Source: Spirochaetales bacterium (lineage in GTDB: Bacteria; Spirochaetota; Spirochaetia; DSM-2461). Taken from it: a stretch of DNA of 55,025 nucleotides. The notes below the pieces were generated by a model. The model saw nothing but the letters and a program-made list of their open reading frames with translations. It was not told the origin of the DNA and ran no database searches. The translations under genes and the position numbers were made by a program. The stretch is from NCBI GenBank assembly GCA_016936555.1, contig JAFGXR010000116.1, positions 1-55,025 of the forward strand, written 5' to 3'. This document shows positions 1 through 55,025 of the stretch, piece by piece. Every line of letters begins with the position of its first letter. The stretch's first letter is position 1.

Positions 1-1778
1 ACATAGAGCTGAATGACTTCTTTACCGGCGCGGTCTCCCCTGTTTTTCACTTTACATGATACGGTCAGGGAGTCTCCTTCGGCTATATCCCTCGAAGATA
101 CTTTTATATCGCTGTAGGAGAACTCTGTATAAGAGAGGCCGTGTCCGAAGGGGAAGAGGACTTCTTTTCCTGCGATATCAAAATAGCGGTATCCCACATA
201 GAGCCCTTCTTTGTACAGCACCTGCCCGGCTGATCCGGGAAAGTATTTATAAGAGGGGATATCCTCCAGTTTCCGGGGAAAGGTTTCGGATATTTTTCCC
301 GAAGGATTGATCTCCCCGAGGAGAATCTTCATGACAGCTGTTCCTCCTCCCTGCCCCCCCAGATAGGATTCCAGAACGGCATCGCAGCGGTCTATAAAAG
401 GCATTTCAACGGGCGATCCGTTGGCCAGAACAATGACGGCCGCCGGATCGGCACTCAGAACCCGGTCAATCAGAGCCAGCTGGTTATTCGGGAGAGACAT
501 ATGGGAACGGTCGAATCCTTCCGATTCGAAGGAAGGCGGCAATCCAGCGAATATGACGGTTCGGTCGGCCTTACGGGCAAGAGCCTCGGCCTCGTCCAGG
601 AGGGTCTGGTCAATTACATCCTTATCGTTCCTGAAGCCCCGGGCGTAAGTTACGGAAAAATCGTCTCCCGACACTTCCCTGAAACTGTTTAAGGCGGAGT
701 CGAGTCTCGTCGGATTGATAAGGGAACTTCCCGCTCCCTGATACCGGGGCTTATCGGCAAACTCCCCGATCAGGGCGATGGTTCCTTTTTTTTCCAGCGG
801 AAGCCTGTTGTTGTCATTTTTCAGCAGAACCATGGATTGGGCGGCGACTTCCACGGCCAGAGCATGATGATTATCTCTGTCGTAGCTGTGATCTTCCGAA
901 AGGGCCGCTTCCGATTTGAATATGAGCTCGAGTATTCGCCTGACCCTCGAATCGAGGACCGATTCATCCAGTTCTCCCTTCCGGACCGCTTCGACTATTT
1001 TCCGGTCGTTGATACCGCCGTTGCCGGGCATTTCCAGTTCCTGGCCTGCGGCAATTCCCCTGACGCGGTCGTTTTCCGCCCCCCAGTCTGTCATGACCAG
1101 TCCTTCGTGGCCCCATTCCTCTTTCAGGATGTCATTGAGCAAAGTTCCGTTCTCGCTGCAGAAGTCACCGTTCAGCTGATTGTAGGCATTCATGACAGTC
1201 CAGGGCTGCGCCTGCTTAACCGCTTTTTCGAATCCGGTCAGATAGATTTCCCTCAGGGTTCTCTCGTCGACGATGGTGTCGATGGACATCCGGAATCTTT
1301 CCTGGTTATTGGCGGCGAAATGCTTGAGGCTCGTCCCGACGGCCTTGTTCTGTATCCCTTCAATCAATGAAGCGGCCAGTTCTCCCGCCGCATAAGGATC
1401 TTCGGAAAAATATTCGAAATTCCGTCCGCAGAGAGGGCTTCTCTTTATATTGACTCCCGGCCCCAGAAGAACAGATACTTTTTCGGCCAGACATTCCTCA
1501 CCCAGAGCTTTGCCCACATCTTTCAGGAGGCTTCTGTCCCAGGAGGCGGCCAGCCCTGCAGCTGTGGGGAAACAGGTCGCCGGTACGCTTTGCCCCAGGC
1601 CTGCGTGGTCGCCCTCTCCATCCTGCTTTCTCAGGCCGTGCGGTCCGTCGGTTACCATAATGGAAGGGATCCCCAGACGCTCAACCCCTTTCAGATGCCA
1701 GTGATCCTGTCCGGAGCAGAGAGAGGCTTTCTCTTCCAGCGTCAGTTCTTTCAGCAATTTATCAACTTTTTCTTTCAT
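1..1778 (-). CDS. GH3 family beta-glucosidase (partial, C-terminus outside window)
   Basis: Glycoside hydrolase family 3 enzyme that removes non-reducing beta-linked glucose or similar residues. The 592 visible codons hold the (beta/alpha)8 barrel with the nucleophile motif MTDWG at about residue 231, then the alpha/beta sandwich domain, then the beginning of a fibronectin-III-like domain (a GKEVIQLYV-like stretch at the window edge). I see no signal peptide at the MKEKVDKLL start, so it is probably cytoplasmic and acts on imported oligosaccharides. The ATG overlaps the TGA of the tetR-like gene (ATGA) and has a CAGGAG ribosome site inside that gene, so the two are translationally coupled. 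The substrate cannot be told from sequence alone. Confidence 0.93.
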   Translation of the reverse strand, partial: MKEKVDKLLKELTLEEKASLCSGQDHWHLKGVERLGIPSIMVTDGPHGLRKQDGEGDHAGLGQSVPATCFPTAAGLAASWDRSLLKDVGKALGEECLAEKVSVLLGPGVNIKRSPLCGRNFEYFSEDPYAAGELAASLIEGIQNKAVGTSLKHFAANNQERFRMSIDTIVDERTLREIYLTGFEKAVKQAQPWTVMNAYNQLNGDFCSENGTLLNDILKEEWGHEGLVMTDWGAENDRVRGIAAGQELEMPGNGGINDRKIVEAVRKGELDESVLDSRVRRILELIFKSEAALSEDHSYDRDNHHALAVEVAAQSMVLLKNDNNRLPLEKKGTIALIGEFADKPRYQGAGSSLINPTRLDSALNSFREVSGDDFSVTYARGFRNDKDVIDQTLLDEAEALARKADRTVIFAGLPPSFESEGFDRSHMSLPNNQLALIDRVLSADPAAVIVLANGSPVEMPFIDRCDAVLESYLGGQGGGTAVMKILLGEINPSGKISETFPRKLEDIPSYKYFPGSAGQVLYKEGLYVGYRYFDIAGKEVLFPFGHGLSYTEFSYSDIKVSSRDIAEGDSLTVSCKVKNRGDRAGKEVIQLY

Positions 1779-2434
1779 CTTCTGTTACTCCTGTTTCTCA
1801 GTCCCTCTATGAGCAAATCCAGATGAAGAGCCGGCATTTTCTCCGTCTCTCCTTCTGTTGTTTCCACCAGCACATCGCCGCGCAGAATGATTCTCTGATT
1901 CAAAGCCCGAATGCCGTTTAAAATCGTGACAAAAGCGAGGTGGGAATCGATATCTTTTCTGATTGAACCGTCTTCTTTCCCTTTATCTATAAGGGAAATC
2001 AGGTTCTGCACGTATTCCGGTCTGTCGAAAAGGACGAATTTCTCTTTCATCTCATCGGTGAGCCTGGAGCCGGAGTAGTAGGCATCGAATTCGGCCATCA
2101 GCTTCTCTTCGAGAGTGCTTTTCTCGTTGATCCAGTGTTCGTAGAGGAAGATCCTCAATTTCTCCAGGCCGGTTTTAGACCGGTCTTCCAGCAGTGCTTC
2201 AAAGCGGGTGCGAAGTGTTTCCTCAAAACGGGAAAGGCTTATTTCGACGATTGTCATGGCCAGATCGCTCTTATCTCTGAAATACCTGTAGACAGTGTTG
2301 CGGCTCAGTCCGGCTCTCTCGGCTATGTCTTTCATCCGGGTTTCGAAGAACCCTTTTTCCAGAAATAGTTTTTCCGCCTCATGAAGAATCTGTTCTCTGG
2401 TCTCATCGACCTGATATATCATTCTTTTTTTCAT
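1775..2434 (-). CDS. TetR/AcrR family transcriptional regulator
   Basis: 219-residue repressor-type protein. The N-terminal helix-turn-helix lies at about residues 30-60 (KDIAERAGLSRNTVYRYF), which is the classical TetR recognition-helix signature. The remaining ~150 residues are the variable helical ligand and dimer domain, and I cannot assign a ligand. It is the first gene of a two-gene operon with the GH3 glucosidase, so it probably controls that sugar gene and itself in response to a glycoside or product (inference). A 10-bp palindrome lies 15 bp upstream of its start codon. Confidence 0.9.
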   Translation of the reverse strand: MKKRMIYQVDETREQILHEAEKLFLEKGFFETRMKDIAERAGLSRNTVYRYFRDKSDLAMTIVEISLSRFEETLRTRFEALLEDRSKTGLEKLRIFLYEHWINEKSTLEEKLMAEFDAYYSGSRLTDEMKEKFVLFDRPEYVQNLISLIDKGKEDGSIRKDIDSHLAFVTILNGIRALNQRIILRGDVLVETTEGETEKMPALHLDLLIEGLRNRSNRR

Positions 2435-2448
2435 ATTTTCGCCAATAG

Positions 2449-2458
2449 TACACGTGTA
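2449..2458. promoter_or_regulatory. candidate TetR operator (TACACGTGTA)
   Basis: Perfect 10-bp palindrome TACACGTGTA directly upstream of the TetR gene. Its position fits an autoregulatory operator, but TetR operators are usually longer, so this may be only the core. Confidence 0.4.
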
Positions 2459-2594
2459 ATATAACTTATGTATTATTGACCCTCTCTGCCTGTTCTGTCA
2501 AGAAACAAGATAATCCAACTTTACAGAACGGCGGCACCGTGTTATTAATTACTATATTTACTTACAGAAAGTAACTAAAATAGGAGATAAGATA

Positions 2595-3356
2595 ATGGGC
2601 AAAGTGGCGGACGGGCAGAAATTCAATGCCGAAATGAGCAGCTGCACTCTCAAAGAAGTATTCAATCAGGATAATTCCAATTTGAAATGGCTGGCAATGG
2701 CGGATCTGAAAATTCAGAACAGCCGGATGGCAGAAACAACATACAGAAGAGAGGAGACGCTGATTGTCAATCTGAGAGGGGATGTTACTGTCGCAGTTGA
2801 CGGGACAGACTATGTGGTAAAACATTACGATATGCTCTACATCCCCATCGATACTCCCTTTACCATCAGCCATAAAGGCGATGAAGAGGGCTGGCTCTAT
2901 ATATACCGGGCGCTGGGGGACGTGAAGTACGAAACCTATCACGCCGACTGGGAAGCCTGTCGGAAAGATGAGGAGAGAATCCGCCACCTCAACAGGAAAG
3001 TTGTCTACAAAATGTTCGATGTCTCCGAAAAAGCCAATAAATTCATGGTCGGCTACACCTTCTATCAGGATAGAACCCGGGCCTGGCCGCCCCATAACCA
3101 TACGGACCAGGAAGAGGTCTACAGTTTCATCGAAGGCCGCGGCGCCATGGAAGTCTACGAAGAGGATGAGTTCAAAACATTTGTCCCCTCTGTCGAAGTG
3201 GGGGACCATATAACCATCCCCATACTCAATTACCATCCCGTATTCAGCCATGAGGAGCCGCTCTGTTTTATCTGGTGCATTTCCGGCGAGCGCTACTGGG
3301 TAGGCGACAAGAATAAGGATTTCATGACCGCCAAAGTGGATAAGCTCACCACCTAG
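2595..3356 (+). CDS. bicupin protein, KduI/IolB (5-keto-4-deoxyuronate / 5-deoxy-glucuronate isomerase) type
   Basis: 253-residue two-cupin protein. The C-terminal cupin has a full metal quartet: H167 and H169 in PPHNHTDQEEVY, E174, and H214 in LNYHP. This layout is seen in the zinc isomerases KduI and IolB, which act in uronate and inositol breakdown. The N-terminal half is a degenerate cupin. AGGAG sits 8 bp before the ATG. No other inositol or pectin genes are in the window, so the substrate is open. The gene ends 4 bp from the convergent MFS transporter gene. Family assignment is likely; the exact reaction is uncertain. Confidence 0.7.
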   Translation: MGKVADGQKFNAEMSSCTLKEVFNQDNSNLKWLAMADLKIQNSRMAETTYRREETLIVNLRGDVTVAVDGTDYVVKHYDMLYIPIDTPFTISHKGDEEGWLYIYRALGDVKYETYHADWEACRKDEERIRHLNRKVVYKMFDVSEKANKFMVGYTFYQDRTRAWPPHNHTDQEEVYSFIEGRGAMEVYEEDEFKTFVPSVEVGDHITIPILNYHPVFSHEEPLCFIWCISGERYWVGDKNKDFMTAKVDKLTT

Positions 3357-3360
3357 ATCT

Positions 3361-4611
3361 TTAATAGGATAATTCTTTTTTGACCAGAGGGATAAGGAAG
3401 AAGTTGGGCACCGTTCCGATCACGTAGACAATGGCCGTGATAGAGAAGCAGAGGGCGTAATTATTCTCTCCGATCAGAAATCCCCCTATGGCGGCCGAGG
3501 CGTTCCAGAACAGTCCCCAGGCCACTGTCTGGAGGCTGTTCCAGAAGCCCCTTCTGCTTTTGGGGACGAAATCCATCATGATCGACCGGTTCAGCGGCTG
3601 GGAGGCGTTCATCAGGGCGCCTCTCGCTATGAAAAGCGGGATGAGAAGCCAGATGGGCGGGTAGAAGGCCATTCCCGCCAGACAGGCTATGGAGAGGCCC
3701 TGGACCAGAATTATCATCTGGGGGCGGCCTTTTCGGACAGAATGCTTCTGTGTGTAAACACTTATCAGCCCGGTGATGAAAAAGGACAGGCCCAGAACAA
3801 TCTGCACGGCAATGGGTTTCAGCCCGTAGATATCTCTGAAAAAGACAGGGAAGAATTTTACGGTCATGCCCGCTCCCGTCCCTATTATAAAGCTCGAGGA
3901 GATGAGAATAAGGGGAACGGCTTTCCGGTTCCTGAAGGAAAATCCCCCGATCGGCTTTTCATCTGTCTCCTCCGCCAGAATCCCTTCGCTCCGCTTTCCC
4001 ATTTCATGCCGGTCTTTCAGGAGCAGCATGATGACGATGGAGGCCAGAGATATGAAAAGCCCGACGATCATGACTTTTTTCAGAATCTCCAGTTCCCATT
4101 TATCGCCGAGAATGAAAAAGAGAATGATGTTCAGAACCGGTCCCGAAGCCAGTCCGAACTGCTGGAACATGTGAATCCGGGCATAGGGTTTCGAGCGCTC
4201 TCCCGAGGGCAGCGAATTGGCGAGGATAGACTCCGCAGAGGGCTGGCTGAGGCCCTGGAATACGCCCCACAGGAACAGACCCGCCATAATGTGGTAGAGC
4301 GACGCGGATAGTCCGATGAAGAGAAGGCCGCCCGTCCCGACAAGGGCGGCCAGAATCAGGGCTTTCTCCCTCGACCATTTATCGGCGGCAAAACCGCCGG
4401 GAAGTATTGTCATGATCAGGGCAATGCCCGTGATCGCTGATGTGATTCCCAGCAATTCATTGGGGGTCAGTCCCAGGAGTCCTGAATTTTCTTCGGAAAG
4501 AAGAATGATGTAGAGACTGAGGATATTGCCCATCCAGATGCCGCGGCCGAAAGCCTGGACGAGAGTAAATATATTGTAGATCCGTAGGTTCGGATTGGAT
4601 GATTTAATCAT
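3361..4611 (-). CDS. MFS transporter
   Basis: 416-residue inner-membrane protein with about 12 hydrophobic segments in two halves joined by a charged loop (KDRHEMGKRSEGILAEETDEK, about residues 195-220). After the second or third helix comes a DKWSREK loop resembling the MFS D-x-x-x-R-R/K signature. The charged loop and length are typical of the major facilitator superfamily. The substrate cannot be read; neighbouring sugar-related genes make a sugar or organic acid possible, and drug efflux is an alternative. The start has an AAAAGGACT ribosome site. Confidence 0.85.
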   Translation of the reverse strand: MIKSSNPNLRIYNIFTLVQAFGRGIWMGNILSLYIILLSEENSGLLGLTPNELLGITSAITGIALIMTILPGGFAADKWSREKALILAALVGTGGLLFIGLSASLYHIMAGLFLWGVFQGLSQPSAESILANSLPSGERSKPYARIHMFQQFGLASGPVLNIILFFILGDKWELEILKKVMIVGLFISLASIVIMLLLKDRHEMGKRSEGILAEETDEKPIGGFSFRNRKAVPLILISSSFIIGTGAGMTVKFFPVFFRDIYGLKPIAVQIVLGLSFFITGLISVYTQKHSVRKGRPQMIILVQGLSIACLAGMAFYPPIWLLIPLFIARGALMNASQPLNRSIMMDFVPKSRRGFWNSLQTVAWGLFWNASAAIGGFLIGENNYALCFSITAIVYVIGTVPNFFLIPLVKKELSY

Positions 4612-4764
4612 GGTGAGTCCTTTTTTTTTAAATTCATCAGAATCATATGATAAAAAACCGGGGTAATCAATGAAGTTTGTTGCTACATGTTTCTGGTAAA
4701 AAACTATTGATCTCTGCTAAAATAACGCGTCTGATAATGTATGAAAAGTCATGGGAGGTTGTTT

Positions 4765-5196
4765 ATGCTGAGAGGAATCGATCCGGTCGTTTCGCCGGAA
4801 CTGCTCGATGTCCTGTTCCGTATGGGGCACGGGGATGAAATCGTACTGGCCGATGCTTTTTTTCCCGGGGACACGTTCGGGAAGAGAGTTGTCCGGGCCG
4901 ATGGAATCAGAATCCCCCAGCTCCTGAGGGGCATTCTGCCTCTGATCACCCTGGACAGTTATGTGGACAGTCCGCTGATCATGATGCAGCCCGTGGTAGG
5001 CGATGAGCTGGACAGGAGTGTCGAGGCATCATACCGGAAGGCTATCGATGAAACCTGGCCTGACACTGCGGCCATTGCGAGATTGGAGCGATTTGCCTTC
5101 TATGACAGGGCAAAAGAAGCCTATGCTGTCCTTATGACCGGAGAAACGGCCAAATACGGCAATATCATTTTGAAAAAAGGTGTTATCAATAGATAA
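4765..5196 (+). CDS. RbsD/FucU family sugar mutarotase
   Basis: 143-residue protein of the FucU/RbsD family, whose members interconvert anomers of fucose, ribose and related sugars. The N-terminal MGHGDEIVLADAFFPG stretch carries the conserved His and Asp of the active site, and the C-terminal AVLMTGETAKYGNIILKKG is the typical family tail. I chose the ATG at 4765 because GGGAGG lies 8 bp upstream; an in-frame ATG 24 bp earlier lacks such a site. It is monocistronic and followed by a strong terminator. No fucose catabolic genes are nearby. Confidence 0.88.
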   Translation: MLRGIDPVVSPELLDVLFRMGHGDEIVLADAFFPGDTFGKRVVRADGIRIPQLLRGILPLITLDSYVDSPLIMMQPVVGDELDRSVEASYRKAIDETWPDTAAIARLERFAFYDRAKEAYAVLMTGETAKYGNIILKKGVINR

Positions 5197-5205
5197 TTGC
5201 CAGAT

Positions 5206-5245
5206 AAACACCCGGTCATCTTTTTCCTGACCGGGTGTTTTTTTC
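5206..5245 (+). terminator. Rho-independent terminator after fucU-like gene
   Basis: A 12-13 bp stem (AACACCCGGTCA and its complement) with a 9-nt loop, followed by a run of T. The T/A-rich flanks on both sides mean it may also serve the convergent adenosyltransferase gene ending at 5255. Confidence 0.9.
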
Positions 5246-5254
5246 TGTTGGAGC

Positions 5255-5803
5255 TCAGGCTTTGGGATCCCAGATTATGGGTTCCACATTGAAATCCTTC
5301 ATATAGCGCCTGGCCAGCATAAAGTAGTAGTCGGCCAGCCGGTTGATAAAATTCCCGATCCGCTGATCCAGCTCCACGGTGCTGTGCAGTTCCACAAAAA
5401 GCCTCTCCGCTCTTCTGCAAACAGTACGGCAGACGTGAGCCGTCGCCACTCTCTGATCCCCTCCGGGAATGATAAAATGGGTGAGCGGTTCAAGCCCCTC
5501 CTCCATACGATCGATTTCCTCTTCCAGAAAAGTCGTATGCTCGTCGGTAATTTCGGGTAGAGCGATTTTTCCCTTCTGTTCATCCATGGCCAGATTCGAC
5601 CCGATCGTGAAGAGAAGGCTCTGGATTTTTTTCAGAACGCCTCTCGTTCTGTCATCGATGTCCAGTGAAGCCAGCAGACCGGTAAATGAGTTCAGCTCAT
5701 CTATGGTTCCGTATGTATGAATCCGCAATTCCGATTTGTAAACCCTGTGGCCGCTGACCAGGGACGTGGTGCCTTTGTCTCCGGTTTTCGTATATATCTT
5801 CAT
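5255..5803 (-). CDS. pduO: cob(I)alamin adenosyltransferase, PduO type
   Basis: About 182-residue ATP:cob(I)alamin adenosyltransferase that makes adenosylcobalamin. The N-terminal MKIYTKTGDKGTTSL is the ATP-binding loop of the PduO family, GTIDELNSFTG follows, and AHVCRTVCRRAER is the conserved C-terminal helix with the catalytic Arg. The ATG at this position is preferred over an upstream TTG because the family begins with this motif and GAGG lies about 10 bp upstream. The likely customer in the window is the adenosylcobalamin-dependent ornithine aminomutase OraSE (inference). It is convergent with the fucU-like gene. Confidence 0.93.
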   Translation of the reverse strand: MKIYTKTGDKGTTSLVSGHRVYKSELRIHTYGTIDELNSFTGLLASLDIDDRTRGVLKKIQSLLFTIGSNLAMDEQKGKIALPEITDEHTTFLEEEIDRMEEGLEPLTHFIIPGGDQRVATAHVCRTVCRRAERLFVELHSTVELDQRIGNFINRLADYYFMLARRYMKDFNVEPIIWDPKA

Positions 5804-5909
5804 AGTTTTTGTACCTCGTTTTCTGCCAGTATAGGGGGATTGTTCAGTTTTTTCCAATTCTTAATTGACATTCATTCCTGAATTCTGTAATCTTCAAACA
5901 ATAAAATTA

Positions 5910-5931
5910 TATCGATATATAGGTATCGATA
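5910..5931. promoter_or_regulatory. candidate Rex operator upstream of rex
   Basis: TATCGATA-N6-TATCGATA, a 22-bp element made of two identical self-complementary octamers, located 65 bp before rex. The same arrangement recurs in front of adhE, the classic Rex target. It differs from the textbook TTGTTAA-N4-TTAACAA Rex site, so assignment to Rex rests on position and recurrence. Confidence 0.65.
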
Positions 5932-5995
5932 TTGACAGCTCGGACAGGAGGTCTGATAATACGGAAAAACTTTTAAAGAGAGTGTTCCGCAAGTG

Positions 5996-6622
5996 ATGAA
6001 AAGTATACCGCTGCCCGCCATACGCCGCTATCCCCTGTATCTGAGGAGATTGAAGGCTTACAGGATGGGAGGAACTCTGTGGGTTTCCGCCACCATGCTG
6101 GCAGAGGACCTCGGGTTTTCCTCCATTCTGGTCCGCAAGGACCTCGCACTGACCGGACTGGAGGGACGGCCGAAATACGGTTTTTCCATTGATCCGCTTA
6201 TCGGGGCCATCGAGGAGAGTCTGGGATGGAACAACAGGACCGATGCCATTCTGGTCGGTGCGGGAAATCTCGGATCCGCCCTTCTGGGCTACAGTGGTTT
6301 CGCCCAGTACGGACTTGAGATTTCAGCTGTTTTCGACAGCGATCCGGCAAAGATCGGAACGAAAGTACAGGGCGTACCGGTTTTTCCAATGGAGAAACTG
6401 ACGGATTTTATCGGGAGGACCCATATTCCCATGGCTGTGCTGACCGTTCCGGCCGAATCGGCTCAGAGAACGGCGGAGCAGCTGGAGGATGCCGGAATCA
6501 GGGGCATCTGGAATTTCGCCCCGGCAAAGCTCAAGCTCTCCGATAAAGTTGTGGTTCAGCGTGTCGATCTGGCTTCCAGTTTTGCCGAGCTTTCATCCCG
6601 TCTGAAAAAAGATCAGACTTAG
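5996..6622 (+). CDS. rex: redox-sensing transcriptional repressor Rex
   Basis: About 208 residues, the usual Rex length. The N-terminal winged helix begins with the family signature SIPLPAIRRYPLYLRRL and includes SSILVRKDLALTG. The C-terminal Rossmann domain has the dinucleotide motif VGAGNLGSALLGY (about residues 85-97). Rex senses the NADH/NAD+ ratio and represses fermentation genes, releasing DNA when NADH rises. A GTG codon 3 bp upstream could also serve as the start. A terminator follows, so it is transcribed alone. The matching palindromes upstream of rex and adhE suggest autoregulation and control of adhE. Confidence 0.96.
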   Translation: MKSIPLPAIRRYPLYLRRLKAYRMGGTLWVSATMLAEDLGFSSILVRKDLALTGLEGRPKYGFSIDPLIGAIEESLGWNNRTDAILVGAGNLGSALLGYSGFAQYGLEISAVFDSDPAKIGTKVQGVPVFPMEKLTDFIGRTHIPMAVLTVPAESAQRTAEQLEDAGIRGIWNFAPAKLKLSDKVVVQRVDLASSFAELSSRLKKDQT

Positions 6623-6642
6623 AAGGGGTGACCAACAGTGCC

Positions 6643-6672
6643 GGCTCATATGAAGAGATATGAGCCTTTTTT
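6643..6672 (+). terminator. Rho-independent terminator after rex
   Basis: A 9-bp perfect stem (GGCTCATAT and its complement), 6-nt loop, then TTTTTT. It isolates rex from adhE. Confidence 0.9.
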
Positions 6673-6677
6673 GTAAA

Positions 6678-6705
6678 CACTATCGATATAAATGTATCGA
6701 TAGTG
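6678..6705. promoter_or_regulatory. candidate Rex operator upstream of adhE
   Basis: The TATCGATA-N6-TATCGATA core at 6681-6702 is extended to 11-bp inverted arms (CACTATCGATA and its complement). It begins 52 bp upstream of the adhE start, where a repressor would cover the promoter or early leader. It is the same core as the site in front of rex. Confidence 0.68.
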
Positions 6706-6729
6706 AAATATCTAGAAGGAGTGAAGAGA

Positions 6730-9342
6730 ATGAGTGAAAAGAAAACGACAGATCGGAAAGATGACAGCCTTGAAAAGCTGGACAAACTGATTGCCGCGGT
6801 CAGCGAAGCCCAGAACCGTTATGCCGCCTATACCCAGGAACAGGTCGATGATATTTTCAGGATTTCGGCAATAGCGGCCAATGAACAGCGGATCCGACTC
6901 GCCAAAGAGGCTGTTGCCGAAACGGGAATGGGTATCGTCGAAGACAAGGTTATTAAAAATCACTTTGCCTCGGAATTCATCTTCAACAAATACAAGGATA
7001 TGAAAACCTGCGGGTTCCTGGAAGAGGACAGCAGCTACGGAATCAAGAAGGTGGCCGAGCCTCTCGGCGTTATCTGCGGGATCATTCCCACGACTAATCC
7101 GACTTCCACTGTCATATTTAAGGCGCTAATCGCCCTTAAAACAAGAAACGCCATCATTTTCTCTCCCCACCCCCGGGCGAAGAAATGCACCATAGAAGCG
7201 GCGAAAGTCATCCGGGATGCGGCGGAGAGAGCCGGGGCTCCCAAAGGGCTGATCGGCTGGATCGACGAGCCCTCGCTGGAGCTTTCCAACCATATCATGA
7301 CGCATAAAAAAATCGCCCTGATTCTGGCGACCGGCGGTCCCGGCATGGTGAAAGCCGCCTATTCTTCGGGGCGCCCCGCTATCGGTGTCGGCGCCGGCAA
7401 CACGCCGGCTCTTATGGATGAAACGGCCGACGTCAAAATGGCGGTCAACTCTATCCTGATGAGCAAAACCTTTGATAACGGAGTCGTCTGCGCTTCCGAG
7501 CAGTCGGTTATCGTCCACAAATCCCTGTACGAAGAAGTAAAAAAGGAATTCACAGAAAGGGGAGCTCTCCTTCTGAACAAGGAACAGACCGACAAGCTGA
7601 GAAAAGTGATTCTCGATCCCGAAAGGGGAACCATTAATCCGGGCATCGTCGGTCAGAGAGCGGCCAAGATAGCTCAGATCGCCGGATTTTCCGTTCCCGA
7701 AGAGACCAAGGTCCTGATCGGCGAGGTAAAGGAAATTTCCCCCGGCGAGCCTATGGCCCATGAAAAGCTGAGTCCCTGCCTGGCTCTCTACAAATGCGAC
7801 TCTTTCGAAGAGGGGCTGGCTATGGCCCGGGACCTGGTCGTTCTGGGAGGAATCGGCCATACCTCTGTCCTCTACACAGATAAGAACAATCAGGACAGGA
7901 TCAGGCAGTTCGGCTCGGAAATCAAAACCGGACGGGTTCTCATCAATATGCCTTCCTCTCAGGGAGCTATCGGAGATATTTACAATTTCATGCTCGAACC
8001 GTCTCTGACTCTGGGCTGCGGAAGCTGGGGCGGAAACTCGGTCAGTGAAAACGTGGGAGTCAAACATCTTATGAATATCAAAACAGTCGCTGAAAGAAGA
8101 GAAAATATGCTCTGGTTTAAAATCCCCTCCAAAATCTACTTCAAATACGGCTGTCTTCCTCTGGCCCTGCGGGAGCTGGAAGGGAAGAAGCGCTGTTTTA
8201 TCGTAACGGACTCCTATCTCTATGATCATGGTTTCGTGGATAAAATCACTTCGGTTCTCAAGGAGACCGGAATCGACTGTCAGGTCTTCCATCAGGTCAA
8301 GCCGGATCCCTGTCTTTCCACGATCAATCAGGGGCTTGAGCTGCTGCGGTCCTTCAATCCCGATGTGATTATCGGATTCGGAGGGGGATCTCCCATGGAT
8401 GCGGCCAAGATCATGTGGCTTCTCTATGAACATCCCGAGCTCTCTTTCGAGGGGCTGGCGCTTCGCTTTATGGATATCGAAAAGAGAATTTACTCCCTTC
8501 CTTCGACCGGGAATAAAGCCTTCTTCACAGCTATACCGACAACTTCCGGTACCGGTTCTGAAGTGACCCCGTTCTCCGTCGTCACAGATGACCGGGCCAA
8601 TATGAAATACCCCATAGCGGATTACGCCCTGACGCCCGATATGGCCATCATCGATCCGGAGCTTGTCATGTCCATGCCCGGGAGCCTGACCGCCGCCTCG
8701 GGAATCGATGCGGTGACCCATGCCATCGAAGCTTTCTCTTCGGTCCTGGCGTCGGATTTCACCAACGGGCTGGCTCTCGAATCTCTGCGGATTCTCTTTA
8801 AATATCTCCCTATTTCCTTTAAGGAAGGGGATAAAAATTCCAAAGCCCGAGAAAAGGTTCACAACGCCGCGACTATGGCGGGAATGGCCTTCGCCAATGC
8901 TTTTCTGGGAATCTGCCACTCCATGGCCCATAAGCTGGGAGCCCGCTTCCATATCCCCCATGGAGTGGCCAACGCCCTCCTCATCACCCATGTCATCGAC
9001 TTCAACGCCGTGGAGAATCCCGTCAAGCAGACGGCTTTCCCCCAGTACGAATACCCGACTGCGGCTTCCCGTTATGCCCGTATTGCCGACTATCTGCAGC
9101 TCGGCGGAAAGAACGACGGACAGAAGGTGGGCAATTTAATCAAAGCCATTGAAGATCTTCGTCAGAAACTGGATGTACCGGCATCAATCAAACAGTATGG
9201 AATCTCCGAGGAAGATTTTATGGAGGCGGTGGACGAGCTTTCCGAACAGGCCTTCGATGATCAGTGCACGGGGGCCAACCCCCGCTATCCCATGATCAGC
9301 GAAATCAGAGATCTCTATCTGAAGGCCTATTACGGGAAATAG
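6730..9342 (+). CDS. adhE: bifunctional acetaldehyde/alcohol dehydrogenase AdhE
   Basis: 870-residue fusion that reduces acetyl-CoA to acetaldehyde and then ethanol, regenerating two NAD+. The N-terminal CoA-acylating aldehyde dehydrogenase domain (about 1-440) has the catalytic Cys at C254 in NGVVCASEQS. The C-terminal iron-dependent alcohol dehydrogenase has GGGSPMDAAK near 550 and the iron-binding histidines in HAIEAF, HSMAHKLG and HIPHG (about 660-745). AGGAG lies 9 bp before the ATG. The probable Rex operator upstream and the terminator-like hairpin downstream make it a redox-controlled unit. Length and motifs are complete, so the enzyme should be active. Confidence 0.97.
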   Translation: MSEKKTTDRKDDSLEKLDKLIAAVSEAQNRYAAYTQEQVDDIFRISAIAANEQRIRLAKEAVAETGMGIVEDKVIKNHFASEFIFNKYKDMKTCGFLEEDSSYGIKKVAEPLGVICGIIPTTNPTSTVIFKALIALKTRNAIIFSPHPRAKKCTIEAAKVIRDAAERAGAPKGLIGWIDEPSLELSNHIMTHKKIALILATGGPGMVKAAYSSGRPAIGVGAGNTPALMDETADVKMAVNSILMSKTFDNGVVCASEQSVIVHKSLYEEVKKEFTERGALLLNKEQTDKLRKVILDPERGTINPGIVGQRAAKIAQIAGFSVPEETKVLIGEVKEISPGEPMAHEKLSPCLALYKCDSFEEGLAMARDLVVLGGIGHTSVLYTDKNNQDRIRQFGSEIKTGRVLINMPSSQGAIGDIYNFMLEPSLTLGCGSWGGNSVSENVGVKHLMNIKTVAERRENMLWFKIPSKIYFKYGCLPLALRELEGKKRCFIVTDSYLYDHGFVDKITSVLKETGIDCQVFHQVKPDPCLSTINQGLELLRSFNPDVIIGFGGGSPMDAAKIMWLLYEHPELSFEGLALRFMDIEKRIYSLPSTGNKAFFTAIPTTSGTGSEVTPFSVVTDDRANMKYPIADYALTPDMAIIDPELVMSMPGSLTAASGIDAVTHAIEAFSSVLASDFTNGLALESLRILFKYLPISFKEGDKNSKAREKVHNAATMAGMAFANAFLGICHSMAHKLGARFHIPHGVANALLITHVIDFNAVENPVKQTAFPQYEYPTAASRYARIADYLQLGGKNDGQKVGNLIKAIEDLRQKLDVPASIKQYGISEEDFMEAVDELSEQAFDDQCTGANPRYPMISEIRDLYLKAYYGK

Positions 9343-9352
9343 CCCTACTGCC

Positions 9353-9393
9353 GGAGAACCCCGGGTCAGTCCTTTCCCGGGGGCTCTCCTTTT
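9353..9393 (+). terminator. terminator-like hairpin between adhE and the hydrogenase operon
   Basis: Long GC-rich stem (GGAGAACCCCGGG against CCCGGGG-GC-TCTCC) followed by only four T. It probably gives partial termination, reducing but not abolishing read-through into the hydrogenase genes, whose first ribosome site (GGAGG) follows at once. Confidence 0.65.
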
Positions 9394-9409
9394 AACCGGA
9401 GGAAACAGC

Positions 9410-9652
9410 ATGAAAGTACAGGTCGAGCTTTGTATGGGAAGCTCCTGCTTCGCCAGGGGAAACAGCCGGATTCTCGGCTTTCTGGAGCGGTATATCGGTG
9501 AAGAGGGGCTGCAGGGCCGGGTCGAGATTACCGGACATCTGTGTTTAGGCAATTGTTCATCGGGGCCGGTTGTCCGCATCAACGGCACCGACTATTTCGA
9601 TCTGAAGGAAAAGGAACTGGCCGGGCTTGTCGAGGAGGCTCTTCATGAGTAG
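9410..9652 (+). CDS. NuoE-like (2Fe-2S) thioredoxin-fold ferredoxin
   Basis: 80-residue stand-alone version of the thioredoxin-like [2Fe-2S] domain found in NuoE and HydC-type hydrogenase subunits. Four cysteines in the expected Cx4C...Cx3C order are C8, C13, C45 and C49. It is a small electron carrier or docking protein for the hydrogenase encoded immediately downstream, whose ATG lies inside its last codons (8-bp overlap). A second paralogue occurs three genes later. The start is fixed by GGAGG at about 9 bp. Confidence 0.87.
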   Translation: MKVQVELCMGSSCFARGNSRILGFLERYIGEEGLQGRVEITGHLCLGNCSSGPVVRINGTDYFDLKEKELAGLVEEALHE

Positions 9653-11393
9653 CAGCAGACAGCCCGTGTACACGGAAAAAACAAAATGCCGCGACTGTTA
9701 CAAGTGCGTGCGCTATTGTCCGGTTAAAGCCATCAAGGTCGAGGAAAACAGCGCCCGCATTATAGATGAACTGTGTATTTACTGCGGACGCTGCGTCGAT
9801 ATCTGTCCCAGTCACGCCAAAAAAGTCCGGAACGATGTTCCGGAAGTGAAAAAGCTTATCCGTTCGGGCCGGAAGGTCGTTCTGTCTCTGGCTCCCAGCT
9901 GGTCGACTGGCATTTTCGGAACCCGCGAAGAACTGACCGACTCCTTCCGGTCTCTGGGATTTCATGCTGTTTCGGAAACGGCTTTGGGGGCTGAACTTGT
10001 TTCCTCCTGGACGGCCGGCCGAATGGAAGATACCCGGGACATGATGATTTCTTCGGCCTGCCCGACAGTGAATGAGCTGTTCAGAAAGTATTATCCCCGG
10101 TATCTCGATAACCTGTCTAAAGCTCCCTCTCCTCTGGAGGCTCATGCACACTTTTTGAAAAAGCTGATGGGAGAGGACATCGCGGTAGTTTTTGCCGGTC
10201 CCTGCATCGCGAAAAAACTGGAGGCCGACAATCGGGATTCCGCCATAGATTTTGCCCTGACATTTGATGAAGTCTCCCAATGGCTGGAGGAATCCCCTCA
10301 AATCCTGTCGCGGTCGCCCTCTGATGGAAGCTCCGATTTTTATCCCTGTCAGGCTGTTTCCGGTTCGCTCTATGCCATGGAGGGGGGGATGATCCGATCC
10401 CTTGAGGAGGGCCGTGCCCATCGGAAGAGGACCATGGTTCCCCTTTCGGGAATGGTTCACATTATGGAAGCCCTCGATGAAATGGACGGAAAGGATAATA
10501 TTCTCCTGGAATTGCTCTCCTGCCCCGGAGGATGTGTTAACGGGTCGGGATTCAAGAACCGCGGGAACCAGTTCGCCTACAGGAAAAACAGTCTCGACCA
10601 CTTTGACAGAGCTCTGGCCAGATCATTTGCTCCGTCGCCTGTTCTCAAGCTGGCTGAAGAACTGCATCTTCAACTGCCCTTGAAAAATATAGAGCCCGCA
10701 GAGGTTCAAACGGATGATTCCTTTACCGGAGAGTTAATTGAGGAAGCCCTTCACGATCTGGGAAAGGAAAGAGAAGAGGACCGCCTCGATTGCGGGGGGT
10801 GCGGGTATAATTCCTGCCGGGATTTCGCCGTCGCCTACCTGAAAAAGATGGGAGAGAAACCCATGTGTGTTACCAATATGCGCAAGCGGGCCCAGAAAAA
10901 AGTCGATATGCTTCTCAGAACCCTTCCCATGGGCGTTGTCATCGTCAACAGAAGACATCAGATCGTCGAATGCAACAGCGGATTCGCCTCTCTGTTCGCC
11001 GACCCCGGTTCCATCTGCGACGCCGAATATGTCAAACGCCACAGCGATCTGCCCCTTATCAATTTCGTCGATCTCACGTCCTGTCTCGATGATATTCTGT
11101 CTGACCGGAAGAGTCTCTTCGAGGAGAGGCTGAAAATAAAGGGGAAGTTTCTCAAGATCACCTTTTTCTCTATCGATAAGGGCCATCTGGCGGGAGTCAT
11201 CATCCAGGATATAACCAGCGCTTCGGTCAAGCGCGAGGATGTGATCCGGAAAGCCGAGGAAGTTATCAGTAAAAACCTTCAGAACGTCCAGCAGATCGCT
11301 TCGCTGCTCGGAGAAAATGCGGCCGAAACGGAAATCATTCTCAGGTCCCTCACCGACCAGTTCCAGTTTACGGCTTCGGAGGGGAAGCCGTGA
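9645..11393 (+). CDS. sensory [FeFe] hydrogenase with C-terminal Fe-S and PAS domains (HydS/HfsB-like)
   Basis: 582 residues. Two N-terminal 4Fe-4S ferredoxin motifs (CRDCYKCVRYCP, CIYCGRCVDICP) precede an H-cluster domain: loop 1 SSACP (C139), loop 2 GPCIAKKLE (C about 187), loop 3 SCPGGCVNG (about 292-297). A further 4Fe-4S motif DCGGCGYNSC lies near 382-391, followed by a PAS domain (about 415-520). The proton-relay Cys of catalytic enzymes (first C of TSCCP) is Ala138 here, as known for group C/D sensory hydrogenases. It should bind H2 but turn over slowly, passing a redox or H2 signal through PAS. The neighbouring SpoIIE phosphatase is the likely output. The ATG at 9645 is chosen for GAGGAGG upstream. 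Confidence 0.9.
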   Translation: MSSSRQPVYTEKTKCRDCYKCVRYCPVKAIKVEENSARIIDELCIYCGRCVDICPSHAKKVRNDVPEVKKLIRSGRKVVLSLAPSWSTGIFGTREELTDSFRSLGFHAVSETALGAELVSSWTAGRMEDTRDMMISSACPTVNELFRKYYPRYLDNLSKAPSPLEAHAHFLKKLMGEDIAVVFAGPCIAKKLEADNRDSAIDFALTFDEVSQWLEESPQILSRSPSDGSSDFYPCQAVSGSLYAMEGGMIRSLEEGRAHRKRTMVPLSGMVHIMEALDEMDGKDNILLELLSCPGGCVNGSGFKNRGNQFAYRKNSLDHFDRALARSFAPSPVLKLAEELHLQLPLKNIEPAEVQTDDSFTGELIEEALHDLGKEREEDRLDCGGCGYNSCRDFAVAYLKKMGEKPMCVTNMRKRAQKKVDMLLRTLPMGVVIVNRRHQIVECNSGFASLFADPGSICDAEYVKRHSDLPLINFVDLTSCLDDILSDRKSLFEERLKIKGKFLKITFFSIDKGHLAGVIIQDITSASVKREDVIRKAEEVISKNLQNVQQIASLLGENAAETEIILRSLTDQFQFTASEGKP

Positions 11394-12583
11394 GCTATTT
11401 CATTGAAGTGGACTACTCCCAATATTTTAAAGACGGGCAGAGTATAGGAGGCGATGTATTTCTTCTCTCCAGGGGAGAGGAGAGGGACAGGATCATCTGC
11501 ACTCTTTCCGACGGGCTGGGCAGCGGAGTCAAAGCCAATGTCCTGGCCAACCTGACGGCTCATATGGCTCAGAAATATGCCGCCAGTTCCATCGATATGG
11601 TGAAATCCGCGGAAATTATCATGAATACTCTACCTGTTTGCCGGGAGAGAAAAATCAGCTATTCCACCTTTACCATCCTGCGAATGGAAAATCTGAAAGA
11701 AGATAAAGTGCGGACATCCATTGTCGAGTACGACAATCCGGGATTCCTTCTTTTGCGGGGAGGGGCTTATGTTCATCCCGAAAAACAACGGCAGGAGCTC
11801 AAAAGGCCCGGAGCATTTAAAGATGAGAACCTCTTTCACACGGAGCTGGAACTGGAAGCGGGTGACAGGATCGTCTTTTTTACCGACGGGATCACCCAGG
11901 CCGGTCTGGGAACCAAACCGCTGCCTCTGGGCTGGAGGGAGGGAAATGTCAAAGAGTATATTCTGGATCTGGTAGAGAACCGGCCTGACATCTCCGCCTA
12001 TGAGCTGGCTTCGGCTGTAACGGCCAAAGCCAGGGCTCTCGATATATACAAAGCCAAGGATGATATCACCTGTGCCTCTGTCTATATCAGAAAACCGAGA
12101 CGGCTGATCGTATCCACCGGCCCGCCCATAGATGAATCGCGCGATGAAAGGCTGGTCGCTGCGATCCGTGATTTTGATGGACGGAAAGTTATCGCCGGGG
12201 GAACGACAGCTCAGATTTATTCGCGCATCGAAGGTAAAAAGCTCCAGGTGTCTCTTTCCGATTTCGACGGCGATCTTCCGCCCTGCGCCGCCATGGCGGG
12301 CATCGATCTGGTTTCGGAGGGGATGCTGACCCTCAACAGAATCGCCGAGCATCTGGAGACACGGATTTCTCTCCATGAGCTGCCGCACAACAGTGCCGGA
12401 CGGTTCCTCAAGCTCCTTCTCGAAAGCGACAGGGTCCGGTTTCTCGTGGGGACGAAAATAAACGACGCTCATCAGGACCCCAGCATCCCCTTTGAAATCG
12501 GTATCAGGCGTTCCATTATCGGGCGCATTATCAAGGCTCTCGAAGAGAATTATCTCAAAGAGACGGAACTGGAATTTATTTAG
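11390..12583 (+). CDS. SpoIIE/PP2C-type serine phosphatase
   Basis: 397 residues. The N-terminal ~210 residues form a PP2C-like SpoIIE domain with metal-binding aspartates in LSDGLGSG (about residue 43) and FFTDGITQAG (about 165). A C-terminal region (about 240-397, STGPPIDESRDERLV to the end) is not recognised by me but begins like a second conserved module. Such phosphatases dephosphorylate anti-sigma-antagonist-like partners. The GTG start overlaps the hydrogenase TGA (GTGA), implying coupled synthesis and a joint function: the PAS-hydrogenase probably controls its activity. A matching HATPase kinase is not adjacent but is encoded at 27142. Confidence 0.85.
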   Translation: MSYFIEVDYSQYFKDGQSIGGDVFLLSRGEERDRIICTLSDGLGSGVKANVLANLTAHMAQKYAASSIDMVKSAEIIMNTLPVCRERKISYSTFTILRMENLKEDKVRTSIVEYDNPGFLLLRGGAYVHPEKQRQELKRPGAFKDENLFHTELELEAGDRIVFFTDGITQAGLGTKPLPLGWREGNVKEYILDLVENRPDISAYELASAVTAKARALDIYKAKDDITCASVYIRKPRRLIVSTGPPIDESRDERLVAAIRDFDGRKVIAGGTTAQIYSRIEGKKLQVSLSDFDGDLPPCAAMAGIDLVSEGMLTLNRIAEHLETRISLHELPHNSAGRFLKLLLESDRVRFLVGTKINDAHQDPSIPFEIGIRRSIIGRIIKALEENYLKETELEFI

Positions 12584-12602
12584 CTCTGCAAGGAGAGTGT
12601 TT

Positions 12603-12869
12603 ATGGAAAAAATCATTGTTGAAATTTGTACGGGCACGGCCTGTTTTGTTATGGGATCGGGAAAGCTTCTGTCTATTGAAGAGTCGTTGCCAGCCAATAT
12701 CCGCGATTACGTGGAGGTTCAACCGGTCCTCTGTTGCGGGCTGTGCAGGGACTGGACCAATTCAAAACCTCCCGTCGTTTCCGTTGCCGGAAAAATGATT
12801 GCCGGTGCCGATGAAGAGAAAATTATAAAGGCCGTTATGGCTGCCCTGGAAGGAGGTAACCTATGCTGA
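12603..12869 (+). CDS. NuoE-like (2Fe-2S) thioredoxin-fold ferredoxin (second copy)
   Basis: 88-residue paralogue of the protein at 9410. Cysteines C9 and C14 (ICTGTACFVMG) and a later CCGLC group give the four ligands of a [2Fe-2S] cluster in a thioredoxin-like fold. It overlaps the next hydrogenase by 7 bp and has its own AAGGAG site, so it is probably the dedicated electron carrier of the downstream catalytic hydrogenase. The first copy would serve the sensory one. Confidence 0.85.
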   Translation: MEKIIVEICTGTACFVMGSGKLLSIEESLPANIRDYVEVQPVLCCGLCRDWTNSKPPVVSVAGKMIAGADEEKIIKAVMAALEGGNLC

Positions 12870-14239
12870 CGGAAAAGAATCAGTACAGTTACCTCCGGAA
12901 AGAGCTTCTCACCCGTTTTTTCACATTTCTTTTCGAGAGCAAAAATCCCCTGGAAATCAATAAGATCCCCTATGAAATGATTCCTTCGGGAGGAGATCCC
13001 CGGCGGTGCTGCATCTATAAAGACAGGGAAATGATCAAGTACCGGCTCCTGTCGCTTATGGGGTACGATTTATCGGAAAGTTTTGATGAAAGCCCCTCTC
13101 TCTACGAGTTTTTCAACCGCTGCGGCAAGGACCGGGCACCGGCTCTTCCCCCCCTCTCTGTCATCACGGCAGCCTGCAGCTCCTGCCGTAGCAAACAGTA
13201 CCGCGTTACGGAGCTCTGCCGCGGATGTCTGGCCCGCCCCTGTCAGACAATCTGCCCCGCCGATGCCATTTCCATGAAAAGCGGAAAGGCTTTGATCGAT
13301 GGCGAAAAATGCATTAACTGCGGAAAATGCCGGGAGTCCTGTCCCTACAGCGCCATAGTCTATATTCCCGTGCCCTGCGAAGAGGTCTGCCCGGTCGGCG
13401 CCATTATAAAAAAAGAAGGCCATGCCATAGAGATCGACCGGGACAAATGTATCTCCTGCGGACGCTGTACGCGGTCCTGCCCGTTCGGAGCCATCGTGGA
13501 GAAAAGCCATATTGTGCCGCTGGTCGCTGCGATAAAACAGAAAAAAGACATGACCCTGATGATAGCTCCATCGCTTTACGATCAGCTTCCGGGAGCGGAC
13601 AGTCAGATTCTGGCGGCGTTGAAAGCCGCGGGATTCTCACGGGTTTACGAGCTTCAGGAAGCCGCGGAAATCGTGGCGGAAGAGGAGGGAAAAGAGCTAC
13701 TGGAGAGGATGGAGAACGGTCAGTCCTTCATGACGACATCCTGCTGTCCCGCCTATGTGGAGACAGTAAAAAAGCATATACCGGAACTGGCTTCCCATGT
13801 ATCGGATACTCCTTCGCCCATGATGGCCGGGGCGCGGATCCTGAGAGAAAAATACCCAGGTACAACGATTGTCTTTGCCGGACCCTGCCTGGCAAAAAAG
13901 GTTGAGGCTTATGAAAAAGGGGGTGTTGATCTCGTTTTGAACTTTGAAGAACTGGGAACGCTTCTTATTGCGAAATCGGTTGAAATCCTTGATTATCCCG
14001 CTGCTGAAGAAGTGACCTCTTTCGCCTTGGGAAGAGGGTTTGCCCGGTCCGGCGGAGTGGGAAAAGCTGTCAAAGCCTCGCTCGAAGAGGACATTCACTG
14101 TTCTCAGATAGACGGTCTATCGGTTAAAACAATCCGTTTGATGAAAACATGGATTAAAAAAGCACCCGAAGGCAGACTCGTCGAAGTCATGGCTTGTGAA
14201 GGAGGTTGCAGCAGGGGGCCCTGTTCTCTTAATTCATAA
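12863..14239 (+). CDS. monomeric [FeFe] hydrogenase, catalytic (group B-like) type
   Basis: 458 residues. After a ~95-residue unassigned N-terminus come three ferredoxin-type cluster motifs (CRGCLARPCQTICP, CINCGKCRESCP with CEEVCP, CISCGRCTRSCP; about 110-215). The H-cluster domain follows: TTSCCPAY with both cysteines (294-295), GPCLAKKVEA (about 341) and MACEGGCSRGPC (about 444-453). The proton-relay Cys is kept, so this enzyme should produce or oxidise H2, probably re-oxidising ferredoxin. The protein stops six residues after the GGC motif, shorter than relatives that continue past this loop, and the gene overlaps the convergent GGDEF gene by 11 bp. HydEFG maturases are not in the window. 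Confidence 0.88.
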   Translation: MLTEKNQYSYLRKELLTRFFTFLFESKNPLEINKIPYEMIPSGGDPRRCCIYKDREMIKYRLLSLMGYDLSESFDESPSLYEFFNRCGKDRAPALPPLSVITAACSSCRSKQYRVTELCRGCLARPCQTICPADAISMKSGKALIDGEKCINCGKCRESCPYSAIVYIPVPCEEVCPVGAIIKKEGHAIEIDRDKCISCGRCTRSCPFGAIVEKSHIVPLVAAIKQKKDMTLMIAPSLYDQLPGADSQILAALKAAGFSRVYELQEAAEIVAEEEGKELLERMENGQSFMTTSCCPAYVETVKKHIPELASHVSDTPSPMMAGARILREKYPGTTIVFAGPCLAKKVEAYEKGGVDLVLNFEELGTLLIAKSVEILDYPAAEEVTSFALGRGFARSGGVGKAVKASLEEDIHCSQIDGLSVKTIRLMKTWIKKAPEGRLVEVMACEGGCSRGPCSLNS

Positions 14240-15131
14240 CCGGCAGAGCGGTGATAATTTTATCTTTGCCGGCATGTTTCGCTTTGTAGAGAAGGATATC
14301 GGTTTTTTCGATAAACTCGTTGAGGTTCTCTTTATTCAGAGTGGAAACGCCGCCGCTGAGTGTTATTCTCATTTCCGAATTATCCCATTTCAGATCTCTG
14401 ACGGACATGCGGATTTTTTCGGCCACCTTGAAAGCGGAATCGTGGTCCGTATTGGGCAGAATGACGATGAATTCTTCTCCTCCGTACCGGCCGGCGACAT
14501 CCTCTTCCCGGATGATATCTTTGATGGATCGCGAGACTTTCTGCAGAACCTTGTCGCCCTGTTTGTGGCCGAATGTGTCATTGATCCGTTTGAAGTTATC
14601 CAGGTCGAACATGATCAGAGACAGATTCAGCTCATGGCGTTTCGTATTGCTGATTTCCTCCATCAATCTCTCGTGGATATAGGAGTGATTGTAGAGCTGA
14701 GTCAGGCCATCGGTCAGAGCCATCTGTTTGAGATAATCGCGGTTGTGCTTGACTTCAAGATGATTGCGGACCCGTGCTATGAGTTCCGATCCGTTAAATG
14801 GTTTGGTAACATAATCGATGGCTCCGCAGTCGAATCCTTTTACTTTATCTTCCGGCAGAATATTCCCCGTCAGAAAAATAACGGGCGTGTCTCTCGTTTC
14901 ATAGGATTCTTTCAGAGCCGAACAAAGCTCATAGCCATTCATGTCGGGCATATTAATATCGAGAAGAAATAGATCGAATGATTTCAGGTCATCTCTGGTC
15001 AGAGCTTCCCTGCCGCTCGAGGCTGTTTCTACTTTGTATTGCTCATCAGTCAGGATACAATGAATGAGTTGACTGACCGCAGTGTCATCATCAACCACCA
15101 GAATGGAAGAAAGTGTACTATTATCGTTCAC
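14229..15131 (-). CDS. response regulator with GGDEF diguanylate cyclase domain
   Basis: 300 residues. The N-terminal receiver has the acidic pocket VVDDD, the phospho-acceptor Asp in LFLLDINMP (about 57), the Thr in FLTGN and the Lys in VTKPF. The C-terminal GGDEF domain carries the intact active site RYGGEEF and, five residues before it, an RxxD motif (REED) that matches the inhibitory c-di-GMP I-site. It should make c-di-GMP when phosphorylated and be product-inhibited. GTG at 15131 is chosen because GGAG precedes it and the receiver fold starts shortly after. No partner histidine kinase is adjacent. Its 3' end overlaps the hydrogenase gene. Confidence 0.94.
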   Translation of the reverse strand: MNDNSTLSSILVVDDDTAVSQLIHCILTDEQYKVETASSGREALTRDDLKSFDLFLLDINMPDMNGYELCSALKESYETRDTPVIFLTGNILPEDKVKGFDCGAIDYVTKPFNGSELIARVRNHLEVKHNRDYLKQMALTDGLTQLYNHSYIHERLMEEISNTKRHELNLSLIMFDLDNFKRINDTFGHKQGDKVLQKVSRSIKDIIREEDVAGRYGGEEFIVILPNTDHDSAFKVAEKIRMSVRDLKWDNSEMRITLSGGVSTLNKENLNEFIEKTDILLYKAKHAGKDKIITALPVMN

Positions 15132-15311
15132 TATTCTCTGCTCCGTAATGCATATAGATATTATCGGCCGATATACCAATGAGATAAATTACTTAAAATA
15201 TCTTACATCATATCGGAGTTTTTGGGTTATTTTTTTTAGAACGGGTAATCGATTTCCTGTTTTGCTTCAGTTTTTATTCAGTTCGCGAATGTTGAAAGGG
15301 CAGCGGACGAT

Positions 15312-15341
15312 AAAAATGACCGGATTGCTCCGGTCATTTTT
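15312..15341 (-). terminator. Rho-independent terminator after oadA
   Basis: 13-bp perfect stem (AAAAATGACCGGA and complement) with a 4-nt loop; reading on the minus strand it ends in a T-rich tract, 8 bp after the oadA stop. Confidence 0.88.
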
Positions 15342-15348
15342 ATTTTCA

Positions 15349-17136
15349 TTATCCGATTTCCATAATCAGCTGATCTGAGGAGACCTGATCCCCCTGATCG
15401 ACCAGGACAGCCAGTACCGTACCGGAGCAGGGGGCGAAAACGGCGTTCTCCATTTTCATGGCTTCCAGAACGGCAACCTCGTCGCCTTCCTCCACGGAAT
15501 CCCCTTCCTTGACGCTGATTCTCAGCATCAGGCCGGGCATGGGGGCTTTGACGGGTGTTCCCGAACCGGCGGGAGCGGAGGTCTGCTGCCCCATGCTCTC
15601 TTCGTCGATTCCCTCGCTGACGCCGATGTCGTAGCTCTTTCCGTTGACAAGGGCTTTGTCTCCCTCGAAGCGAACGGCGTATTTCTTGCCGTTGACTGTG
15701 ACGGTGTATCCCTCTTCGGCTCCGGCCCCTTTCTTTTCGATCTTTCTGATGTTTTCGACGGCCTTGCCCTGGAGGAAGGCGATCCCTTTCTCCCGGCAGG
15801 TTGCGGCGATAAACACGTTTTCATCCGTGATGTCGAGGTCGTTTTTAATAAGAACCATTTCGGCGGCTTTACGGCCGAGGTTCGGATTATTGTCATTGAT
15901 TTCCAGAACGGTTTTCGTCGTCGGCTCTAGCTTCAGCTGCTGACTGGCGATCTTCACTATGTCCGGATCGGGCTCGACAGGAGTTTTCCCGAAGTAACCG
16001 AGAACCATTTTGCCGTATCCCTCGGCGATTTTCTGCCAGTTGCCGAACATGGTGTTGTTGAATGCCTGCTGGAAATAGAACTGGGAAACCGGAGTGACCG
16101 ATGTTCCGAAGCCGCCCTTCGCTACGGCTTTACCCATAAACTTGGTGATTTCTTCATATTTGTCCAGGAGGTTGTTGTCCCTCAGCATCTGGGTGTTGGC
16201 CGTGAGGGCTCCTCCGGGCATCGGGGAAAGGGGAATCGTCGGTTCGACTTTCTTCGCTTCGGGAGGCATGAAGTAATCGGCCATGCACTCTTTGAAGATT
16301 TCTTCGGCTTCGAATATTTTAACAGGGTCTATTCCCAGGTCCCAGTCGGTTCCCTGAAGGGCGTGGTACATGGTCATGATATCGGGCTGACAGGTTCCTC
16401 CCGAGACGGGAGCCATGGACAGGTCTATCTGGTTGGCTCCGGCTTCCATCGCCGCCTTGTTCTGGATAATGGAGATTCCCGCTGTTTCATGGGTGTGGAA
16501 CACGATTCTCACATCCTCACCGAGAAGCTTTCTTGCCTGGAAGATCGTATCGTACACTTTGTGGGGTACCGAAGTTCCCGACGCGTCTTTGAAACATACC
16601 GAATCGAAGGGAATGTTTGCGTCGAGGATTTTTCTGAGAGTTTCCACATAAAATTCGGGAGTATGGGCTCCGCTGCAGCCGGGAGGAAGTTCCATCATGG
16701 TAACGCAGACTTCGTGTTTCAGTCCCGCGTCGACAATACACTGTCCCGAATAGATAAGATTGTTTACATCGTTCAGCGCGTCAAAGTTCCGGATCGTCGT
16801 GATTCCGTGCTTTTTGAACAGATCGGCGTGCAGTTTGATAATATCGCTTGGCTGGGAATCCAGTCCGACGACATTGACGCCTCTCGAGAGCGTCTGAAGG
16901 TTGGCGTCAGGTCCGGCCGCCGCACGGAACTGGTCCATCATGTCGAAAGCGTCTTCGTTACAGTAAAAGTACAGGGACTGAAAACGCGCTCCGCCGCCTG
17001 CTTCGAAATGTTTGATTCCCGCATCTCTGGCAGCTTCGACTGCCGGCAGAAAGTCTTTGGTCAGAACCCTTGCCCCGTAAACCGACTGAAAACCGTCACG
17101 GAAAGCGGTGTTCATAAACTCAATTCTCTTTTTCAT
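15349..17136 (-). CDS. oadA: oxaloacetate decarboxylase alpha subunit / pyruvate carboxylase B-type, biotinylated
   Basis: 595 residues. The N-terminal carboxyltransferase TIM barrel (DGFQSVYGARV, FKDASGTSVPHKV, FHTHETAG) is followed by the conserved linker domain and a C-terminal biotinyl domain with the biotinylated Lys in EAMKMEN (about 560). It transfers the carboxyl of oxaloacetate to biotin; the membrane subunit OadB then decarboxylates it and pumps Na+ outwards. oadG and oadB lie 3.7 kb away on the other strand, which is unusual because the three genes are commonly adjacent. The small variation from pyruvate carboxylase subunit B cannot be excluded, but the presence of oadGB favours the pump. 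Confidence 0.93.
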   Translation of the reverse strand: MKKRIEFMNTAFRDGFQSVYGARVLTKDFLPAVEAARDAGIKHFEAGGGARFQSLYFYCNEDAFDMMDQFRAAAGPDANLQTLSRGVNVVGLDSQPSDIIKLHADLFKKHGITTIRNFDALNDVNNLIYSGQCIVDAGLKHEVCVTMMELPPGCSGAHTPEFYVETLRKILDANIPFDSVCFKDASGTSVPHKVYDTIFQARKLLGEDVRIVFHTHETAGISIIQNKAAMEAGANQIDLSMAPVSGGTCQPDIMTMYHALQGTDWDLGIDPVKIFEAEEIFKECMADYFMPPEAKKVEPTIPLSPMPGGALTANTQMLRDNNLLDKYEEITKFMGKAVAKGGFGTSVTPVSQFYFQQAFNNTMFGNWQKIAEGYGKMVLGYFGKTPVEPDPDIVKIASQQLKLEPTTKTVLEINDNNPNLGRKAAEMVLIKNDLDITDENVFIAATCREKGIAFLQGKAVENIRKIEKKGAGAEEGYTVTVNGKKYAVRFEGDKALVNGKSYDIGVSEGIDEESMGQQTSAPAGSGTPVKAPMPGLMLRISVKEGDSVEEGDEVAVLEAMKMENAVFAPCSGTVLAVLVDQGDQVSSDQLIMEIG

Positions 17137-17191
17137 ATGTAAACCCTCTTTTGTGTATCAAAACGGTCTTTCAGAAGAAAAACCGTTAACA

Positions 17192-17220
17192 TTATATAAC
17201 GAAGAATTATTTTTTGTAAC
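17192..17220 (-). promoter_or_regulatory. candidate sigma-70 promoter of oadA
   Basis: On the minus strand TTACAA, a 17-bp spacer and a perfect TATAAT, about 55 bp upstream of the oadA start. Confidence 0.55.
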
Positions 17221-17257
17221 TACGGCAAAGATGGGAAAAAGGCATTTCCTGAATAAA

Positions 17258-17274
17258 TGTTGAATAATTCAACT
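17258..17274. promoter_or_regulatory. palindrome TGTTGA-N5-TCAAC upstream of oadA
   Basis: 15-bp perfect palindrome GTTGAATAATTCAAC, about 40 bp upstream of the oadA -35 box. A close copy (TGTTGA-N5-TCAACA) lies in front of oadG, suggesting that the split pump genes share a regulator. The regulator is not identified. Confidence 0.45.
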
Positions 17275-17394
17275 AACATTCTCTGTCCAGTGAAAAAAAA
17301 AGAGAATTTCAGTTAAAATCGTGTATTTCCTTGTCATTTCTCTGTATAATAAACCTTTGTATTCATTTTTCACGGGGTGCGGGTTTTTAAGCGA

Positions 17395-20265
17395 ATGACC
17401 TTTAAACTAATTACGGATACTGATGGTGCGGGATTCCCCTTCGAACATGCGGCAGGCGATCCCTACGGATTAAGAATCTATACTCTGAAAAACGGACTGA
17501 AAGTCTATATCAGCTCCAACCGGGAAAAACCCCGTATCAAAACCAGAATCATTGTCAGAACAGGGTCGGTGAACGATCCCGCCGAATCGACGGGCATGGC
17601 CCATTATCTCGAACACATGATGTTCAAGGGAACGCCCTCGATCGGAGCGCTTGATTGGGAACGGGAGAGCCTTCTTCTGGGAGATCTCGAGAATCTCTAT
17701 GAAGATTACAGCGCTGCGGAAGATGAGGATGAGAGAAAAGACATTCTGAAGAAAATCGATGCCCTGTCGGTTGAGCTCTCCACGCTGGCCCTTCCCGGAG
17801 AGCTGGACAGGATTTTCACCCATATCGGCGCCCGCTATACAAACGCCCATACGGGTTTCGAGGAAACTGTTTATAATAACGATATTCCCGCCGGGGAACT
17901 CGAGCGCTGGCTTTCCATTGAAAGGGAGCGCTTTTTCAATCCTGTCTTCCGGTTCTTCCCGACAGAGCTGGAAGTCGTGTATGAAGAGTATAATCAGGAG
18001 CAGGATGACGATTTTCAGAAGGTGAGCAATCTTCTCATGTCTTCTCTTTTTCCCAATCACCCCTACGGAAGCCGGACTATACTGGGAACGGGTGAGCATC
18101 TGAGGCACCCTTCTCTGAAAAAGCTGAAGGAATATCATAAGAAGTGGTATATCCCCTCCAACATGGGCATTGCCCTGTCCGGTGATCTGGATATTGAATC
18201 GGCGATCGCCGCCATAAACCGGATCTGGGGAGATCTCCCCGCGGGAGAGCTCCCTGAATGGGAAAAAATCGTAGAGGAACCGATAAAGAATACCGTCCGC
18301 AAATCCGCCTATGGACCCGATACGGCCTTTTCCACCATCGGGTTCCGTTTCGACGGCGCCGGGTCGGAGGATGAGCTCTATCTGACTCTGATCGATATGA
18401 TGCTCAATAACAGCCAGGCCGGGCTTTTCGACCTGAAGCTCGTGCAGAATCAGAAGCTTCTGGAAGCGGGGACCTCTTTCCTGTCCTGCCGGGATTACAG
18501 CTGGTTCATTATGTACGGTCTTCCCCGTCACAATCAGTCCCTCGACAATGTCGCCGTTCTGCTTCTCGAACAGATAGAGTCGCTGAAACAGGGAGATTTT
18601 GAAGACTGGATGATCGATTCGGTTGCCAGTTATTTTGAAATTTCGCGTATTCAGGATCTCGAATCCAATATGGTCGTCGATTCATACGCCGATGCTTTCA
18701 TCAGCGGGACCCCCTGGGATGAATATCTGAACCGAATCGAAATGATCCGGGCCCTGACCAAGGAAAATCTGGTCAATTTCGTAAAGTCCCGCTTTAATGA
18801 TAATTTCATTCTGATCCAGAAGAAAAAAGGGAAGGGTAAAGCTCCTGAGCTGATGGAAAAACCCGAGTTTTCGCCTTTGAATATCCGGCACGGCGTCGAA
18901 TCGGAATATTTTACGAAAATAAAACAGGGGAAAACGACGAGGCTCAAGCCGGAATTCGTCAATTTCGAGGAAGCCATCTTCCGGAGAAAAACAACTCAGG
19001 GACTGACCATCAACTGTATCGGCAACAAATGCAACGATCTCTTCGAGTTCCAGTATATCTTCGACATCGGCAGGAATCACAGTAAGAAGCTGGCGCTGGC
19101 GGCTTCCTATCTGAATTATATCGGCACCAGCCTTTATTCCCCTTCGGCTCTTCAGCAGGAGTGTTTCAGGCTGGGGCTGGAGATGGGAGTCAATACCGAC
19201 TCCAGACGGACCTATATTTTCCTGTACGGCCGGGACCGTTACTTCGATAAAGGGATCGATCTGCTCGAACATCTTCTTTCCAAAGCGAAAGCGGATAAAA
19301 AGTCATACAGAAAATTCGTCAAGGGGATTCTTAAAAAGAGAAAAGATGCCAAGTTGAGCAAAAGGACAATTCTCAACGGCGCCATGTACGCCTGGGGCCG
19401 CTACGGCAAGGAATCTCCTTTCACCGATATTCTCTCGGCCCGCGAGCTGGCATCCATTTCCCCCGATGAACTGATTTCGGTGATCCGAGAACTCTACCGC
19501 TTCAAACACAGCGTTTTCTATTACGGGCCGCGGTCGTGCCGCAATATTGAGACGATCGTGGAACAACGCCACAGAATCGGCAATCTGCCGGAACCGGACC
19601 CCGCCGAGAAAGTCTATAAGGAACTGGAATCCGATCAGAACAGGGTCTTTTTTGTCGACTACGATATGGCTCAGGCGGAAGTTCTTCTCATTTCCAAACA
19701 GAAACAGTTTCAGGAAGAACTCATGGCTATGGCCTATGTCTTTAACGAGTTCTACGGCAGCGGGATGAATTCCATTGTTTTCCAGGAGATCCGGGAAGCC
19801 CGGGGACTGGCCTATTCGGCTTACTCCGCCTACACGACACCGGGTCGGCGGGATAAATCCCATTATATACACGCCTTTATCGGGACGCAGGTCCACAAGC
19901 TCGAAGAAGCCCTGGGCGCCATGTTCGGTTTAATGAACGATATTCCCGAAGCGGAAATCTCCTTCGAAGCGGCCCGTGAATCGATCCTGAAAAATCTGGA
20001 AACCGAACGGATCATGAACAATGAGCTCTTCTGGACCTATCTGGAAAACAACGATATGGGAATTCACCGCGATTACCGCGAAGATCTTTACAACCGGATC
20101 AAGAAAATGACCTTTGACGAAGTTAAGGATTTTTTCGCCAGCAATATCAAAGGCAAAAAATTCACTGTCCTCGTCATCGGTAACCGCAAGGAGATTGATT
20201 TTAATTCCCTTCGCAATTATGGTGAAGTTACGGAATTGAAACTCAAAGATATTTTCAACTATTGA
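17395..20265 (+). CDS. M16 family zinc metallopeptidase (PreP/insulinase-like)
   Basis: About 957 residues, the size of the M16C presequence-protease group. The inverted zinc motif HxxEH appears as HYLEH (about residue 70) within STGMAHYLEHMMFKGT, and the distal Glu ligand is in ELEVVYEEYNQEQ (about 205). The second, inactive M16 half carries the typical EIREARGLAYSAYSAY. No signal peptide is seen, so it is a cytoplasmic peptidase that degrades oligopeptides. The start is uncertain: GTG at 17377 is in frame, and neither start has a good ribosome site. Its stop overlaps a possible TTG start of the next gene, so the two are probably co-transcribed. Confidence 0.9.
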   Translation: MTFKLITDTDGAGFPFEHAAGDPYGLRIYTLKNGLKVYISSNREKPRIKTRIIVRTGSVNDPAESTGMAHYLEHMMFKGTPSIGALDWERESLLLGDLENLYEDYSAAEDEDERKDILKKIDALSVELSTLALPGELDRIFTHIGARYTNAHTGFEETVYNNDIPAGELERWLSIERERFFNPVFRFFPTELEVVYEEYNQEQDDDFQKVSNLLMSSLFPNHPYGSRTILGTGEHLRHPSLKKLKEYHKKWYIPSNMGIALSGDLDIESAIAAINRIWGDLPAGELPEWEKIVEEPIKNTVRKSAYGPDTAFSTIGFRFDGAGSEDELYLTLIDMMLNNSQAGLFDLKLVQNQKLLEAGTSFLSCRDYSWFIMYGLPRHNQSLDNVAVLLLEQIESLKQGDFEDWMIDSVASYFEISRIQDLESNMVVDSYADAFISGTPWDEYLNRIEMIRALTKENLVNFVKSRFNDNFILIQKKKGKGKAPELMEKPEFSPLNIRHGVESEYFTKIKQGKTTRLKPEFVNFEEAIFRRKTTQGLTINCIGNKCNDLFEFQYIFDIGRNHSKKLALAASYLNYIGTSLYSPSALQQECFRLGLEMGVNTDSRRTYIFLYGRDRYFDKGIDLLEHLLSKAKADKKSYRKFVKGILKKRKDAKLSKRTILNGAMYAWGRYGKESPFTDILSARELASISPDELISVIRELYRFKHSVFYYGPRSCRNIETIVEQRHRIGNLPEPDPAEKVYKELESDQNRVFFVDYDMAQAEVLLISKQKQFQEELMAMAYVFNEFYGSGMNSIVFQEIREARGLAYSAYSAYTTPGRRDKSHYIHAFIGTQVHKLEEALGAMFGLMNDIPEAEISFEAARESILKNLETERIMNNELFWTYLENNDMGIHRDYREDLYNRIKKMTFDEVKDFFASNIKGKKFTVLVIGNRKEIDFNSLRNYGEVTELKLKDIFNY

Positions 20266-20279
20266 TGAGGAGTTTAAGT

Positions 20280-20783
20280 GTGAAAAAGGTTTTCTGGTTT
20301 ACTTTTTTTCTAATGGCCGGGGCGGCTCTCTTCGGAGCCGAGCCTATTACGGGGTTGTGGAAAAGTGTCGATGATACAACGGGGCTGCCCAAGTCCATTT
20401 CTCTGATCTACGAGCATGGCGGGGTCGTGTACGGTAGAATCCTGGCGACATTTGATGAACAGGGGCAGATGCTCGATTCGATTATGAATCCCGTTGAAAA
20501 AGCGGTTAACGTAGCTGGTGAACCCTATTATTCGGGACTCGATTTCATCTGGGATATGGAGGATCGCGGCCGGAAGTGGAGCCGGGGAAAAATCATGGAT
20601 CCGGAACCTGCTAAAGTTTACTCCTGCGATATGTGGATCGAAAAGGGTAACCTGATCGTAAGAGGAAAAATCGGTCCTTTCGGGAGAAATCAGGAATGGC
20701 TTCCCGCAACTGTGGATAGGGATCTTCCCGCCGGATTCGTTCTCCCCCGGACACTGGTCCCCTCAATACCCGAACCGAAATAA
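20280..20783 (+). CDS. exported DUF2147 family protein
   Basis: 167 residues with an N-terminal signal peptide (hydrophobic VFWFTFFLMAGAALFG, cleavage after FGA). The mature part begins EPITGLWKSVDDTTGLPKSISLIYEHGGVVYGRI, the family pattern of DUF2147 (iGxW.t.d......v.i....g.lyG.I). It is probably periplasmic with a small beta-barrel fold of unknown function. GTG at 20280 is chosen because AGGAG lies 7 bp upstream, leaving a 14-bp gap after the M16 peptidase gene. Expression with the peptidase is likely; a functional link is not known. Confidence 0.8.
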   Translation: MKKVFWFTFFLMAGAALFGAEPITGLWKSVDDTTGLPKSISLIYEHGGVVYGRILATFDEQGQMLDSIMNPVEKAVNVAGEPYYSGLDFIWDMEDRGRKWSRGKIMDPEPAKVYSCDMWIEKGNLIVRGKIGPFGRNQEWLPATVDRDLPAGFVLPRTLVPSIPEPK

Positions 20784-20821
20784 CGAGGAAAAATATCTGA
20801 TGGATGATTTTGGAATGCCGG

Positions 20822-20855
20822 TTTGTTGACATATTCAACAAATTGCTGAAATAAT
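20822..20855 (+). promoter_or_regulatory. oadGB promoter with overlapping palindrome
   Basis: The inverted repeat TTTGTTGA-N5-TCAACAAA (20822-20842) encloses a perfect TTGACA -35 box at 20826; AATAAT (20850-20855) after an 18-bp spacer is a good -10. A factor bound here would block the -35. The core TGTTGA-N5-TCAAC also occurs upstream of oadA. Confidence 0.6.
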
Positions 20856-20887
20856 GATTCCGTCAGTTTTTATAAGAAGGTGTGTAC

Positions 20888-21154
20888 ATGAATTTTTTTG
20901 AGAAAGGGCTGCAGAACATCGTGACCTACGATGGTTACAGTCTGTCTGTCGCGGGTATGGGTATTGTATTTCTGGCACTTGTCGTTATTGCTGCGATAAT
21001 CAAGCTTTTACCCCTGTTGCTTGTTGTTCTGGATAAAATTATTCCGGAAAAGCATATCGAACCGAATTCCGGTGTCCGCAAAAGCGCGGATGACGGTGCT
21101 GCCGTCGCTGCCATAGCCGCCGCGATTTACAAGAAAAAACAGAAAGTCGGATGA
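20888..21154 (+). CDS. oadG: oxaloacetate decarboxylase gamma subunit
   Basis: 88-residue single-span membrane protein. The hydrophobic helix (about 18-48, VAGMGIVFLALVVIAAIIKLLPLLLVVL) is followed by a polar tail and an Ala-rich AAVAAIAAAIYKKKQ end, the usual build of OadG, which anchors OadA to OadB and helps assemble the complex. It is 14 bp from oadB in the same operon. The ATG at 20888 is favoured over an upstream GTG because AAGGTG lies at proper distance. Confidence 0.85.
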   Translation: MNFFEKGLQNIVTYDGYSLSVAGMGIVFLALVVIAAIIKLLPLLLVVLDKIIPEKHIEPNSGVRKSADDGAAVAAIAAAIYKKKQKVG

Positions 21155-21168
21155 GGGAGTTGTAGATT

Positions 21169-22335
21169 ATGGAAATGTTTCAGAGCTTTTTATCTTCGAC
21201 GGGTTTTTTTCAGATGTCCCTGGGCAATATACTCATGATCGTGATCGGGATCACATTCATCACACTTGCCATTGCCAAACACTTCGAGCCACTCCTTCTC
21301 CTTCCCATCGGTTTCGGTATTATCGCCGGTAATATCCCCTTCGCTGCGGGTATGGCTGTCGGCGTTTACGACCAGGGATCCGTGTTGAGTTACATTTATT
21401 TCGGTGTCAGCCAGGGCGTGTTTCCTCCGCTGATTTTTCTCGGAATCGGCGCTATGACCGATTTTTCCTACATGCTTTCCAATCCCAAGCTGATCCTTCT
21501 GGGAGGAGCGGCCCAGGTCGGTATCTTTCTGACAATCGTCGGAGCCATGTTTCTCGGGTTTAACGGAGCGGAAGCCGGAGCCATCGGTATCATCGGCGGA
21601 GCGGACGGACCCACATCGATCTTCCTCTCTTCCAAACTGGCGCCCCATCTACTGGGGGCAATCGCCATTGCCGCCTACTCCTATATGGCACTTGTACCCG
21701 TTATTCAGCCGCCGATTATGAAGCTGCTGACGACAAAAAAAGAGCGCCTTATCAGAATGGCTCCTCCCCGGGTCGTTTCGAAAAGAGAGAAAATTTTCTT
21801 CCCGATTATCGGTTTTATCGTAACAGCCCTGATCGTTCCCGGTTCACTGACTCTTCTCGGGATGCTCTTTTTCGGTAACCTTCTCAAAGAGAGCTTCGTA
21901 ACCGAAAGGCTTGCCGAAACTGCCCGAACCGCCATGATCGATATTGTCACCATACTTCTCGGATTCTCCGTAGGGGCCAGCACCCAGGCGGTGAGAATGG
22001 TTGAAGAGGGGGGCGTGATGGTAAACAAAGGATTTCTGACACCCCAGTCGCTTATGATTTTCGGTCTCGGAGCCTTCTCTTTTGCCATAGCTACGGCCGG
22101 AGGTGTACTCTTTGCCAAATTTATGAATCTCTTTCTGAAAGTAAAAATCAATCCTCTAGTCGGCGCCGCAGGTGTTTCCGCCGTTCCCGACTCAGCCAGG
22201 GTTGTCCAGATAGTCGGTCAGAGCGAAGACCCCAATAACCATCTGCTCATGCATGCCATGGCTCCCAACGTAGCGGGTGTTATCGGCTCCGCCATTGCAG
22301 CCGGTATTCTCTGGTCAGTTCTCGTGCCGGCATAA
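21169..22335 (+). CDS. oadB: oxaloacetate decarboxylase beta subunit, Na+ pump
   Basis: 388 residues, strongly hydrophobic with about nine membrane segments. Conserved family stretches include GAMTDFSYMLSNPKLILLGGAAQVG, GIIGGADGPTSIFLSSKLAPHLLGAIAIAAYSYMALVP (with the Na+-pathway Asp in GGADGPT, about residue 144) and SAVPDSARVVQ near 345. It decarboxylates carboxybiotin on OadA and exports 1-2 Na+ per turnover, so the cell may use a sodium gradient. Methylmalonyl-CoA or glutaconyl-CoA decarboxylase beta subunits look alike, but the oadA-type alpha subunit in the window supports oxaloacetate. Confidence 0.94.
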   Translation: MEMFQSFLSSTGFFQMSLGNILMIVIGITFITLAIAKHFEPLLLLPIGFGIIAGNIPFAAGMAVGVYDQGSVLSYIYFGVSQGVFPPLIFLGIGAMTDFSYMLSNPKLILLGGAAQVGIFLTIVGAMFLGFNGAEAGAIGIIGGADGPTSIFLSSKLAPHLLGAIAIAAYSYMALVPVIQPPIMKLLTTKKERLIRMAPPRVVSKREKIFFPIIGFIVTALIVPGSLTLLGMLFFGNLLKESFVTERLAETARTAMIDIVTILLGFSVGASTQAVRMVEEGGVMVNKGFLTPQSLMIFGLGAFSFAIATAGGVLFAKFMNLFLKVKINPLVGAAGVSAVPDSARVVQIVGQSEDPNNHLLMHAMAPNVAGVIGSAIAAGILWSVLVPA

Positions 22336-22364
22336 AAGGCTTATTCCGGATTAAAGTCCGTTGC

Positions 22365-22399
22365 AAAAAAAGGGGATGCAGCATCCTGCACCCCCTTTT
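22365..22399. terminator. bidirectional terminator between oadB and M16 peptidase gene
   Basis: Hairpin with AAAAGGGG...CCCCTTTT outer arms and TGCA inner arms (one mismatch), A-rich before and T-rich after, between two convergent genes. Confidence 0.75.
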
Positions 22400-22423
22400 C
22401 CATAAAGGTTTAAAATCCAATAT

Positions 22424-25225
22424 TTATTCTGCCGGGTAGAGTATGATTTCCATCAGATTTTTCCCGGAGAGGTATTTTTCAGAGACTTCGGTCAAATCTT
22501 CAGCGGTTAAAGAGCCGTACATTTCCTTTTTATTGATTATGGTCTCTTTGTCATAACCGTGGTACCAGACATTTTCCATCTGGGAAAGCCACCAGCTGTT
22601 TTTCCGGAGCGATTCGCTGTAGGTAACAAGCTGGGCTTCCATCACATCATGTACGATCTTACTGTCCACTTCGCCTCTGATTATCTTACTGATTTCTCCT
22701 TTCACCATCTCTTTCAGCTCTTCCGTTCTTTCGGGATCGCAGCTGAATGTGAAGCGGAAGCTGTAGTCTTCAACGGGATAACGGGCCGGTGTGAACCGGA
22801 TGCCGATACCATATACGCCGCTCGCCTCTTCTCTGACAACCCGCGTGAGCTGTGTCTGAAGATAGGATTCGAGCGACATGGCTTTGTACAGTTCCTCACG
22901 GCTCCAGGCGAAGTCGCCGGTGTAGATCAGGGAAACCATGCTGACCGGCTCTATTCCCGATGCGAGTGACTCTTTTATAACCCCCTCGGCATAGCGTATA
23001 TTTCTATCGATCCAGGTTTCCTCTCTTTCCTCCACCGGGAGGCCCCCTATGTAGGTGGAAATGAGAGGTTCAATTTTTTCCAGTGAAAAATTACCTGTAA
23101 AGAAGAAGGTGAAATCGCTGAAATCGGAAAATCTGTCTTTATAGAAAGCCAAAACCTTTTCCTGATTGACTTCAGAAAGTCTTTCCGCACGGAGGGGGCG
23201 TGTGCGGAAATGGTCCGATGCCATTGTCGAAGTTATCAGATCGGAATACTGCTGCCTCGGATCGGAGTCCCTGTTGGCCAGAGAATCGGCGACCCGCCCC
23301 AGAAAGGGGTCCCAGGTACTGGCATCATAGCGGGGTTCAGTCGCGGTCAGATACAGGAGCTGGAACATGGTCTGAAGATCGGCAGGACGGGCGGAACCGC
23401 TTAAGCCCTCTTTCAAATCGCTGAAATAAGGCGATACGCCGGCCTGTTTCCCCGCCATCTGTTTTTCCAGATCAACCGCTGTAAAATCTCCTAAACCGTT
23501 AATCGAAGGAATGGATGAAGCGAACAGGGCTGAAAGGTAATCCTCATCATCGGCCAGTGAAGTTCCGCCGGAGCTGTAGGATGTGAAAAGTATCTCATCC
23601 TTTTTAAAGTCTGTCGGCTTCAAAACAATTGTTATGCCGTTTTCCAGTGTCCACTGTGTAATCTCCGTTGTTTCGTAAAAAATTCTCTCTTTTACCGGAG
23701 AGCCAGCCGGTATGTCCTGCAACAGTTCGCGGCTGCTGAAATTATCTTCATAAGGTGCGATTTCACTGTTTCTCACCTTTGTGAAAATGCCGGACAAAGA
23801 CGATTCTCCGGGTAGCTCCAGCCCTTCTCTCTCCGGAGCTGTAACCATAACAACACGGTTTTCCCTGCTGAGAAGATGCTCGGCGAGAATTTCGATATCA
23901 TCCATTGTAATTTCCGGTAGATAGCGATTGTAGAAGTCCACTTCGCTTTCGATGCTTGGCAACGGGAGTCCGCTCATAAATGCCTGAACCATGTCTTCGG
24001 CGAAATACACCGACTCAAGATTATCCCGTTCGTTGTAATAACGCTCGATACGGCTTGCAAGCTCCTTTTTCGCCCTTTCCAGCTCTCCTTCGGAAAAGCC
24101 GTACCGTCTGGCCCTTTCGGCCTCACTGAGTACGGCGTAGAGGCCTTGTTCAAGTTTCCCATCGGCTGTCTGAGCCCCGATGGAGCTGAAGTCCGTCGCT
24201 TTGGCATAGGAAGTCGTATAGGCGAAACTCTGGATAAAAGGCGGGTTTTCACTTCGGGCCAATTCGTCAAGCCGGCTGTTCAGCATATTGAAAAAGAGCA
24301 TTTCAGCCGTTTTGCTCCGGTAATCCGAGGGAATCCGCATTCGCTCCTGTTTGTATTTCGTCAGGACTTCGATCATGGAAGATGTGGCTTCTGGGTCGCT
24401 TTCGATGGAGAAAAGAGTCTCCTTATGTCCGGGAACTGTCACTTCCTCTCTTTCTCTGGTGACCGGAGGATTGGAGTAGGGCGAGAACGTTTCTTTTATG
24501 ATTTTTTCAATTTTTCTGCCATCGAAATCTCCTACGGCGATGACCGCCATCATATCGGGGCGGTACCAGTCGCTGTAGAAACGGGTAAGGCTCTCGTGGG
24601 AACAGCCCGTGATGACTTCAGTCAGACCTATGGGCAGCCTTTCACCGTATTTGGAATCCTTGAACAGTACGGGAAAGGCTTTATCCAGCATTCTGGCTCT
24701 GGCACCGCGGCCCAGTCTCCACTCTTCGAGAATAACGCCCCTCTCCTTTTCAATCTCCGCCGGGTCTAAAGTGAGATGAAAAGCCCACTGATTCAGGACA
24801 TCGAGGCCCGTCAGCAGCTGCTCCTCCAGGTCGGTGCGGACCTGCAGTTTGTAAACCGTTTCGTCGAATGATGTGTGGGCATTGATATCGGGGCCGAACT
24901 CGAGCCCGAGAGACTGCAGATAGGCGATCAGGTCGTTTTTCGAGTATTTGTCCGTTCCGTTAAAGGCCATGTGCTCCACAAAGTGGGCGAGGCCCCGCTG
25001 GTCTTCGTCCTCCAGGACCGACCCGGCTTTTACAGCCAGTCTCAGAATGGCTCTGTCTTCGGGGTAATCGTTTTCAAGAATATAATAACTCAATCCGTTA
25101 TCGAGAACGCCTTTGATAATGTCGGGATCATCGGGAATTATCTCTTCTGATGAACCTCTCGCCTGCAGGTATGAGGCGGGCAGTATAAACAGAAAGGCCA
25201 GTAATATGAGTATGTGTTTTTTCAT
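22424..25225 (-). CDS. exported M16 family zinc peptidase (PqqL-like)
   Basis: 933 residues. The N-terminal signal peptide (KKHILILLAFLFILPASYLQA, about 1-22) is followed by RGSSEE, so it acts in the periplasm or at the envelope. The zinc motif is HFVEH within RGLAHFVEHMAFNGT (about residue 75), and the distal Glu is in EKERGVILEEWRLG (about 155). Two tandem M16 units follow (REEASGVYGIGIRFTPARYP is the C-terminal hallmark). It resembles E. coli PqqL-type proteases. The start at 25225 has GGAG 8 bp upstream. It is a distant relative of the peptidase at 17395, which lacks an export signal. Confidence 0.9.
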   Translation of the reverse strand: MKKHILILLAFLFILPASYLQARGSSEEIIPDDPDIIKGVLDNGLSYYILENDYPEDRAILRLAVKAGSVLEDEDQRGLAHFVEHMAFNGTDKYSKNDLIAYLQSLGLEFGPDINAHTSFDETVYKLQVRTDLEEQLLTGLDVLNQWAFHLTLDPAEIEKERGVILEEWRLGRGARARMLDKAFPVLFKDSKYGERLPIGLTEVITGCSHESLTRFYSDWYRPDMMAVIAVGDFDGRKIEKIIKETFSPYSNPPVTREREEVTVPGHKETLFSIESDPEATSSMIEVLTKYKQERMRIPSDYRSKTAEMLFFNMLNSRLDELARSENPPFIQSFAYTTSYAKATDFSSIGAQTADGKLEQGLYAVLSEAERARRYGFSEGELERAKKELASRIERYYNERDNLESVYFAEDMVQAFMSGLPLPSIESEVDFYNRYLPEITMDDIEILAEHLLSRENRVVMVTAPEREGLELPGESSLSGIFTKVRNSEIAPYEDNFSSRELLQDIPAGSPVKERIFYETTEITQWTLENGITIVLKPTDFKKDEILFTSYSSGGTSLADDEDYLSALFASSIPSINGLGDFTAVDLEKQMAGKQAGVSPYFSDLKEGLSGSARPADLQTMFQLLYLTATEPRYDASTWDPFLGRVADSLANRDSDPRQQYSDLITSTMASDHFRTRPLRAERLSEVNQEKVLAFYKDRFSDFSDFTFFFTGNFSLEKIEPLISTYIGGLPVEEREETWIDRNIRYAEGVIKESLASGIEPVSMVSLIYTGDFAWSREELYKAMSLESYLQTQLTRVVREEASGVYGIGIRFTPARYPVEDYSFRFTFSCDPERTEELKEMVKGEISKIIRGEVDSKIVHDVMEAQLVTYSESLRKNSWWLSQMENVWYHGYDKETIINKKEMYGSLTAEDLTEVSEKYLSGKNLMEIILYPAE

Positions 25226-25269
25226 CGGGGATCTCCTTTGCAACATATATGAATATAATACAGTTTTAT

Positions 25270-25301
25270 AAAAAAAAGGAGGCTGTCACCGGGACAGCCT
25301 C
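25270..25301 (-). terminator. Rho-independent terminator after ilvC
   Basis: 9-bp perfect stem (GAGGCTGTC and complement), 5-nt loop, and a run of seven T when read on the minus strand; separates ilvC from the peptidase gene. Confidence 0.88.
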
Positions 25302-25320
25302 GAAAAGGAGGAGTTTTTAT

Positions 25321-26787
25321 TTAGATAATGGCTTTCATGGCTGTCATATAGGATCGGAGAGTTTTCCCGATCTTTTCGACGCCGTGATTCTGTATGCTTT
25401 CGTTGACTTTTATCAGTTCCACGTTGTCCACCGAGGCATCTTCGGGAGAATAGGCTTTCCCGATGACATCGGTTTTAATTCCCTTCATAAAATCCGTCAG
25501 CATGGGGATGGCCTGGTTGGCGAAGAGGTAGCAGCCGTATTCGGCTGTGTCGGAAATAACCTTGTTCATTTCGTAAAGTTTCTTCCGGCTGATCAGGTTG
25601 GCGATAAGGGGAACTTCGTGAAGCGATTCGTAATAAGCCGATTCGTCCTTGATGCCCGAATCGGTCATGGCTTCGAAGGCCAGCTCGACGCCGCATTTGA
25701 TCATGGCGATCATAAGAACGCCGTTGTCGAAGTACTCCTGCTCCTTTATCTCCATGGAACCGGCTGCCTGCTTTTCAAAAGCCGTTTCTCCGGTTTCCTC
25801 TCTCCAAGTCAGGAGATTCTTGTCATCGTTCGCCCAGTCCTCCATCATCACTCTGGAAAACTCGCCGCTGATGATATCATCCATATGTTTATAGTAGAGC
25901 GGTCTGAGGATCTCTTTCAGTTCTTCGGCCAGTTCGTTGGCTCTGATTTTAGCGGGATTGGAGAGCCGGTTCATCATATTGGTGATTCCGCCGTGTTTGA
26001 GGGCTTCCGTAACGGTTTCCCATCCGTACTGGATCAGTTTGGCCGCATAGCCGGTATCTATTCCCTCATCGGCCATTTTGTCAAAACAGAGGAGAGATCC
26101 CGCCTGGAGCATTCCGCAGAGGATGGTCTGCTCTCCCATCAGATCTGACTTGACTTCGGCCGTGAAGGAGGACTGAAGCACGCCGGCTCGGTCTCCTCCT
26201 GTAGCCGAGGCATAGGCTTTGGCCATTTCCAGACCTTCGCCGCGCGGGTCATTTTCCGGGTGTACGGCGATCAGGGTCGGAACGCCGAAGCCTCTCTTGT
26301 ACTCTTCCCGGACTTCCGAACCGGGAGATTTGGGGGCTACCATAATAACAGTAATATCGTCGCGGACCTGCATTCCCTCTTCGACGATATTAAAACCGTG
26401 AGAGTAGGCAAGCGCCGAGTTTTTTTTCATCAAGGGCATAACCGCACCGACAACGGCGCTGTGCTGTTTATCGGGAGTCAGGTTCAGGACGAGATCCGCC
26501 CCGGGGATGAGCTCATCATATGTGCCGACGGTAAAGCCGTTTTCCGTGGCGTTTTTCCAGGACTGTCTCTTTTCCTTTATAGCCCCTTCCCTCAGCGCAT
26601 AGGAAATATCCAGTCCGCTGTCCCGCATGTTAAGGCCCTGGTTCAGTCCCTGGGCTCCGCATCCGATTATAACGATTTTCTTTCCTTTGAGCATTTCCGC
26701 TCCGTTAAACTCGTCCCGACTCATAAACCGGCAGGTTCCGAGCTGGCTGATTTTTTCACGCAGTGAAAGGGTATTGAAGTAATTCAT
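25321..26787 (-). CDS. ilvC: ketol-acid reductoisomerase (class II, long form)
   Basis: 488 residues, the long enterobacterial/plant-type enzyme with a duplicated knotted domain. It converts acetolactate or acetohydroxybutyrate to the dihydroxy acid with NADPH in branched-chain amino acid synthesis. The Rossmann motif [13 protein letters not shown] is at about 38-50, and the phosphate-binding loop [14 protein letters not shown] supports NADPH use. Metal ligands fall in [11 protein letters not shown] and the repeated second domain ([27 protein letters not shown]). No other ilv gene is nearby and no T-box leader was seen upstream. ATG at 26787 has AGGA in front. Confidence 0.95.
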
Positions 26788-27141
26788 ATACAATCCTGTC
26801 TTATATTTACTGAATTTTCCGAAAACTAATCTGAAATATCATCAGGTTGTCGTTTTTTTGCTCCATTTTCTATCTTTTGAAAGAAACAAAGCCTGATTTT
26901 GTAAAAAATCCGTTTAAAAAAACATTCGGAATTGTAAAACATTATGATTTATTGAAAATAAATGGTCAACAATAGAGATTGGAAATTCTGAAATAATACT
27001 TAAATATCTTCACTCAGGCTTAAGTAGTGTAGCGAATACCCCGGAATGGAAAAGATAATTCATTGCTCAATAAGCTATTGTATAGTATCTTATTCTGGAC
27101 TGCAGAGCAGTACCGATCGGATAAACTGGGATTTGATAAAT
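26788..27141. other. AT-rich divergent intergenic region, no gene seen
   Basis: 354 bp between the divergent ilvC and HATPase genes. It is AT-rich and has no supportable ORF, no T-box or other riboswitch that I recognise, and only weak promoter matches (for example TTGCTC-17-TATCTT at 27063-27091, reading right). It presumably holds the promoters of both units. Confidence 0.5.
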
Positions 27142-27555
27142 ATGGACTTTCATTTTGATGTTTGCGGCGAAGATTACTCTATGGCCGGCAGTGCTTCGGG
27201 CCTGATTAAGAAGAAACTGAATCAGCTGGGTCTGCCCGCCCTGATAGTGCGGAAGACCGCAATTGTCATGTATGAGGCGGAAATCAATATGGTCATACAT
27301 GCCGGAGGGGGAGTCGTTGATGTTTCCATTACTCCGGAAGCCATTACCATCATTCTCAAAGATGAAGGACCCGGCATACCCGATATAGGCAAAGCCATGG
27401 AAGCCGGATATTCAACGGCTTCCGATAAAGCGAGAGAATTGGGCTTCGGCGCCGGAATGGGGCTGCCCAATATTCAGAAGAACTCCGACGGTTTGACAAT
27501 TGAAAGCGAAGTGGGCAAAGGCACAACCGTTACTATTGTTGTCAAACTGGCATAG
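27142..27555 (+). CDS. HATPase_c anti-sigma/serine-kinase-like protein (RsbW/RsbT type)
   Basis: About 137 residues comprising little more than a GHKL ATPase fold. The N box is YEAEINMVIHAGGG, the G1 box DEGPGIPDIG, and the G2 box LGFGAGMGLPNI; no histidine-phosphorylation domain is present. This is the build of RsbW/RsbT-type serine kinases. The gene lies 12 bp before a sensory-type [FeFe] hydrogenase, a pairing known from HydS loci in other anaerobes. A natural opponent would be the SpoIIE phosphatase at 11390 (inference). The start is uncertain: the ATG at 27142 fits the domain, while an in-frame ATG at 27046 would add 32 non-conserved residues. Confidence 0.82.
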   Translation: MDFHFDVCGEDYSMAGSASGLIKKKLNQLGLPALIVRKTAIVMYEAEINMVIHAGGGVVDVSITPEAITIILKDEGPGIPDIGKAMEAGYSTASDKARELGFGAGMGLPNIQKNSDGLTIESEVGKGTTVTIVVKLA

Positions 27556-27567
27556 CAGGATTTTAAT

Positions 27568-28851
27568 ATGTATAAGCAATCGGTTCAACTTATTGTTGAT
27601 AAATGCATTGGCTGTACGAATTGTATAAAGCGCTGTCCCACCGAAGCCATCAGGGTCCAGAACGGGAAGGCCCAGATCATATCGGACCGTTGCCTCGACT
27701 GCGGCGAATGTATCCGGGTCTGCCAGTCCAATGCAAAAATTGCCATCTCAGATCCTCTTTCCGTTATGGATGAATACGATTATAAGATCGCCATTCCGGC
27801 GCCCTCTCTCTACGGGATTGCCGACAGCCATATCAGTACGGACCGTATTCTGACAGGATTGAAGAATCTGGGGTTCGATGATGTATTCGAAGTCGCTGCG
27901 GCGGCTGAAATCATCACCAGACGGACAAACGAATTTCTGAATAAGAATGAAGGGCGCGGTCCCTTTATTTCCTCATCCTGTCCGGCCGTCGTCCGTCTTG
28001 TCCAGGTCCGCTTTCCTTCTCTGATTGATCAGATCATTCCATTCATTTCCCCTATGGAGCTGGCTGCTCAAATCGCCAGAAACCGGGCCGGTGATGACAA
28101 AGGCAAAGTCGGTGTCTTTTTCATCTCACCCTGCGCCGCCAAATACTCGGAAATCCGGGATCCTCACAGAAAAGAGAAATCGGCCGTCGATGCGGTTATC
28201 GGAATCAAGGATATCCAGGTCAGCCTGCAGCGCCTTATCGCCTCGGATATGGAGACAGAAATGCTGGCGACGGCTTCGGGTGTCGGTATCGGCTGGGGAC
28301 GGATTGACGGAGAAGCCCGTGCCCTGGCTACGGAGGGAGTTATCTCCGTCGACGGAATTTCCAATGTGATATCCCTGCTGGAGGAGCTGGAGAACGGAAA
28401 GATTGATCAGTTCCGCTTTATTGAGCTTATGGCCTGTCCCGGTGGATGTGTCGGCGGTCCGATGACTCTGGTGAATCCCTATGTGGCAAAATCGATTATA
28501 CTGGAGAGATGGGATAAAAAAGAGGGCATCGTCTGTGAAGAATGCGGTCCTATGAAAGATATCCGCTGGACCGAAGAGCTGGCCTCGTGCAATTTCATGA
28601 AGCTCGATGACGACTATGAAAAAGCCATGATGATGCTGCAGAAGCTCGAACTGATCGAGAAAAATCTCCCGGGCATCGATTGCGGTTCCTGCGGCGCTCC
28701 CACCTGTCATGCCTTTGCCGAAGACATTGTCCGGGGGAGAAATGAAATTACGAGCTGTATTTTCGTTCTGAGGAAAAAAATCAGGCAGCTGACTGATGAA
28801 ATGATAAAACTGGAAGACGCTCTTCCCTACAGGTTGGATAAGAATGAGTGA
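27568..28851 (+). CDS. putative sensory [FeFe] hydrogenase (group D-like)
   Basis: 427 residues. Two 4Fe-4S ferredoxin motifs (CIGCTNCIKRCP, CLDCGECIRVC) precede an H-cluster domain with loop 1 SSSCP (C138), loop 2 SPCAAKYSE (C189) and loop 3 MACPGGCVGGP (about 290-296). An additional 4Fe-4S motif DCGSCGAPTC lies near 371-380. In loop 1 the proton-relay Cys is Ser137, and loop 2 has Tyr after the conserved Lys, both unlike catalytic hydrogenases. There is no PAS domain, unlike the protein at 9645. With the HATPase upstream and a TrmB regulator overlapping downstream (8 bp) it is probably an H2 or redox sensor. Confidence 0.87.
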   Translation: MYKQSVQLIVDKCIGCTNCIKRCPTEAIRVQNGKAQIISDRCLDCGECIRVCQSNAKIAISDPLSVMDEYDYKIAIPAPSLYGIADSHISTDRILTGLKNLGFDDVFEVAAAAEIITRRTNEFLNKNEGRGPFISSSCPAVVRLVQVRFPSLIDQIIPFISPMELAAQIARNRAGDDKGKVGVFFISPCAAKYSEIRDPHRKEKSAVDAVIGIKDIQVSLQRLIASDMETEMLATASGVGIGWGRIDGEARALATEGVISVDGISNVISLLEELENGKIDQFRFIELMACPGGCVGGPMTLVNPYVAKSIILERWDKKEGIVCEECGPMKDIRWTEELASCNFMKLDDDYEKAMMMLQKLELIEKNLPGIDCGSCGAPTCHAFAEDIVRGRNEITSCIFVLRKKIRQLTDEMIKLEDALPYRLDKNE

Positions 28852-29650
28852 TAAGACTTTGGATGGCATACTGACGAATCTCAAGGATCTGGGGTTTACG
28901 GAATACGAGGGGAAAGTTTATATGTCTCTTATAAATGAACACCCCCTGAGCGCCTATAACGTATCGAAAAACTCCGGCGTTCCCCATTCCCGTGTTTACG
29001 ATATTACAAGAAGGCTCATCAAAAAAGGCTATGTTACGTCGAAGGGGACCAATCCCGAACTCTTTTCTCCCATTTCTCCCGAAGAGCTGATCTCCCGCCT
29101 GAGGCGGGACAATTCGAAGCTCACATCCGAGCTGAAACAGCAGCTCGATTCCATCAAATTCACGGCCGATTTCGACCCCGTCTGGAATCTTTCGGGCCGG
29201 ACCGAAGCCCTGGAGATGGCGGAACAGCTCATAGGTGAGGCCGAGCAGTATATTTTCGTCGGTCTCTGGGATAAGGAACTGGAATATCTCGAAAAGTCTT
29301 TTAAGAAGGCGGAGAAACGGGGAGTCCAGATCCATATCCTTCTCTATGGAGAAGGTAAACCGGACTTTGCCGACGTCTATTATCACAGCACGGAAAATCT
29401 CGAGGATATCAATGAAGTCGGGCGATCTCTCGATCTCGTCATTGACTCCACGGTGTGCATCACCGGAAGTCTGGGCGGAGTCGTCCCCTGTCAGGCGGTC
29501 TGGACCCGCAATAAAGGACTTATCAAATCGATCGAAGGCTTTATCATTCACGATTTCTACATCGCCGAAGTCAGCGATTATCTGGGCGATAAGGTCGATG
29601 AGATCTTCGGAAAGAACTTCGAAAAACTCCGGAAGAAGTACGGGCATTGA
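28844..29650 (+). CDS. TrmB family transcriptional regulator
   Basis: 268 residues. An N-terminal winged helix-turn-helix (GFTEYEGKVYMSLINEHPLSAYNVSKNSGVPHSRVYDITRRL, about 17-60) is followed by a PLD-like effector domain (from about 105) of the TrmB type, which in relatives binds sugars or other small ligands. The start lies inside the hydrogenase gene and its stop overlaps the transporter start, so this regulator is made together with an H2-sensor-like protein and a carboxylate carrier. It may regulate this operon; no operator is apparent. Confidence 0.85.
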   Translation: MSDKTLDGILTNLKDLGFTEYEGKVYMSLINEHPLSAYNVSKNSGVPHSRVYDITRRLIKKGYVTSKGTNPELFSPISPEELISRLRRDNSKLTSELKQQLDSIKFTADFDPVWNLSGRTEALEMAEQLIGEAEQYIFVGLWDKELEYLEKSFKKAEKRGVQIHILLYGEGKPDFADVYYHSTENLEDINEVGRSLDLVIDSTVCITGSLGGVVPCQAVWTRNKGLIKSIEGFIIHDFYIAEVSDYLGDKVDEIFGKNFEKLRKKYGH

Positions 29651-30591
29651 GCAGCTTTTTTTTCGCGGTCAATGCCGTATTGCCGGTTTTCCTTCTGATC
29701 CTGACCGGGATTGTTCTCAGAAAAGTCTCTCTCATTGATGAAAGATTCATAGGTGTCTCTTCAAAACTCGTTTTCAAGGTTGCCCTGCCGGCTTTGATCT
29801 TCAGCAAAATCAGCACTGTCGATTTTATGAAACTGCTGAACGGCGAGGAGATCCTGATTATATTTCTGGTCGTGACCGGCGGCTTTTTGCTTATATATTT
29901 TCTGTCCGGTTTTTTTCTCCGGGACGGAGCGGAAAGAGGCGCTTTCGTTCAGGGAGCTTTCCGGAGTAATATAGCCATTGTCGGCCTGGCCATCATCATC
30001 AATGTTTTCGGGGATTCCGGAGCGGCCCGGACTGCGATCGATCTGGTTCTTATATTTCCCCTCTATAATATTTATGCCGTGATGGCTCTTGTTATCCCTC
30101 TTCAGAAGGAAAATGCCGGGACAGTAAGAATGATTGTGAAAGCGATCGTGACGAATCCTCTTATTATCGCTGTTCTTGTCGCTCTTCCTTTTTCCCTTTT
30201 CTCCATTGATACGGGAAGAATCGTCGGGACTTTTACGGGGTATCTGTCTAACCTGACTCTTCCTCTCGCTCTTATCGGTGTCGGAGGTTCGCTGAATTTC
30301 TCTTCTTTCAGGGAGAAGTTACCCAAAGCGGCCGCCTCGGCTTTTATCAAACTAGTCCTGTATCCGGTTCTGGTTCTGGTGATCCTTATTGCCGCCGGCT
30401 TCAGGGGCGAGCCTCTGGGAGTCATTTTCATAATGCTCGGCTCCCCCTCGGCCGTTTCAAGTTATGTCATGGCAAAAGCCATGGGGAGCGACAGCGATCT
30501 GGCGGCAGGGATCATATTGATAACAACGCTTGGCTCCGTGGTTACATTGGGACTCGGGATTTTTCTCCTTAAATTATCGGGTCTTATTTGA
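29647..30591 (+). CDS. AEC family transporter (auxin efflux carrier / MleP-like)
   Basis: 314 residues with about ten membrane helices in two halves of five, the fold of the AEC family. Bacterial members such as MleP move malate, malonate or other organic acids. Typical are the N-terminal VLPVFLLILTGIVLRKVSLID and the mid-protein GAFRSNIAIVGLAI (an xNxx-type motif), and the C-terminal GSPSAVSSYVMAKAMGSD. The TTG start overlaps the TrmB stop (TTGA). Placement in the hydrogenase-sensor operon suggests organic-acid movement tied to H2 or redox state (inference). Confidence 0.87.
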   Translation: MSSFFFAVNAVLPVFLLILTGIVLRKVSLIDERFIGVSSKLVFKVALPALIFSKISTVDFMKLLNGEEILIIFLVVTGGFLLIYFLSGFFLRDGAERGAFVQGAFRSNIAIVGLAIIINVFGDSGAARTAIDLVLIFPLYNIYAVMALVIPLQKENAGTVRMIVKAIVTNPLIIAVLVALPFSLFSIDTGRIVGTFTGYLSNLTLPLALIGVGGSLNFSSFREKLPKAAASAFIKLVLYPVLVLVILIAAGFRGEPLGVIFIMLGSPSAVSSYVMAKAMGSDSDLAAGIILITTLGSVVTLGLGIFLLKLSGLI

Positions 30592-30688
30592 GGTCGTACT
30601 TCTCCATGAAAGCCTTTTTCCCGGAATCCTGGATAGTTTCCCCCTTTAGGTTTAAAATTACGGGTACTGAAATTAATGGGGAGTCTGA

Positions 30689-33013
30689 ATGAAAAAGCTG
30701 AACTTTCTTTTTCTCGGTTTTGTAATTATTTTTCTGATCAGCACCTGTGCTTCTGTAGAAGTCCGGGCTGTCAGAAAGGGAGATCTTGAGGAGATCAACA
30801 AGTATCTCTCCGGAGGAGGGGATCCCGATACCGTAGATAAGGATGGCAACGCCCTTATTCACATCGCTGTCCAGTACGGACGGGCCGACAGTCTGGAGGT
30901 CCTTCTCAGGGCCGGAGCTGATGCCAATCTGAAGAATAGATCCGGAGATACGGCTGTGGTAATGGCAACCGGGGCTGATCGCCGGGATATGGTTGATCTT
31001 CTGCTCCGCTACGGCGGAGATGCGAGAATCCGGGGACGGGGAGGAATCAGCACGCTGATGCTGGCCGCGTCAAAGGGGAATACCTCCCTGATGGATCTGC
31101 TCCTTAAACTCGGGGTGCCTCTGGAGGGTCCTGATGTAAAGGGGCGGACCGCCCTTTTTTACAGCGTCTCGGCTCCTGATCCCCAGGCATTGAATTTTCT
31201 CTTCGATAAAGGAGCCGATGCCAGGATCGTCGATAAGGATAACGGCACGCCTCTCCATATGCTCAATCAAAACAGACAGTCTGCTATGGCAATGGCCTTG
31301 CTGGACCGGGGTGCCCTGCTGACGAATGCGCTCTATTCCAATGGTGAAACGGCACTCCATATTGCTGCGGGAGCCGGGGCATGGAAGCTGGTGGAAACAT
31401 ATCTGGCGAACGGTGCGTCATCCCTGATTAATCAATCCAGTCTGGTCGTCGGACCGCCCCTGTCATACGGGTTGAGCGAAAAAATCAATCCCTCCGACGG
31501 AGCGGTCACGGTAGAACTTCTCCTCGCTGCCGGTGCCGATCCACAGGCTCCTTCAGTAAAAAATAGGCTGCCTATCGTTCAGGCTGTTGAGAAGCTCGAT
31601 GACAGGCGAACGGAGCTGCTTCTCCGGTGGGGAGCTGATGTTCACGTCGATCTCCCCTTTAATAAATCGCTTCTCCATGTATCAGTTGACAGGAAAGATC
31701 TGAATATCGCCTCGGTTCTTATCGATTACGGGATCGATCTCGATTTGCGGGATAGTTATGGAAAAACACCTCTTTTTTATGCTGTCGAGTTAAAGGATGA
31801 GCCGATGGTCCAGCTTCTTCTCGCCAATGGAGCCAACCCGAATATAAACAGTCATGACGGAACGAATTTGTTTTATCTCGTTTTGAAAAATGATGTGAAA
31901 AGATCTTCCGGGCTGTCGCCTCTCGGAGATCTGCTCCTCCGTTACGGCGCTTCAGTCCGGCCCTCCAAAGATCCTCTTTACCCGCTTCTCCTCCAGTCTG
32001 CGGCCAGCGGAAATGAAACAGCTTTAAAATACCTACTGGACCAGGGTGCCAATCCCAACGGGACGAAAGAGGATGGCATCACCGCACTGATGCTGGCTTC
32101 TACAGGAAATTTTGCCGGTCCGGCAGCTCTGCTGATAGGTTCCGGTGCGGTGGTTGATGCCATTGACCGGGAAGGGGATACGGCAGTTCATTATGCCGCG
32201 CGGTCAGGTTCTGTTGCCGCTGTAGAAGTGCTGCTGCGAAGTCATGCGGCTCCTGATCAGCGGAACTACAATAATATGAGACCTATCGAAGTCGTTCCCG
32301 ATAATCCCAGGGGGGCGCAGATCGTCAAGCTGCTGCTCGATGCGGGAGCGGCTCCGATTCCCGAAGAGCCTGCGGTTGTGGAGGAACCCGTTGTTGTTAT
32401 TCCTCCTGCCGGTATTTCCGATGATTCCCCTGATCCCGGGACTGTCATTATTATCGGCGAAGAGACCTCCGGCGGTGATTCTGCCGGAAATTCGGGAGCC
32501 ATTGTTATCGGGGAGGATACCGCCGCTGACGGACCTGCTGAGGGTTCGGGAGCCATTGTCATCGGGGAGGATACCGCCGCTGAGGGATCTTCCGGAGAAA
32601 GTGTCACCGTTGTTGAAGATGGGAACACCGCTGGCGATGCTTCATCGTGGGAAAAAGCCGGAGTGCTGGTTCTGGGAAGTGATGAACCGAAAAATATCTC
32701 CCGAAACCGAACTCACTTTCAGGGGTACAGCGCATACGTTCCCGTCAGCTTTCCCCGGAATATGTATTCGAAATACAATAATCAGAATGTGAAATTGTAT
32801 ATCCGGAACGAAACTCCGGAAACGGCAGAGATTTACATCGTAAACGGGAGCGGAGAAACTGAAGCCCTGTACCTGCTCTCAGCCGGGTTTACTGTGGATC
32901 TCGGAGTCAGGCAGGGAAATGTGTACCCGGTTTACAGTTCTTCCAGCCTGTATTTCGGAGAAATCCGCACAACCGGGCAGCGGGAACAGTATTACAGGCT
33001 TGTGATGCGTTGA
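30689..33013 (+). CDS. ankyrin-repeat lipoprotein with C-terminal tandem repeats
   Basis: 774 residues. A lipoprotein signal (KKLNFLFLGFVIIFLISTC) gives lipidation at C20 with a relaxed, spirochaete-like lipobox. From about 25 to 560 run about 16 ankyrin repeats (for example NALIHIAVQYGRADSLEVLLRAGAD), a scaffold for protein binding. Residues about 583-650 hold four degenerate 18-residue, acidic Gly/Ala-rich units (SGAIVIGEDTAA...). A final ~120-residue domain (HFQGYSAYVPVSFPRNMYSKYNNQNVKLYI onwards) is rich in beta residues and unfamiliar. It probably sits on the periplasmic face of a membrane. GGGGAG precedes the start; the gene stands alone. Confidence 0.88.
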   Translation: MKKLNFLFLGFVIIFLISTCASVEVRAVRKGDLEEINKYLSGGGDPDTVDKDGNALIHIAVQYGRADSLEVLLRAGADANLKNRSGDTAVVMATGADRRDMVDLLLRYGGDARIRGRGGISTLMLAASKGNTSLMDLLLKLGVPLEGPDVKGRTALFYSVSAPDPQALNFLFDKGADARIVDKDNGTPLHMLNQNRQSAMAMALLDRGALLTNALYSNGETALHIAAGAGAWKLVETYLANGASSLINQSSLVVGPPLSYGLSEKINPSDGAVTVELLLAAGADPQAPSVKNRLPIVQAVEKLDDRRTELLLRWGADVHVDLPFNKSLLHVSVDRKDLNIASVLIDYGIDLDLRDSYGKTPLFYAVELKDEPMVQLLLANGANPNINSHDGTNLFYLVLKNDVKRSSGLSPLGDLLLRYGASVRPSKDPLYPLLLQSAASGNETALKYLLDQGANPNGTKEDGITALMLASTGNFAGPAALLIGSGAVVDAIDREGDTAVHYAARSGSVAAVEVLLRSHAAPDQRNYNNMRPIEVVPDNPRGAQIVKLLLDAGAAPIPEEPAVVEEPVVVIPPAGISDDSPDPGTVIIIGEETSGGDSAGNSGAIVIGEDTAADGPAEGSGAIVIGEDTAAEGSSGESVTVVEDGNTAGDASSWEKAGVLVLGSDEPKNISRNRTHFQGYSAYVPVSFPRNMYSKYNNQNVKLYIRNETPETAEIYIVNGSGETEALYLLSAGFTVDLGVRQGNVYPVYSSSSLYFGEIRTTGQREQYYRLVMR
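32437..32640 (+). repeat. 54-bp tandem repeat inside the ankyrin lipoprotein gene
   Basis: Two nearly identical 54-bp units (starting at 32491 and 32545) plus degenerate units on both sides encode SGAIVIGEDTAA-type 18-residue blocks. The near identity of the central pair suggests recent duplication by slippage. Confidence 0.85.
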
Positions 33014-33068
33014 ATTTGACGAGACTTTAATAGAGGTGTAATCTTAATGTGAGTCAAGGAGTCATGGT

Positions 33069-33320
33069 ATGAGTCAGATAACATTAAGGAAAATTCCGTC
33101 CACTCTGGACAGTCAATTGCGCGCTCTTTCAAAAGCTAATAATACCAGTTTAAATGTAACGATTCAGATCCTTCTGATGAAGGCTCTCGGGCTGGAAGCT
33201 GATTCAAAGAAGAAAAGAGATCTCTCAGGATTATTTGGAGCCTGGAGTGAATCTGAAGCCGGTGAGTTTAATGAAAATACCGCTGTATTTGATAATGTTG
33301 ATCGGGAAATCTGGGAGTAG
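33069..33320 (+). CDS. vapB: ribbon-helix-helix antitoxin (VapB/FitA-like)
   Basis: 83 residues. The N-terminal MSQITLRKIPSTLDSQLRALSKANNTSLNVTIQILL is an Arc/MetJ-type ribbon-helix-helix DNA-binding fold, with the beta-strand residues TLRKIP first. The C-terminal part (DLSGLFGAWSESEAGEF) is the type of toxin-binding tail seen in FitA/VapB antitoxins. It is 3 bp upstream of the PIN toxin. AGGAG precedes the start, and a TTGACG box at 33016 may be the promoter. It should neutralise the toxin and repress the operon. Confidence 0.82.
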   Translation: MSQITLRKIPSTLDSQLRALSKANNTSLNVTIQILLMKALGLEADSKKKRDLSGLFGAWSESEAGEFNENTAVFDNVDREIWE

Positions 33321-33323
33321 TGA

Positions 33324-33713
33324 ATGAGATTATGTCTTGATACAAATGCTTATTCCGCGCTGGCTGGAGGTGTCCCGTCAGTACTCGGCATACTTGAAAA
33401 TGCTGAAGAGATTCATGTTCCGACCACTGTTCTTGGTGAGTTGTACTCTGGATTTCAATTGGGAACTTTACTCGAGAAAAACCTGAAAGAACTGGATCTT
33501 TTTCTTTCCAGCCCCGGCGTTTTTATAAAAAATATTAACCGGGAAGTTTCATTTCGATATGGTTTCCTCGTAAAAATGTTGAAAGAACAGGGAACTCCCA
33601 TACCAACAAATGATATATGGATCGCTGCTGTTTCTCTCAATGAGGGCTCAATACTATTAAGTCGGGACAAGCACTTTAAGTGTATAAAAGGTTTACAGGT
33701 CCTGGGTTTTTAA
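33324..33713 (+). CDS. vapC: PIN domain ribonuclease toxin (VapC-like)
   Basis: 129 residues, full-length PIN fold. The acidic residues are D6 (LCLDTNAYS), E39 (VLGELYSGF), D97 (PTNDIWIAA) and D114 (LSRDKHF), the metal cluster of VapC endonucleases. It would cleave tRNA or rRNA when free of antitoxin. Its last 21 bp overlap the convergent alanine racemase gene, so the module may have inserted with its end inside pre-existing sequence, or the alr end has shifted. Confidence 0.9.
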   Translation: MRLCLDTNAYSALAGGVPSVLGILENAEEIHVPTTVLGELYSGFQLGTLLEKNLKELDLFLSSPGVFIKNINREVSFRYGFLVKMLKEQGTPIPTNDIWIAAVSLNEGSILLSRDKHFKCIKGLQVLGF

Positions 33714-34838
33714 GTAATCCCTCGGGACCCTTTTATTTATGGCGCAGGTCACTTCATAGGGAATTGTGCCTGTCAATTCGCCCAGATCCGCCGCATCGGG
33801 ACTGATGCCGTCAGGTCCGAATAGAATCACCAAATCATCGGTCGTCACATCGGTTTCAGGTCCCAGGTCGATCATAAACTGGTCCATGCAGACCCGTCCC
33901 GCAACGGGGTAGAGTTTCCCCCGGATCGCGACGTGAGCCTTTGATGAAAGGAGTCTGTTGAAGCCATCGGCGTAACCGGCCGGAATGGAGGCTATCCAGG
34001 TCTCCCCCGATGCCGTCCAGGTCCTTCCGTACGAAATAGAGGTTCCCTTTTTTACCTTTTTTATAAAAGCGGGACGCGATACAAACTCCATGACGGGCTT
34101 GAAATCAGCTGTGCTTTTATCCATTCTCTGATCGGGATAGTAGCCGTAGAGACAGATTCCCGGACGTACCATGTCGAAGTGGGCTTCGGGGTGGGCGATT
34201 ATCGCTCCCGAATTGGCGGCATGGAGAATCCCCGGATCGATTCCTTTGTTCTTGATAGTTTTTATCGTATCGGAGAAGATCTGAATCTGTTTTCTTGTAA
34301 AATCAATATCTTCCGGATCGGGGCTGTCCGAAACGGGAAAGTGAGTGCATACGCCTTCGAGATTCACTCCTGTAAGGGAGTGGATGACTTCAGCCAGATC
34401 TGCTGCTCCATCCGGCTGAACGCCGATACGGCCCATGCCCGTATCAATTTTTATATGAACGTTGACTGATCTGTTCTGAAGGCCGGCTTCGTTGCTGATT
34501 TTTTTCACATACTCCCGGTCGGCGACGAACGGTGTCAATCCGTAGGAGACAATCTGCTCTATTTCCGGGCCTGTCGCAATGCTGAACAGGATTATAGGCG
34601 CTTTTATCCCGGCTTCGCGAAGAATCATGGCTTCGGGAACCGTCGCGACCGCCAGAAAGTCTACACCCCATTTCAGAGCTCTTCTTGATACTTCAACGGC
34701 TCCGTGACCGTAGGCATCGGCTTTCACGGCGACGCAGATTTTCCTCTTCGGACCGACCAGAATCCTTATACAGTCCAGATTGTGGTCCAGGTTTTTCAGA
34801 TGTATTCTCGCTCTTGTCGCTCTTCTGTTCTCGTTCAT
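33693..34838 (-). CDS. alr: alanine racemase
   Basis: 381 residues, usual Alr length. The PLP Lys is in CVAVKADAYGHG (K39), and the catalytic Tyr of the C-terminal barrel is in SISYGRTW (about 267). VAGRVCMDQFMIDLG and IPYEVTCAINKRVPR complete the family signature. It interconverts L- and D-alanine for peptidoglycan. It sits 124 bp downstream of arcC on the same strand, beside the ornithine operon. Because thiolysis of the D-ornithine-derived intermediate yields D-alanine plus acetyl-CoA in this pathway, a second job in recycling D-alanine is plausible (inference). Confidence 0.95.
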   Translation of the reverse strand: MNENRRATRARIHLKNLDHNLDCIRILVGPKRKICVAVKADAYGHGAVEVSRRALKWGVDFLAVATVPEAMILREAGIKAPIILFSIATGPEIEQIVSYGLTPFVADREYVKKISNEAGLQNRSVNVHIKIDTGMGRIGVQPDGAADLAEVIHSLTGVNLEGVCTHFPVSDSPDPEDIDFTRKQIQIFSDTIKTIKNKGIDPGILHAANSGAIIAHPEAHFDMVRPGICLYGYYPDQRMDKSTADFKPVMEFVSRPAFIKKVKKGTSISYGRTWTASGETWIASIPAGYADGFNRLLSSKAHVAIRGKLYPVAGRVCMDQFMIDLGPETDVTTDDLVILFGPDGISPDAADLGELTGTIPYEVTCAINKRVPRDYLKTQDL

Positions 34839-34918
34839 GGCTCATTCCTCAGGGCGTTTTCAGCATCGCACTGTATAATTTATCATCTGCTGTCATATCC
34901 GTCATACCTGAACATTGT

Positions 34919-34951
34919 AAAGCGGAATCTCCTTTTTGGGAAATCCCGCTT
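34919..34951 (-). terminator. weak terminator-like hairpin after arcC
   Basis: Imperfect stem (AAGCGGGATTTCC against GGAGATTCCGCTT) just after the arcC stop on the minus strand; only three T follow, so read-through into alr is possible. Confidence 0.4.
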
Positions 34952-34962
34952 CTGCCGGGAAA

Positions 34963-35916
34963 TCAGTATGCGGTAATAATTGTTCCCGCTTTTCCTTCGA
35001 TGGCATCCTTCAGATTTATCACATCGGTGATGATGGCTCTGTTTTCCGGGTTTGCCTGTACGAACTCAATCGCCGCCAGTATTTTGGGACCCATGGAACC
35101 GGCGGGGAACTGCCCTTCGCTGTGGTAGTATTTCGCTTCAGCCAGGGTCATGGCGCTAAGCTCTTTCTGATCCGGTTTCCCGAAATTAATAGCAACGGCG
35201 GGCACGCCGGTGATGATTATGAGATCCTTAGCCTGAACAGCCAGAGCGATTTTCATGCTGGCGAGGTCTTTGTCTATAACGCAGTCTATTCCCTCCAGGT
35301 GCTTTTTCTCATCGATGTAGACGGGAATTCCGCCTCCTCCTCCGGTAATGACGACATAATCGTTATCTAAAAGTGTTTTAATCGCCTCTTTCTCAACTAT
35401 ATCGAGCGGGTAGGGGGAGGGGACATACCGTCTGTAACCCCGTCCGGCATCCTCTTTGATCACCCATCCCTTTTCCTCCCGCAGGGCTGCGGCTTCCTCT
35501 TCGGTATAGAAGGGTCCGATAGGTTTTGTCGGATTGGCCAGTGCCGGATCGCGGCGGTCCACCATTATCTGGGATGGAATCGTAACTGTGTTTTTAAGAT
35601 TTCCATTGTCGATCATGATGTTCTGAAGGCTCTGTTCGAGCATATAGCCCATGGAACCGGCGGTCATGGCATCGGCGACTCCGAGGGGTGTTTCCGGGAG
35701 GATGTCCCTGGCTTTGTCCCCCATAAGCATGAGGTTTCCGACCTGGGGACCGTTCCCGTGGGTGAGAATAACCCTGTAGCCTTTTTCTATCAGTTTGTAG
35801 ACTTCCTTCATGGAACTGCGGGTATTGGCGAACTGCTGATGGATATCGCCTTTTTCCCCTTTCTGTATGATGGCGTTACCGCCCAGTGCCACAACGACAA
35901 TACTTTTTTCTTCCAT
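34963..35916 (-). CDS. arcC: carbamate kinase
   Basis: 317 residues. Amino-acid-kinase fold with the family signatures VVALGGNAI at the N-terminus, ILTHGNGPQVGNL (about 50), AGRGYRRYVPSPYPLDIVE (about 153), VITGGGGGIPVY (about 205) and GSMGPKILAAIEF near 278. It makes ATP from carbamoyl phosphate, the energy-yielding last step of arginine deiminase fermentation. It is divergent from the ornithine operon and separate from arcA-argF, 14 kb away, but all three have the same TTACT-N8-AGTAA motif upstream. Confidence 0.97.
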   Translation of the reverse strand: MEEKSIVVVALGGNAIIQKGEKGDIHQQFANTRSSMKEVYKLIEKGYRVILTHGNGPQVGNLMLMGDKARDILPETPLGVADAMTAGSMGYMLEQSLQNIMIDNGNLKNTVTIPSQIMVDRRDPALANPTKPIGPFYTEEEAAALREEKGWVIKEDAGRGYRRYVPSPYPLDIVEKEAIKTLLDNDYVVITGGGGGIPVYIDEKKHLEGIDCVIDKDLASMKIALAVQAKDLIIITGVPAVAINFGKPDQKELSAMTLAEAKYYHSEGQFPAGSMGPKILAAIEFVQANPENRAIITDVINLKDAIEGKAGTIITAY

Positions 35917-35949
35917 TGAAATATCTCCCTTTCTAGAGAAAATGAATAG

Positions 35950-35967
35950 TTACTACTGCAAGAGTAA
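35950..35967. promoter_or_regulatory. TTACT-N8-AGTAA motif upstream of arcC
   Basis: 18-bp imperfect palindrome, 34 bp before the arcC start. The same spacing and half-sites occur upstream of ord and arcA. Confidence 0.5.
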
Positions 35968-36075
35968 TTGATGAGATAAGTATTAAATCACTTCAGGCGC
36001 GCGGTCAAGATAAATGTTAAAAAAAGCAATAAATCCTAAGCGGGTAAAAAACAACCCGGTCTCAGCACTATTCGC

Positions 36076-36103
36076 TTGACAGGTGGAAATGGTCGATTAT
36101 ACT
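36076..36103 (+). promoter_or_regulatory. sigma-70 promoter of the ornithine operon
   Basis: Perfect TTGACA, a 16-bp spacer and TATACT, ending 54 bp upstream of ord. The TTACT-N8-AGTAA element covers the expected transcription start. Confidence 0.7.
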
Positions 36104-36107
36104 GAGT

Positions 36108-36125
36108 TTACTATCGTAGTAGTAA
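36108..36125. promoter_or_regulatory. TTACT-N8-AGTAA motif at the start of the ornithine operon
   Basis: TTACTA-N6-TAGTAA palindrome beginning 5 bp after the -10 box, so a bound protein would overlap +1. This location favours repression. Shared with arcA and arcC. Confidence 0.6.
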
Positions 36126-36157
36126 CACTTATCGGACATTACATATGGAGATTCAAT

Positions 36158-37210
36158 ATGGAAAACATTAAAGTTTTATTATGGGGCTTCGGAGCCATGG
36201 GAAGCGGCATGGCGGAAATGCTTCTGAAAAAGAAAGGCGTTGAGATCGCCGGTGTCTGTGATATGCACCCCGACCGCGTGGGAAAAAGCATGTACGATGT
36301 GCTGGGTGTTGAAAAGGGAAACAAACCTGAAGTGATTATTAATGGCGACATAAAAGCTCTCGTTTCAGAAGGCTGCGTCGATATCGCTCTGCTCGCGACA
36401 GACTCCTTTACGGCCAAAGCATTCGATAAAATCAAATTTCTCCTCGAGAACAAGCTGAATGTCATTTCCACGGCCGAAGAGATGTCCTATCCCCGGGCCG
36501 GTGAACCCGAACTGGCAAAGCAGCTCAATGAAATTGCAAAGGCCAACGGTGTAACGGTCCTGGGAACCGGAATCAACCCCGGTCTGATTATGGACCTTCT
36601 GGTCGTTACGCTGACAGGCGCCTGTATCGATGTGGATGAAATCGAGGCTGAAAGAGTCAACAGCCTGTCTCCCTTCGGTCCCGCCGTCATGGAAGAGCAG
36701 GGCGTAGGGATCTCTCAGGCGGAATTTGCTGACGGCGTGAAGAACGGCACACTGGCCGGCCATGTGGGATTCAACGAATCGGTCAATATGATCGCCGATG
36801 CCATCGGATGGAAACTGAGCGAGCCGGTCAAACAGTCCATGGAGCCCATCGTTTCCAATGTATACAGGAAAACAAAATATGTTGAAGTTCAGCCCGGAAA
36901 TATCGCCGGCTGCGCCATGAAGGGATTCGGTTACGTAGATGGAGAGGAAAAGATCCGCATGATCCATCCCCAGCAGGTCGAACCGCAGCTCGAAGGGACC
37001 GATACGGGAGACTATATCCGCATCAAGGGAACTCCCGATATTCATATGGCCATTAAACCGGAAGTTCCCGGCGGGATCGGCACCATCGCCATGTGCGTGA
37101 ATATGATCCCCCATGTTATCAACGCCAGAGCGGGACTCAAGACAATGATCGATTTACCCGTTCCGAGAGCCATTATGGGAGATATGAGAGACCTTATTGA
37201 AAGAGATTGA
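36158..37210 (+). CDS. ord: 2,4-diaminopentanoate dehydrogenase
   Basis: 350 residues, a member of the dihydrodipicolinate-reductase-like dehydrogenases. The N-terminal Rossmann motif is LLWGFGAMGSGMAEM (about 6-20); the substrate part includes GTGINPGLIMDLL and VNSLSPFGPAVMEEQGVGIS. It oxidatively deaminates (2R,4S)-2,4-diaminopentanoate to 2-amino-4-ketopentanoate with NAD(P)+, step 3 of oxidative ornithine degradation. ATG at 36158 has GGAG 8 bp upstream. As first gene of the operon it is followed by ortAB, oraSE, a MutL-like protein and orr, which confirms the assignment. Confidence 0.95.
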   Translation: MENIKVLLWGFGAMGSGMAEMLLKKKGVEIAGVCDMHPDRVGKSMYDVLGVEKGNKPEVIINGDIKALVSEGCVDIALLATDSFTAKAFDKIKFLLENKLNVISTAEEMSYPRAGEPELAKQLNEIAKANGVTVLGTGINPGLIMDLLVVTLTGACIDVDEIEAERVNSLSPFGPAVMEEQGVGISQAEFADGVKNGTLAGHVGFNESVNMIADAIGWKLSEPVKQSMEPIVSNVYRKTKYVEVQPGNIAGCAMKGFGYVDGEEKIRMIHPQQVEPQLEGTDTGDYIRIKGTPDIHMAIKPEVPGGIGTIAMCVNMIPHVINARAGLKTMIDLPVPRAIMGDMRDLIERD

Positions 37211-37211
37211 C

Positions 37212-37263
37212 CCTCACCCCGATGACCACTACTGCCTAGTGTTTGTCCGGATCGGGTGAGGGT
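37212..37263 (+). other. intercistronic stem-loop between ord and ortA
   Basis: 9-bp perfect arms (CCCTCACCC and GGGTGAGGG) with a bulge and extra GAT/ATC pairs close a 30-nt loop that itself holds a CACTA-N5-TAGTG hairpin. The ortA ribosome site (GAGGAG) touches the 3' arm. It could protect the ord 3' end or tune ortA translation. Confidence 0.6.
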
Positions 37264-37274
37264 GAGGAGAAAGT

Positions 37275-37577
37275 ATGAATGCGAAGAAAGGAGACTGGGT
37301 CAGAATCCACACAGTCGTTCTGACCGCCGATGAAAGGGCGCCTCAGGTTCCCGACGATACGAAAGAGGTTCCGCTGGAGATGTGGGACAAAGGTTTTCTC
37401 CTGAACGACTTCGCCGCAATCGGTGATGAAGTCGAAGTGGAGACCATAATCGGCAGGAAGCTGTCGGGAAAGATGATCGAGATCAATCCCCAGTTCGATC
37501 ACGGGTGGGGCAGCTGTGTGCCGGAGATTCTTCACATCGGCAGACAGGTCAAATCCATTCTTCGGGAGGCCGAGTGA
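37275..37577 (+). CDS. ortA: 2-amino-4-ketopentanoate thiolase, alpha subunit
   Basis: 100 residues. A small beta-rich protein with GDWVRIHTVVLTADERAPQVPDDTKEVPLEMWDKGFL, the family pattern of OrtA. With OrtB it cleaves 2-amino-4-ketopentanoate with CoA to acetyl-CoA and alanine, the last step of the pathway. GAGGAG lies 8 bp before the ATG. Its TGA shares one base with the ortB ATG, so the subunits are coupled. Confidence 0.93.
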   Translation: MNAKKGDWVRIHTVVLTADERAPQVPDDTKEVPLEMWDKGFLLNDFAAIGDEVEVETIIGRKLSGKMIEINPQFDHGWGSCVPEILHIGRQVKSILREAE

Positions 37578-39013
37578 TGAGCGCATCGGATTACAATGAC
37601 GTGATGGCCCGGAAGGGCGAAATCATGAAAAAGGCCGTTCAGATCGATTACAGCCGTTTCGAGTCCGGGACTATCGCTTTCGATTACGAAGCCATGATGG
37701 AAAAGGTCGGCTATTCCCTCGATGAAATAAGAGATATACAACTCTCCACCGGAGTGGGGAATACCCCCTTATACGAATTGAAAAATCTGACGGCTCTCTG
37801 CCGGAAAACTTCTGAACCGGGAAAGGGGGCCAGAATATTTCTGAAAGACGAGGCGGCCAATCCTTCGGGCAGTTTCAAAGCCCGGCGGGCGGCGGTCAGC
37901 GTCTATCACGCCAAAAAACTCGGTTATAAAGGGGTAATCGCCGCGACGAGCGGAAACTACGGAGCAGCGGTCGCCAGCCAGGCGGCTATGCAGGGGCTTA
38001 AATGCATCATCGTGCAGGAGTGTTACGACTCCAACTGGAAAGGTCAGCCGGAAATCGTCGAGAAGGCGAGAAAATGTGAAGCTTACGGCGCCGAAGTGGT
38101 TCAGCTTTCGGTAGGGCCTGAGCTCTTCTACACCTTTCTTCAGCTGCTTGAGGAGACGGGGTATTTCAATGCCTCTCTCTACACTCCTTTCGGTATCGCA
38201 GGAGTGGAGACTCTCGGTTACGAGCTGGCGGAGCAGATGAAGGAGAAGATCGGCCGGGATCCCGATGCGGTGGTCGTGACAAACGCCGGAGGCGGCAATC
38301 TGACCGGTACGGCCAGGGGGCTTCTCAAAGCCGGGGCAGAAAACGTCAGGATAATAGGCGCCAGCGTGGATCTTTCGGGGCTTCATATGGCCAGTGACGG
38401 TCAGTTTAATCGGAAATCCTTCACGACGGGCCATACGGGATTCGGAATCCCCTTTGCGACCAACCCGGACCGGTCCGATGTTCCCCGCTCCGCCGGCAGG
38501 CCTCTGCGCTATATGGACCGCTATGTGACGGTCCGCCAGGGCGAAGTCTTTTATATGACCGAGGTCCTGGCCCAGATCGAAGGACTGGAAAGAGGTCCGG
38601 CCGGGAATACCTCACTGGCCGCGGCGTTCTCTATAGCCCGGGAAATGGATGAAAATCAGGTCATCGTGGTACAGGAAACGGAATATACGGGAGCGGGCAA
38701 GCACATTCAGCCCCAGCTCTCTTTCGCCAGGGAAAACGGCATCGAAATCCGGTTCGGCAATCCCGAAGAGGAAGTTCCCGGAGAATCGATCATTCTTCCC
38801 GGACATCCCTCTCTGATCCGGGCCGTCGATCTGGATCTGGATAAAATCCGCTACTCCTATATCAGGAACTGCGTCGCCAAAATGGGGAATCCCGAAGATG
38901 TGGGCGATAAGGATCTGGAATATATGGCCGATGAAATCAAATTGAATAAATACGCGGTGAAGAAAATGCTTCACCATATGCAAGGAAGGAAAGACAGTGG
39001 AACGGCAAGATGA
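37577..39013 (+). CDS. ortB: 2-amino-4-ketopentanoate thiolase, beta subunit (PLP)
   Basis: 478 residues, fold type II PLP protein resembling threonine synthase. The PLP Lys is in NPSGSFKARRAAVS (about 100), the glycine-rich phosphate loop is NAGGGNLTGTARG (about 240), and the substrate loop ATSGNYGAAVASQAA is near 135. It is the catalytic half of the AKP thiolase. ATG at 37577 overlaps the ortA TGA by one base. The 3' end overlaps oraS by 17 bp. Confidence 0.94.
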   Translation: MSASDYNDVMARKGEIMKKAVQIDYSRFESGTIAFDYEAMMEKVGYSLDEIRDIQLSTGVGNTPLYELKNLTALCRKTSEPGKGARIFLKDEAANPSGSFKARRAAVSVYHAKKLGYKGVIAATSGNYGAAVASQAAMQGLKCIIVQECYDSNWKGQPEIVEKARKCEAYGAEVVQLSVGPELFYTFLQLLEETGYFNASLYTPFGIAGVETLGYELAEQMKEKIGRDPDAVVVTNAGGGNLTGTARGLLKAGAENVRIIGASVDLSGLHMASDGQFNRKSFTTGHTGFGIPFATNPDRSDVPRSAGRPLRYMDRYVTVRQGEVFYMTEVLAQIEGLERGPAGNTSLAAAFSIAREMDENQVIVVQETEYTGAGKHIQPQLSFARENGIEIRFGNPEEEVPGESIILPGHPSLIRAVDLDLDKIRYSYIRNCVAKMGNPEDVGDKDLEYMADEIKLNKYAVKKMLHHMQGRKDSGTAR

Positions 39014-39362
39014 CTTTGAACAGAGAAGAAAACATCTGAAAGATCTGACGGAAAAACAGCTCGAAGAGAGATTCTGGGAGCTTTGCGAAAAACTGATGGA
39101 CCCCATCGTCGATATGGCGGCTGTGCATACATCTCCTTCGATCGAGAGATCGGTGCTTCTGAGAATGGGATTCTCCAGCATCGAGAGCAAGGCCATAGTG
39201 GAAAAGGCGATCGATAAAAACCTGATCCACCATGGAGCCGGCCATCTTGTCTACAAGCTGGCCCGGACCAAAGGGATGGAAATCCGCGAAGCGGGGCTGA
39301 AGCTGGCTGAGAACGAACTCTGGGAGGAGACCTCTTCCCTCTTTCAGGGAGGAGCGAAATAA
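38997..39362 (+). CDS. oraS: D-ornithine 4,5-aminomutase S subunit
   Basis: 121 residues, all-helical small subunit of the adenosylcobalamin- and PLP-dependent D-ornithine 4,5-aminomutase. Typical regions are PIVDMAAVHTSPSIERSVLLRMGFSS (about 38-62) and HHGAGHLVYKLARTKG (about 80-95). GTG start with AGGAAGGA upstream, inside the end of ortB. Its TAA overlaps the oraE ATG (TAATG), as expected for an obligatory subunit pair. Confidence 0.93.
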   Translation: MERQDDFEQRRKHLKDLTEKQLEERFWELCEKLMDPIVDMAAVHTSPSIERSVLLRMGFSSIESKAIVEKAIDKNLIHHGAGHLVYKLARTKGMEIREAGLKLAENELWEETSSLFQGGAK

Positions 39363-41575
39363 TGGATAAGCTGAAAAAAAACGAAAAGATCAACGTCCCG
39401 GAAATCCTGAAGGATCTGGAAAACTACCGGCCCCGGCGCCGCCATTGGGAATGGAGAAAGGGTCAGGGCGAGAAACGGCAGATCGGGAAATTCGAGTTCT
39501 ACGATACTTCTGAAAATCTGGAACAGTACGAAGCTCTTCCGGGCGGTCATTACTTCAATAATATCGCTCCCCAGCCGACCAGTACGATCACAACGGAAAT
39601 CGCTTCCGGCCGCTTTGAAGACGATATCAGACGGATGAGAATGGCGGCCTGGCATGGCGCTGACCACCTTATGGTTATCCGGACAGCCGGTCAGAGCCAT
39701 ATGGACGGCCTCATCGAAGGGACTCCCCAGGGAATAGGCGGCGTCCCCATCTCGAGAAAACAACTCAGGGCCCAGAGAAAGGCGCTCGATCTGATCGAAG
39801 ATGAAGTGGGAAGACCGATCAACTATCACTCCTACGTCTCCGGTGTCGCCGGTCCCGAAATCGCCGTTCTCTTTGCGGAAGAAGGTGTGAACGGAGCCCA
39901 TCAGGACCCCCAGTACAACGTTCTCTACAGAAATATCAATATGGTCCGATCTTTCGTCGACGCGGCCGTGGCCAAGAAGGTCATGGCCTGGGCGGGGATC
40001 GCTCAGATCGACGGAGCCCACAACGCCAACGCCACGGCACGCGATGCCTGGAAGGTTATGCCCGAGCTGATGGTACAGCACGGACTGAACTCCATGTTCT
40101 CCGTGAAAGCGGGCATGAAAAAGGAAAATATCTGTCTCTCCACGGTTCCCCCGACAGCGCCTCCCGCGCCCTGTATGCGTCTTGACCTGCCCTACGCCGT
40201 AGCGTTGAGAGAGGTTTTCTCCGAGTACAAGATGAGAGCCCAGCAGAACACCAAATACATGGGATCATCAACCCGGGAAGCGACGGTCACCCATACGCTC
40301 AACCTGCTCATTTCCAAAATGACCAGGGCGGAGATCCAGTCTACCATCACTCCCGACGAGGGGAGAAACGTTCCCTGGCACATCTACAATATCGAGGGTA
40401 CCGATACGGCCAACCAGGCCTTCGCCGGCATGGACGGCCTGACGGAAATGCTCGAGATCAAGCGGGACAAGGGCGAGCTGGCCGATAAGGTCAGGGAGCT
40501 GAAAGAGCGCGCCGTTCTCTATCTGGAGGAGATGCTCGAGGTCGGCGGTTATTTCAATGCGGTCGAGCAGGGGTTCTTCGTCGACTCCGGTTACTACCCC
40601 GAGAGAAACGATGACGCCATCGTCCGCCATATCGACGGCGGTATCGGAGTGGGAACTGTTTACGACAGAGCCGAGGATTACATGGCTCCCGTAACGGCTC
40701 ATTTCGGATATAACAATCTGGCCCAATACGGACCGGAAGCGGAAAAGGACCCCTCGTCGCTTATCGGCGGCGGAACCTTCGAGAAACCGGAAAAGATCAT
40801 CTTCATCGATGAGCTCGATGAAGTGGACAACGTCTACACCAGAATGGAGGAGACAAAGGATTTCCGCGAAAAGAACATCGTGAAACCCGAAATGGAATGG
40901 CTCGGCGACGGCGTCGTGCAGACAACCATGTTCCTCCCCACCGATGAGCGGACCGCCTATTATGCGGCCATAGAAGTCGGCAAGAAAATGGGACTCGAAG
41001 AGGTTGAGGTCATCCATACGGAAGTGCTTCAGGCCGCTGAGGGAACCAGGGTGGAGATCAAAGGGAAATTCCAGCATGTGATCGACCTGGACACGCTGGT
41101 CGTACCTCCCGCTCCGGAAGTCATGACTTTTGAGGAGCTCTGCGCGGCTGTGAAAGCGAAGCCGATGAAAATCGTTGCGGCGACGGTCGGGCAGGATGAA
41201 CACTCTGTGGGGCTGCGTGAAGTTATCGATATCAAACACGGCGGAATCGAGAAGTTCGGAATCGAGGTTCACTACCTCGGAACCTCCTGCCCCATCGAGA
41301 AGCTTGTCGACGCGGCCATCGAGCTCAATGCCGACGGTATACTCGCCTCGACCATTATTTCTCACGATGATGTACACTATAAGAATATGAAGAAGATTCA
41401 CGACTACGCCGTGGAAAAAGGCGTTCGTGAAAAACTGATCCTCTGTGCCGGCGGGACACAGGTGACTCCCGATATCGCCAGAGAAAACGGTGTGGACCAG
41501 GGATTCGGAAGAGGATCCAACGGTACGCAGGTCGCCACCTTCCTCGTGAAGAACAGGGAAGAGAGAGGTCTGTAA
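39362..41575 (+). CDS. oraE: D-ornithine 4,5-aminomutase E subunit (B12 and PLP)
   Basis: 737 residues. The N-terminal ~590 form the PLP-binding TIM-barrel part (GADHLMVIRTAGQSHMDGL, YNVLYRNINMVRSFVDAAVAKKVMAWAGIAQIDGAHNANA). The C-terminal Rossmann-like cobalamin domain has the base-off/His-on motif DEHSVG (about 620-625) and NADGILASTIISHDD, GGTQ later. It moves the terminal amino group of D-ornithine to C4, giving 2,4-diaminopentanoate. The required adenosylcobalamin could come from the PduO enzyme encoded at 5.3 kb. Confidence 0.96.
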   Translation: MDKLKKNEKINVPEILKDLENYRPRRRHWEWRKGQGEKRQIGKFEFYDTSENLEQYEALPGGHYFNNIAPQPTSTITTEIASGRFEDDIRRMRMAAWHGADHLMVIRTAGQSHMDGLIEGTPQGIGGVPISRKQLRAQRKALDLIEDEVGRPINYHSYVSGVAGPEIAVLFAEEGVNGAHQDPQYNVLYRNINMVRSFVDAAVAKKVMAWAGIAQIDGAHNANATARDAWKVMPELMVQHGLNSMFSVKAGMKKENICLSTVPPTAPPAPCMRLDLPYAVALREVFSEYKMRAQQNTKYMGSSTREATVTHTLNLLISKMTRAEIQSTITPDEGRNVPWHIYNIEGTDTANQAFAGMDGLTEMLEIKRDKGELADKVRELKERAVLYLEEMLEVGGYFNAVEQGFFVDSGYYPERNDDAIVRHIDGGIGVGTVYDRAEDYMAPVTAHFGYNNLAQYGPEAEKDPSSLIGGGTFEKPEKIIFIDELDEVDNVYTRMEETKDFREKNIVKPEMEWLGDGVVQTTMFLPTDERTAYYAAIEVGKKMGLEEVEVIHTEVLQAAEGTRVEIKGKFQHVIDLDTLVVPPAPEVMTFEELCAAVKAKPMKIVAATVGQDEHSVGLREVIDIKHGGIEKFGIEVHYLGTSCPIEKLVDAAIELNADGILASTIISHDDVHYKNMKKIHDYAVEKGVREKLILCAGGTQVTPDIARENGVDQGFGRGSNGTQVATFLVKNREERGL

Positions 41576-41590
41576 TATAAAAGAGGCATT

Positions 41591-42961
41591 GTGAAAGTAG
41601 ATGTCTTAACTGCCGAGATAGGCAGCACCACTACAGTTGTTAACGCCTTTGTCGGAATGGGAACAGCGGAGCCCCGCCTTGCCGGGCAGGGTTTCGCCCC
41701 CACTTCCGTACTGGAGGGCGATGTCACGGTGGGGCTGGAAGGCGCCATCGATCATTTAAAAAAGAATCTCAAAACAGTAGAACTCTCCTGGGATCGTTTT
41801 CTCGCCTCCAGCAGCGCCGCCGGAGGGCTGCGCATGACCGTTCACGGGCTCGTTTACGATATGACGGTCCGGGCGGCGAAGGAGGCGGCCCTCGGCGCGG
41901 GAGCCAATATCCATCAGATCACGGCGGGCCGGTTGAGGCGCACCGATCTGAAAAGGCTGGTCGAGGTCAGACCCAATATCATCATGATTGCCGGCGGGGT
42001 GGATTACGGTGAGCGGGATACGGCCCTGGACAATGCGGAGAAAATCGCCGAACTCAATCTGGGCATTCCCGTCATCTATGCCGGCAATATTCAGAATCAC
42101 GATGAGATCCGGGAAATCTTCCTGGAGTCGGGGACAAAGCTCTATATTGTCGATAATGTCTACCCTTCGATCGACCGGCTCGAAGTGCTGCCGGCGCGAC
42201 GGGTTATACAGAAAGTCTTTGAAGAGCACATCATCCATGCTCCCGGTATGGAAAAAATCCGCAGCCTCGTCGACGGTCATGTCATTCCCACGCCGGGAGC
42301 CGTTATGGAGGCGACCCGGTTCCTCAGGAATGAACTGGGCGATCTGGTGACCTTCGATGTGGGGGGGGCGACGACCGATGTCCATTCAGTGACCGACGGG
42401 TCCGAGGAGATCAGCCGGATACAGCTCTCTCCGGAGCCGGACGCGAAGAGAACCGTGGAAGGGGATCTCGGCGTCTATGTAAACCGTATGAATGTCTATG
42501 AGCTGGCTGACAAAAAACGCCTTGCACTGAGATCGGGATGGCCGGAAGAAGCTCTGGAAGAAGCCGTCCGGGCCCTCCCTCCTGTTCCTCAAACAGATAG
42601 AGAGAAAAAGCTTGTCGGCGAACTGACCTATACGGCGTTGAAGATCGGACTTCACCGCCATGCGGGGAAATACCGGGACTCCTTTGCGAGCGGCGGAAAA
42701 AAGACCATGGCCGAAGGGCGTGATCTCACGGCTCTCAAATATATCATCGGGACAGGCGGGGCTCTGACCCGTCTGGGAATCGGTTCCGAACTGATCCGCG
42801 AGGTCTTTGCCGACGGCCATAAATTCGACCTGCTCCCCCCCACTCTCCCGAAGGTCCTGATTGATCAGACCTATATCATGGCTTCTCTGGGCGTTCTGTC
42901 GACGGAATATCCCGAAGATGCCGCGAAACTTTTTGAATACTATCTGGAGGATAGAAACTGA
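41591..42961 (+). CDS. MutL/GlmL-type reactivase for the aminomutase
   Basis: 456 residues of the MutL/GlmL family, actin-like ATPases found with B12 mutases. The N-terminal phosphate loop is AEIGSTTTVVNAFV (about 8-21), a second is FDVGGATTDVHSV near 257, and the adenosine motif IIGTGGALTRLG is near 386. It is thought to release damaged cobalamin from, or otherwise service, OraSE (role inferred from family and position). GTG start 15 bp after oraE with GAGG; its stop overlaps the orr ATG. Confidence 0.9.
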   Translation: MKVDVLTAEIGSTTTVVNAFVGMGTAEPRLAGQGFAPTSVLEGDVTVGLEGAIDHLKKNLKTVELSWDRFLASSSAAGGLRMTVHGLVYDMTVRAAKEAALGAGANIHQITAGRLRRTDLKRLVEVRPNIIMIAGGVDYGERDTALDNAEKIAELNLGIPVIYAGNIQNHDEIREIFLESGTKLYIVDNVYPSIDRLEVLPARRVIQKVFEEHIIHAPGMEKIRSLVDGHVIPTPGAVMEATRFLRNELGDLVTFDVGGATTDVHSVTDGSEEISRIQLSPEPDAKRTVEGDLGVYVNRMNVYELADKKRLALRSGWPEEALEEAVRALPPVPQTDREKKLVGELTYTALKIGLHRHAGKYRDSFASGGKKTMAEGRDLTALKYIIGTGGALTRLGIGSELIREVFADGHKFDLLPPTLPKVLIDQTYIMASLGVLSTEYPEDAAKLFEYYLEDRN

Positions 42962-44772
42962 TGCCCGGTCCGGAAATTCATGTCGATATAAAAAAAATCA
43001 GGGAAAACACGAAAACCCTGGTCGATTTCTGCCGTTCCCGGGGGATATCCGTCACCGGCGTCACAAAGGTAACCTGCGGAATGCCCATGGTGGCTCAGGC
43101 CATGCTCGACGGCGGCGTCGCCTCCATCGGGGAATCGAGAATCGAAAACATCCGGCGGCTCAGGTCCAGCGGTATAAACGCGCCGGTTATGATGCTGCGC
43201 ATTCCGCCTCTTTCCCGGGTGGAGGAAATTGTCACGTCCGTCGATATCAGCCTCAATTCGGAGCTGTCGGTTATCCGCGCTCTTTCCGAAGCGGCTGAAA
43301 AAAAAGGAAAGGTTCACAAGGTCATTCTGATGGTCGACCTCGGCGATCTCCGCGAAGGAATCTGGCCTACCGATCTCCTCGATGTGGCCCGCGAAGTCAT
43401 CGAGCTGCCCGGAGTCGAACTGACGGGGCTGGGGACCAACCTCACCTGTTTCGGCGGGGTTCTTCCTTCGAGAAAAAATATGGGAGAGCTGGTCGGTTAT
43501 GCCGAGAAGATTGAAGAGGCATTCGGCATCGAATTGAAGATCATCTCCGGCGGGAACTCCTCTTCTCTTCCTCTTTTAATGGAAGGGGGGATGCCGAACA
43601 GGGTCAATCATCTCAGGCTGGGTGAATCGATCGCTCTGGGCCGTGAAACTGTCAACGGCACAATCTGGCCGGGCTGCCATCATGACGCCTTCCAGCTTTC
43701 CGCCGAAGTGATCGAGCTGAAGAAGAAGCCGTCAGTCCCCATCGGCGAAACGGGAATGGACGCATTCGGCGGGAAACCGGTTTTTTCCGACAGAGGAGAT
43801 ATCCTGAGAGCCATTCTCAGTGTGGGACGCGAAGATGTCGTCGTCGACAGCCTGGTTCCCGTTGACAGAAAGGTTTCCATTCTGGGGGCTTCGAGCGATC
43901 ATCTCCTGGTCGATGTCACAGAATCGAGCCGGCCGCTGAAGCTCGGCGATAAAGTGAACTTCAATCTGAATTACGGTGCCCTTTTAGCCGCCATGACCTC
44001 CAGTTACGTAAAAAAAATACCTTTTACAGGAGACGATAGTCCCATGAAGTCAGGAAAAACTCTTCTTCTCGGCAATTCCCCCACTTTCAAAGAGGAAACT
44101 CTCCTCAGTCACTTGAAGGAAATGGGGTTCGAATATGAAATCTCGGAGGAATCCATAAATGACGGCATGATCGCCCGGACCATAGGAGAGAATATCATTC
44201 CTTTGATCGGCGGGTCAGAAAACAAGACCGTCGAAGCGATTAAGGGCATGGCATCGGCTCTGAAACAGTCCGGTCTGCTTATTTTCGCTCCCGAGGCGGC
44301 TCTCTTGAAAGAGGATTCCCATGGGGCCGACAGAACATTTCTGGCGGATATACTCGGTTTCAACGGCGGGGATTTGAATCTCTCGAGCCGGATTTCGCCG
44401 GAAAGCACCGTTGTTATCGGTTTGCGTCACGCCCAGAAGAGGGAAGTGGAACTGATCCGGGATCATAACATCCAGGTTTACACCATGGAGGATATCGATC
44501 TGCTGGGCATGCGCGAAGTTATGATCAACTCCCTGAGGAAGGCGACAACCGGAACGGAAGGTTTTTATGTCCGCCTCAGCACCGATGTAATCGGGGCGGA
44601 AGGGGAGGGGATTACCTTCCGGGAAGCCCATCTGGCCATGGAAATGGTAGCCGATTCGGCGCGGATGAAAGCTTTCGATATTTCCGGTACGCCCGATAAG
44701 AGCTGGATCAACGATGAGCGCCTCTGCAGTCTTGTCGAATCGGCTTACGGAAAGCGGATTCTCAAACTGTAA
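42961..44772 (+). CDS. orr: ornithine racemase fused to a degenerate arginase/agmatinase-like domain
   Basis: 603 residues; stand-alone ornithine racemases are about 355. Residues 1-355 are the PLP alanine-racemase-like barrel of Orr (PLP Lys in VTGVTKVTCGMP, about 39; IGESRIENIRRL; GGNSSSLPLLMEGG). It makes D-ornithine for OraSE. Residues ~360-600 follow the ureohydrolase order: IIPLIGGSENKT where GGDH is expected, LIFAPEAALL for the DAHxD strand, DSHGADRTFLADILG, VVIGLRHAQKREVELI, YTMEDIDLLGM, LSTDVIGAEGEGITFREAH for SxDxD...GLTxREA, and KAFDIS. Metal-binding His/Asp positions are mostly replaced, so hydrolysis is unlikely; a ligand-sensing or structural role is possible. Racemase call firm; C-terminal call from pattern only. 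Confidence 0.88.
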   Translation: MPGPEIHVDIKKIRENTKTLVDFCRSRGISVTGVTKVTCGMPMVAQAMLDGGVASIGESRIENIRRLRSSGINAPVMMLRIPPLSRVEEIVTSVDISLNSELSVIRALSEAAEKKGKVHKVILMVDLGDLREGIWPTDLLDVAREVIELPGVELTGLGTNLTCFGGVLPSRKNMGELVGYAEKIEEAFGIELKIISGGNSSSLPLLMEGGMPNRVNHLRLGESIALGRETVNGTIWPGCHHDAFQLSAEVIELKKKPSVPIGETGMDAFGGKPVFSDRGDILRAILSVGREDVVVDSLVPVDRKVSILGASSDHLLVDVTESSRPLKLGDKVNFNLNYGALLAAMTSSYVKKIPFTGDDSPMKSGKTLLLGNSPTFKEETLLSHLKEMGFEYEISEESINDGMIARTIGENIIPLIGGSENKTVEAIKGMASALKQSGLLIFAPEAALLKEDSHGADRTFLADILGFNGGDLNLSSRISPESTVVIGLRHAQKREVELIRDHNIQVYTMEDIDLLGMREVMINSLRKATTGTEGFYVRLSTDVIGAEGEGITFREAHLAMEMVADSARMKAFDISGTPDKSWINDERLCSLVESAYGKRILKL

Positions 44773-44808
44773 AAACTTTCAATTGACAGAATCTCACCAA
44801 TGAATCTA

Positions 44809-44837
44809 CACTTAAATTGGTCCAACCAATTTAAGTG
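44809..44837. promoter_or_regulatory. operator of the GntR regulator
   Basis: Perfect inverted repeat: 13-bp arms CACTTAAATTGGT and its exact complement, 3 nt apart. The core TGGT-N3-ACCA is the known FadR-subfamily operator pattern. It overlaps the -10 region of a TTGACA (44783) promoter and ends 7 bp before the gntR start, consistent with autorepression. Confidence 0.85.
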
Positions 44838-44844
44838 AGGTTTT

Positions 44845-45531
44845 ATGGTAGCCGATGATATCGCTCTGCAGATCGAAAAAGCCATTTTAAGCGGTTCCAT
44901 CGAAAAAGGAACGAAGCTTCCCCCGGAAAGAAAGTTGGCGGAACAGTACGGCGCCAGCCGGACGACCGTCAGACAGGCCATTAAAAATCTTGAACAGCTG
45001 GGGCTCGTGGAAACCCTTCCCCAGAGCGGTACGTTTGTCAGCGACTATCTCCAGGATGCGTCGCTCGATCTTCTTATTCATATGATGAAAGATCCCGAAA
45101 GCTGGGATCCCGCCACACTTTACGCCCTGCTCGAAGCCCGTAAGGTTATCGAGCTCTTCGCTTTATCCAAAGCTATGGCATCCCTTAATGAGGATGACCT
45201 GAAAACCCTGAGAGATCTGGCATCGGGGCTCCGTGCGGATAATCCTCACGACTCGGCGGAAATGGATTACAAACTTCATTACCATATAATGAAAATGTCC
45301 TCAAACATCGCTTTTCTCCTCATTTTCAATTCGTTCAAACCGGTTTACCGCTATCTGACCGATCTCTTTTTCAGCAGCGAAGAATCCCTGAAAACTGTTA
45401 TGACTCAGCATCAGAACCTGATCGGGGCTTTTGAAAAGAGAGATGAAAAAAAGGCGGAAGAAATCATGAAAGAGATACTCGCATTCGGAGAGACAACAGT
45501 AAAGGAATATATCAATGGAAACAGGCATTAA
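44845..45531 (+). CDS. GntR family regulator, FadR subfamily
   Basis: 228 residues. N-terminal winged helix (DIALQIEKAILSGSIEKGTKLPPERKLAEQYGASRTTVRQAIKNLEQLGLVE, about 3-55) with the GntR signature, then the FadR-type helical FCD effector domain (EARKVIELFALSKAMASLNEDDL, and metal-ligand-like D and H residues in MDYKLHYHIMKMS). FCD domains bind small carboxylates, often through a metal. It starts the operon of the glycyl radical enzyme, overlapping it by 17 bp, so the ligand is probably that enzyme's substrate or product (inference). Confidence 0.92.
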   Translation: MVADDIALQIEKAILSGSIEKGTKLPPERKLAEQYGASRTTVRQAIKNLEQLGLVETLPQSGTFVSDYLQDASLDLLIHMMKDPESWDPATLYALLEARKVIELFALSKAMASLNEDDLKTLRDLASGLRADNPHDSAEMDYKLHYHIMKMSSNIAFLLIFNSFKPVYRYLTDLFFSSEESLKTVMTQHQNLIGAFEKRDEKKAEEIMKEILAFGETTVKEYINGNRH

Positions 45532-48004
45532 GGAACCGAAAAATCTCACGCCGAGGGTCAAGTGGCTGAGAGACTATTATTTTGAAGGCACGGATCGGAA
45601 ATGGAATAATGAAAACACCTCCTGGACGACCGGAGAGGACTGGGATTTCCAGCACAATGAGCTGACTTATTACATCGTGCCCGAAACCTATCCCTTTTTA
45701 CAGACATTCAGAAGTTCATTTTCCCAGACCGCCCGGAAAGTCGAGCTCTGTGAAAATTTCCGGGAAATGTCTCTGCCCGAGCGGATCGCCTGGTTCAACC
45801 GAGAAGTGGTCGTCCGCTATCTGCCGGCGGAAATTCTCCCTGGTGATCTCATCGCCGGCGGGCGCTTCAATATTCAGACCTCTTCCTGTCTCTCTAAAAA
45901 GGAAACCCGGGAGCGGGACCGGAGAGTTTACGGGAAAAAGGGGACCCGCGCGTCCATGAAGTGGTTTCATGATCACGGCTACGGCAACAGCGGCGCCACG
46001 AGCGGGCATCTGATTCCCGGTCATAAGCGATTACTGAAAATCGGTTGGAAAGGTGTCCGGCAGGAGCTCGATGATTTCTACGGCAGGCTTTCGGAAGGGG
46101 AGAAAAAAGGGCGGAAAGGAGCACAGCTCAGAGCTATGATGACTGCGTCGACAACCGCCGTCGATCTGGCCGCCCGTTATGCCGATCTCTGCGGGGAAAT
46201 GTGTCGACAGGAAGCCGATCCCGGAAGAAAAAGAGAGTTGGAGGAAATGGAGCGGATTCTCCGTAAAGTTCCCTATAATCCCCCGGAAACTTTTCACGAG
46301 GCCCTGCAGGCTCTCTGGATCAACCATATGCTTATTATGAGCGATGAGAATTATCCCGGACCGGGCGTTTCCTTCGGACGACTGGATCAGTACCTCTATC
46401 CCTACTGGCTGAAATCCGAATCGGAAGGAATGGACCGGGAATATGCGAAAGAGATTCTCGGATGCTTCTGGGTTCATGCCAACACGGCTTATGATGCCCT
46501 TATTAAAGTGGGCGGCAACCAGGGAATCACAGCGGGCTACGGCCAGCTTCTGACCCTTTCGGGACTCGGTCCCGACGGTGAGGATAAAACGAATGATCTC
46601 ACTTATATGATTCTGGAGGTGATCGATGATCTCTCTCCCATTCTCGAGCCGAAGCCGAACATCAGGATTCACCGGAACAGTCCGGAAAAGCTGATGAATA
46701 TTATCGTAGACATGATCATGTCCAGCCAGGGCGCCCCCTTCCTGCTGAACTTTGACGAGCGCTCCATGGCGGGGATGGATGAAGAATCGAAGCGCGGCGG
46801 AATTCCCGAGCTTATCAACCGGACGAATCTGGCGGAATACGCACCTGTGGGCTGTCTCGAGAACACCATGGTCGGTAACGACCGCTCGGGAACGGTAGAT
46901 AATAACCTGAATCTCTACAAAGCCGTGGAGCTGGTTTTCGGGAACGGCCGCGATCTTTTCCCCTATTTCGATCCCATGACCGGCAAATATGAGAAAGTCC
47001 GTCAGGACGGGCCGCGAACCGGCGATCCCCTCGCTTTTAAAGCCTGGGATGAGTTCTGGGGCGCTTATGTCAAACAGACCGCTTATATCGTGAAGAAATG
47101 CGTCGATCTCTATGAGAAGTCGGAATCGCTCCGGGCTGATACGGCTCCCACGCCCTACCTCTCCTGTCTGGTTCAGGGATGTGCGGAGAAGGGGAAAGAT
47201 ATCACCGAAGGAGGTGCGGAAATCAGCTTTACAACCATGGAAGCTGTAACCTATGCTTCGACAGTCGATTCCCTTCTGGCCGTTAAATATCTGGTTTTCG
47301 ACAAAAAGGTATGCACCATGGCGGAACTGATTCAGGCTTTGAGGGACAACTGGGCCGGACATGAAATACTTCAGGCCAAGGCGAAAAACAAAGCCCCGAA
47401 GTTCGGTGTGGATGATCATGATGCCGACCGGATGGGATTTGACGTTATGAAAATCTGGACCGATGAAGTGTGGAAACATAAAACTAAATCGACGGGCCGG
47501 CAGTTCCGTCCCGGCATGCTCAGCTGGAATTACTGGGTGGGTGATGGTTTCATTCTTCCCGCCAGCCCCGACGGTCGCCCCAAAGGGTCTTTTTTCTCCA
47601 ACGCGATCTGCCCGGTCACGGGAATGGATGTGAACGGTCCCACTTCCAACAGCAATTCCGTCGGAAAAGTCCTGGGCGGCAAAACAATTGTCGATGGCGA
47701 AGAGCAGTATGTGAATATCCTGCCCAACGGAGCCAGTCATACGATCAGCTTCAATCCTTCCATCTTCGGTACCGATGACAACCGGGAGAAATTCAAAGCC
47801 TTTCTCAAGGGCTATGCGAGAAACGGAGGAACGGCCCTTCAGATCAACATGATCGACTCGGAAACGCTGAAGGAAGCTCAGAAAAATCCCGCCGATTACC
47901 GTCATCTGCTTGTCCGGGTTACGGGATACAACGCTTACTTCGTCAGCATCGGGAGAGAGCTGCAGGACGAACTGATCGCCCGTCTCAGCCACGATAAAAT
48001 ATGA
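45515..48004 (+). CDS. glycyl radical enzyme of unassigned specificity
   Basis: 829 residues. The C-terminal radical motif is RVTGYNAYFVSIGRELQDELIAR with the radical Gly at about 805. The thiyl Cys loop is VGCLENT (C about 447), a C-x-E arrangement as in dehydratase, lyase and arylacetate-decarboxylase members; the adjacent Cys-Cys of pyruvate formate-lyase is absent. Other family stretches are SGHLIPGHKRLLKIGWKGV, GNQGITAGYGQLLTLSGLGPDG and PDGRPKGSFFSNAICPVTG. The residue after GCLE (Asn instead of Pro/Thr) does not match any subgroup I know well. It is operon-encoded with its activase, a FadR-type regulator and an FMN-type protein. Substrate unknown. Confidence 0.92.
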   Translation: METGIKEPKNLTPRVKWLRDYYFEGTDRKWNNENTSWTTGEDWDFQHNELTYYIVPETYPFLQTFRSSFSQTARKVELCENFREMSLPERIAWFNREVVVRYLPAEILPGDLIAGGRFNIQTSSCLSKKETRERDRRVYGKKGTRASMKWFHDHGYGNSGATSGHLIPGHKRLLKIGWKGVRQELDDFYGRLSEGEKKGRKGAQLRAMMTASTTAVDLAARYADLCGEMCRQEADPGRKRELEEMERILRKVPYNPPETFHEALQALWINHMLIMSDENYPGPGVSFGRLDQYLYPYWLKSESEGMDREYAKEILGCFWVHANTAYDALIKVGGNQGITAGYGQLLTLSGLGPDGEDKTNDLTYMILEVIDDLSPILEPKPNIRIHRNSPEKLMNIIVDMIMSSQGAPFLLNFDERSMAGMDEESKRGGIPELINRTNLAEYAPVGCLENTMVGNDRSGTVDNNLNLYKAVELVFGNGRDLFPYFDPMTGKYEKVRQDGPRTGDPLAFKAWDEFWGAYVKQTAYIVKKCVDLYEKSESLRADTAPTPYLSCLVQGCAEKGKDITEGGAEISFTTMEAVTYASTVDSLLAVKYLVFDKKVCTMAELIQALRDNWAGHEILQAKAKNKAPKFGVDDHDADRMGFDVMKIWTDEVWKHKTKSTGRQFRPGMLSWNYWVGDGFILPASPDGRPKGSFFSNAICPVTGMDVNGPTSNSNSVGKVLGGKTIVDGEEQYVNILPNGASHTISFNPSIFGTDDNREKFKAFLKGYARNGGTALQINMIDSETLKEAQKNPADYRHLLVRVTGYNAYFVSIGRELQDELIARLSHDKI

Positions 48005-48969
48005 GTGAAATCGAACAGAGCGGCCTTGTTCTTGAAATTCAGAGAATGTCCACTGAAGACGGGCCAGGCCTGAGAACAACGGTTTTTCTCAAAGGATGCC
48101 CTCTCCGCTGTACCTGGTGTCATAACCCCGAGAGCATCTCCCCGCAGCCGCGGCTCCAGTGGATCGGATCCAACTGCATTCTCTGTGGTTCCTGCATCGA
48201 TATCTGTCCTGACGGTGCTTTGGTTTTAGCCGGGGAGAAGATTCGAATCGATTGGGATCAATGCATGGGCTGCGGAGAGTGTGTCGAAGAGTGCCCTACC
48301 AATGCCCTGGAAATTCTGGGGAAGAGATGGACCAGCGGAGAACTGGTGGAGGAACTGGTCAAGGATGCGGCATTTTTCGAGGAGTCGGGCGGCGGAATCA
48401 CCGTTTCCGGCGGGGAAGCCATGATGCAGGCCGATTTCACAAAGGCGGTCTTCCGGAAATTGAAATCCCGGGGCATCCACACAACCCTCGACACCTGCGG
48501 CATGTACAGACCGGAAAAAATGGAAGCGATCCTGCCTTATGTCGATCTGGTTCTCTTCGATTTCAAGGAGTCCGATCCTCAGCTGCACCGGGAATATACA
48601 GGCGCAGAGAGGGATATCATTTTTTCCAATTTCAGAGCTCTTATGGAATGTAAGGAAAAAGGAGCAGGACCGGTTAATTTGTGGATCAGAACGCCCATTA
48701 TCCCCGATGCCACGGCAAGGGTGGAAAATATACGGGAAATTGCCCGGTTCATCATTGATTATCAGGATCAGATTGACCGATGGGAAATCTGCGCTTTTAA
48801 CAATCTCTGCAAAGATAAATATGCCCGGCTGGGGCAAACCTGGAGGTTCGCCGAATCTCCGCTTATGAAGAAAGATGAAATGGACCGTTTTGTCCGCACC
48901 GCCGTTGAAGAGGGGTTCGACAGCGATAAAGTGCTCTGGACGGGAATGACGGCACAGGAGCGGATATGA
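48001..48969 (+). CDS. glycyl radical enzyme activase (radical SAM)
   Basis: 322 residues. The radical SAM motif is CPLRCTWC (CxxxCxxC) near residue 33-40, and STEDGPGLRTTVFLKGCPL is the activase hallmark. An inserted ferredoxin domain carries two 4Fe-4S motifs (CILCGSCIDICP about 60-71, CMGCGECVEECP about 89-100). GGGITVSGGEAMMQ is the SAM-binding GGE region. It installs the Gly radical on the enzyme encoded just upstream; the genes overlap by 4 bp (ATGA). Confidence 0.95.
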   Translation: MSEIEQSGLVLEIQRMSTEDGPGLRTTVFLKGCPLRCTWCHNPESISPQPRLQWIGSNCILCGSCIDICPDGALVLAGEKIRIDWDQCMGCGECVEECPTNALEILGKRWTSGELVEELVKDAAFFEESGGGITVSGGEAMMQADFTKAVFRKLKSRGIHTTLDTCGMYRPEKMEAILPYVDLVLFDFKESDPQLHREYTGAERDIIFSNFRALMECKEKGAGPVNLWIRTPIIPDATARVENIREIARFIIDYQDQIDRWEICAFNNLCKDKYARLGQTWRFAESPLMKKDEMDRFVRTAVEEGFDSDKVLWTGMTAQERI

Positions 48970-49805
48970 TAGAGAATGCACTTAAACCAGAAGATCTGGA
49001 ATACTTCAGAAAGGATGAGAAAGTCGGACTGGTCTCGACTGTCGACGGAGAGGGAAAGCCCCATGTCTCCCTTATCACAACCTTACAGGCCGTCGATCAA
49101 ACCCGTATGATTATGGGCCAGTTCTGCGAAGGGAGAAGCAAGGACAACCTGAGGGAATGTCCCCGGAGCGGATTTATGATCCTGACTCTCGATATGAGCT
49201 ACTGGATGGGAACCATGTCCTGGACGGGAGAAGCCGATACGGGTAAAGAAGTGGAAGAGTACAACATGAAGCCCATGTGGCGTTATAACACCTACTTCGG
49301 AATCCACAGGGTGCACTATTTCGATCTGAAGACGGTTTATCGGCGGAAGAAAATATCTATTCCCGCCCTGTTGCCTTCTCTTTTGAAAGGACGGCTTGGA
49401 GGTTTCTTCGTCGGAAAGACCAGAGGGGAAACTCCTTTGAACAACTGGACGGCCCGACTCTTGAATAAACTGGATTCGCTCAGCTTCATCTCCTGGATTG
49501 ATAATGAAGGATATCCTGTGATTTATCCCGCCCTGCAGCTTTTTTCCCGGCACGGGAATCAGATTGTTTTTTCTCCGGGAGAGTATTCAAAAGAGTTCGG
49601 GAAGATCGGGACGGGAGCTTCCGTCGCCGTTTATTCCCTTTCCCTGCAGATGGAAAGCGTTCTGGTCCGGGGCGCCTTTTCCGGTTTCAGAAAAAGCGGC
49701 GGTGTGCGAGTCGGCGTCATCGAGGTCGACTGGGTCTATAATTCCATGCCTCCGGTTCCCGGACAGATTTATCCGGAATTGCCCCTGGAGCCGGTTGCTT
49801 TTTAA
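48966..49805 (+). CDS. pyridoxamine 5'-phosphate oxidase-like flavin-binding protein
   Basis: 279 residues. The N-terminal part (LEYFRKDEKVGLVSTVDGEGKPHVSLITTLQAVDQTRMIMGQF) is a split-barrel FMN-binding pattern, and a second stretch (SLSFISWIDNEGYPVIYPALQLFSRHGNQIVFSP, about 170-205) looks like another barrel half. Family members bind FMN, F420 or haem. The gene overlaps the activase by 4 bp, so it belongs to the glycyl-radical operon, an uncommon pairing. It may act on the product or protect the system from oxidants (inference). Confidence 0.72.
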   Translation: MIENALKPEDLEYFRKDEKVGLVSTVDGEGKPHVSLITTLQAVDQTRMIMGQFCEGRSKDNLRECPRSGFMILTLDMSYWMGTMSWTGEADTGKEVEEYNMKPMWRYNTYFGIHRVHYFDLKTVYRRKKISIPALLPSLLKGRLGGFFVGKTRGETPLNNWTARLLNKLDSLSFISWIDNEGYPVIYPALQLFSRHGNQIVFSPGEYSKEFGKIGTGASVAVYSLSLQMESVLVRGAFSGFRKSGGVRVGVIEVDWVYNSMPPVPGQIYPELPLEPVAF

Positions 49806-49814
49806 TTAAAAAAA

Positions 49815-49966
49815 AGGGGCTGTTGCAAAAGTCCATTTCCACAACCCTCACCCGACCTCTCCCAGAGGGAGAGGAGACTATAGTGGGCTATACCCCCTTC
49901 TCCCTCCGGGAGAAGGGCCGGGGTTGAGGGGTGGAATAGAATTTATCGACTTTTGCAACAGCCCCT
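49815..49966. repeat. 152-bp long palindromic repeat, also a likely bidirectional terminator
   Basis: Outer arms are a perfect 19-bp inverted repeat (AGGGGCTGTTGCAAAAGTC and its complement, 49815-49833 and 49948-49966). Inside are imperfectly matching CCACAACCCTCACCC / GGGTTGAGGGGTGG arms and two small hairpins (CCTCTCCC-AGA-GGGAGAGG; CCTTCTCCC-TCC-GGGAGAAGG). It lies between convergent operons and resembles a non-coding, mobile intergenic repeat of the MITE/REP kind. No transposase or target duplication is seen. Confidence 0.75.
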
Positions 49967-49987
49967 CCATCATTCCAAAAAACCAGA

Positions 49988-50980
49988 TTAGAGATTACCC
50001 ATCGTGGCGACCATAACCGCTTTAATGGTATGCATCCTGTTCTCGGCTTCATCGAAAACTACCGAGTGCTTGCTTCTGAAAACCTCATCGGTTACTTCCA
50101 TTTCATCGAGACCGTATTTCTCTTTGATGTCCTGACCGATTTCCGTTTCCTGGTCGTGAAAAGCGGGTAGACAGTGCATAAAGAGAACATTGTCGTTTCC
50201 GGTCTTTTTAATCATATCCATGTTCACCTGGTAGGGTTTGAGCTGTTTGATTCTCTGCTCGAACATGGCTTCCTCGCCCATGGAAACCCAAACGTCGGTG
50301 TATATGACATCGGCGTCTTTTACCGCATTGATATCTTCAGTCAATTCGATGACAGCTCCGGTCTCTTTGGCCACTTCCTTCATTTCGGCAACCAGATCTT
50401 CCGAAGGAAAGAGCTCTTTGGGAGCCAGGGCGACAAAGTGCATGCCCATTTTAGCGGCACCGATCATCAGGGAGTTCCCCATATTGTTTCTGGCATCACC
50501 GGCATAGACGAATTTTACTTTGTTCAGAGGTTTGTCGCAGTGTTCCATAACGGTGAGGAAATCGGCGAGAATCTGTGTCGGGTGATAGAGGTCTGTCAGC
50601 CCGTTCCAGACGGGAACGCCGGCGTGTTTGGCCAGAAGATCGACAGTTTCCTGTTTGAAGCCTCTGAATTCGATACCGTCGTAGTATCTTCCCAGAACTT
50701 TGGCCGTATCTTCAACCGATTCCTTTTTTCCCATCTGGCTGTTTGTCAGGAAGGTGACGCTTCCGCCTTCATCGAATGCAGCTACTTCGAAAGCGCATCT
50801 GGTTCTTGTCGACGTTTTTTCGAAGAGCAGAACGATATTCTTTCTCTCAAGCAGATTGCCTTTTATTCCGGCTCTCTTTTTTCTCTTCAGGTCGAGAGAA
50901 AGGTCGAGCATATAGCGGATTTCATCAGGTGTGAAATCCTTCAGTGTTAAAAAGTGTCTTCCTTTTAAGTTTACCGGCAT
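49988..50980 (-). CDS. argF: ornithine carbamoyltransferase (catabolic)
   Basis: 330 residues. The carbamoyl-phosphate motif is [16 protein letters not shown] (about 54-69), the ornithine region includes [12 protein letters not shown] and the C-terminal MHCLPAFHD. In the arginine deiminase pathway it phosphorolyses citrulline to ornithine and carbamoyl phosphate. It is 93 bp downstream of arcA on the same strand, which favours the catabolic role over arginine synthesis. ATG at 50980 has AAGGAG. Confidence 0.95.
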
Positions 50981-51073
50981 TTTATAACTCCTTTCGACAC
51001 GGAGAGCTGCGATTCTTATCGTCCCGCAGGGTCTCCGGTTTCTCACTAGACTATAGTGAATTTCTTTTAAATT

Positions 51074-52312
51074 CTAGATGATGGGTGCTCTTCTCAGCGG
51101 CATGCTCATGCATCTCGGGCCGCCCCGTCCCCGGACGAGTTCGGACCCTTCTATCTCAACAACTTCCACGCCATTCTGTCTCAGAGTCTCGTTGGAAGCC
51201 TGATTCCTTCTGTAAGTGACAACCGTCCCCGGCGCGATGGCCAGAGTGTTCGTGCTGTCATTCCACTGTTCCCTGGCGGCTGTTATTTTATCTCCGCCGC
51301 CGCTCTGGATGATTTTAATGTCATCCCGTCCCAGAGTCTGTCCGAGAGCTTTTCTCAGATCATCTTTAGGTGTTATGTCAAGGAATCCCTTCTCATCGGA
51401 GGCCGGTGTGATACTGAATACTTTCAGTTCATCTTCGATTCCGGGAAAAATAGTGAACTTGTTCACATCGAGCATGGTAAAAACCGTATCGAGATGCATA
51501 TAGGCCCGCTTAAAGGGGATCTGTATGACCAGGACTTCCCTGTATCCGGAATCGGAGTCGAATAGATTTTCCGCCAGCTTTTCAATGGCCAGAGGCGATG
51601 TCCTGGCGCTGCAGCCCACGGCAATAGCCTTGTCGCTCAGAGTCAGAATATCTCCGCCTTCAATGGAGTCGGCGAACTTGTAATCGTACCACTGAGGCGG
51701 AACCGTATCCTTGATCTCTTTATGATAGCGGTTGATATAGGAAAGAAGCATGGTTTCTCTGTTCCGGGCACGGGTTTTCATCGAATTAATCGATACGCCG
51801 TTTCCTATGACCGCTCCCGGATCTCTTGTGAAATAGAGATTGGGGATGGGGTTGATATAAAAGGGATAATCATCGGTGATATAATAGGAAAGGCTTCTGT
51901 TTTCCTTTTTGTAATTGATCTCGTTTTTATGAAGGCCCGCTATAAAGATCTCCGCCAGGTCGCGGCTGTCTCTGGAATGGAGATAATCGAGTATGGCTTT
52001 TTTTTCTTTCAGTTTGGAAATTCCGGTAAAATCGGCCATCTCTCCGATAAGCTCTTCCCTGACAGAATCATCATGAAGAATTTCCTCCAGCATCTGGTCG
52101 TAATAATATACCTGCGTGCCTCTTTTGCGGAGTGCTTCGGCAAACAGATCGTGCTCCTCCCGCATTTTCCCCAGCCAGGGAATATCGTCGAAGAGAAGCT
52201 CCTCAAGGTACTGGGGAGTCAGTCTTTCGAGCTCTTTACCGGGGCGGTGAAGCAGGACGGCTTCGAGTTTTCCCACTTCCGATTTAACATTATAGAATGG
52301 TTTCTGACTCAT
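51074..52312 (-). CDS. arcA: arginine deiminase
   Basis: 412 residues. Pentein fold with signatures LLHRPGKELERLTP (about 21-34), FTRDPGAVIGNG (about 160), EGGDILTLSDKAIAVGCSARTS, HLDTVFTMLD (catalytic His, about 273) and the nucleophilic Cys near the C-terminus in RGRGGPRCMSMPLRR (C about 401). It hydrolyses arginine to citrulline and ammonia. A TTACT-N8-AGTAA operator-like site lies 12 bp upstream. No arginine/ornithine antiporter gene is in the window. Confidence 0.97.
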   Translation of the reverse strand: MSQKPFYNVKSEVGKLEAVLLHRPGKELERLTPQYLEELLFDDIPWLGKMREEHDLFAEALRKRGTQVYYYDQMLEEILHDDSVREELIGEMADFTGISKLKEKKAILDYLHSRDSRDLAEIFIAGLHKNEINYKKENRSLSYYITDDYPFYINPIPNLYFTRDPGAVIGNGVSINSMKTRARNRETMLLSYINRYHKEIKDTVPPQWYDYKFADSIEGGDILTLSDKAIAVGCSARTSPLAIEKLAENLFDSDSGYREVLVIQIPFKRAYMHLDTVFTMLDVNKFTIFPGIEDELKVFSITPASDEKGFLDITPKDDLRKALGQTLGRDDIKIIQSGGGDKITAAREQWNDSTNTLAIAPGTVVTYRRNQASNETLRQNGVEVVEIEGSELVRGRGGPRCMSMPLRRAPII

Positions 52313-52324
52313 TCCTCTTCCTCG

Positions 52325-52342
52325 TTACTATTGATGTAGTAA
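52325..52342. promoter_or_regulatory. TTACT-N8-AGTAA motif upstream of arcA
   Basis: TTACTA-N6-TAGTAA, immediately followed by a further AGTAAC half-site that gives an overlapping GTTACTATT...AATAGTAAC repeat. On the minus strand it overlaps the putative -10 (TACTAT) that follows TTGCGT by 17 bp, so binding would repress arcA. Confidence 0.6.
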
Positions 52343-52370
52343 TAGTAACTCAAGTTTTTCTATCACGCAA

Positions 52371-52399
52371 GAAAATGTCATTTTTTAATCGACATTTTC
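52371..52399. promoter_or_regulatory. inverted repeat GAAAATGTC-N11-GACATTTTC in the arcA upstream region
   Basis: 9-bp perfect arms with an 11-bp AT-rich spacer, just upstream of the arcA -35 and 41 bp before the divergent membrane-protein gene. Position suits an activator or a regulator of both genes. Not a terminator, as no T run follows the stem. Confidence 0.45.
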
Positions 52400-52439
52400 T
52401 TCCAAAGCGGGTATTTTCTATATTATCCCTGGAGAATAA

Positions 52440-52823
52440 ATGCGACGATTTGTAAAAATAATCAGAAATTCCCTCTATTTCTTCCTTATATATATCGTTC
52501 TCAGTTTTACGGCAATATCGCTTTTCCCTTATTTTCTCGAGGGCGGTGAACCTTTTCCATTTATTTCCCGGATCTTCTTCTCTCTCTTTACTTCGCTGCT
52601 GCTTCTCATTCCCTCTATCTTCTATGTCACCAGGAAAACAACGGGAGACTATATAGACGCTGTGAAAATCGAGGAACTCATTATCAATGAGAACGATGTG
52701 AAGGATGCCGTTACAAACTGGGTTTTCGTGAAATACGGCAAAGCTGTGATGGGCGATGTGGAGATAAACACTTCAACCCCTGACGGCAAGATCAACTGCA
52801 GAGTCAACGTCGTCCAGGACTGA
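52440..52823 (+). CDS. small two-span membrane protein of unknown function
   Basis: 127 residues. Two hydrophobic segments (about 11-31, SLYFFLIYIVLSFTAISLFPYF, and about 42-62, ISRIFFSLFTSLLLLIPSIFYV) are followed by a ~65-residue soluble C-terminal tail (KIEELIINENDVKDAVTNWVFVKYGKAVMGDVEI). I do not recognise the family. GGAG precedes the ATG. It is divergent from arcA and ends 4 bp from the convergent chemoreceptor gene, so it is probably a real single-gene unit. Confidence 0.7.
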   Translation: MRRFVKIIRNSLYFFLIYIVLSFTAISLFPYFLEGGEPFPFISRIFFSLFTSLLLLIPSIFYVTRKTTGDYIDAVKIEELIINENDVKDAVTNWVFVKYGKAVMGDVEINTSTPDGKINCRVNVVQD

Positions 52824-52827
52824 TTTT

Positions 52828-54861
52828 TTATTCCAGCTTGAAAAAACTTATCGATTCCTTCAGCAGCTTGGCCTGACTGTTCAGCTCTTCAGCCATCGAT
52901 GCCGATTCTTCCGAAGCCGAGGCGTTCTGTTGCACAACCTGATCGAGCTGGCTTATCGCTTTGTTAATCTGATCGGCACCGAGCCTCTGTTCGCTGCTCG
53001 AAGCGGATATCTCCTGCACAAGATCCGCGGTCTGTTTGATCGCCGGTGCAATCTCATCCAGCAGGGAACCGGCTTTACGGGCAATATCCACACTGGTAAC
53101 CGACAGTTCTCCTATTTCGGCTGCGGCTGCCTGGCTTCTTTCCGCCAGCTTTCTCACTTCCGAAGCGACAACAGCAAATCCTTTTCCCGATTCTCCCGCT
53201 CTGGCCGCTTCGATAGCGGCATTTAAAGCCAGAAGATTGGTTTGGCGGGCAATTTCCCCGACGATTGAGATTTTTGAGGCAATGGTATTCATCGCCTCGA
53301 CCGTTTGGGAGACGGCTTCGCGACCCATAGCCGCGTCATCAGCGGACTTTTTGGCTATTTTTTCGGTTTGCAGGGAATTGTCTGCAGAATGCATGATGTT
53401 GGATCCCATCTGTTCCATCGATGCCGAAACTTCTTCAGCCGAGGCCGCCTGTTCCGTCGCTCCCTGGGATACCTGCTGGGAAGAAATACTGAGCTGTTCA
53501 GCTCCCAGAGAAACCTCCTCGGCGCCATTGTATATGGCCAGTGCAACAGATCTCAGAGTTTCTATCAGTTTGTTGAAAGAATCTCCAATTTTCCGGATTT
53601 CATCGCGGGAGTGAATTTCCACCGATGTAGTCAGGTCTCCCTGAGAGACCAGTTCGGAAAGACGGACTATTTTCTCTATGGGCCGGGTAATCGATATGGA
53701 TATTATAATGAAAAGTATTACCGATAGCACTATAGAGGCCAGAAGCAGAAGAGTCGAAATGGTCAGATTTTTCCTGATAAGATCCTGGCCGGCTGCACTC
53801 TTTTCCGATATTCCCGCATTGATATCATCTATATAAATTCCCGAACCGATGACCCATTGCCAGGGCTCAAGAAGTTTGACGAATGAGAGTTTAGGTTTCG
53901 GCCCCTCCTGTTCAAAGCCCGGCTTGTCCCACATATATTCGGTAAAGCCTTCGCCTTCGGGAGAGCTGAGGACAGCATCGACCATATCCTTGAAAATCCG
54001 ATTTCCCTCCGGATCGGTAATGCCGGCTATTCCCCCCGGCTTATACCATTCGGGAACGGTTTCCTTCGGATTATTGGGGTGCATGACCATAGCCAGATCC
54101 GTATCATTTATCCAGAAGTAGTTGTTGCCGTCGTACTTCATGTTTCCGATCAGATTCATCGCCTCTTCTTTGGCTTCAGCCTCCGATGCTTCTACATATA
54201 CGCCGGTGCCGATAATCCACTGCCAGGGATCAAATCGTCTCGCATAGGAAACTTTGGGCACAGGATTATCAAATCCGGGTTTGGGCCAGAGGTAGTCGAT
54301 GTAGGCTTCTCCCGTTTGTTTTGTATCATTTACAATTGCGGCAAAAAGCTTTTTGCCCGAGGGATCAGCGAAATCCTGAATTCCATAGGGTTTATACCAG
54401 TCCGGTTGCTCATCCGGTTTCTGAATGGGATGCATAATCATTCTGGGTTCATAGTTCTGAATCCAGAAATAACCGTCATTTCCATAACGCATAGCTTCTA
54501 CAGCTGTTTTCGCCTGTTCCCGGGCTTCCCGTTCAGACAGTTTTCCCTCTCGGTACAAACGGTAGTATAGTTCAATTTCACTGTATGCCAGATCGGTGTA
54601 GGGCTTGATTCTCTTTCCCGTTTCCTCTTTTAAACGTTCCAGATCCACAGTTCTGGCATAAAAGTCTTTCATAGCCTGGTACGCTATTGTAACGCTGCTG
54701 CGCAACATGCTTTTTTTCTGTTCAAGCGTTTCTTCTGAGTATTCGTCGATGTTGTTTTGAATGATGGTTCTTACATTTAAAACATTAATAAAACTGATTA
54801 GCACTATGGTTAGAAAGAGGATAGAGACTGATGATAGAATGATCTTATTTCTAATCTTCAT
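52828..54861 (-). CDS. methyl-accepting chemotaxis protein with two Cache domains
   Basis: 677 residues. TM1 (about 7-28) and TM2 (about 372-397) enclose a periplasmic region with two tandem single-Cache (Cache_2-like) domains, each ending in the repeated motif ([13 protein letters not shown] about 210, [13 protein letters not shown] about 335) and each with YFWI and MHP motifs. HAMP follows ([24 protein letters not shown]), then the signalling hairpin whose tip [38 protein letters not shown] is fully conserved. Cache_2 receptors commonly sense carboxylates; the ligand here is unknown. ATG at 54861 has GAGGTG in front. Confidence 0.96.
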
Positions 54862-55025
54862 AAGACACCTCATTTTAAATTATAAGACCGCTCTGCGGGA
54901 TATGCAAATCCTCACTGTTACGACGTTATCAGCATCGGATAAAAAAGAATTTAAATTTTTCGAATTCCTGTTGACTGTTTTTTACCTATTTAGTAGATTA
55001 CCTCTCGTGCCTCGGGGGTTGCCTG

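Follow-up and report, generated by a model that had tools for sequence, protein, structure and literature searches.

The rex-adhE locus

The window, by which we mean the whole 55,025-nucleotide stretch of Spirochaetales DNA that was analysed (contig JAFGXR010000116.1), contains a gene for the NAD(H)-sensing repressor Rex that is followed by adhE and by [FeFe]-hydrogenase genes (Table 1). The Rex protein, which we call Rex1, matches the family model NF003994 at 246 bits (cut-off 130). It has a winged-helix N-terminal domain (PF06971, 47.0 bits, cut-off 27) and a Rossmann NAD-binding domain (PF02629, 87.5 bits, cut-off 22.3), with GAGNLG as its GxGNxG motif. A tyrosine and an aspartate align with Tyr100 and Asp191 of T. 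maritima Rex, which are among the switch residues whose roles are described in PMC8836258. The adhE reading frame matches NF010378 at 1414 bits (cut-off 951).

The initial annotation pointed to a 22-bp element, TATCGATA-N6-TATCGATA, that precedes both rex and adhE with identical octamers and different 6-bp spacers. All of this was borne out: TATCGATATATAGGTATCGATA before rex and TATCGATATAAATGTATCGATA before adhE are both exact, and their spacers (tatagg and taaatg) are unlike. Two sigma-70-like promoters flank the rex operator. The upstream promoter stops just before the operator, and its -10 box is weak and was missed by a promoter scan; the other directly abuts the right octamer. In two congeners (G002 and G001), the octamer block and both TTGACA boxes are kept in the alignment, while the spacers have changed. 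The operator before adhE, 27 bp ahead of the ATG at 6730, is also conserved in both. Because rex ends in an intrinsic terminator, adhE needs its own promoter region, and this is where the second operator sits.

Each operator is accompanied by a weaker third half-site. At rex, AAACAATA together with the next octamer scores 22.4 bits with our operator matrix, and its place is taken by AATCGTTA in G002 and by ATTCGATA in G001. At adhE, TATCTAGA agrees with the octamer at 6 of 8 bases, and 6695-6716 scores 16.0 bits. Beyond these sites, the window reaches at most 8.8 bits, so the adhE site presumably controls the downstream hydrogenase genes as well. These genes (9410-14239) encode a small [2Fe-2S] protein, an [FeFe]-hydrogenase-like protein with an extra FeS domain (which we take to be HydS-like), a SpoIIE-type phosphatase, and a group B hydrogenase. 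The phosphatase within this cluster suggests a sensory hydrogenase.

Table 1. Features of the rex-adhE region, in positions of the window. Model R1 is described in the next section.
Feature	Position	Strand	Remarks
Probable upstream rex promoter, TTGACA (5865-5870), 17 nt, TAATCT (5888-5893)	5865..5893	+	Read by eye
Weak third half-site AAACAATA	5896..5903	.	14 bp before left octamer of rex operator
rex operator TATCGATA-tatagg-TATCGATA	5910..5931	.	Genome's second-best match to model R1, E 0.027
Sigma-70-like promoter, TTGACA-17-GATAAT	5932..5960	+	11/12 matches; kept in G002 and G001
rex (Rex1), NAD(H)-sensing repressor, wing GRPKYGF	5993..6622	+	Start GTG 5993 or ATG 5996
Intrinsic terminator after rex	6643..6666	+	Terminator scan
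adhE operator TATCGATA-taaatg-TATCGATA	6681..6702	.	Genome's best match to model R1, E 0.007
Weak third half-site TATCTAGA	6709..6716	.	14 bp after right octamer of adhE operator
adhE, bifunctional acetaldehyde/alcohol dehydrogenase	6730..9342	+	ORF 6703-9342, likely start 6730; AGGAGTG ahead of ATG
Thioredoxin-like [2Fe-2S] protein	9410..9652	+	No operator ahead; presumably co-transcribed
[FeFe]-hydrogenase-like protein	9627..11393	+	Fe_hyd_lg_C and FeS domains; later start at MSSSRQPVYTEK likelier
Monomeric group B [FeFe] hydrogenase	12863..14239	+	TIGR04105 477 bits (cut-off 450)

Sites in the genome and in related bacteria

The genome (4,727,195 bases in 134 contigs, 95% complete) has no further exact copies of the 22-mer. 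If up to three mismatches are allowed, the window has four matches (shuffled windows averaged 0.30, and 0 of 100 reached four). The two extra matches, with two or three mismatches, are at 5896-5917 and 6695-6716; these are probably not noise, as they contain the third half-sites in a 14-bp register. At the same threshold, the genome has 44 forward matches versus 16 for the reversed control, and nearly all of the 44 have two or three mismatches.

We also searched with model R1, a sequence-only model of 28 rows (17 operators from other genomes and 11 reverse complements) from which the sites in the window were left out. In the window's own genome, these two sites rank first and second, and the next match, elsewhere, has E = 1.5. 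The best matches in G002 are the rex and adhE sites, which are both training members, as are the corresponding sites in G001. G001 also has sites that were not used in training before a NuoE/NuoF operon (L188), an iron-dependent alcohol dehydrogenase (L196), and an [FeFe]-hydrogenase-like gene (L202), with gene names as read from the ORFs, as well as matches on contigs C108, C296, C267, and C339. A third member of the genus, G003 (88% complete), lacks Rex1 and full-length AdhE and has no match to model R1 better than 1.15. At this completeness, the lack of a match says little. Rex1 and full-length AdhE are missing together in this genome, as if operator, repressor, and target had come or gone together.

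When we searched 248 genomes of the class and allowed one mismatch at most, 52 genomes had the pattern, at 89 forward sites in all versus 13 for the reversed control (totals added up by hand). We retrieved 30 loci by the DNA pattern alone, of which three are from the genus. Among the 27 from outside the genus, 21 precede redox genes: aldehyde dehydrogenase or AdhE (7), iron-dependent alcohol dehydrogenase (4), or a NuoE-like [2Fe-2S] subunit (10). Two genomes (G041 and G054) repeat the arrangement of the window, with the site flanked by a Rex gene on one side and an aldehyde dehydrogenase gene on the other. The sites precede rex, adhE, hydrogenase, and alcohol dehydrogenase genes, so these genes have the make-up of a Rex regulon. 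The initial annotation had suggested searching the genome for the element before fermentation and hydrogenase genes, and both the top two matches to model R1 and the loci of the class agree with that expectation.

The other six of the 27 loci adjoin none of these redox genes. Two are inside ORFs (L222 and L223), L235 is close to a glutathione peroxidase gene and L246 to LysR/FGGY genes, and the last two are L240 and L241. At L235 (genome G016), an exact TATCGATA-N6-TATCGATA and the start of the glutathione peroxidase gene are about 140 bp apart, which makes this gene a possible target outside fermentation. Searching the phylum for the exact pattern was too strict, with six sites in 5 of 296 genomes. 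Four of these are at Rex-type targets (the rex and adhE of our genome, rex with NuoE in G131, and NuoE in G307), and two are not (G080 and G108).

We did not find the expected Rex1 sites at two of the genome's own NuoE-like loci: L252 and L256 (two of the four NuoE-like matches, and the ones that we looked at) have no TCGATA operator. About 270-300 bp before the NuoE-like gene of L256 there are direct repeats at a 14-bp pitch (TATAGATA, TATAGATA, and AATAGATA; L256:1198-1233, on G000:C116). This array is not a Rex1 dyad and is perhaps a Rex2-type or other array (Rex2 is described below).

A Rex subfamily with proline in the wing

We aligned 166 Rex loci, which are part of the Rex matches from 61 relatives, 392 genomes of the phylum, and 12 loci from other phyla. 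At the position of T. maritima residue 60, in the wing, 144 have proline, 19 have lysine or arginine, and 3 have cysteine, alanine, or threonine. Lysine or arginine follows at position 61 in 143 of the 144 Pro60 proteins, and the wing of Rex1 (GRPKYGF) fits this pattern. In a quick maximum-likelihood tree, whose long branches leave the details unsure, 143 of the 144 Pro60 proteins and the three with Cys, Ala, or Thr at this position share one side of a branch with SH-aLRT support of 97. Members on this side come from five phyla: Spirochaetota (the phylum of the window), Elusimicrobiota, Armatimonadota (with Cys60), Planctomycetota, and that of Desulfobulbus. The initial annotation proposed that Rex recognition has shifted in this lineage; a shift is supported, but it belongs to a Rex subfamily of several phyla and not to this lineage only.

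The genome encodes two Rex proteins from the Pro60 side, Rex1 and Rex2 (G000:C64:58462-59061, L058). The promoter of rex2 lacks TCGATA and has CATGGATA-N6-TATCTATA and AT-rich repeats instead. Base 4 of the half-site may possibly insulate the two Rex regulons from each other.

Operator letters by type of Rex

The consensus Rex operator is TTGTGAAN4TTCACAA (PMC6391272, PMC8376106). The copies in the window share with it the 18-bp dyad frame, G5 and A8 in each half, and a location at rex and adhE promoters. Unlike the consensus, they have C and A instead of T at bases 4 and 6, the half-site is self-complementary, and the octamers form 14-bp arrays.

To compare operators without presupposing these letters, we scanned 165 promoters (143 of Pro60 rex genes and 22 others, with 100 shuffles each) for dyads. 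The scan rewards the Rex frame, T3, G5, A8, and symmetry, and ignores which letters stand at bases 4, 6, and 7. A dyad at p ≤ 0.05 was found in 33 of the 143 Pro60 rex promoters and in 5 of the 22 others (one of these, L016, has Cys60). The other 110 Pro60 promoters had no dyad at this threshold, so for most of the clade the motif could not be defined from rex promoters alone. Some of the Pro60 dyads at p ≤ 0.05 look like chance (L033, L087, L089, L047, and L071).

Among 36 distinct sites, all 4 that go with a basic residue 60 have T/T at base 4, versus 2 of the 32 that go with a non-basic one (Fisher, 2.5e-4). The two exceptions are L087, which is chance-like, and L143, which also has a TATCGATA-type array. 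In the 54 halves of the 27 Pro60 sites with p ≤ 0.03, the commonest letter at base 4 is C (34 halves; A has 11, T has 6, and G has 3), and at base 6 it is A (39 halves; T has 10 and G has 5). Wherever a site was found for a Rex of the same phylum with a basic residue 60, it was of the TTGTGA type. The Pro60 rex promoter at L143 (G203) has a canonical TTTTGTGATTTTATTCACAAAA along with its array, and that genome has three Rex matches; this promoter is possibly a junction between two Rex circuits.

Contact residues and the two changed bases

The contacts described for T. maritima Rex include Arg48 with Gua5, Lys49 with Gua7 and Ade8, and, from the wing, Arg60 with O2 of Thy4 and Gly61 with O2 of Thy3 (PMC8836258). 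In S. agalactiae Rex, the contacts described include one from Ala47 to T6 by way of water and a wing arginine in the minor groove (PMC8376106); Ala47 aligns with residue 45 of T. maritima Rex in the alignment of PMC8836258.

In our Pro60 set, Arg48 is kept in 141 of 144 proteins and Lys49 in all 144, whereas residue 45 is Ile in 125 of the 144 versus 0 of the 19 proteins with a basic residue 60. Recognition residues, which the initial annotation proposed to compare, thus differ from canonical Rex at the two changed bases and are kept at the unchanged ones. We infer that the changes at base 4 and base 6 are most likely due to altered contact residues (Arg60 to Pro, and Ser or Ala to Ile at residue 45). 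The Pro60 and basic-60 proteins reflect one ancient split, so residue and base do not form independent pairs, and the cause is suggested rather than proven. Also, T. ethanolicus Rex has Gln at position 60 of its wing, so a basic residue 60 is dispensable in some Rex proteins outside the Pro60 set. We dropped Gly61 alone as an explanation for the base contacts, as GNKKGGY-type wings, which lack this glycine, still pair with TTGTGA.

A close comparison is T. maritima Rex with the TM0201 operator, ATTTGAGAAATTTATCACAAAA (7WB3). It belongs to the same family, it has Arg48 and Lys49, and one half of this operator already has A6. Unlike Rex1 and its sites, it has T at base 4 and GKRGVGY as its wing, versus GRPKYGF.

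Proposed regulation by Rex1

We are confident that the element is the operator of the product of the adjoining gene, Rex1, as predicted from sequence, and that Rex1 is a repressor of fermentation with shifted recognition. A Rex1 dimer would bind the two octamers, with the TCGATA halves facing each other in an 18-bp frame (TCGATA-N6-TATCGA). Relative to TTGTGA-N6-TCACAA, base 4 is changed from T to C and base 6 from T to A, while Arg48 and Lys49 would still read G5 and bases 7-8. At rex, the operator covers the start region of the upstream promoter and abuts the -35 box of the second one; at adhE, it lies between the terminator of rex and the ribosome site. Rex1 bound at these sites should keep rex, adhE, and the downstream hydrogenase genes from being transcribed. 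A rise in NADH should release it, and the formation of ethanol and H2 would then reoxidize NADH. We infer the binding, the repression, and the release by NADH; the sites, their conservation, the content of the regulon, the clade, and the pitch of the arrays are what the sequences contain.

We think it unlikely that the sites are read instead by Rex2, or by both Rex proteins. Rex2 is also a Pro60 protein (its wing is GKPRVGY) with Arg48 and Lys49, and it might bind as well. However, it is rex1 itself that carries the site, and in G003, Rex2 is present while Rex1 and strong sites are absent (although this genome is incomplete and has no AdhE). Also, in the genus whose closest Rex is Rex2-like (g3), rex promoters have AATAGATATAAATATATCTT-type sites, and the adhE promoter of its member G005 has TTTAGATA, TATTGATA, TATAGATT, and TATTGATA; base 4 is A or T in these sites, not C. 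Such Rex2-type sites of the phylum (TAGATA-N6-TATCTA) resemble the Rex1 sites in their frame, in the Pro60 wing of the protein, and in having a 14-bp array (at G005 adhE), and differ from them at base 4.

It is less probable still that the octamers are bound by some unrelated regulator of fermentation genes that has rex among its targets. The octamer does depart from known Rex boxes at two half-site positions, and binding by Rex is a prediction. But the site precedes genes of this Rex clade in several phyla, including Desulfobulbus (TATCGAGAATTAATTCTCGATA) and Elusimicrobia (TATCGATATAAGTTTATCGATT), it retains G5 and A8 in the Rex frame, it is found at AdhE, ADH, and NuoE genes, and Rex proteins of the same phylum with other residues pair with TTGTGA. 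The initial annotation stated that its reading would be refuted by an element lying mainly at genes of an unrelated factor, which is not what we saw, given the 21 of 27 loci at fermentation- or hydrogenase-type genes. As for chance, or recurrence of ATCGAT in coding sequence, we give it almost no credence: the reversed control does have 16 matches to the genome's 44 and some distant matches are inside ORFs (L222 and L223), but exact copies are limited to rex and adhE, they are conserved with changed spacers in two congeners, and 21 of the 27 distant loci are at redox genes, all of which already contradicts this reading.

We found nothing relevant in the open-licence literature on this octamer with Rex, nor on Rex in spirochaetes, and we provisionally consider the site to be a new variant of the Rex operator that belongs to a widespread Rex subfamily. 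Predictions of regulons with TTGTGA-type motifs will miss such operators, and control of fermentation by Rex could be overlooked in the phyla of this subfamily. Pairing of proteins with their DNA sites also yields a small candidate recognition code, of residue 60 with base 4 and residue 45 with base 6.

Half-sites at a 14-bp pitch

The octamers are palindromic, and they are often continued by further half-sites at exactly 14-bp pitch. At each offset from 8 to 40 bp, we compared the flanking octamer to TATCGATA and counted a match if at least 6 of 8 bases agreed. For 34 distinct operators, 16 of 68 flanks match at 14 bp, versus 25 of 2176 at the 32 other offsets. At the 21 redox-gene loci that were found by pattern, this is 14 of 42 versus 11 of 1344 (Fisher, 1.8e-16), and at the six pattern-found loci away from redox genes, 0 of 12 flanks match at 14 bp. 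G001 nuoE and G005 adhE each have four half-sites in register. No third half-sites were evident in the 10 canonical-type promoters that we looked at. On average, 2.10 of the 8 positions are self-complementary in canonical-type half-sites, versus 4.78 in the Pro-wing type.

Since octamers recur at 14 bp, neighbouring operators share half-sites. Two claims of the initial annotation change with this. The 22-bp element does appear to be a Rex operator, but its unit is an array of palindromic octamers at 14-bp pitch. And although the exactness of the octamers was taken as a sign of selection on half-sites, and they are exact, the sharing of half-sites may explain part of it.

The two base changes make the half-site self-complementary, and with recurrence at 14 bp, one octamer can serve two overlapping operators. 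A more tentative proposal, which we consider possible but would not favor, is that the Rex subfamily of several phyla has in this way made its operator an extendable array, in which every octamer doubles as the right half of one site and the left half of the following one, and dimers can bind in register every 14 bp, either side by side or alternating. Sites 14 bp apart are separated by about 1.33 turns, which puts them about 120 degrees from each other round the helix. Binding by several dimers is not unheard of for Rex, as gel shifts of S. agalactiae Rex with the adhE and rex promoters gave several bands, for which the authors mention possible oligomerization around the operator (PMC8376106).

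If the operator is extendable, then the NADH-dependent switch would be steeper than with a single box. The arrays also raise a new question, which is whether Rex dimers have half-sites in common and respond cooperatively to the NADH/NAD+ ratio. For Fur and DtxR/IdeR, inverted repeats that overlap can be used by adjacent dimers on different faces of the DNA. The operators of those proteins are like the Rex1 arrays in this overlap; the proteins and their signals are unrelated, and co-binding by Rex1 is putative.

What the first reader, a model, noticed from the sequence alone, without database searches (positions are those of the whole stretch)
42961..44772. Ornithine racemase fused to a pseudo-arginase domain
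The last ~240 residues of Orr follow the linear order and spacing of arginase/agmatinase landmarks (GG-x-E for GGDH, FAPEAALL for DAHxD, xSHGxD, IGLR...E, TxEDIDxxG, LSTDVIG...GITFREA, AFDIS), but the His/Asp metal ligands are mostly gone. A dead ureohydrolase attached to an ornithine-binding enzyme, in an organism that makes ornithine from arginine by the deiminase route, could be an arginine/ornithine sensor that gates racemisation, or a subunit that docks the pathway enzymes. I am not aware of a description of this fusion.
Basis: partly seen in the sequence, partly recalled or inferred. Interest (0 to 1): 0.82.

Follow-up and report, generated by a model that had tools for sequence, protein, structure and literature searches.

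The report
Ornithine racemase carrying a dead arginase
In a group of bacteria that ferment arginine and ornithine, the enzyme that flips L-ornithine to D-ornithine carries a fused arginase that can no longer do its chemistry but keeps the surface by which arginases join into trimers and can hold a free arginine, so it looks like a retired enzyme reused as an assembly or arginine-sensing part.

Summary
ORF 42961-44772 (603 aa) is a complete ornithine racemase (Orr, aa 1-352) fused to an arginase-fold domain (aa ~358-603). Profile, PDB-sequence and fold searches all agree. Five of six Mn ligands are lost, and so are the substrate residues equivalent to human H141 and E277.

The fusion is not a curiosity of one genome. 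I found 16 full-length cases: 12 in the window's lineage (probably Spirochaetota) and 4 in the class of Candidatus Zymogenus. They form one clade in both the Orr tree and the arginase tree. In Desulfitobacteriia the same operon carries orr followed by a separate, intact arginase gene. The likely history is operon neighbour, then fusion with loss of the E277 equivalent (Gly in 14 of 16 fusions, Asp in 2), then loss of Mn ligands.

The half of the dead domain that in arginases forms the trimer interface evolves about as slowly as the racemase. Its salt-bridge residues (human D204, R255, E256, E262) are kept almost without exception. The former active-site half evolves 2-5 times faster. My best explanation is a non-catalytic oligomerisation module with an open inter-subunit arginine pocket; sensing itself is untested.

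It parallels the Fusobacterium ODC/dead-arginase fusion. The racemase fusion itself appears undescribed.

The parts
42961..44772 (+). Fused gene: ornithine racemase (Orr) + pseudo-arginase, 603 aa
   Evidence: ORF and translation; same architecture in 15 other full-length relatives
42961..44016 (+). Orr domain, aa 1-352, alanine-racemase fold; K36 at the expected PLP-lysine position
   Evidence: NF040742 473.9 bits; K36 invariant in 11 aligned Orr proteins; full-length model matches alanine racemases, best Z 30.0
44032..44769 (+). Pseudo-arginase domain, aa 358-603
   Evidence: PF00491 over cut-off; fold Z 26.9 to Bacillus arginase
44038..44370 (+). Fast-evolving former active-site half, aa 360-470
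   Evidence: dN 2-5 times that of the Orr part
44380..44769 (+). Slow-evolving half, aa 474-603, which carries the arginase subunit-interface residues
   Evidence: dN close to that of Orr in the window's sub-clade
44218..44220 (+). E420, in place of the Mn ligand His (human H101)
   Evidence: alignment tables
44287..44301 (+). A443/E445/A447, in place of Mn ligands Asp/His/Asp (human D124/H126/D128)
   Evidence: alignment tables
44578..44586 (+). S540 and D542, at the Mn ligand pair human D232/D234; only the second Asp is kept
   Evidence: alignment tables
44686..44688 (+). G576, in place of the substrate-guanidinium Glu (human E277); Gly in 14 and Asp in 2 of 16 fused proteins
44497..44499 (+). 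D513, equivalent to D199 of B. caldovelox and D204 of human arginase (inter-subunit arginine site)
   Evidence: phmmer alignment to 1cev; kept in 15 of 16 fused proteins
44620..44625 (+). R554-E555, equivalent to human R255-E256 (subunit interface)
   Evidence: kept in 16 of 16 fused proteins
44641..44643 (+). E561, equivalent to E256 of B. caldovelox and E262 of human arginase (inter-subunit arginine site)
   Evidence: phmmer alignment to 1cev; kept in 16 of 16 fused proteins
36155..37210 (+). Ord, 2,4-diaminopentanoate dehydrogenase (same operon)
   Evidence: NF040740 539.8 bits
37275..37577 (+). OrtA, 2-amino-4-oxopentanoate thiolase subunit
   Evidence: NF040739
37577..39013 (+). OrtB, 2-amino-4-oxopentanoate thiolase subunit
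   Evidence: NF040741
38997..39362 (+). Putative OraS, D-ornithine aminomutase small subunit
   Evidence: position and conservation across operons; no NCBIfam match
39362..41575 (+). OraE, D-ornithine 4,5-aminomutase
   Evidence: NF040743 1351.6 bits
41591..42961 (+). Or-4, GlmL-related ornithine degradation protein
   Evidence: NF040744
49988..51046 (-). Ornithine carbamoyltransferase (ArcB-like)
   Evidence: TIGR00658 413.3 bits and NF003286, both over cut-off
51074..52312 (-). Arginine deiminase (ArcA)
   Evidence: NF002381 487.2 bits, over its cut-off of 414; TIGR01078 476.6, just under 489.1

Best explanation
The protein is an ornithine racemase whose C-terminal domain is a retired arginase kept as a non-catalytic oligomerisation module. 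Shown: the domain has the arginase fold by sequence and predicted structure; its catalytic residues are lost; its arginase subunit-interface residues are kept under strong constraint; the fused proteins form one clade; and the most similar arginases sampled outside the fusions are intact ones encoded right after orr in the Desulfitobacteriia ornithine operon. Inferred: the domain trimerises (or forms hexamers) as bacterial arginases do, which together with the dimeric racemase fold would give a larger symmetric racemase assembly. Inferred with less certainty: because the chain ends where bacterial arginases end and has no counterpart of the human Arg308 tail, the Asp513/Glu561 pocket between subunits stays open and can take a free L-arginine, so arginine would strengthen the assembly or tune racemase activity when the arginine supply is high.
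For: Arginase homology and fold. Mn ligands and the equivalents of H141, N130, D183 and E277 are lost in the 12 spirochaete-lineage domains, with rare single exceptions; the E277 equivalent is Gly in 14 and Asp in 2 of all 16 fused proteins, against Glu in 77 of 77 comparison arginases. Interface residues are kept: D513 in 15 of 16, R554, E555 and E561 in 16 of 16. In the window's sub-clade the interface half has dN close to that of Orr (0.031 vs 0.023; 0.150 vs 0.137; 0.130 vs 0.189), while the former active-site half is 2-3 times faster. Of columns at least 95% conserved in the comparison arginases, the dead domains keep on average 17% before and 59% after window position 474. Free L-arginine sits between subunits in B. 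caldovelox arginase 3CEV at the place of human Arg308, which contacts Glu262 and Asp204 (PMC7925462). One clade in both trees (95/91 and 93/87). Same operon order in three bacterial groups. Orr-bearing genomes of the window's order all have the fusion (9 full-length, 1 broken at contig edges).
Against: No oligomer could be modelled here and no ligand binding tested. Interface residues can be conserved for assembly or fold stability alone, without any arginine. One fusion (G255) has Ser at the D513 position. In Fusobacterium nucleatum the isolated decarboxylase domain works without its dead arginase domain (PMC8503589, PMC12826042), so such domains can be dispensable for activity. The catalytic loss is read from sequence only.
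Confidence: 0.5

Rival explanations
1. Pure structural scaffold: the domain only trimerises the racemase, for stability or for spacing along the operon's enzymes, and binds no small molecule.
For: All kept residues can be explained by subunit packing; in the metformin hydrolase MetCaCb a metal-free ureohydrolase serves as a protein binder only (PMC11271267).
Against: It does not explain why the acid residues that hold an arginine in B. caldovelox arginase stay unchanged while the chain has no Arg308-like tail; but this is weak evidence.
Confidence: 0.3
2. Docking part: the arginase-like face binds the trimeric ornithine carbamoyltransferase (ArcB), as yeast arginase does in epiarginase control, and hands ornithine from the arginine deiminase pathway to the racemase.
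For: arcA and arcB lie beside the fused gene in the window and in several relatives; arginine deiminase is present in 13 of 13 spirochaete-lineage fusion genomes. Yeast epiarginase regulation is known from El Alami 2003, seen here only as a citation.
Against: The 4 Zymogenus-class fusion genomes have no arginine deiminase match; the contrast follows phylogeny and is not independent evidence. The residues that arginase uses to bind the carbamoyltransferase were not examined.
Confidence: 0.1
3. Degenerating passenger: the fusion once carried an arginase, and the remains are kept only because they must fold.
For: The first half of the domain diverges quickly, with loop losses; in F. nucleatum the decarboxylase works without its dead arginase domain.
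Against: The second half is about as constrained as the catalytic racemase domain in the window's sub-clade, and the fusion is kept in every Orr-bearing genome of the order. In the G009/G019/G025 sub-lineage the second half is 1.4-1.8 times faster than Orr.
Confidence: 0.09
4. The domain still hydrolyses something, with a new or metal-free site.
For: In G526 all six Mn ligands are intact, and in G490 five of six, so a changed hydrolase is conceivable there.
Against: In the window five of six ligands and the substrate residues are gone, with no conserved replacement among relatives.
Confidence: 0.01

Closest known systems
Fusobacterium ornithine decarboxylase/arginase fusion (Oda; Mothersole 2022, PMC8503589, PMC12826042)
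   Same: An ornithine-using PLP enzyme with a C-terminal arginase domain that has lost Mn ligands; the reason for keeping the dead domain is open.
   Different: The N-terminal enzyme is an aspartate-aminotransferase-fold decarboxylase for putrescine, not a racemase of D-ornithine catabolism; it stands as a single gene, not in an ornithine operon; in F. nucleatum two Mn Asp residues are replaced, here nearly the whole active site.
Ornithine racemase Orr (NF040742) of clostridial ornithine catabolism
   Same: Same racemase domain and same operon partners (Ord, OrtA, OrtB, OraS, OraE, Or-4).
   Different: About 100 Bacillota Orr proteins and most Orr proteins sampled in the window's phylum are stand-alone, about 350 aa.
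Bacterial arginase RocF (Bacillus caldovelox, B. subtilis; TIGR01229)
   Same: Fold, subunit-interface residues, chain end.
   Different: No binuclear Mn site, no substrate residues, active-site loops shortened; scores 56.5 against the arginase cut-off of 227.6.
Metformin hydrolase subunit MetCb
   Same: A metal-free ureohydrolase homologue kept for protein-protein contact.
   Different: Separate subunit in a heterohexamer with an active homologue; not fused to another enzyme.
Trypanosoma brucei arginase-like protein
   Same: An arginase fold that evolved without a Mn cluster (cited).
   Different: Stand-alone eukaryotic protein.

Membership tests
Ornithine racemase Orr (NF040742) | Full-length match over the curated cut-off of 480 bits | tested here: inconclusive
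   473.9 bits over the whole model, just under; the close relative G002 reaches 480.1 with its neighbours in the frame
Ornithine racemase Orr (NF040742) | Alanine-racemase fold with PLP lysine | tested here: met
   K36 invariant in 11 aligned Orr proteins; fold match Z 30.0; the PLP bond itself was not tested
Ornithine racemase Orr (NF040742) | Located in the D-ornithine degradation operon | tested here: met
   Ord, OrtA, OrtB, OraE and Or-4 over cut-offs; order conserved
Ornithine racemase Orr (NF040742) | Racemase activity on ornithine | not testable with these tools
   needs an assay
Arginase/ureohydrolase superfamily (PF00491), C-terminal domain | Profile match over the curated cut-off | tested here: met
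   40.5 bits against 22
Arginase/ureohydrolase superfamily (PF00491), C-terminal domain | Arginase alpha/beta fold | tested here: met
   Foldseek 1e-16 and VIA Z 26.9 to Bacillus arginases; the input alignment contained true arginases
Active arginase (TIGR01229) | Curated cut-off of 227.6 bits | tested here: not met
   56.5 bits
Active arginase (TIGR01229) | Six Mn ligands (H101, D124, H126, D128, D232, D234, human numbers) | tested here: not met
   E, A, E, A, S, D in the window
Active arginase (TIGR01229) | Substrate and catalytic residues H141 and E277 | tested here: not met
   D457 and G576 in the window
Fusobacterium ODC/arginase (Oda) | N-terminal aspartate-aminotransferase-fold ornithine decarboxylase | tested here: not met
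   The N-terminal domain is alanine-racemase fold and matches Orr
MetCb-type pseudo-ureohydrolase partner | Forms a complex with an active ureohydrolase homologue | not testable with these tools
   The genome's other ureohydrolase match is agmatinase-like, below all cut-offs; interaction needs experiment

The most novel reading that the evidence does not exclude
The dead arginase domain is an allosteric L-arginine sensor that uses not the old active site but the inter-subunit arginine pocket, and couples arginine supply to D-ornithine formation by assembling or releasing a racemase hexamer. An enzyme's oligomer-interface site would then be the part selected after its catalysis was lost, and possibly in parallel in the Fusobacterium decarboxylase fusion.
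Probability: 0.22. Interest if true: 0.82.

Novelty: new variant of a known kind. Interest (0 to 1): 0.6.

Why it matters
It gives a second case of an ornithine-consuming PLP enzyme carrying a dead arginase, with a different enzyme fold and pathway. The first case, in Fusobacterium, was published with the open question of why a dead arginase domain is kept. Here the history can be partly laid out from living relatives: operon neighbour, fusion with loss of the substrate residues, stepwise loss of the metal site. The split in conservation points to named residues (D513, R554, E555, E561) that can be tested by mutation. If arginine binding is confirmed, it would show how a pathway can keep a substrate sensor after losing the enzyme.

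Tried and rejected
(1) G526 as a bifunctional arginase-racemase: at first attractive because all six Mn ligands are intact, but it lacks the equivalents of E277, H141, N130 and N139 and falls under the arginase cut-off (184.6 against 227.6), so I do not claim it. (2) Arginine deiminase presence as the cause of decay: 13 of 13 against 0 of 4, but completely confounded with phylogeny. (3) Other fusion partners of the dead domain: in 393 genomes of the phylum it occurs only on Orr; other hits were mostly open frames of 301-391 aa, one broken, the size of ordinary arginases. (4) Orr fusions in Bacillota: none in about 100 matches; two long open frames (540 and 499 aa) were read and are not arginase fusions. 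(5) A full-length alignment with stand-alone arginases misaligned them onto Orr (A3) and was not used. (6) The full-length model gave no information on the C-terminal fold in the fold search, because racemases fill the list. (7) No paper on an Orr-arginase fusion was found; the library lacks most subscription papers, so this is not proof of novelty. (8) The interface residues of the Fusobacterium domain could not be compared, as I had no sequence of it.
Full report
WHAT IS THERE. ORF 42961-44772 (+) encodes 603 aa. Aa 4-352 match ornithine racemase Orr over its whole profile (473.9 bits, cut-off 480). Aa 415-574 match Pfam Arginase above its cut-off (40.5 against 22), and TIGR01229 arginase at 2.6e-15, far below the level of a true arginase (56.5 against 227.6 bits). 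The closest solved chains are Bacillus arginases (1cev 3.6e-13). A model of aa 358-603 has pLDDT 78 and pTM 0.80 and matches Bacillus arginases by Foldseek (1e-16) and VIA-align (Z 26.9, 2.6 A over 235 residues). Its input alignment contained true arginases, so the fold is supported mainly by the sequence matches and only secondarily by the model.

THE ACTIVE SITE IS GONE. In a 94-row alignment the six Mn ligands (H, D, H, D, D, D in 77 of 77 comparison arginases) read E420, A443, E445, A447, S540, D542 in the window. In the other 11 dead domains the replacements differ from one another, so no new conserved metal site has taken over. The residues equivalent to human N130, S137, N139, H141, D183 and E277 are lost as well, apart from one or two isolated matches at single positions. 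Human numbers are assigned from motif positions I know; PDB titles that name H141, E256, N130, D183 and R308 variants agree with that residue naming.

WHAT IS KEPT. D513, R554, E555 and E561 correspond to human D204, R255, E256 and E262. D513 is kept in 15 of 16 fused proteins (Ser in G255); the other three in 16 of 16. By the phmmer alignment to 1cev, D513 and E561 fall on D199 and E256 of B. caldovelox arginase. PMC7925462 states that human or rat Arg308 contacts Glu262 and, from the neighbouring subunit, Asp204, and that in B. caldovelox arginase, which lacks Arg308, a free L-arginine is bound at the same place. The dead domains also end without a counterpart of the Arg308 tail. Selection bias: the contig scan used peptide patterns that include D513 and E561, so the 66 stand-alone arginases, L023 and L033 (and their genomes G434, G436) and L024 (G435) are biased towards keeping them; the other 13 fused proteins and the 11 operon arginases were found through Orr or through the whole protein, which is not biased that way.

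UNEVEN CONSTRAINT. Pairwise dN in the window's sub-clade: Orr part 0.023-0.21; aa 474-603 0.031-0.234; aa 360-470 0.042-0.71. So the interface half is about as constrained as the catalytic racemase, and the former active-site half is 2-4 times faster. In the more divergent G009/G019/G025 sub-lineage aa 474-603 is 1.4-1.8 times faster than Orr and aa 360-470 3-5 times. dS is near or beyond saturation for almost all pairs, so I rely on dN. Among columns at least 95% conserved in the comparison arginases, the dead domains keep on average 17% of those before window position 474 and 59% after.

HISTORY. Full-length fusions: G000, G001, G002, G020, G011, G015, G009, G019, G025, G255, G434, G436 (window's lineage) and G526, G490, G435, G452 (class of Candidatus Zymogenus). 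In the window's order every Orr-bearing genome has the fusion (9 full-length, G003 broken at contig edges), and 4 of 4 genomes in the Zymogenus class. In the wider phylum most Orr are stand-alone. None of about 100 Bacillota matches is an arginase fusion. Fused arginase domains form one clade (95/91) and fused Orr one clade (93/87); long branches are flagged in both. In 11 Desulfitobacteriia loci an arginase gene with all six Mn ligands directly follows orr, in the same order Ord-OrtA-OrtB-OraS-OraE-Or-4-Orr-arginase as in the fusions in the three loci compared; their arginases are the sister group of the fused ones in the tree, weakly (82/76). Two further adjacent arginases were seen among 30 Bacillota loci. 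The Zymogenus-class proteins are intermediates: G526 keeps 6 of 6 ligands, G490 5, G435 and G452 4, yet all four already lack the E277, H141, N130 and N139 equivalents. I read this as loss of arginase function at or near the fusion, then loss of the metal site. That order is an inference from extant sequences. The lineage name Spirochaetota is inferred from tree neighbours L023 and L033.

SURROUNDINGS. The window carries the complete D-ornithine degradation operon, and arginine deiminase and ornithine carbamoyltransferase genes on the other strand (49988-52312). Arginine deiminase is found in all 13 spirochaete-lineage genomes searched, including G003, and in none of the 4 Zymogenus-class ones. 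So in the window's lineage ornithine can come from arginine without arginase. The only other ureohydrolase match in the window's genome is agmatinase-like and under every cut-off.

MECHANISM. Shown: arginase fold, lost catalytic residues, kept interface residues with strong constraint. Inferred: trimer or hexamer formation and its effect on the racemase. Speculative: arginine binding in the D513/E561 pocket as a signal. Rivals are a plain scaffold, docking to ArcB, a passenger, or a changed hydrolase, as listed.

COMPARISON. The nearest published case is the Fusobacterium ODC/arginase fusion, whose arginase domain is inactive in F. nucleatum because two Mn aspartates are replaced by Ser and Asn; the decarboxylase works alone and the role of the dead domain is left open (PMC8503589; PMC12826042). 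Metal-free ureohydrolase homologues with a binding role are known from MetCb (PMC11271267). Functionally it works like these at most by analogy. By membership tests it is an Orr by profile shape and context (score just under cut-off) and an arginase-superfamily member, but not an arginase.

VERDICT. Real, conserved, and a new variant of a known kind. Interest 0.6: the architecture has a published parallel, but the decay series and the sharply uneven conservation make the question of why dead arginase domains are kept directly testable.

Noticed in passing
window 45515-48004 (+) and 48001-48969 (+): Glycyl radical enzyme with its activase directly downstream of the ornithine operon and a GntR-type regulator (44845-45531). 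No NCBIfam equivalog reaches its cut-off (PFL2-3 377 against 678 bits); nearest solved structure trans-4-hydroxy-L-proline dehydratase, 9e-85. Substrate unknown.
   Followed up: partly
L145, L147-L156 (Desulfitobacteriia); L227, L244 (Bacillota): A stand-alone arginase gene directly follows orr; in the three Desulfitobacteriia operons read in full it extends the D-ornithine operon, suggesting arginase-fed ornithine fermentation.
   Followed up: yes
L141 (G526): Orr fused to an arginase domain with all six Mn ligands but without the substrate residues H141 and E277: possible hydrolase with another substrate, or an early pseudoenzyme.
   Followed up: partly
L248, G020:C10:152104-152190: A 31-aa fragment of the dead domain's C-terminus about 1.9 kb downstream of the intact fused gene, likely a partial duplication remnant.
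   Followed up: no
G009, G019, G025 against other family f1 members: Within the window's family the fused gene falls into two separate groups in both trees; G009/G019/G025 join spirochaete MAGs L023/L033 instead, so transfer or an old paralogue is possible.
   Followed up: no
window 34335-34811 (-): Part of a separate alanine-racemase-like ORF (382 aa) that weakly matches the Orr model.
   Followed up: no
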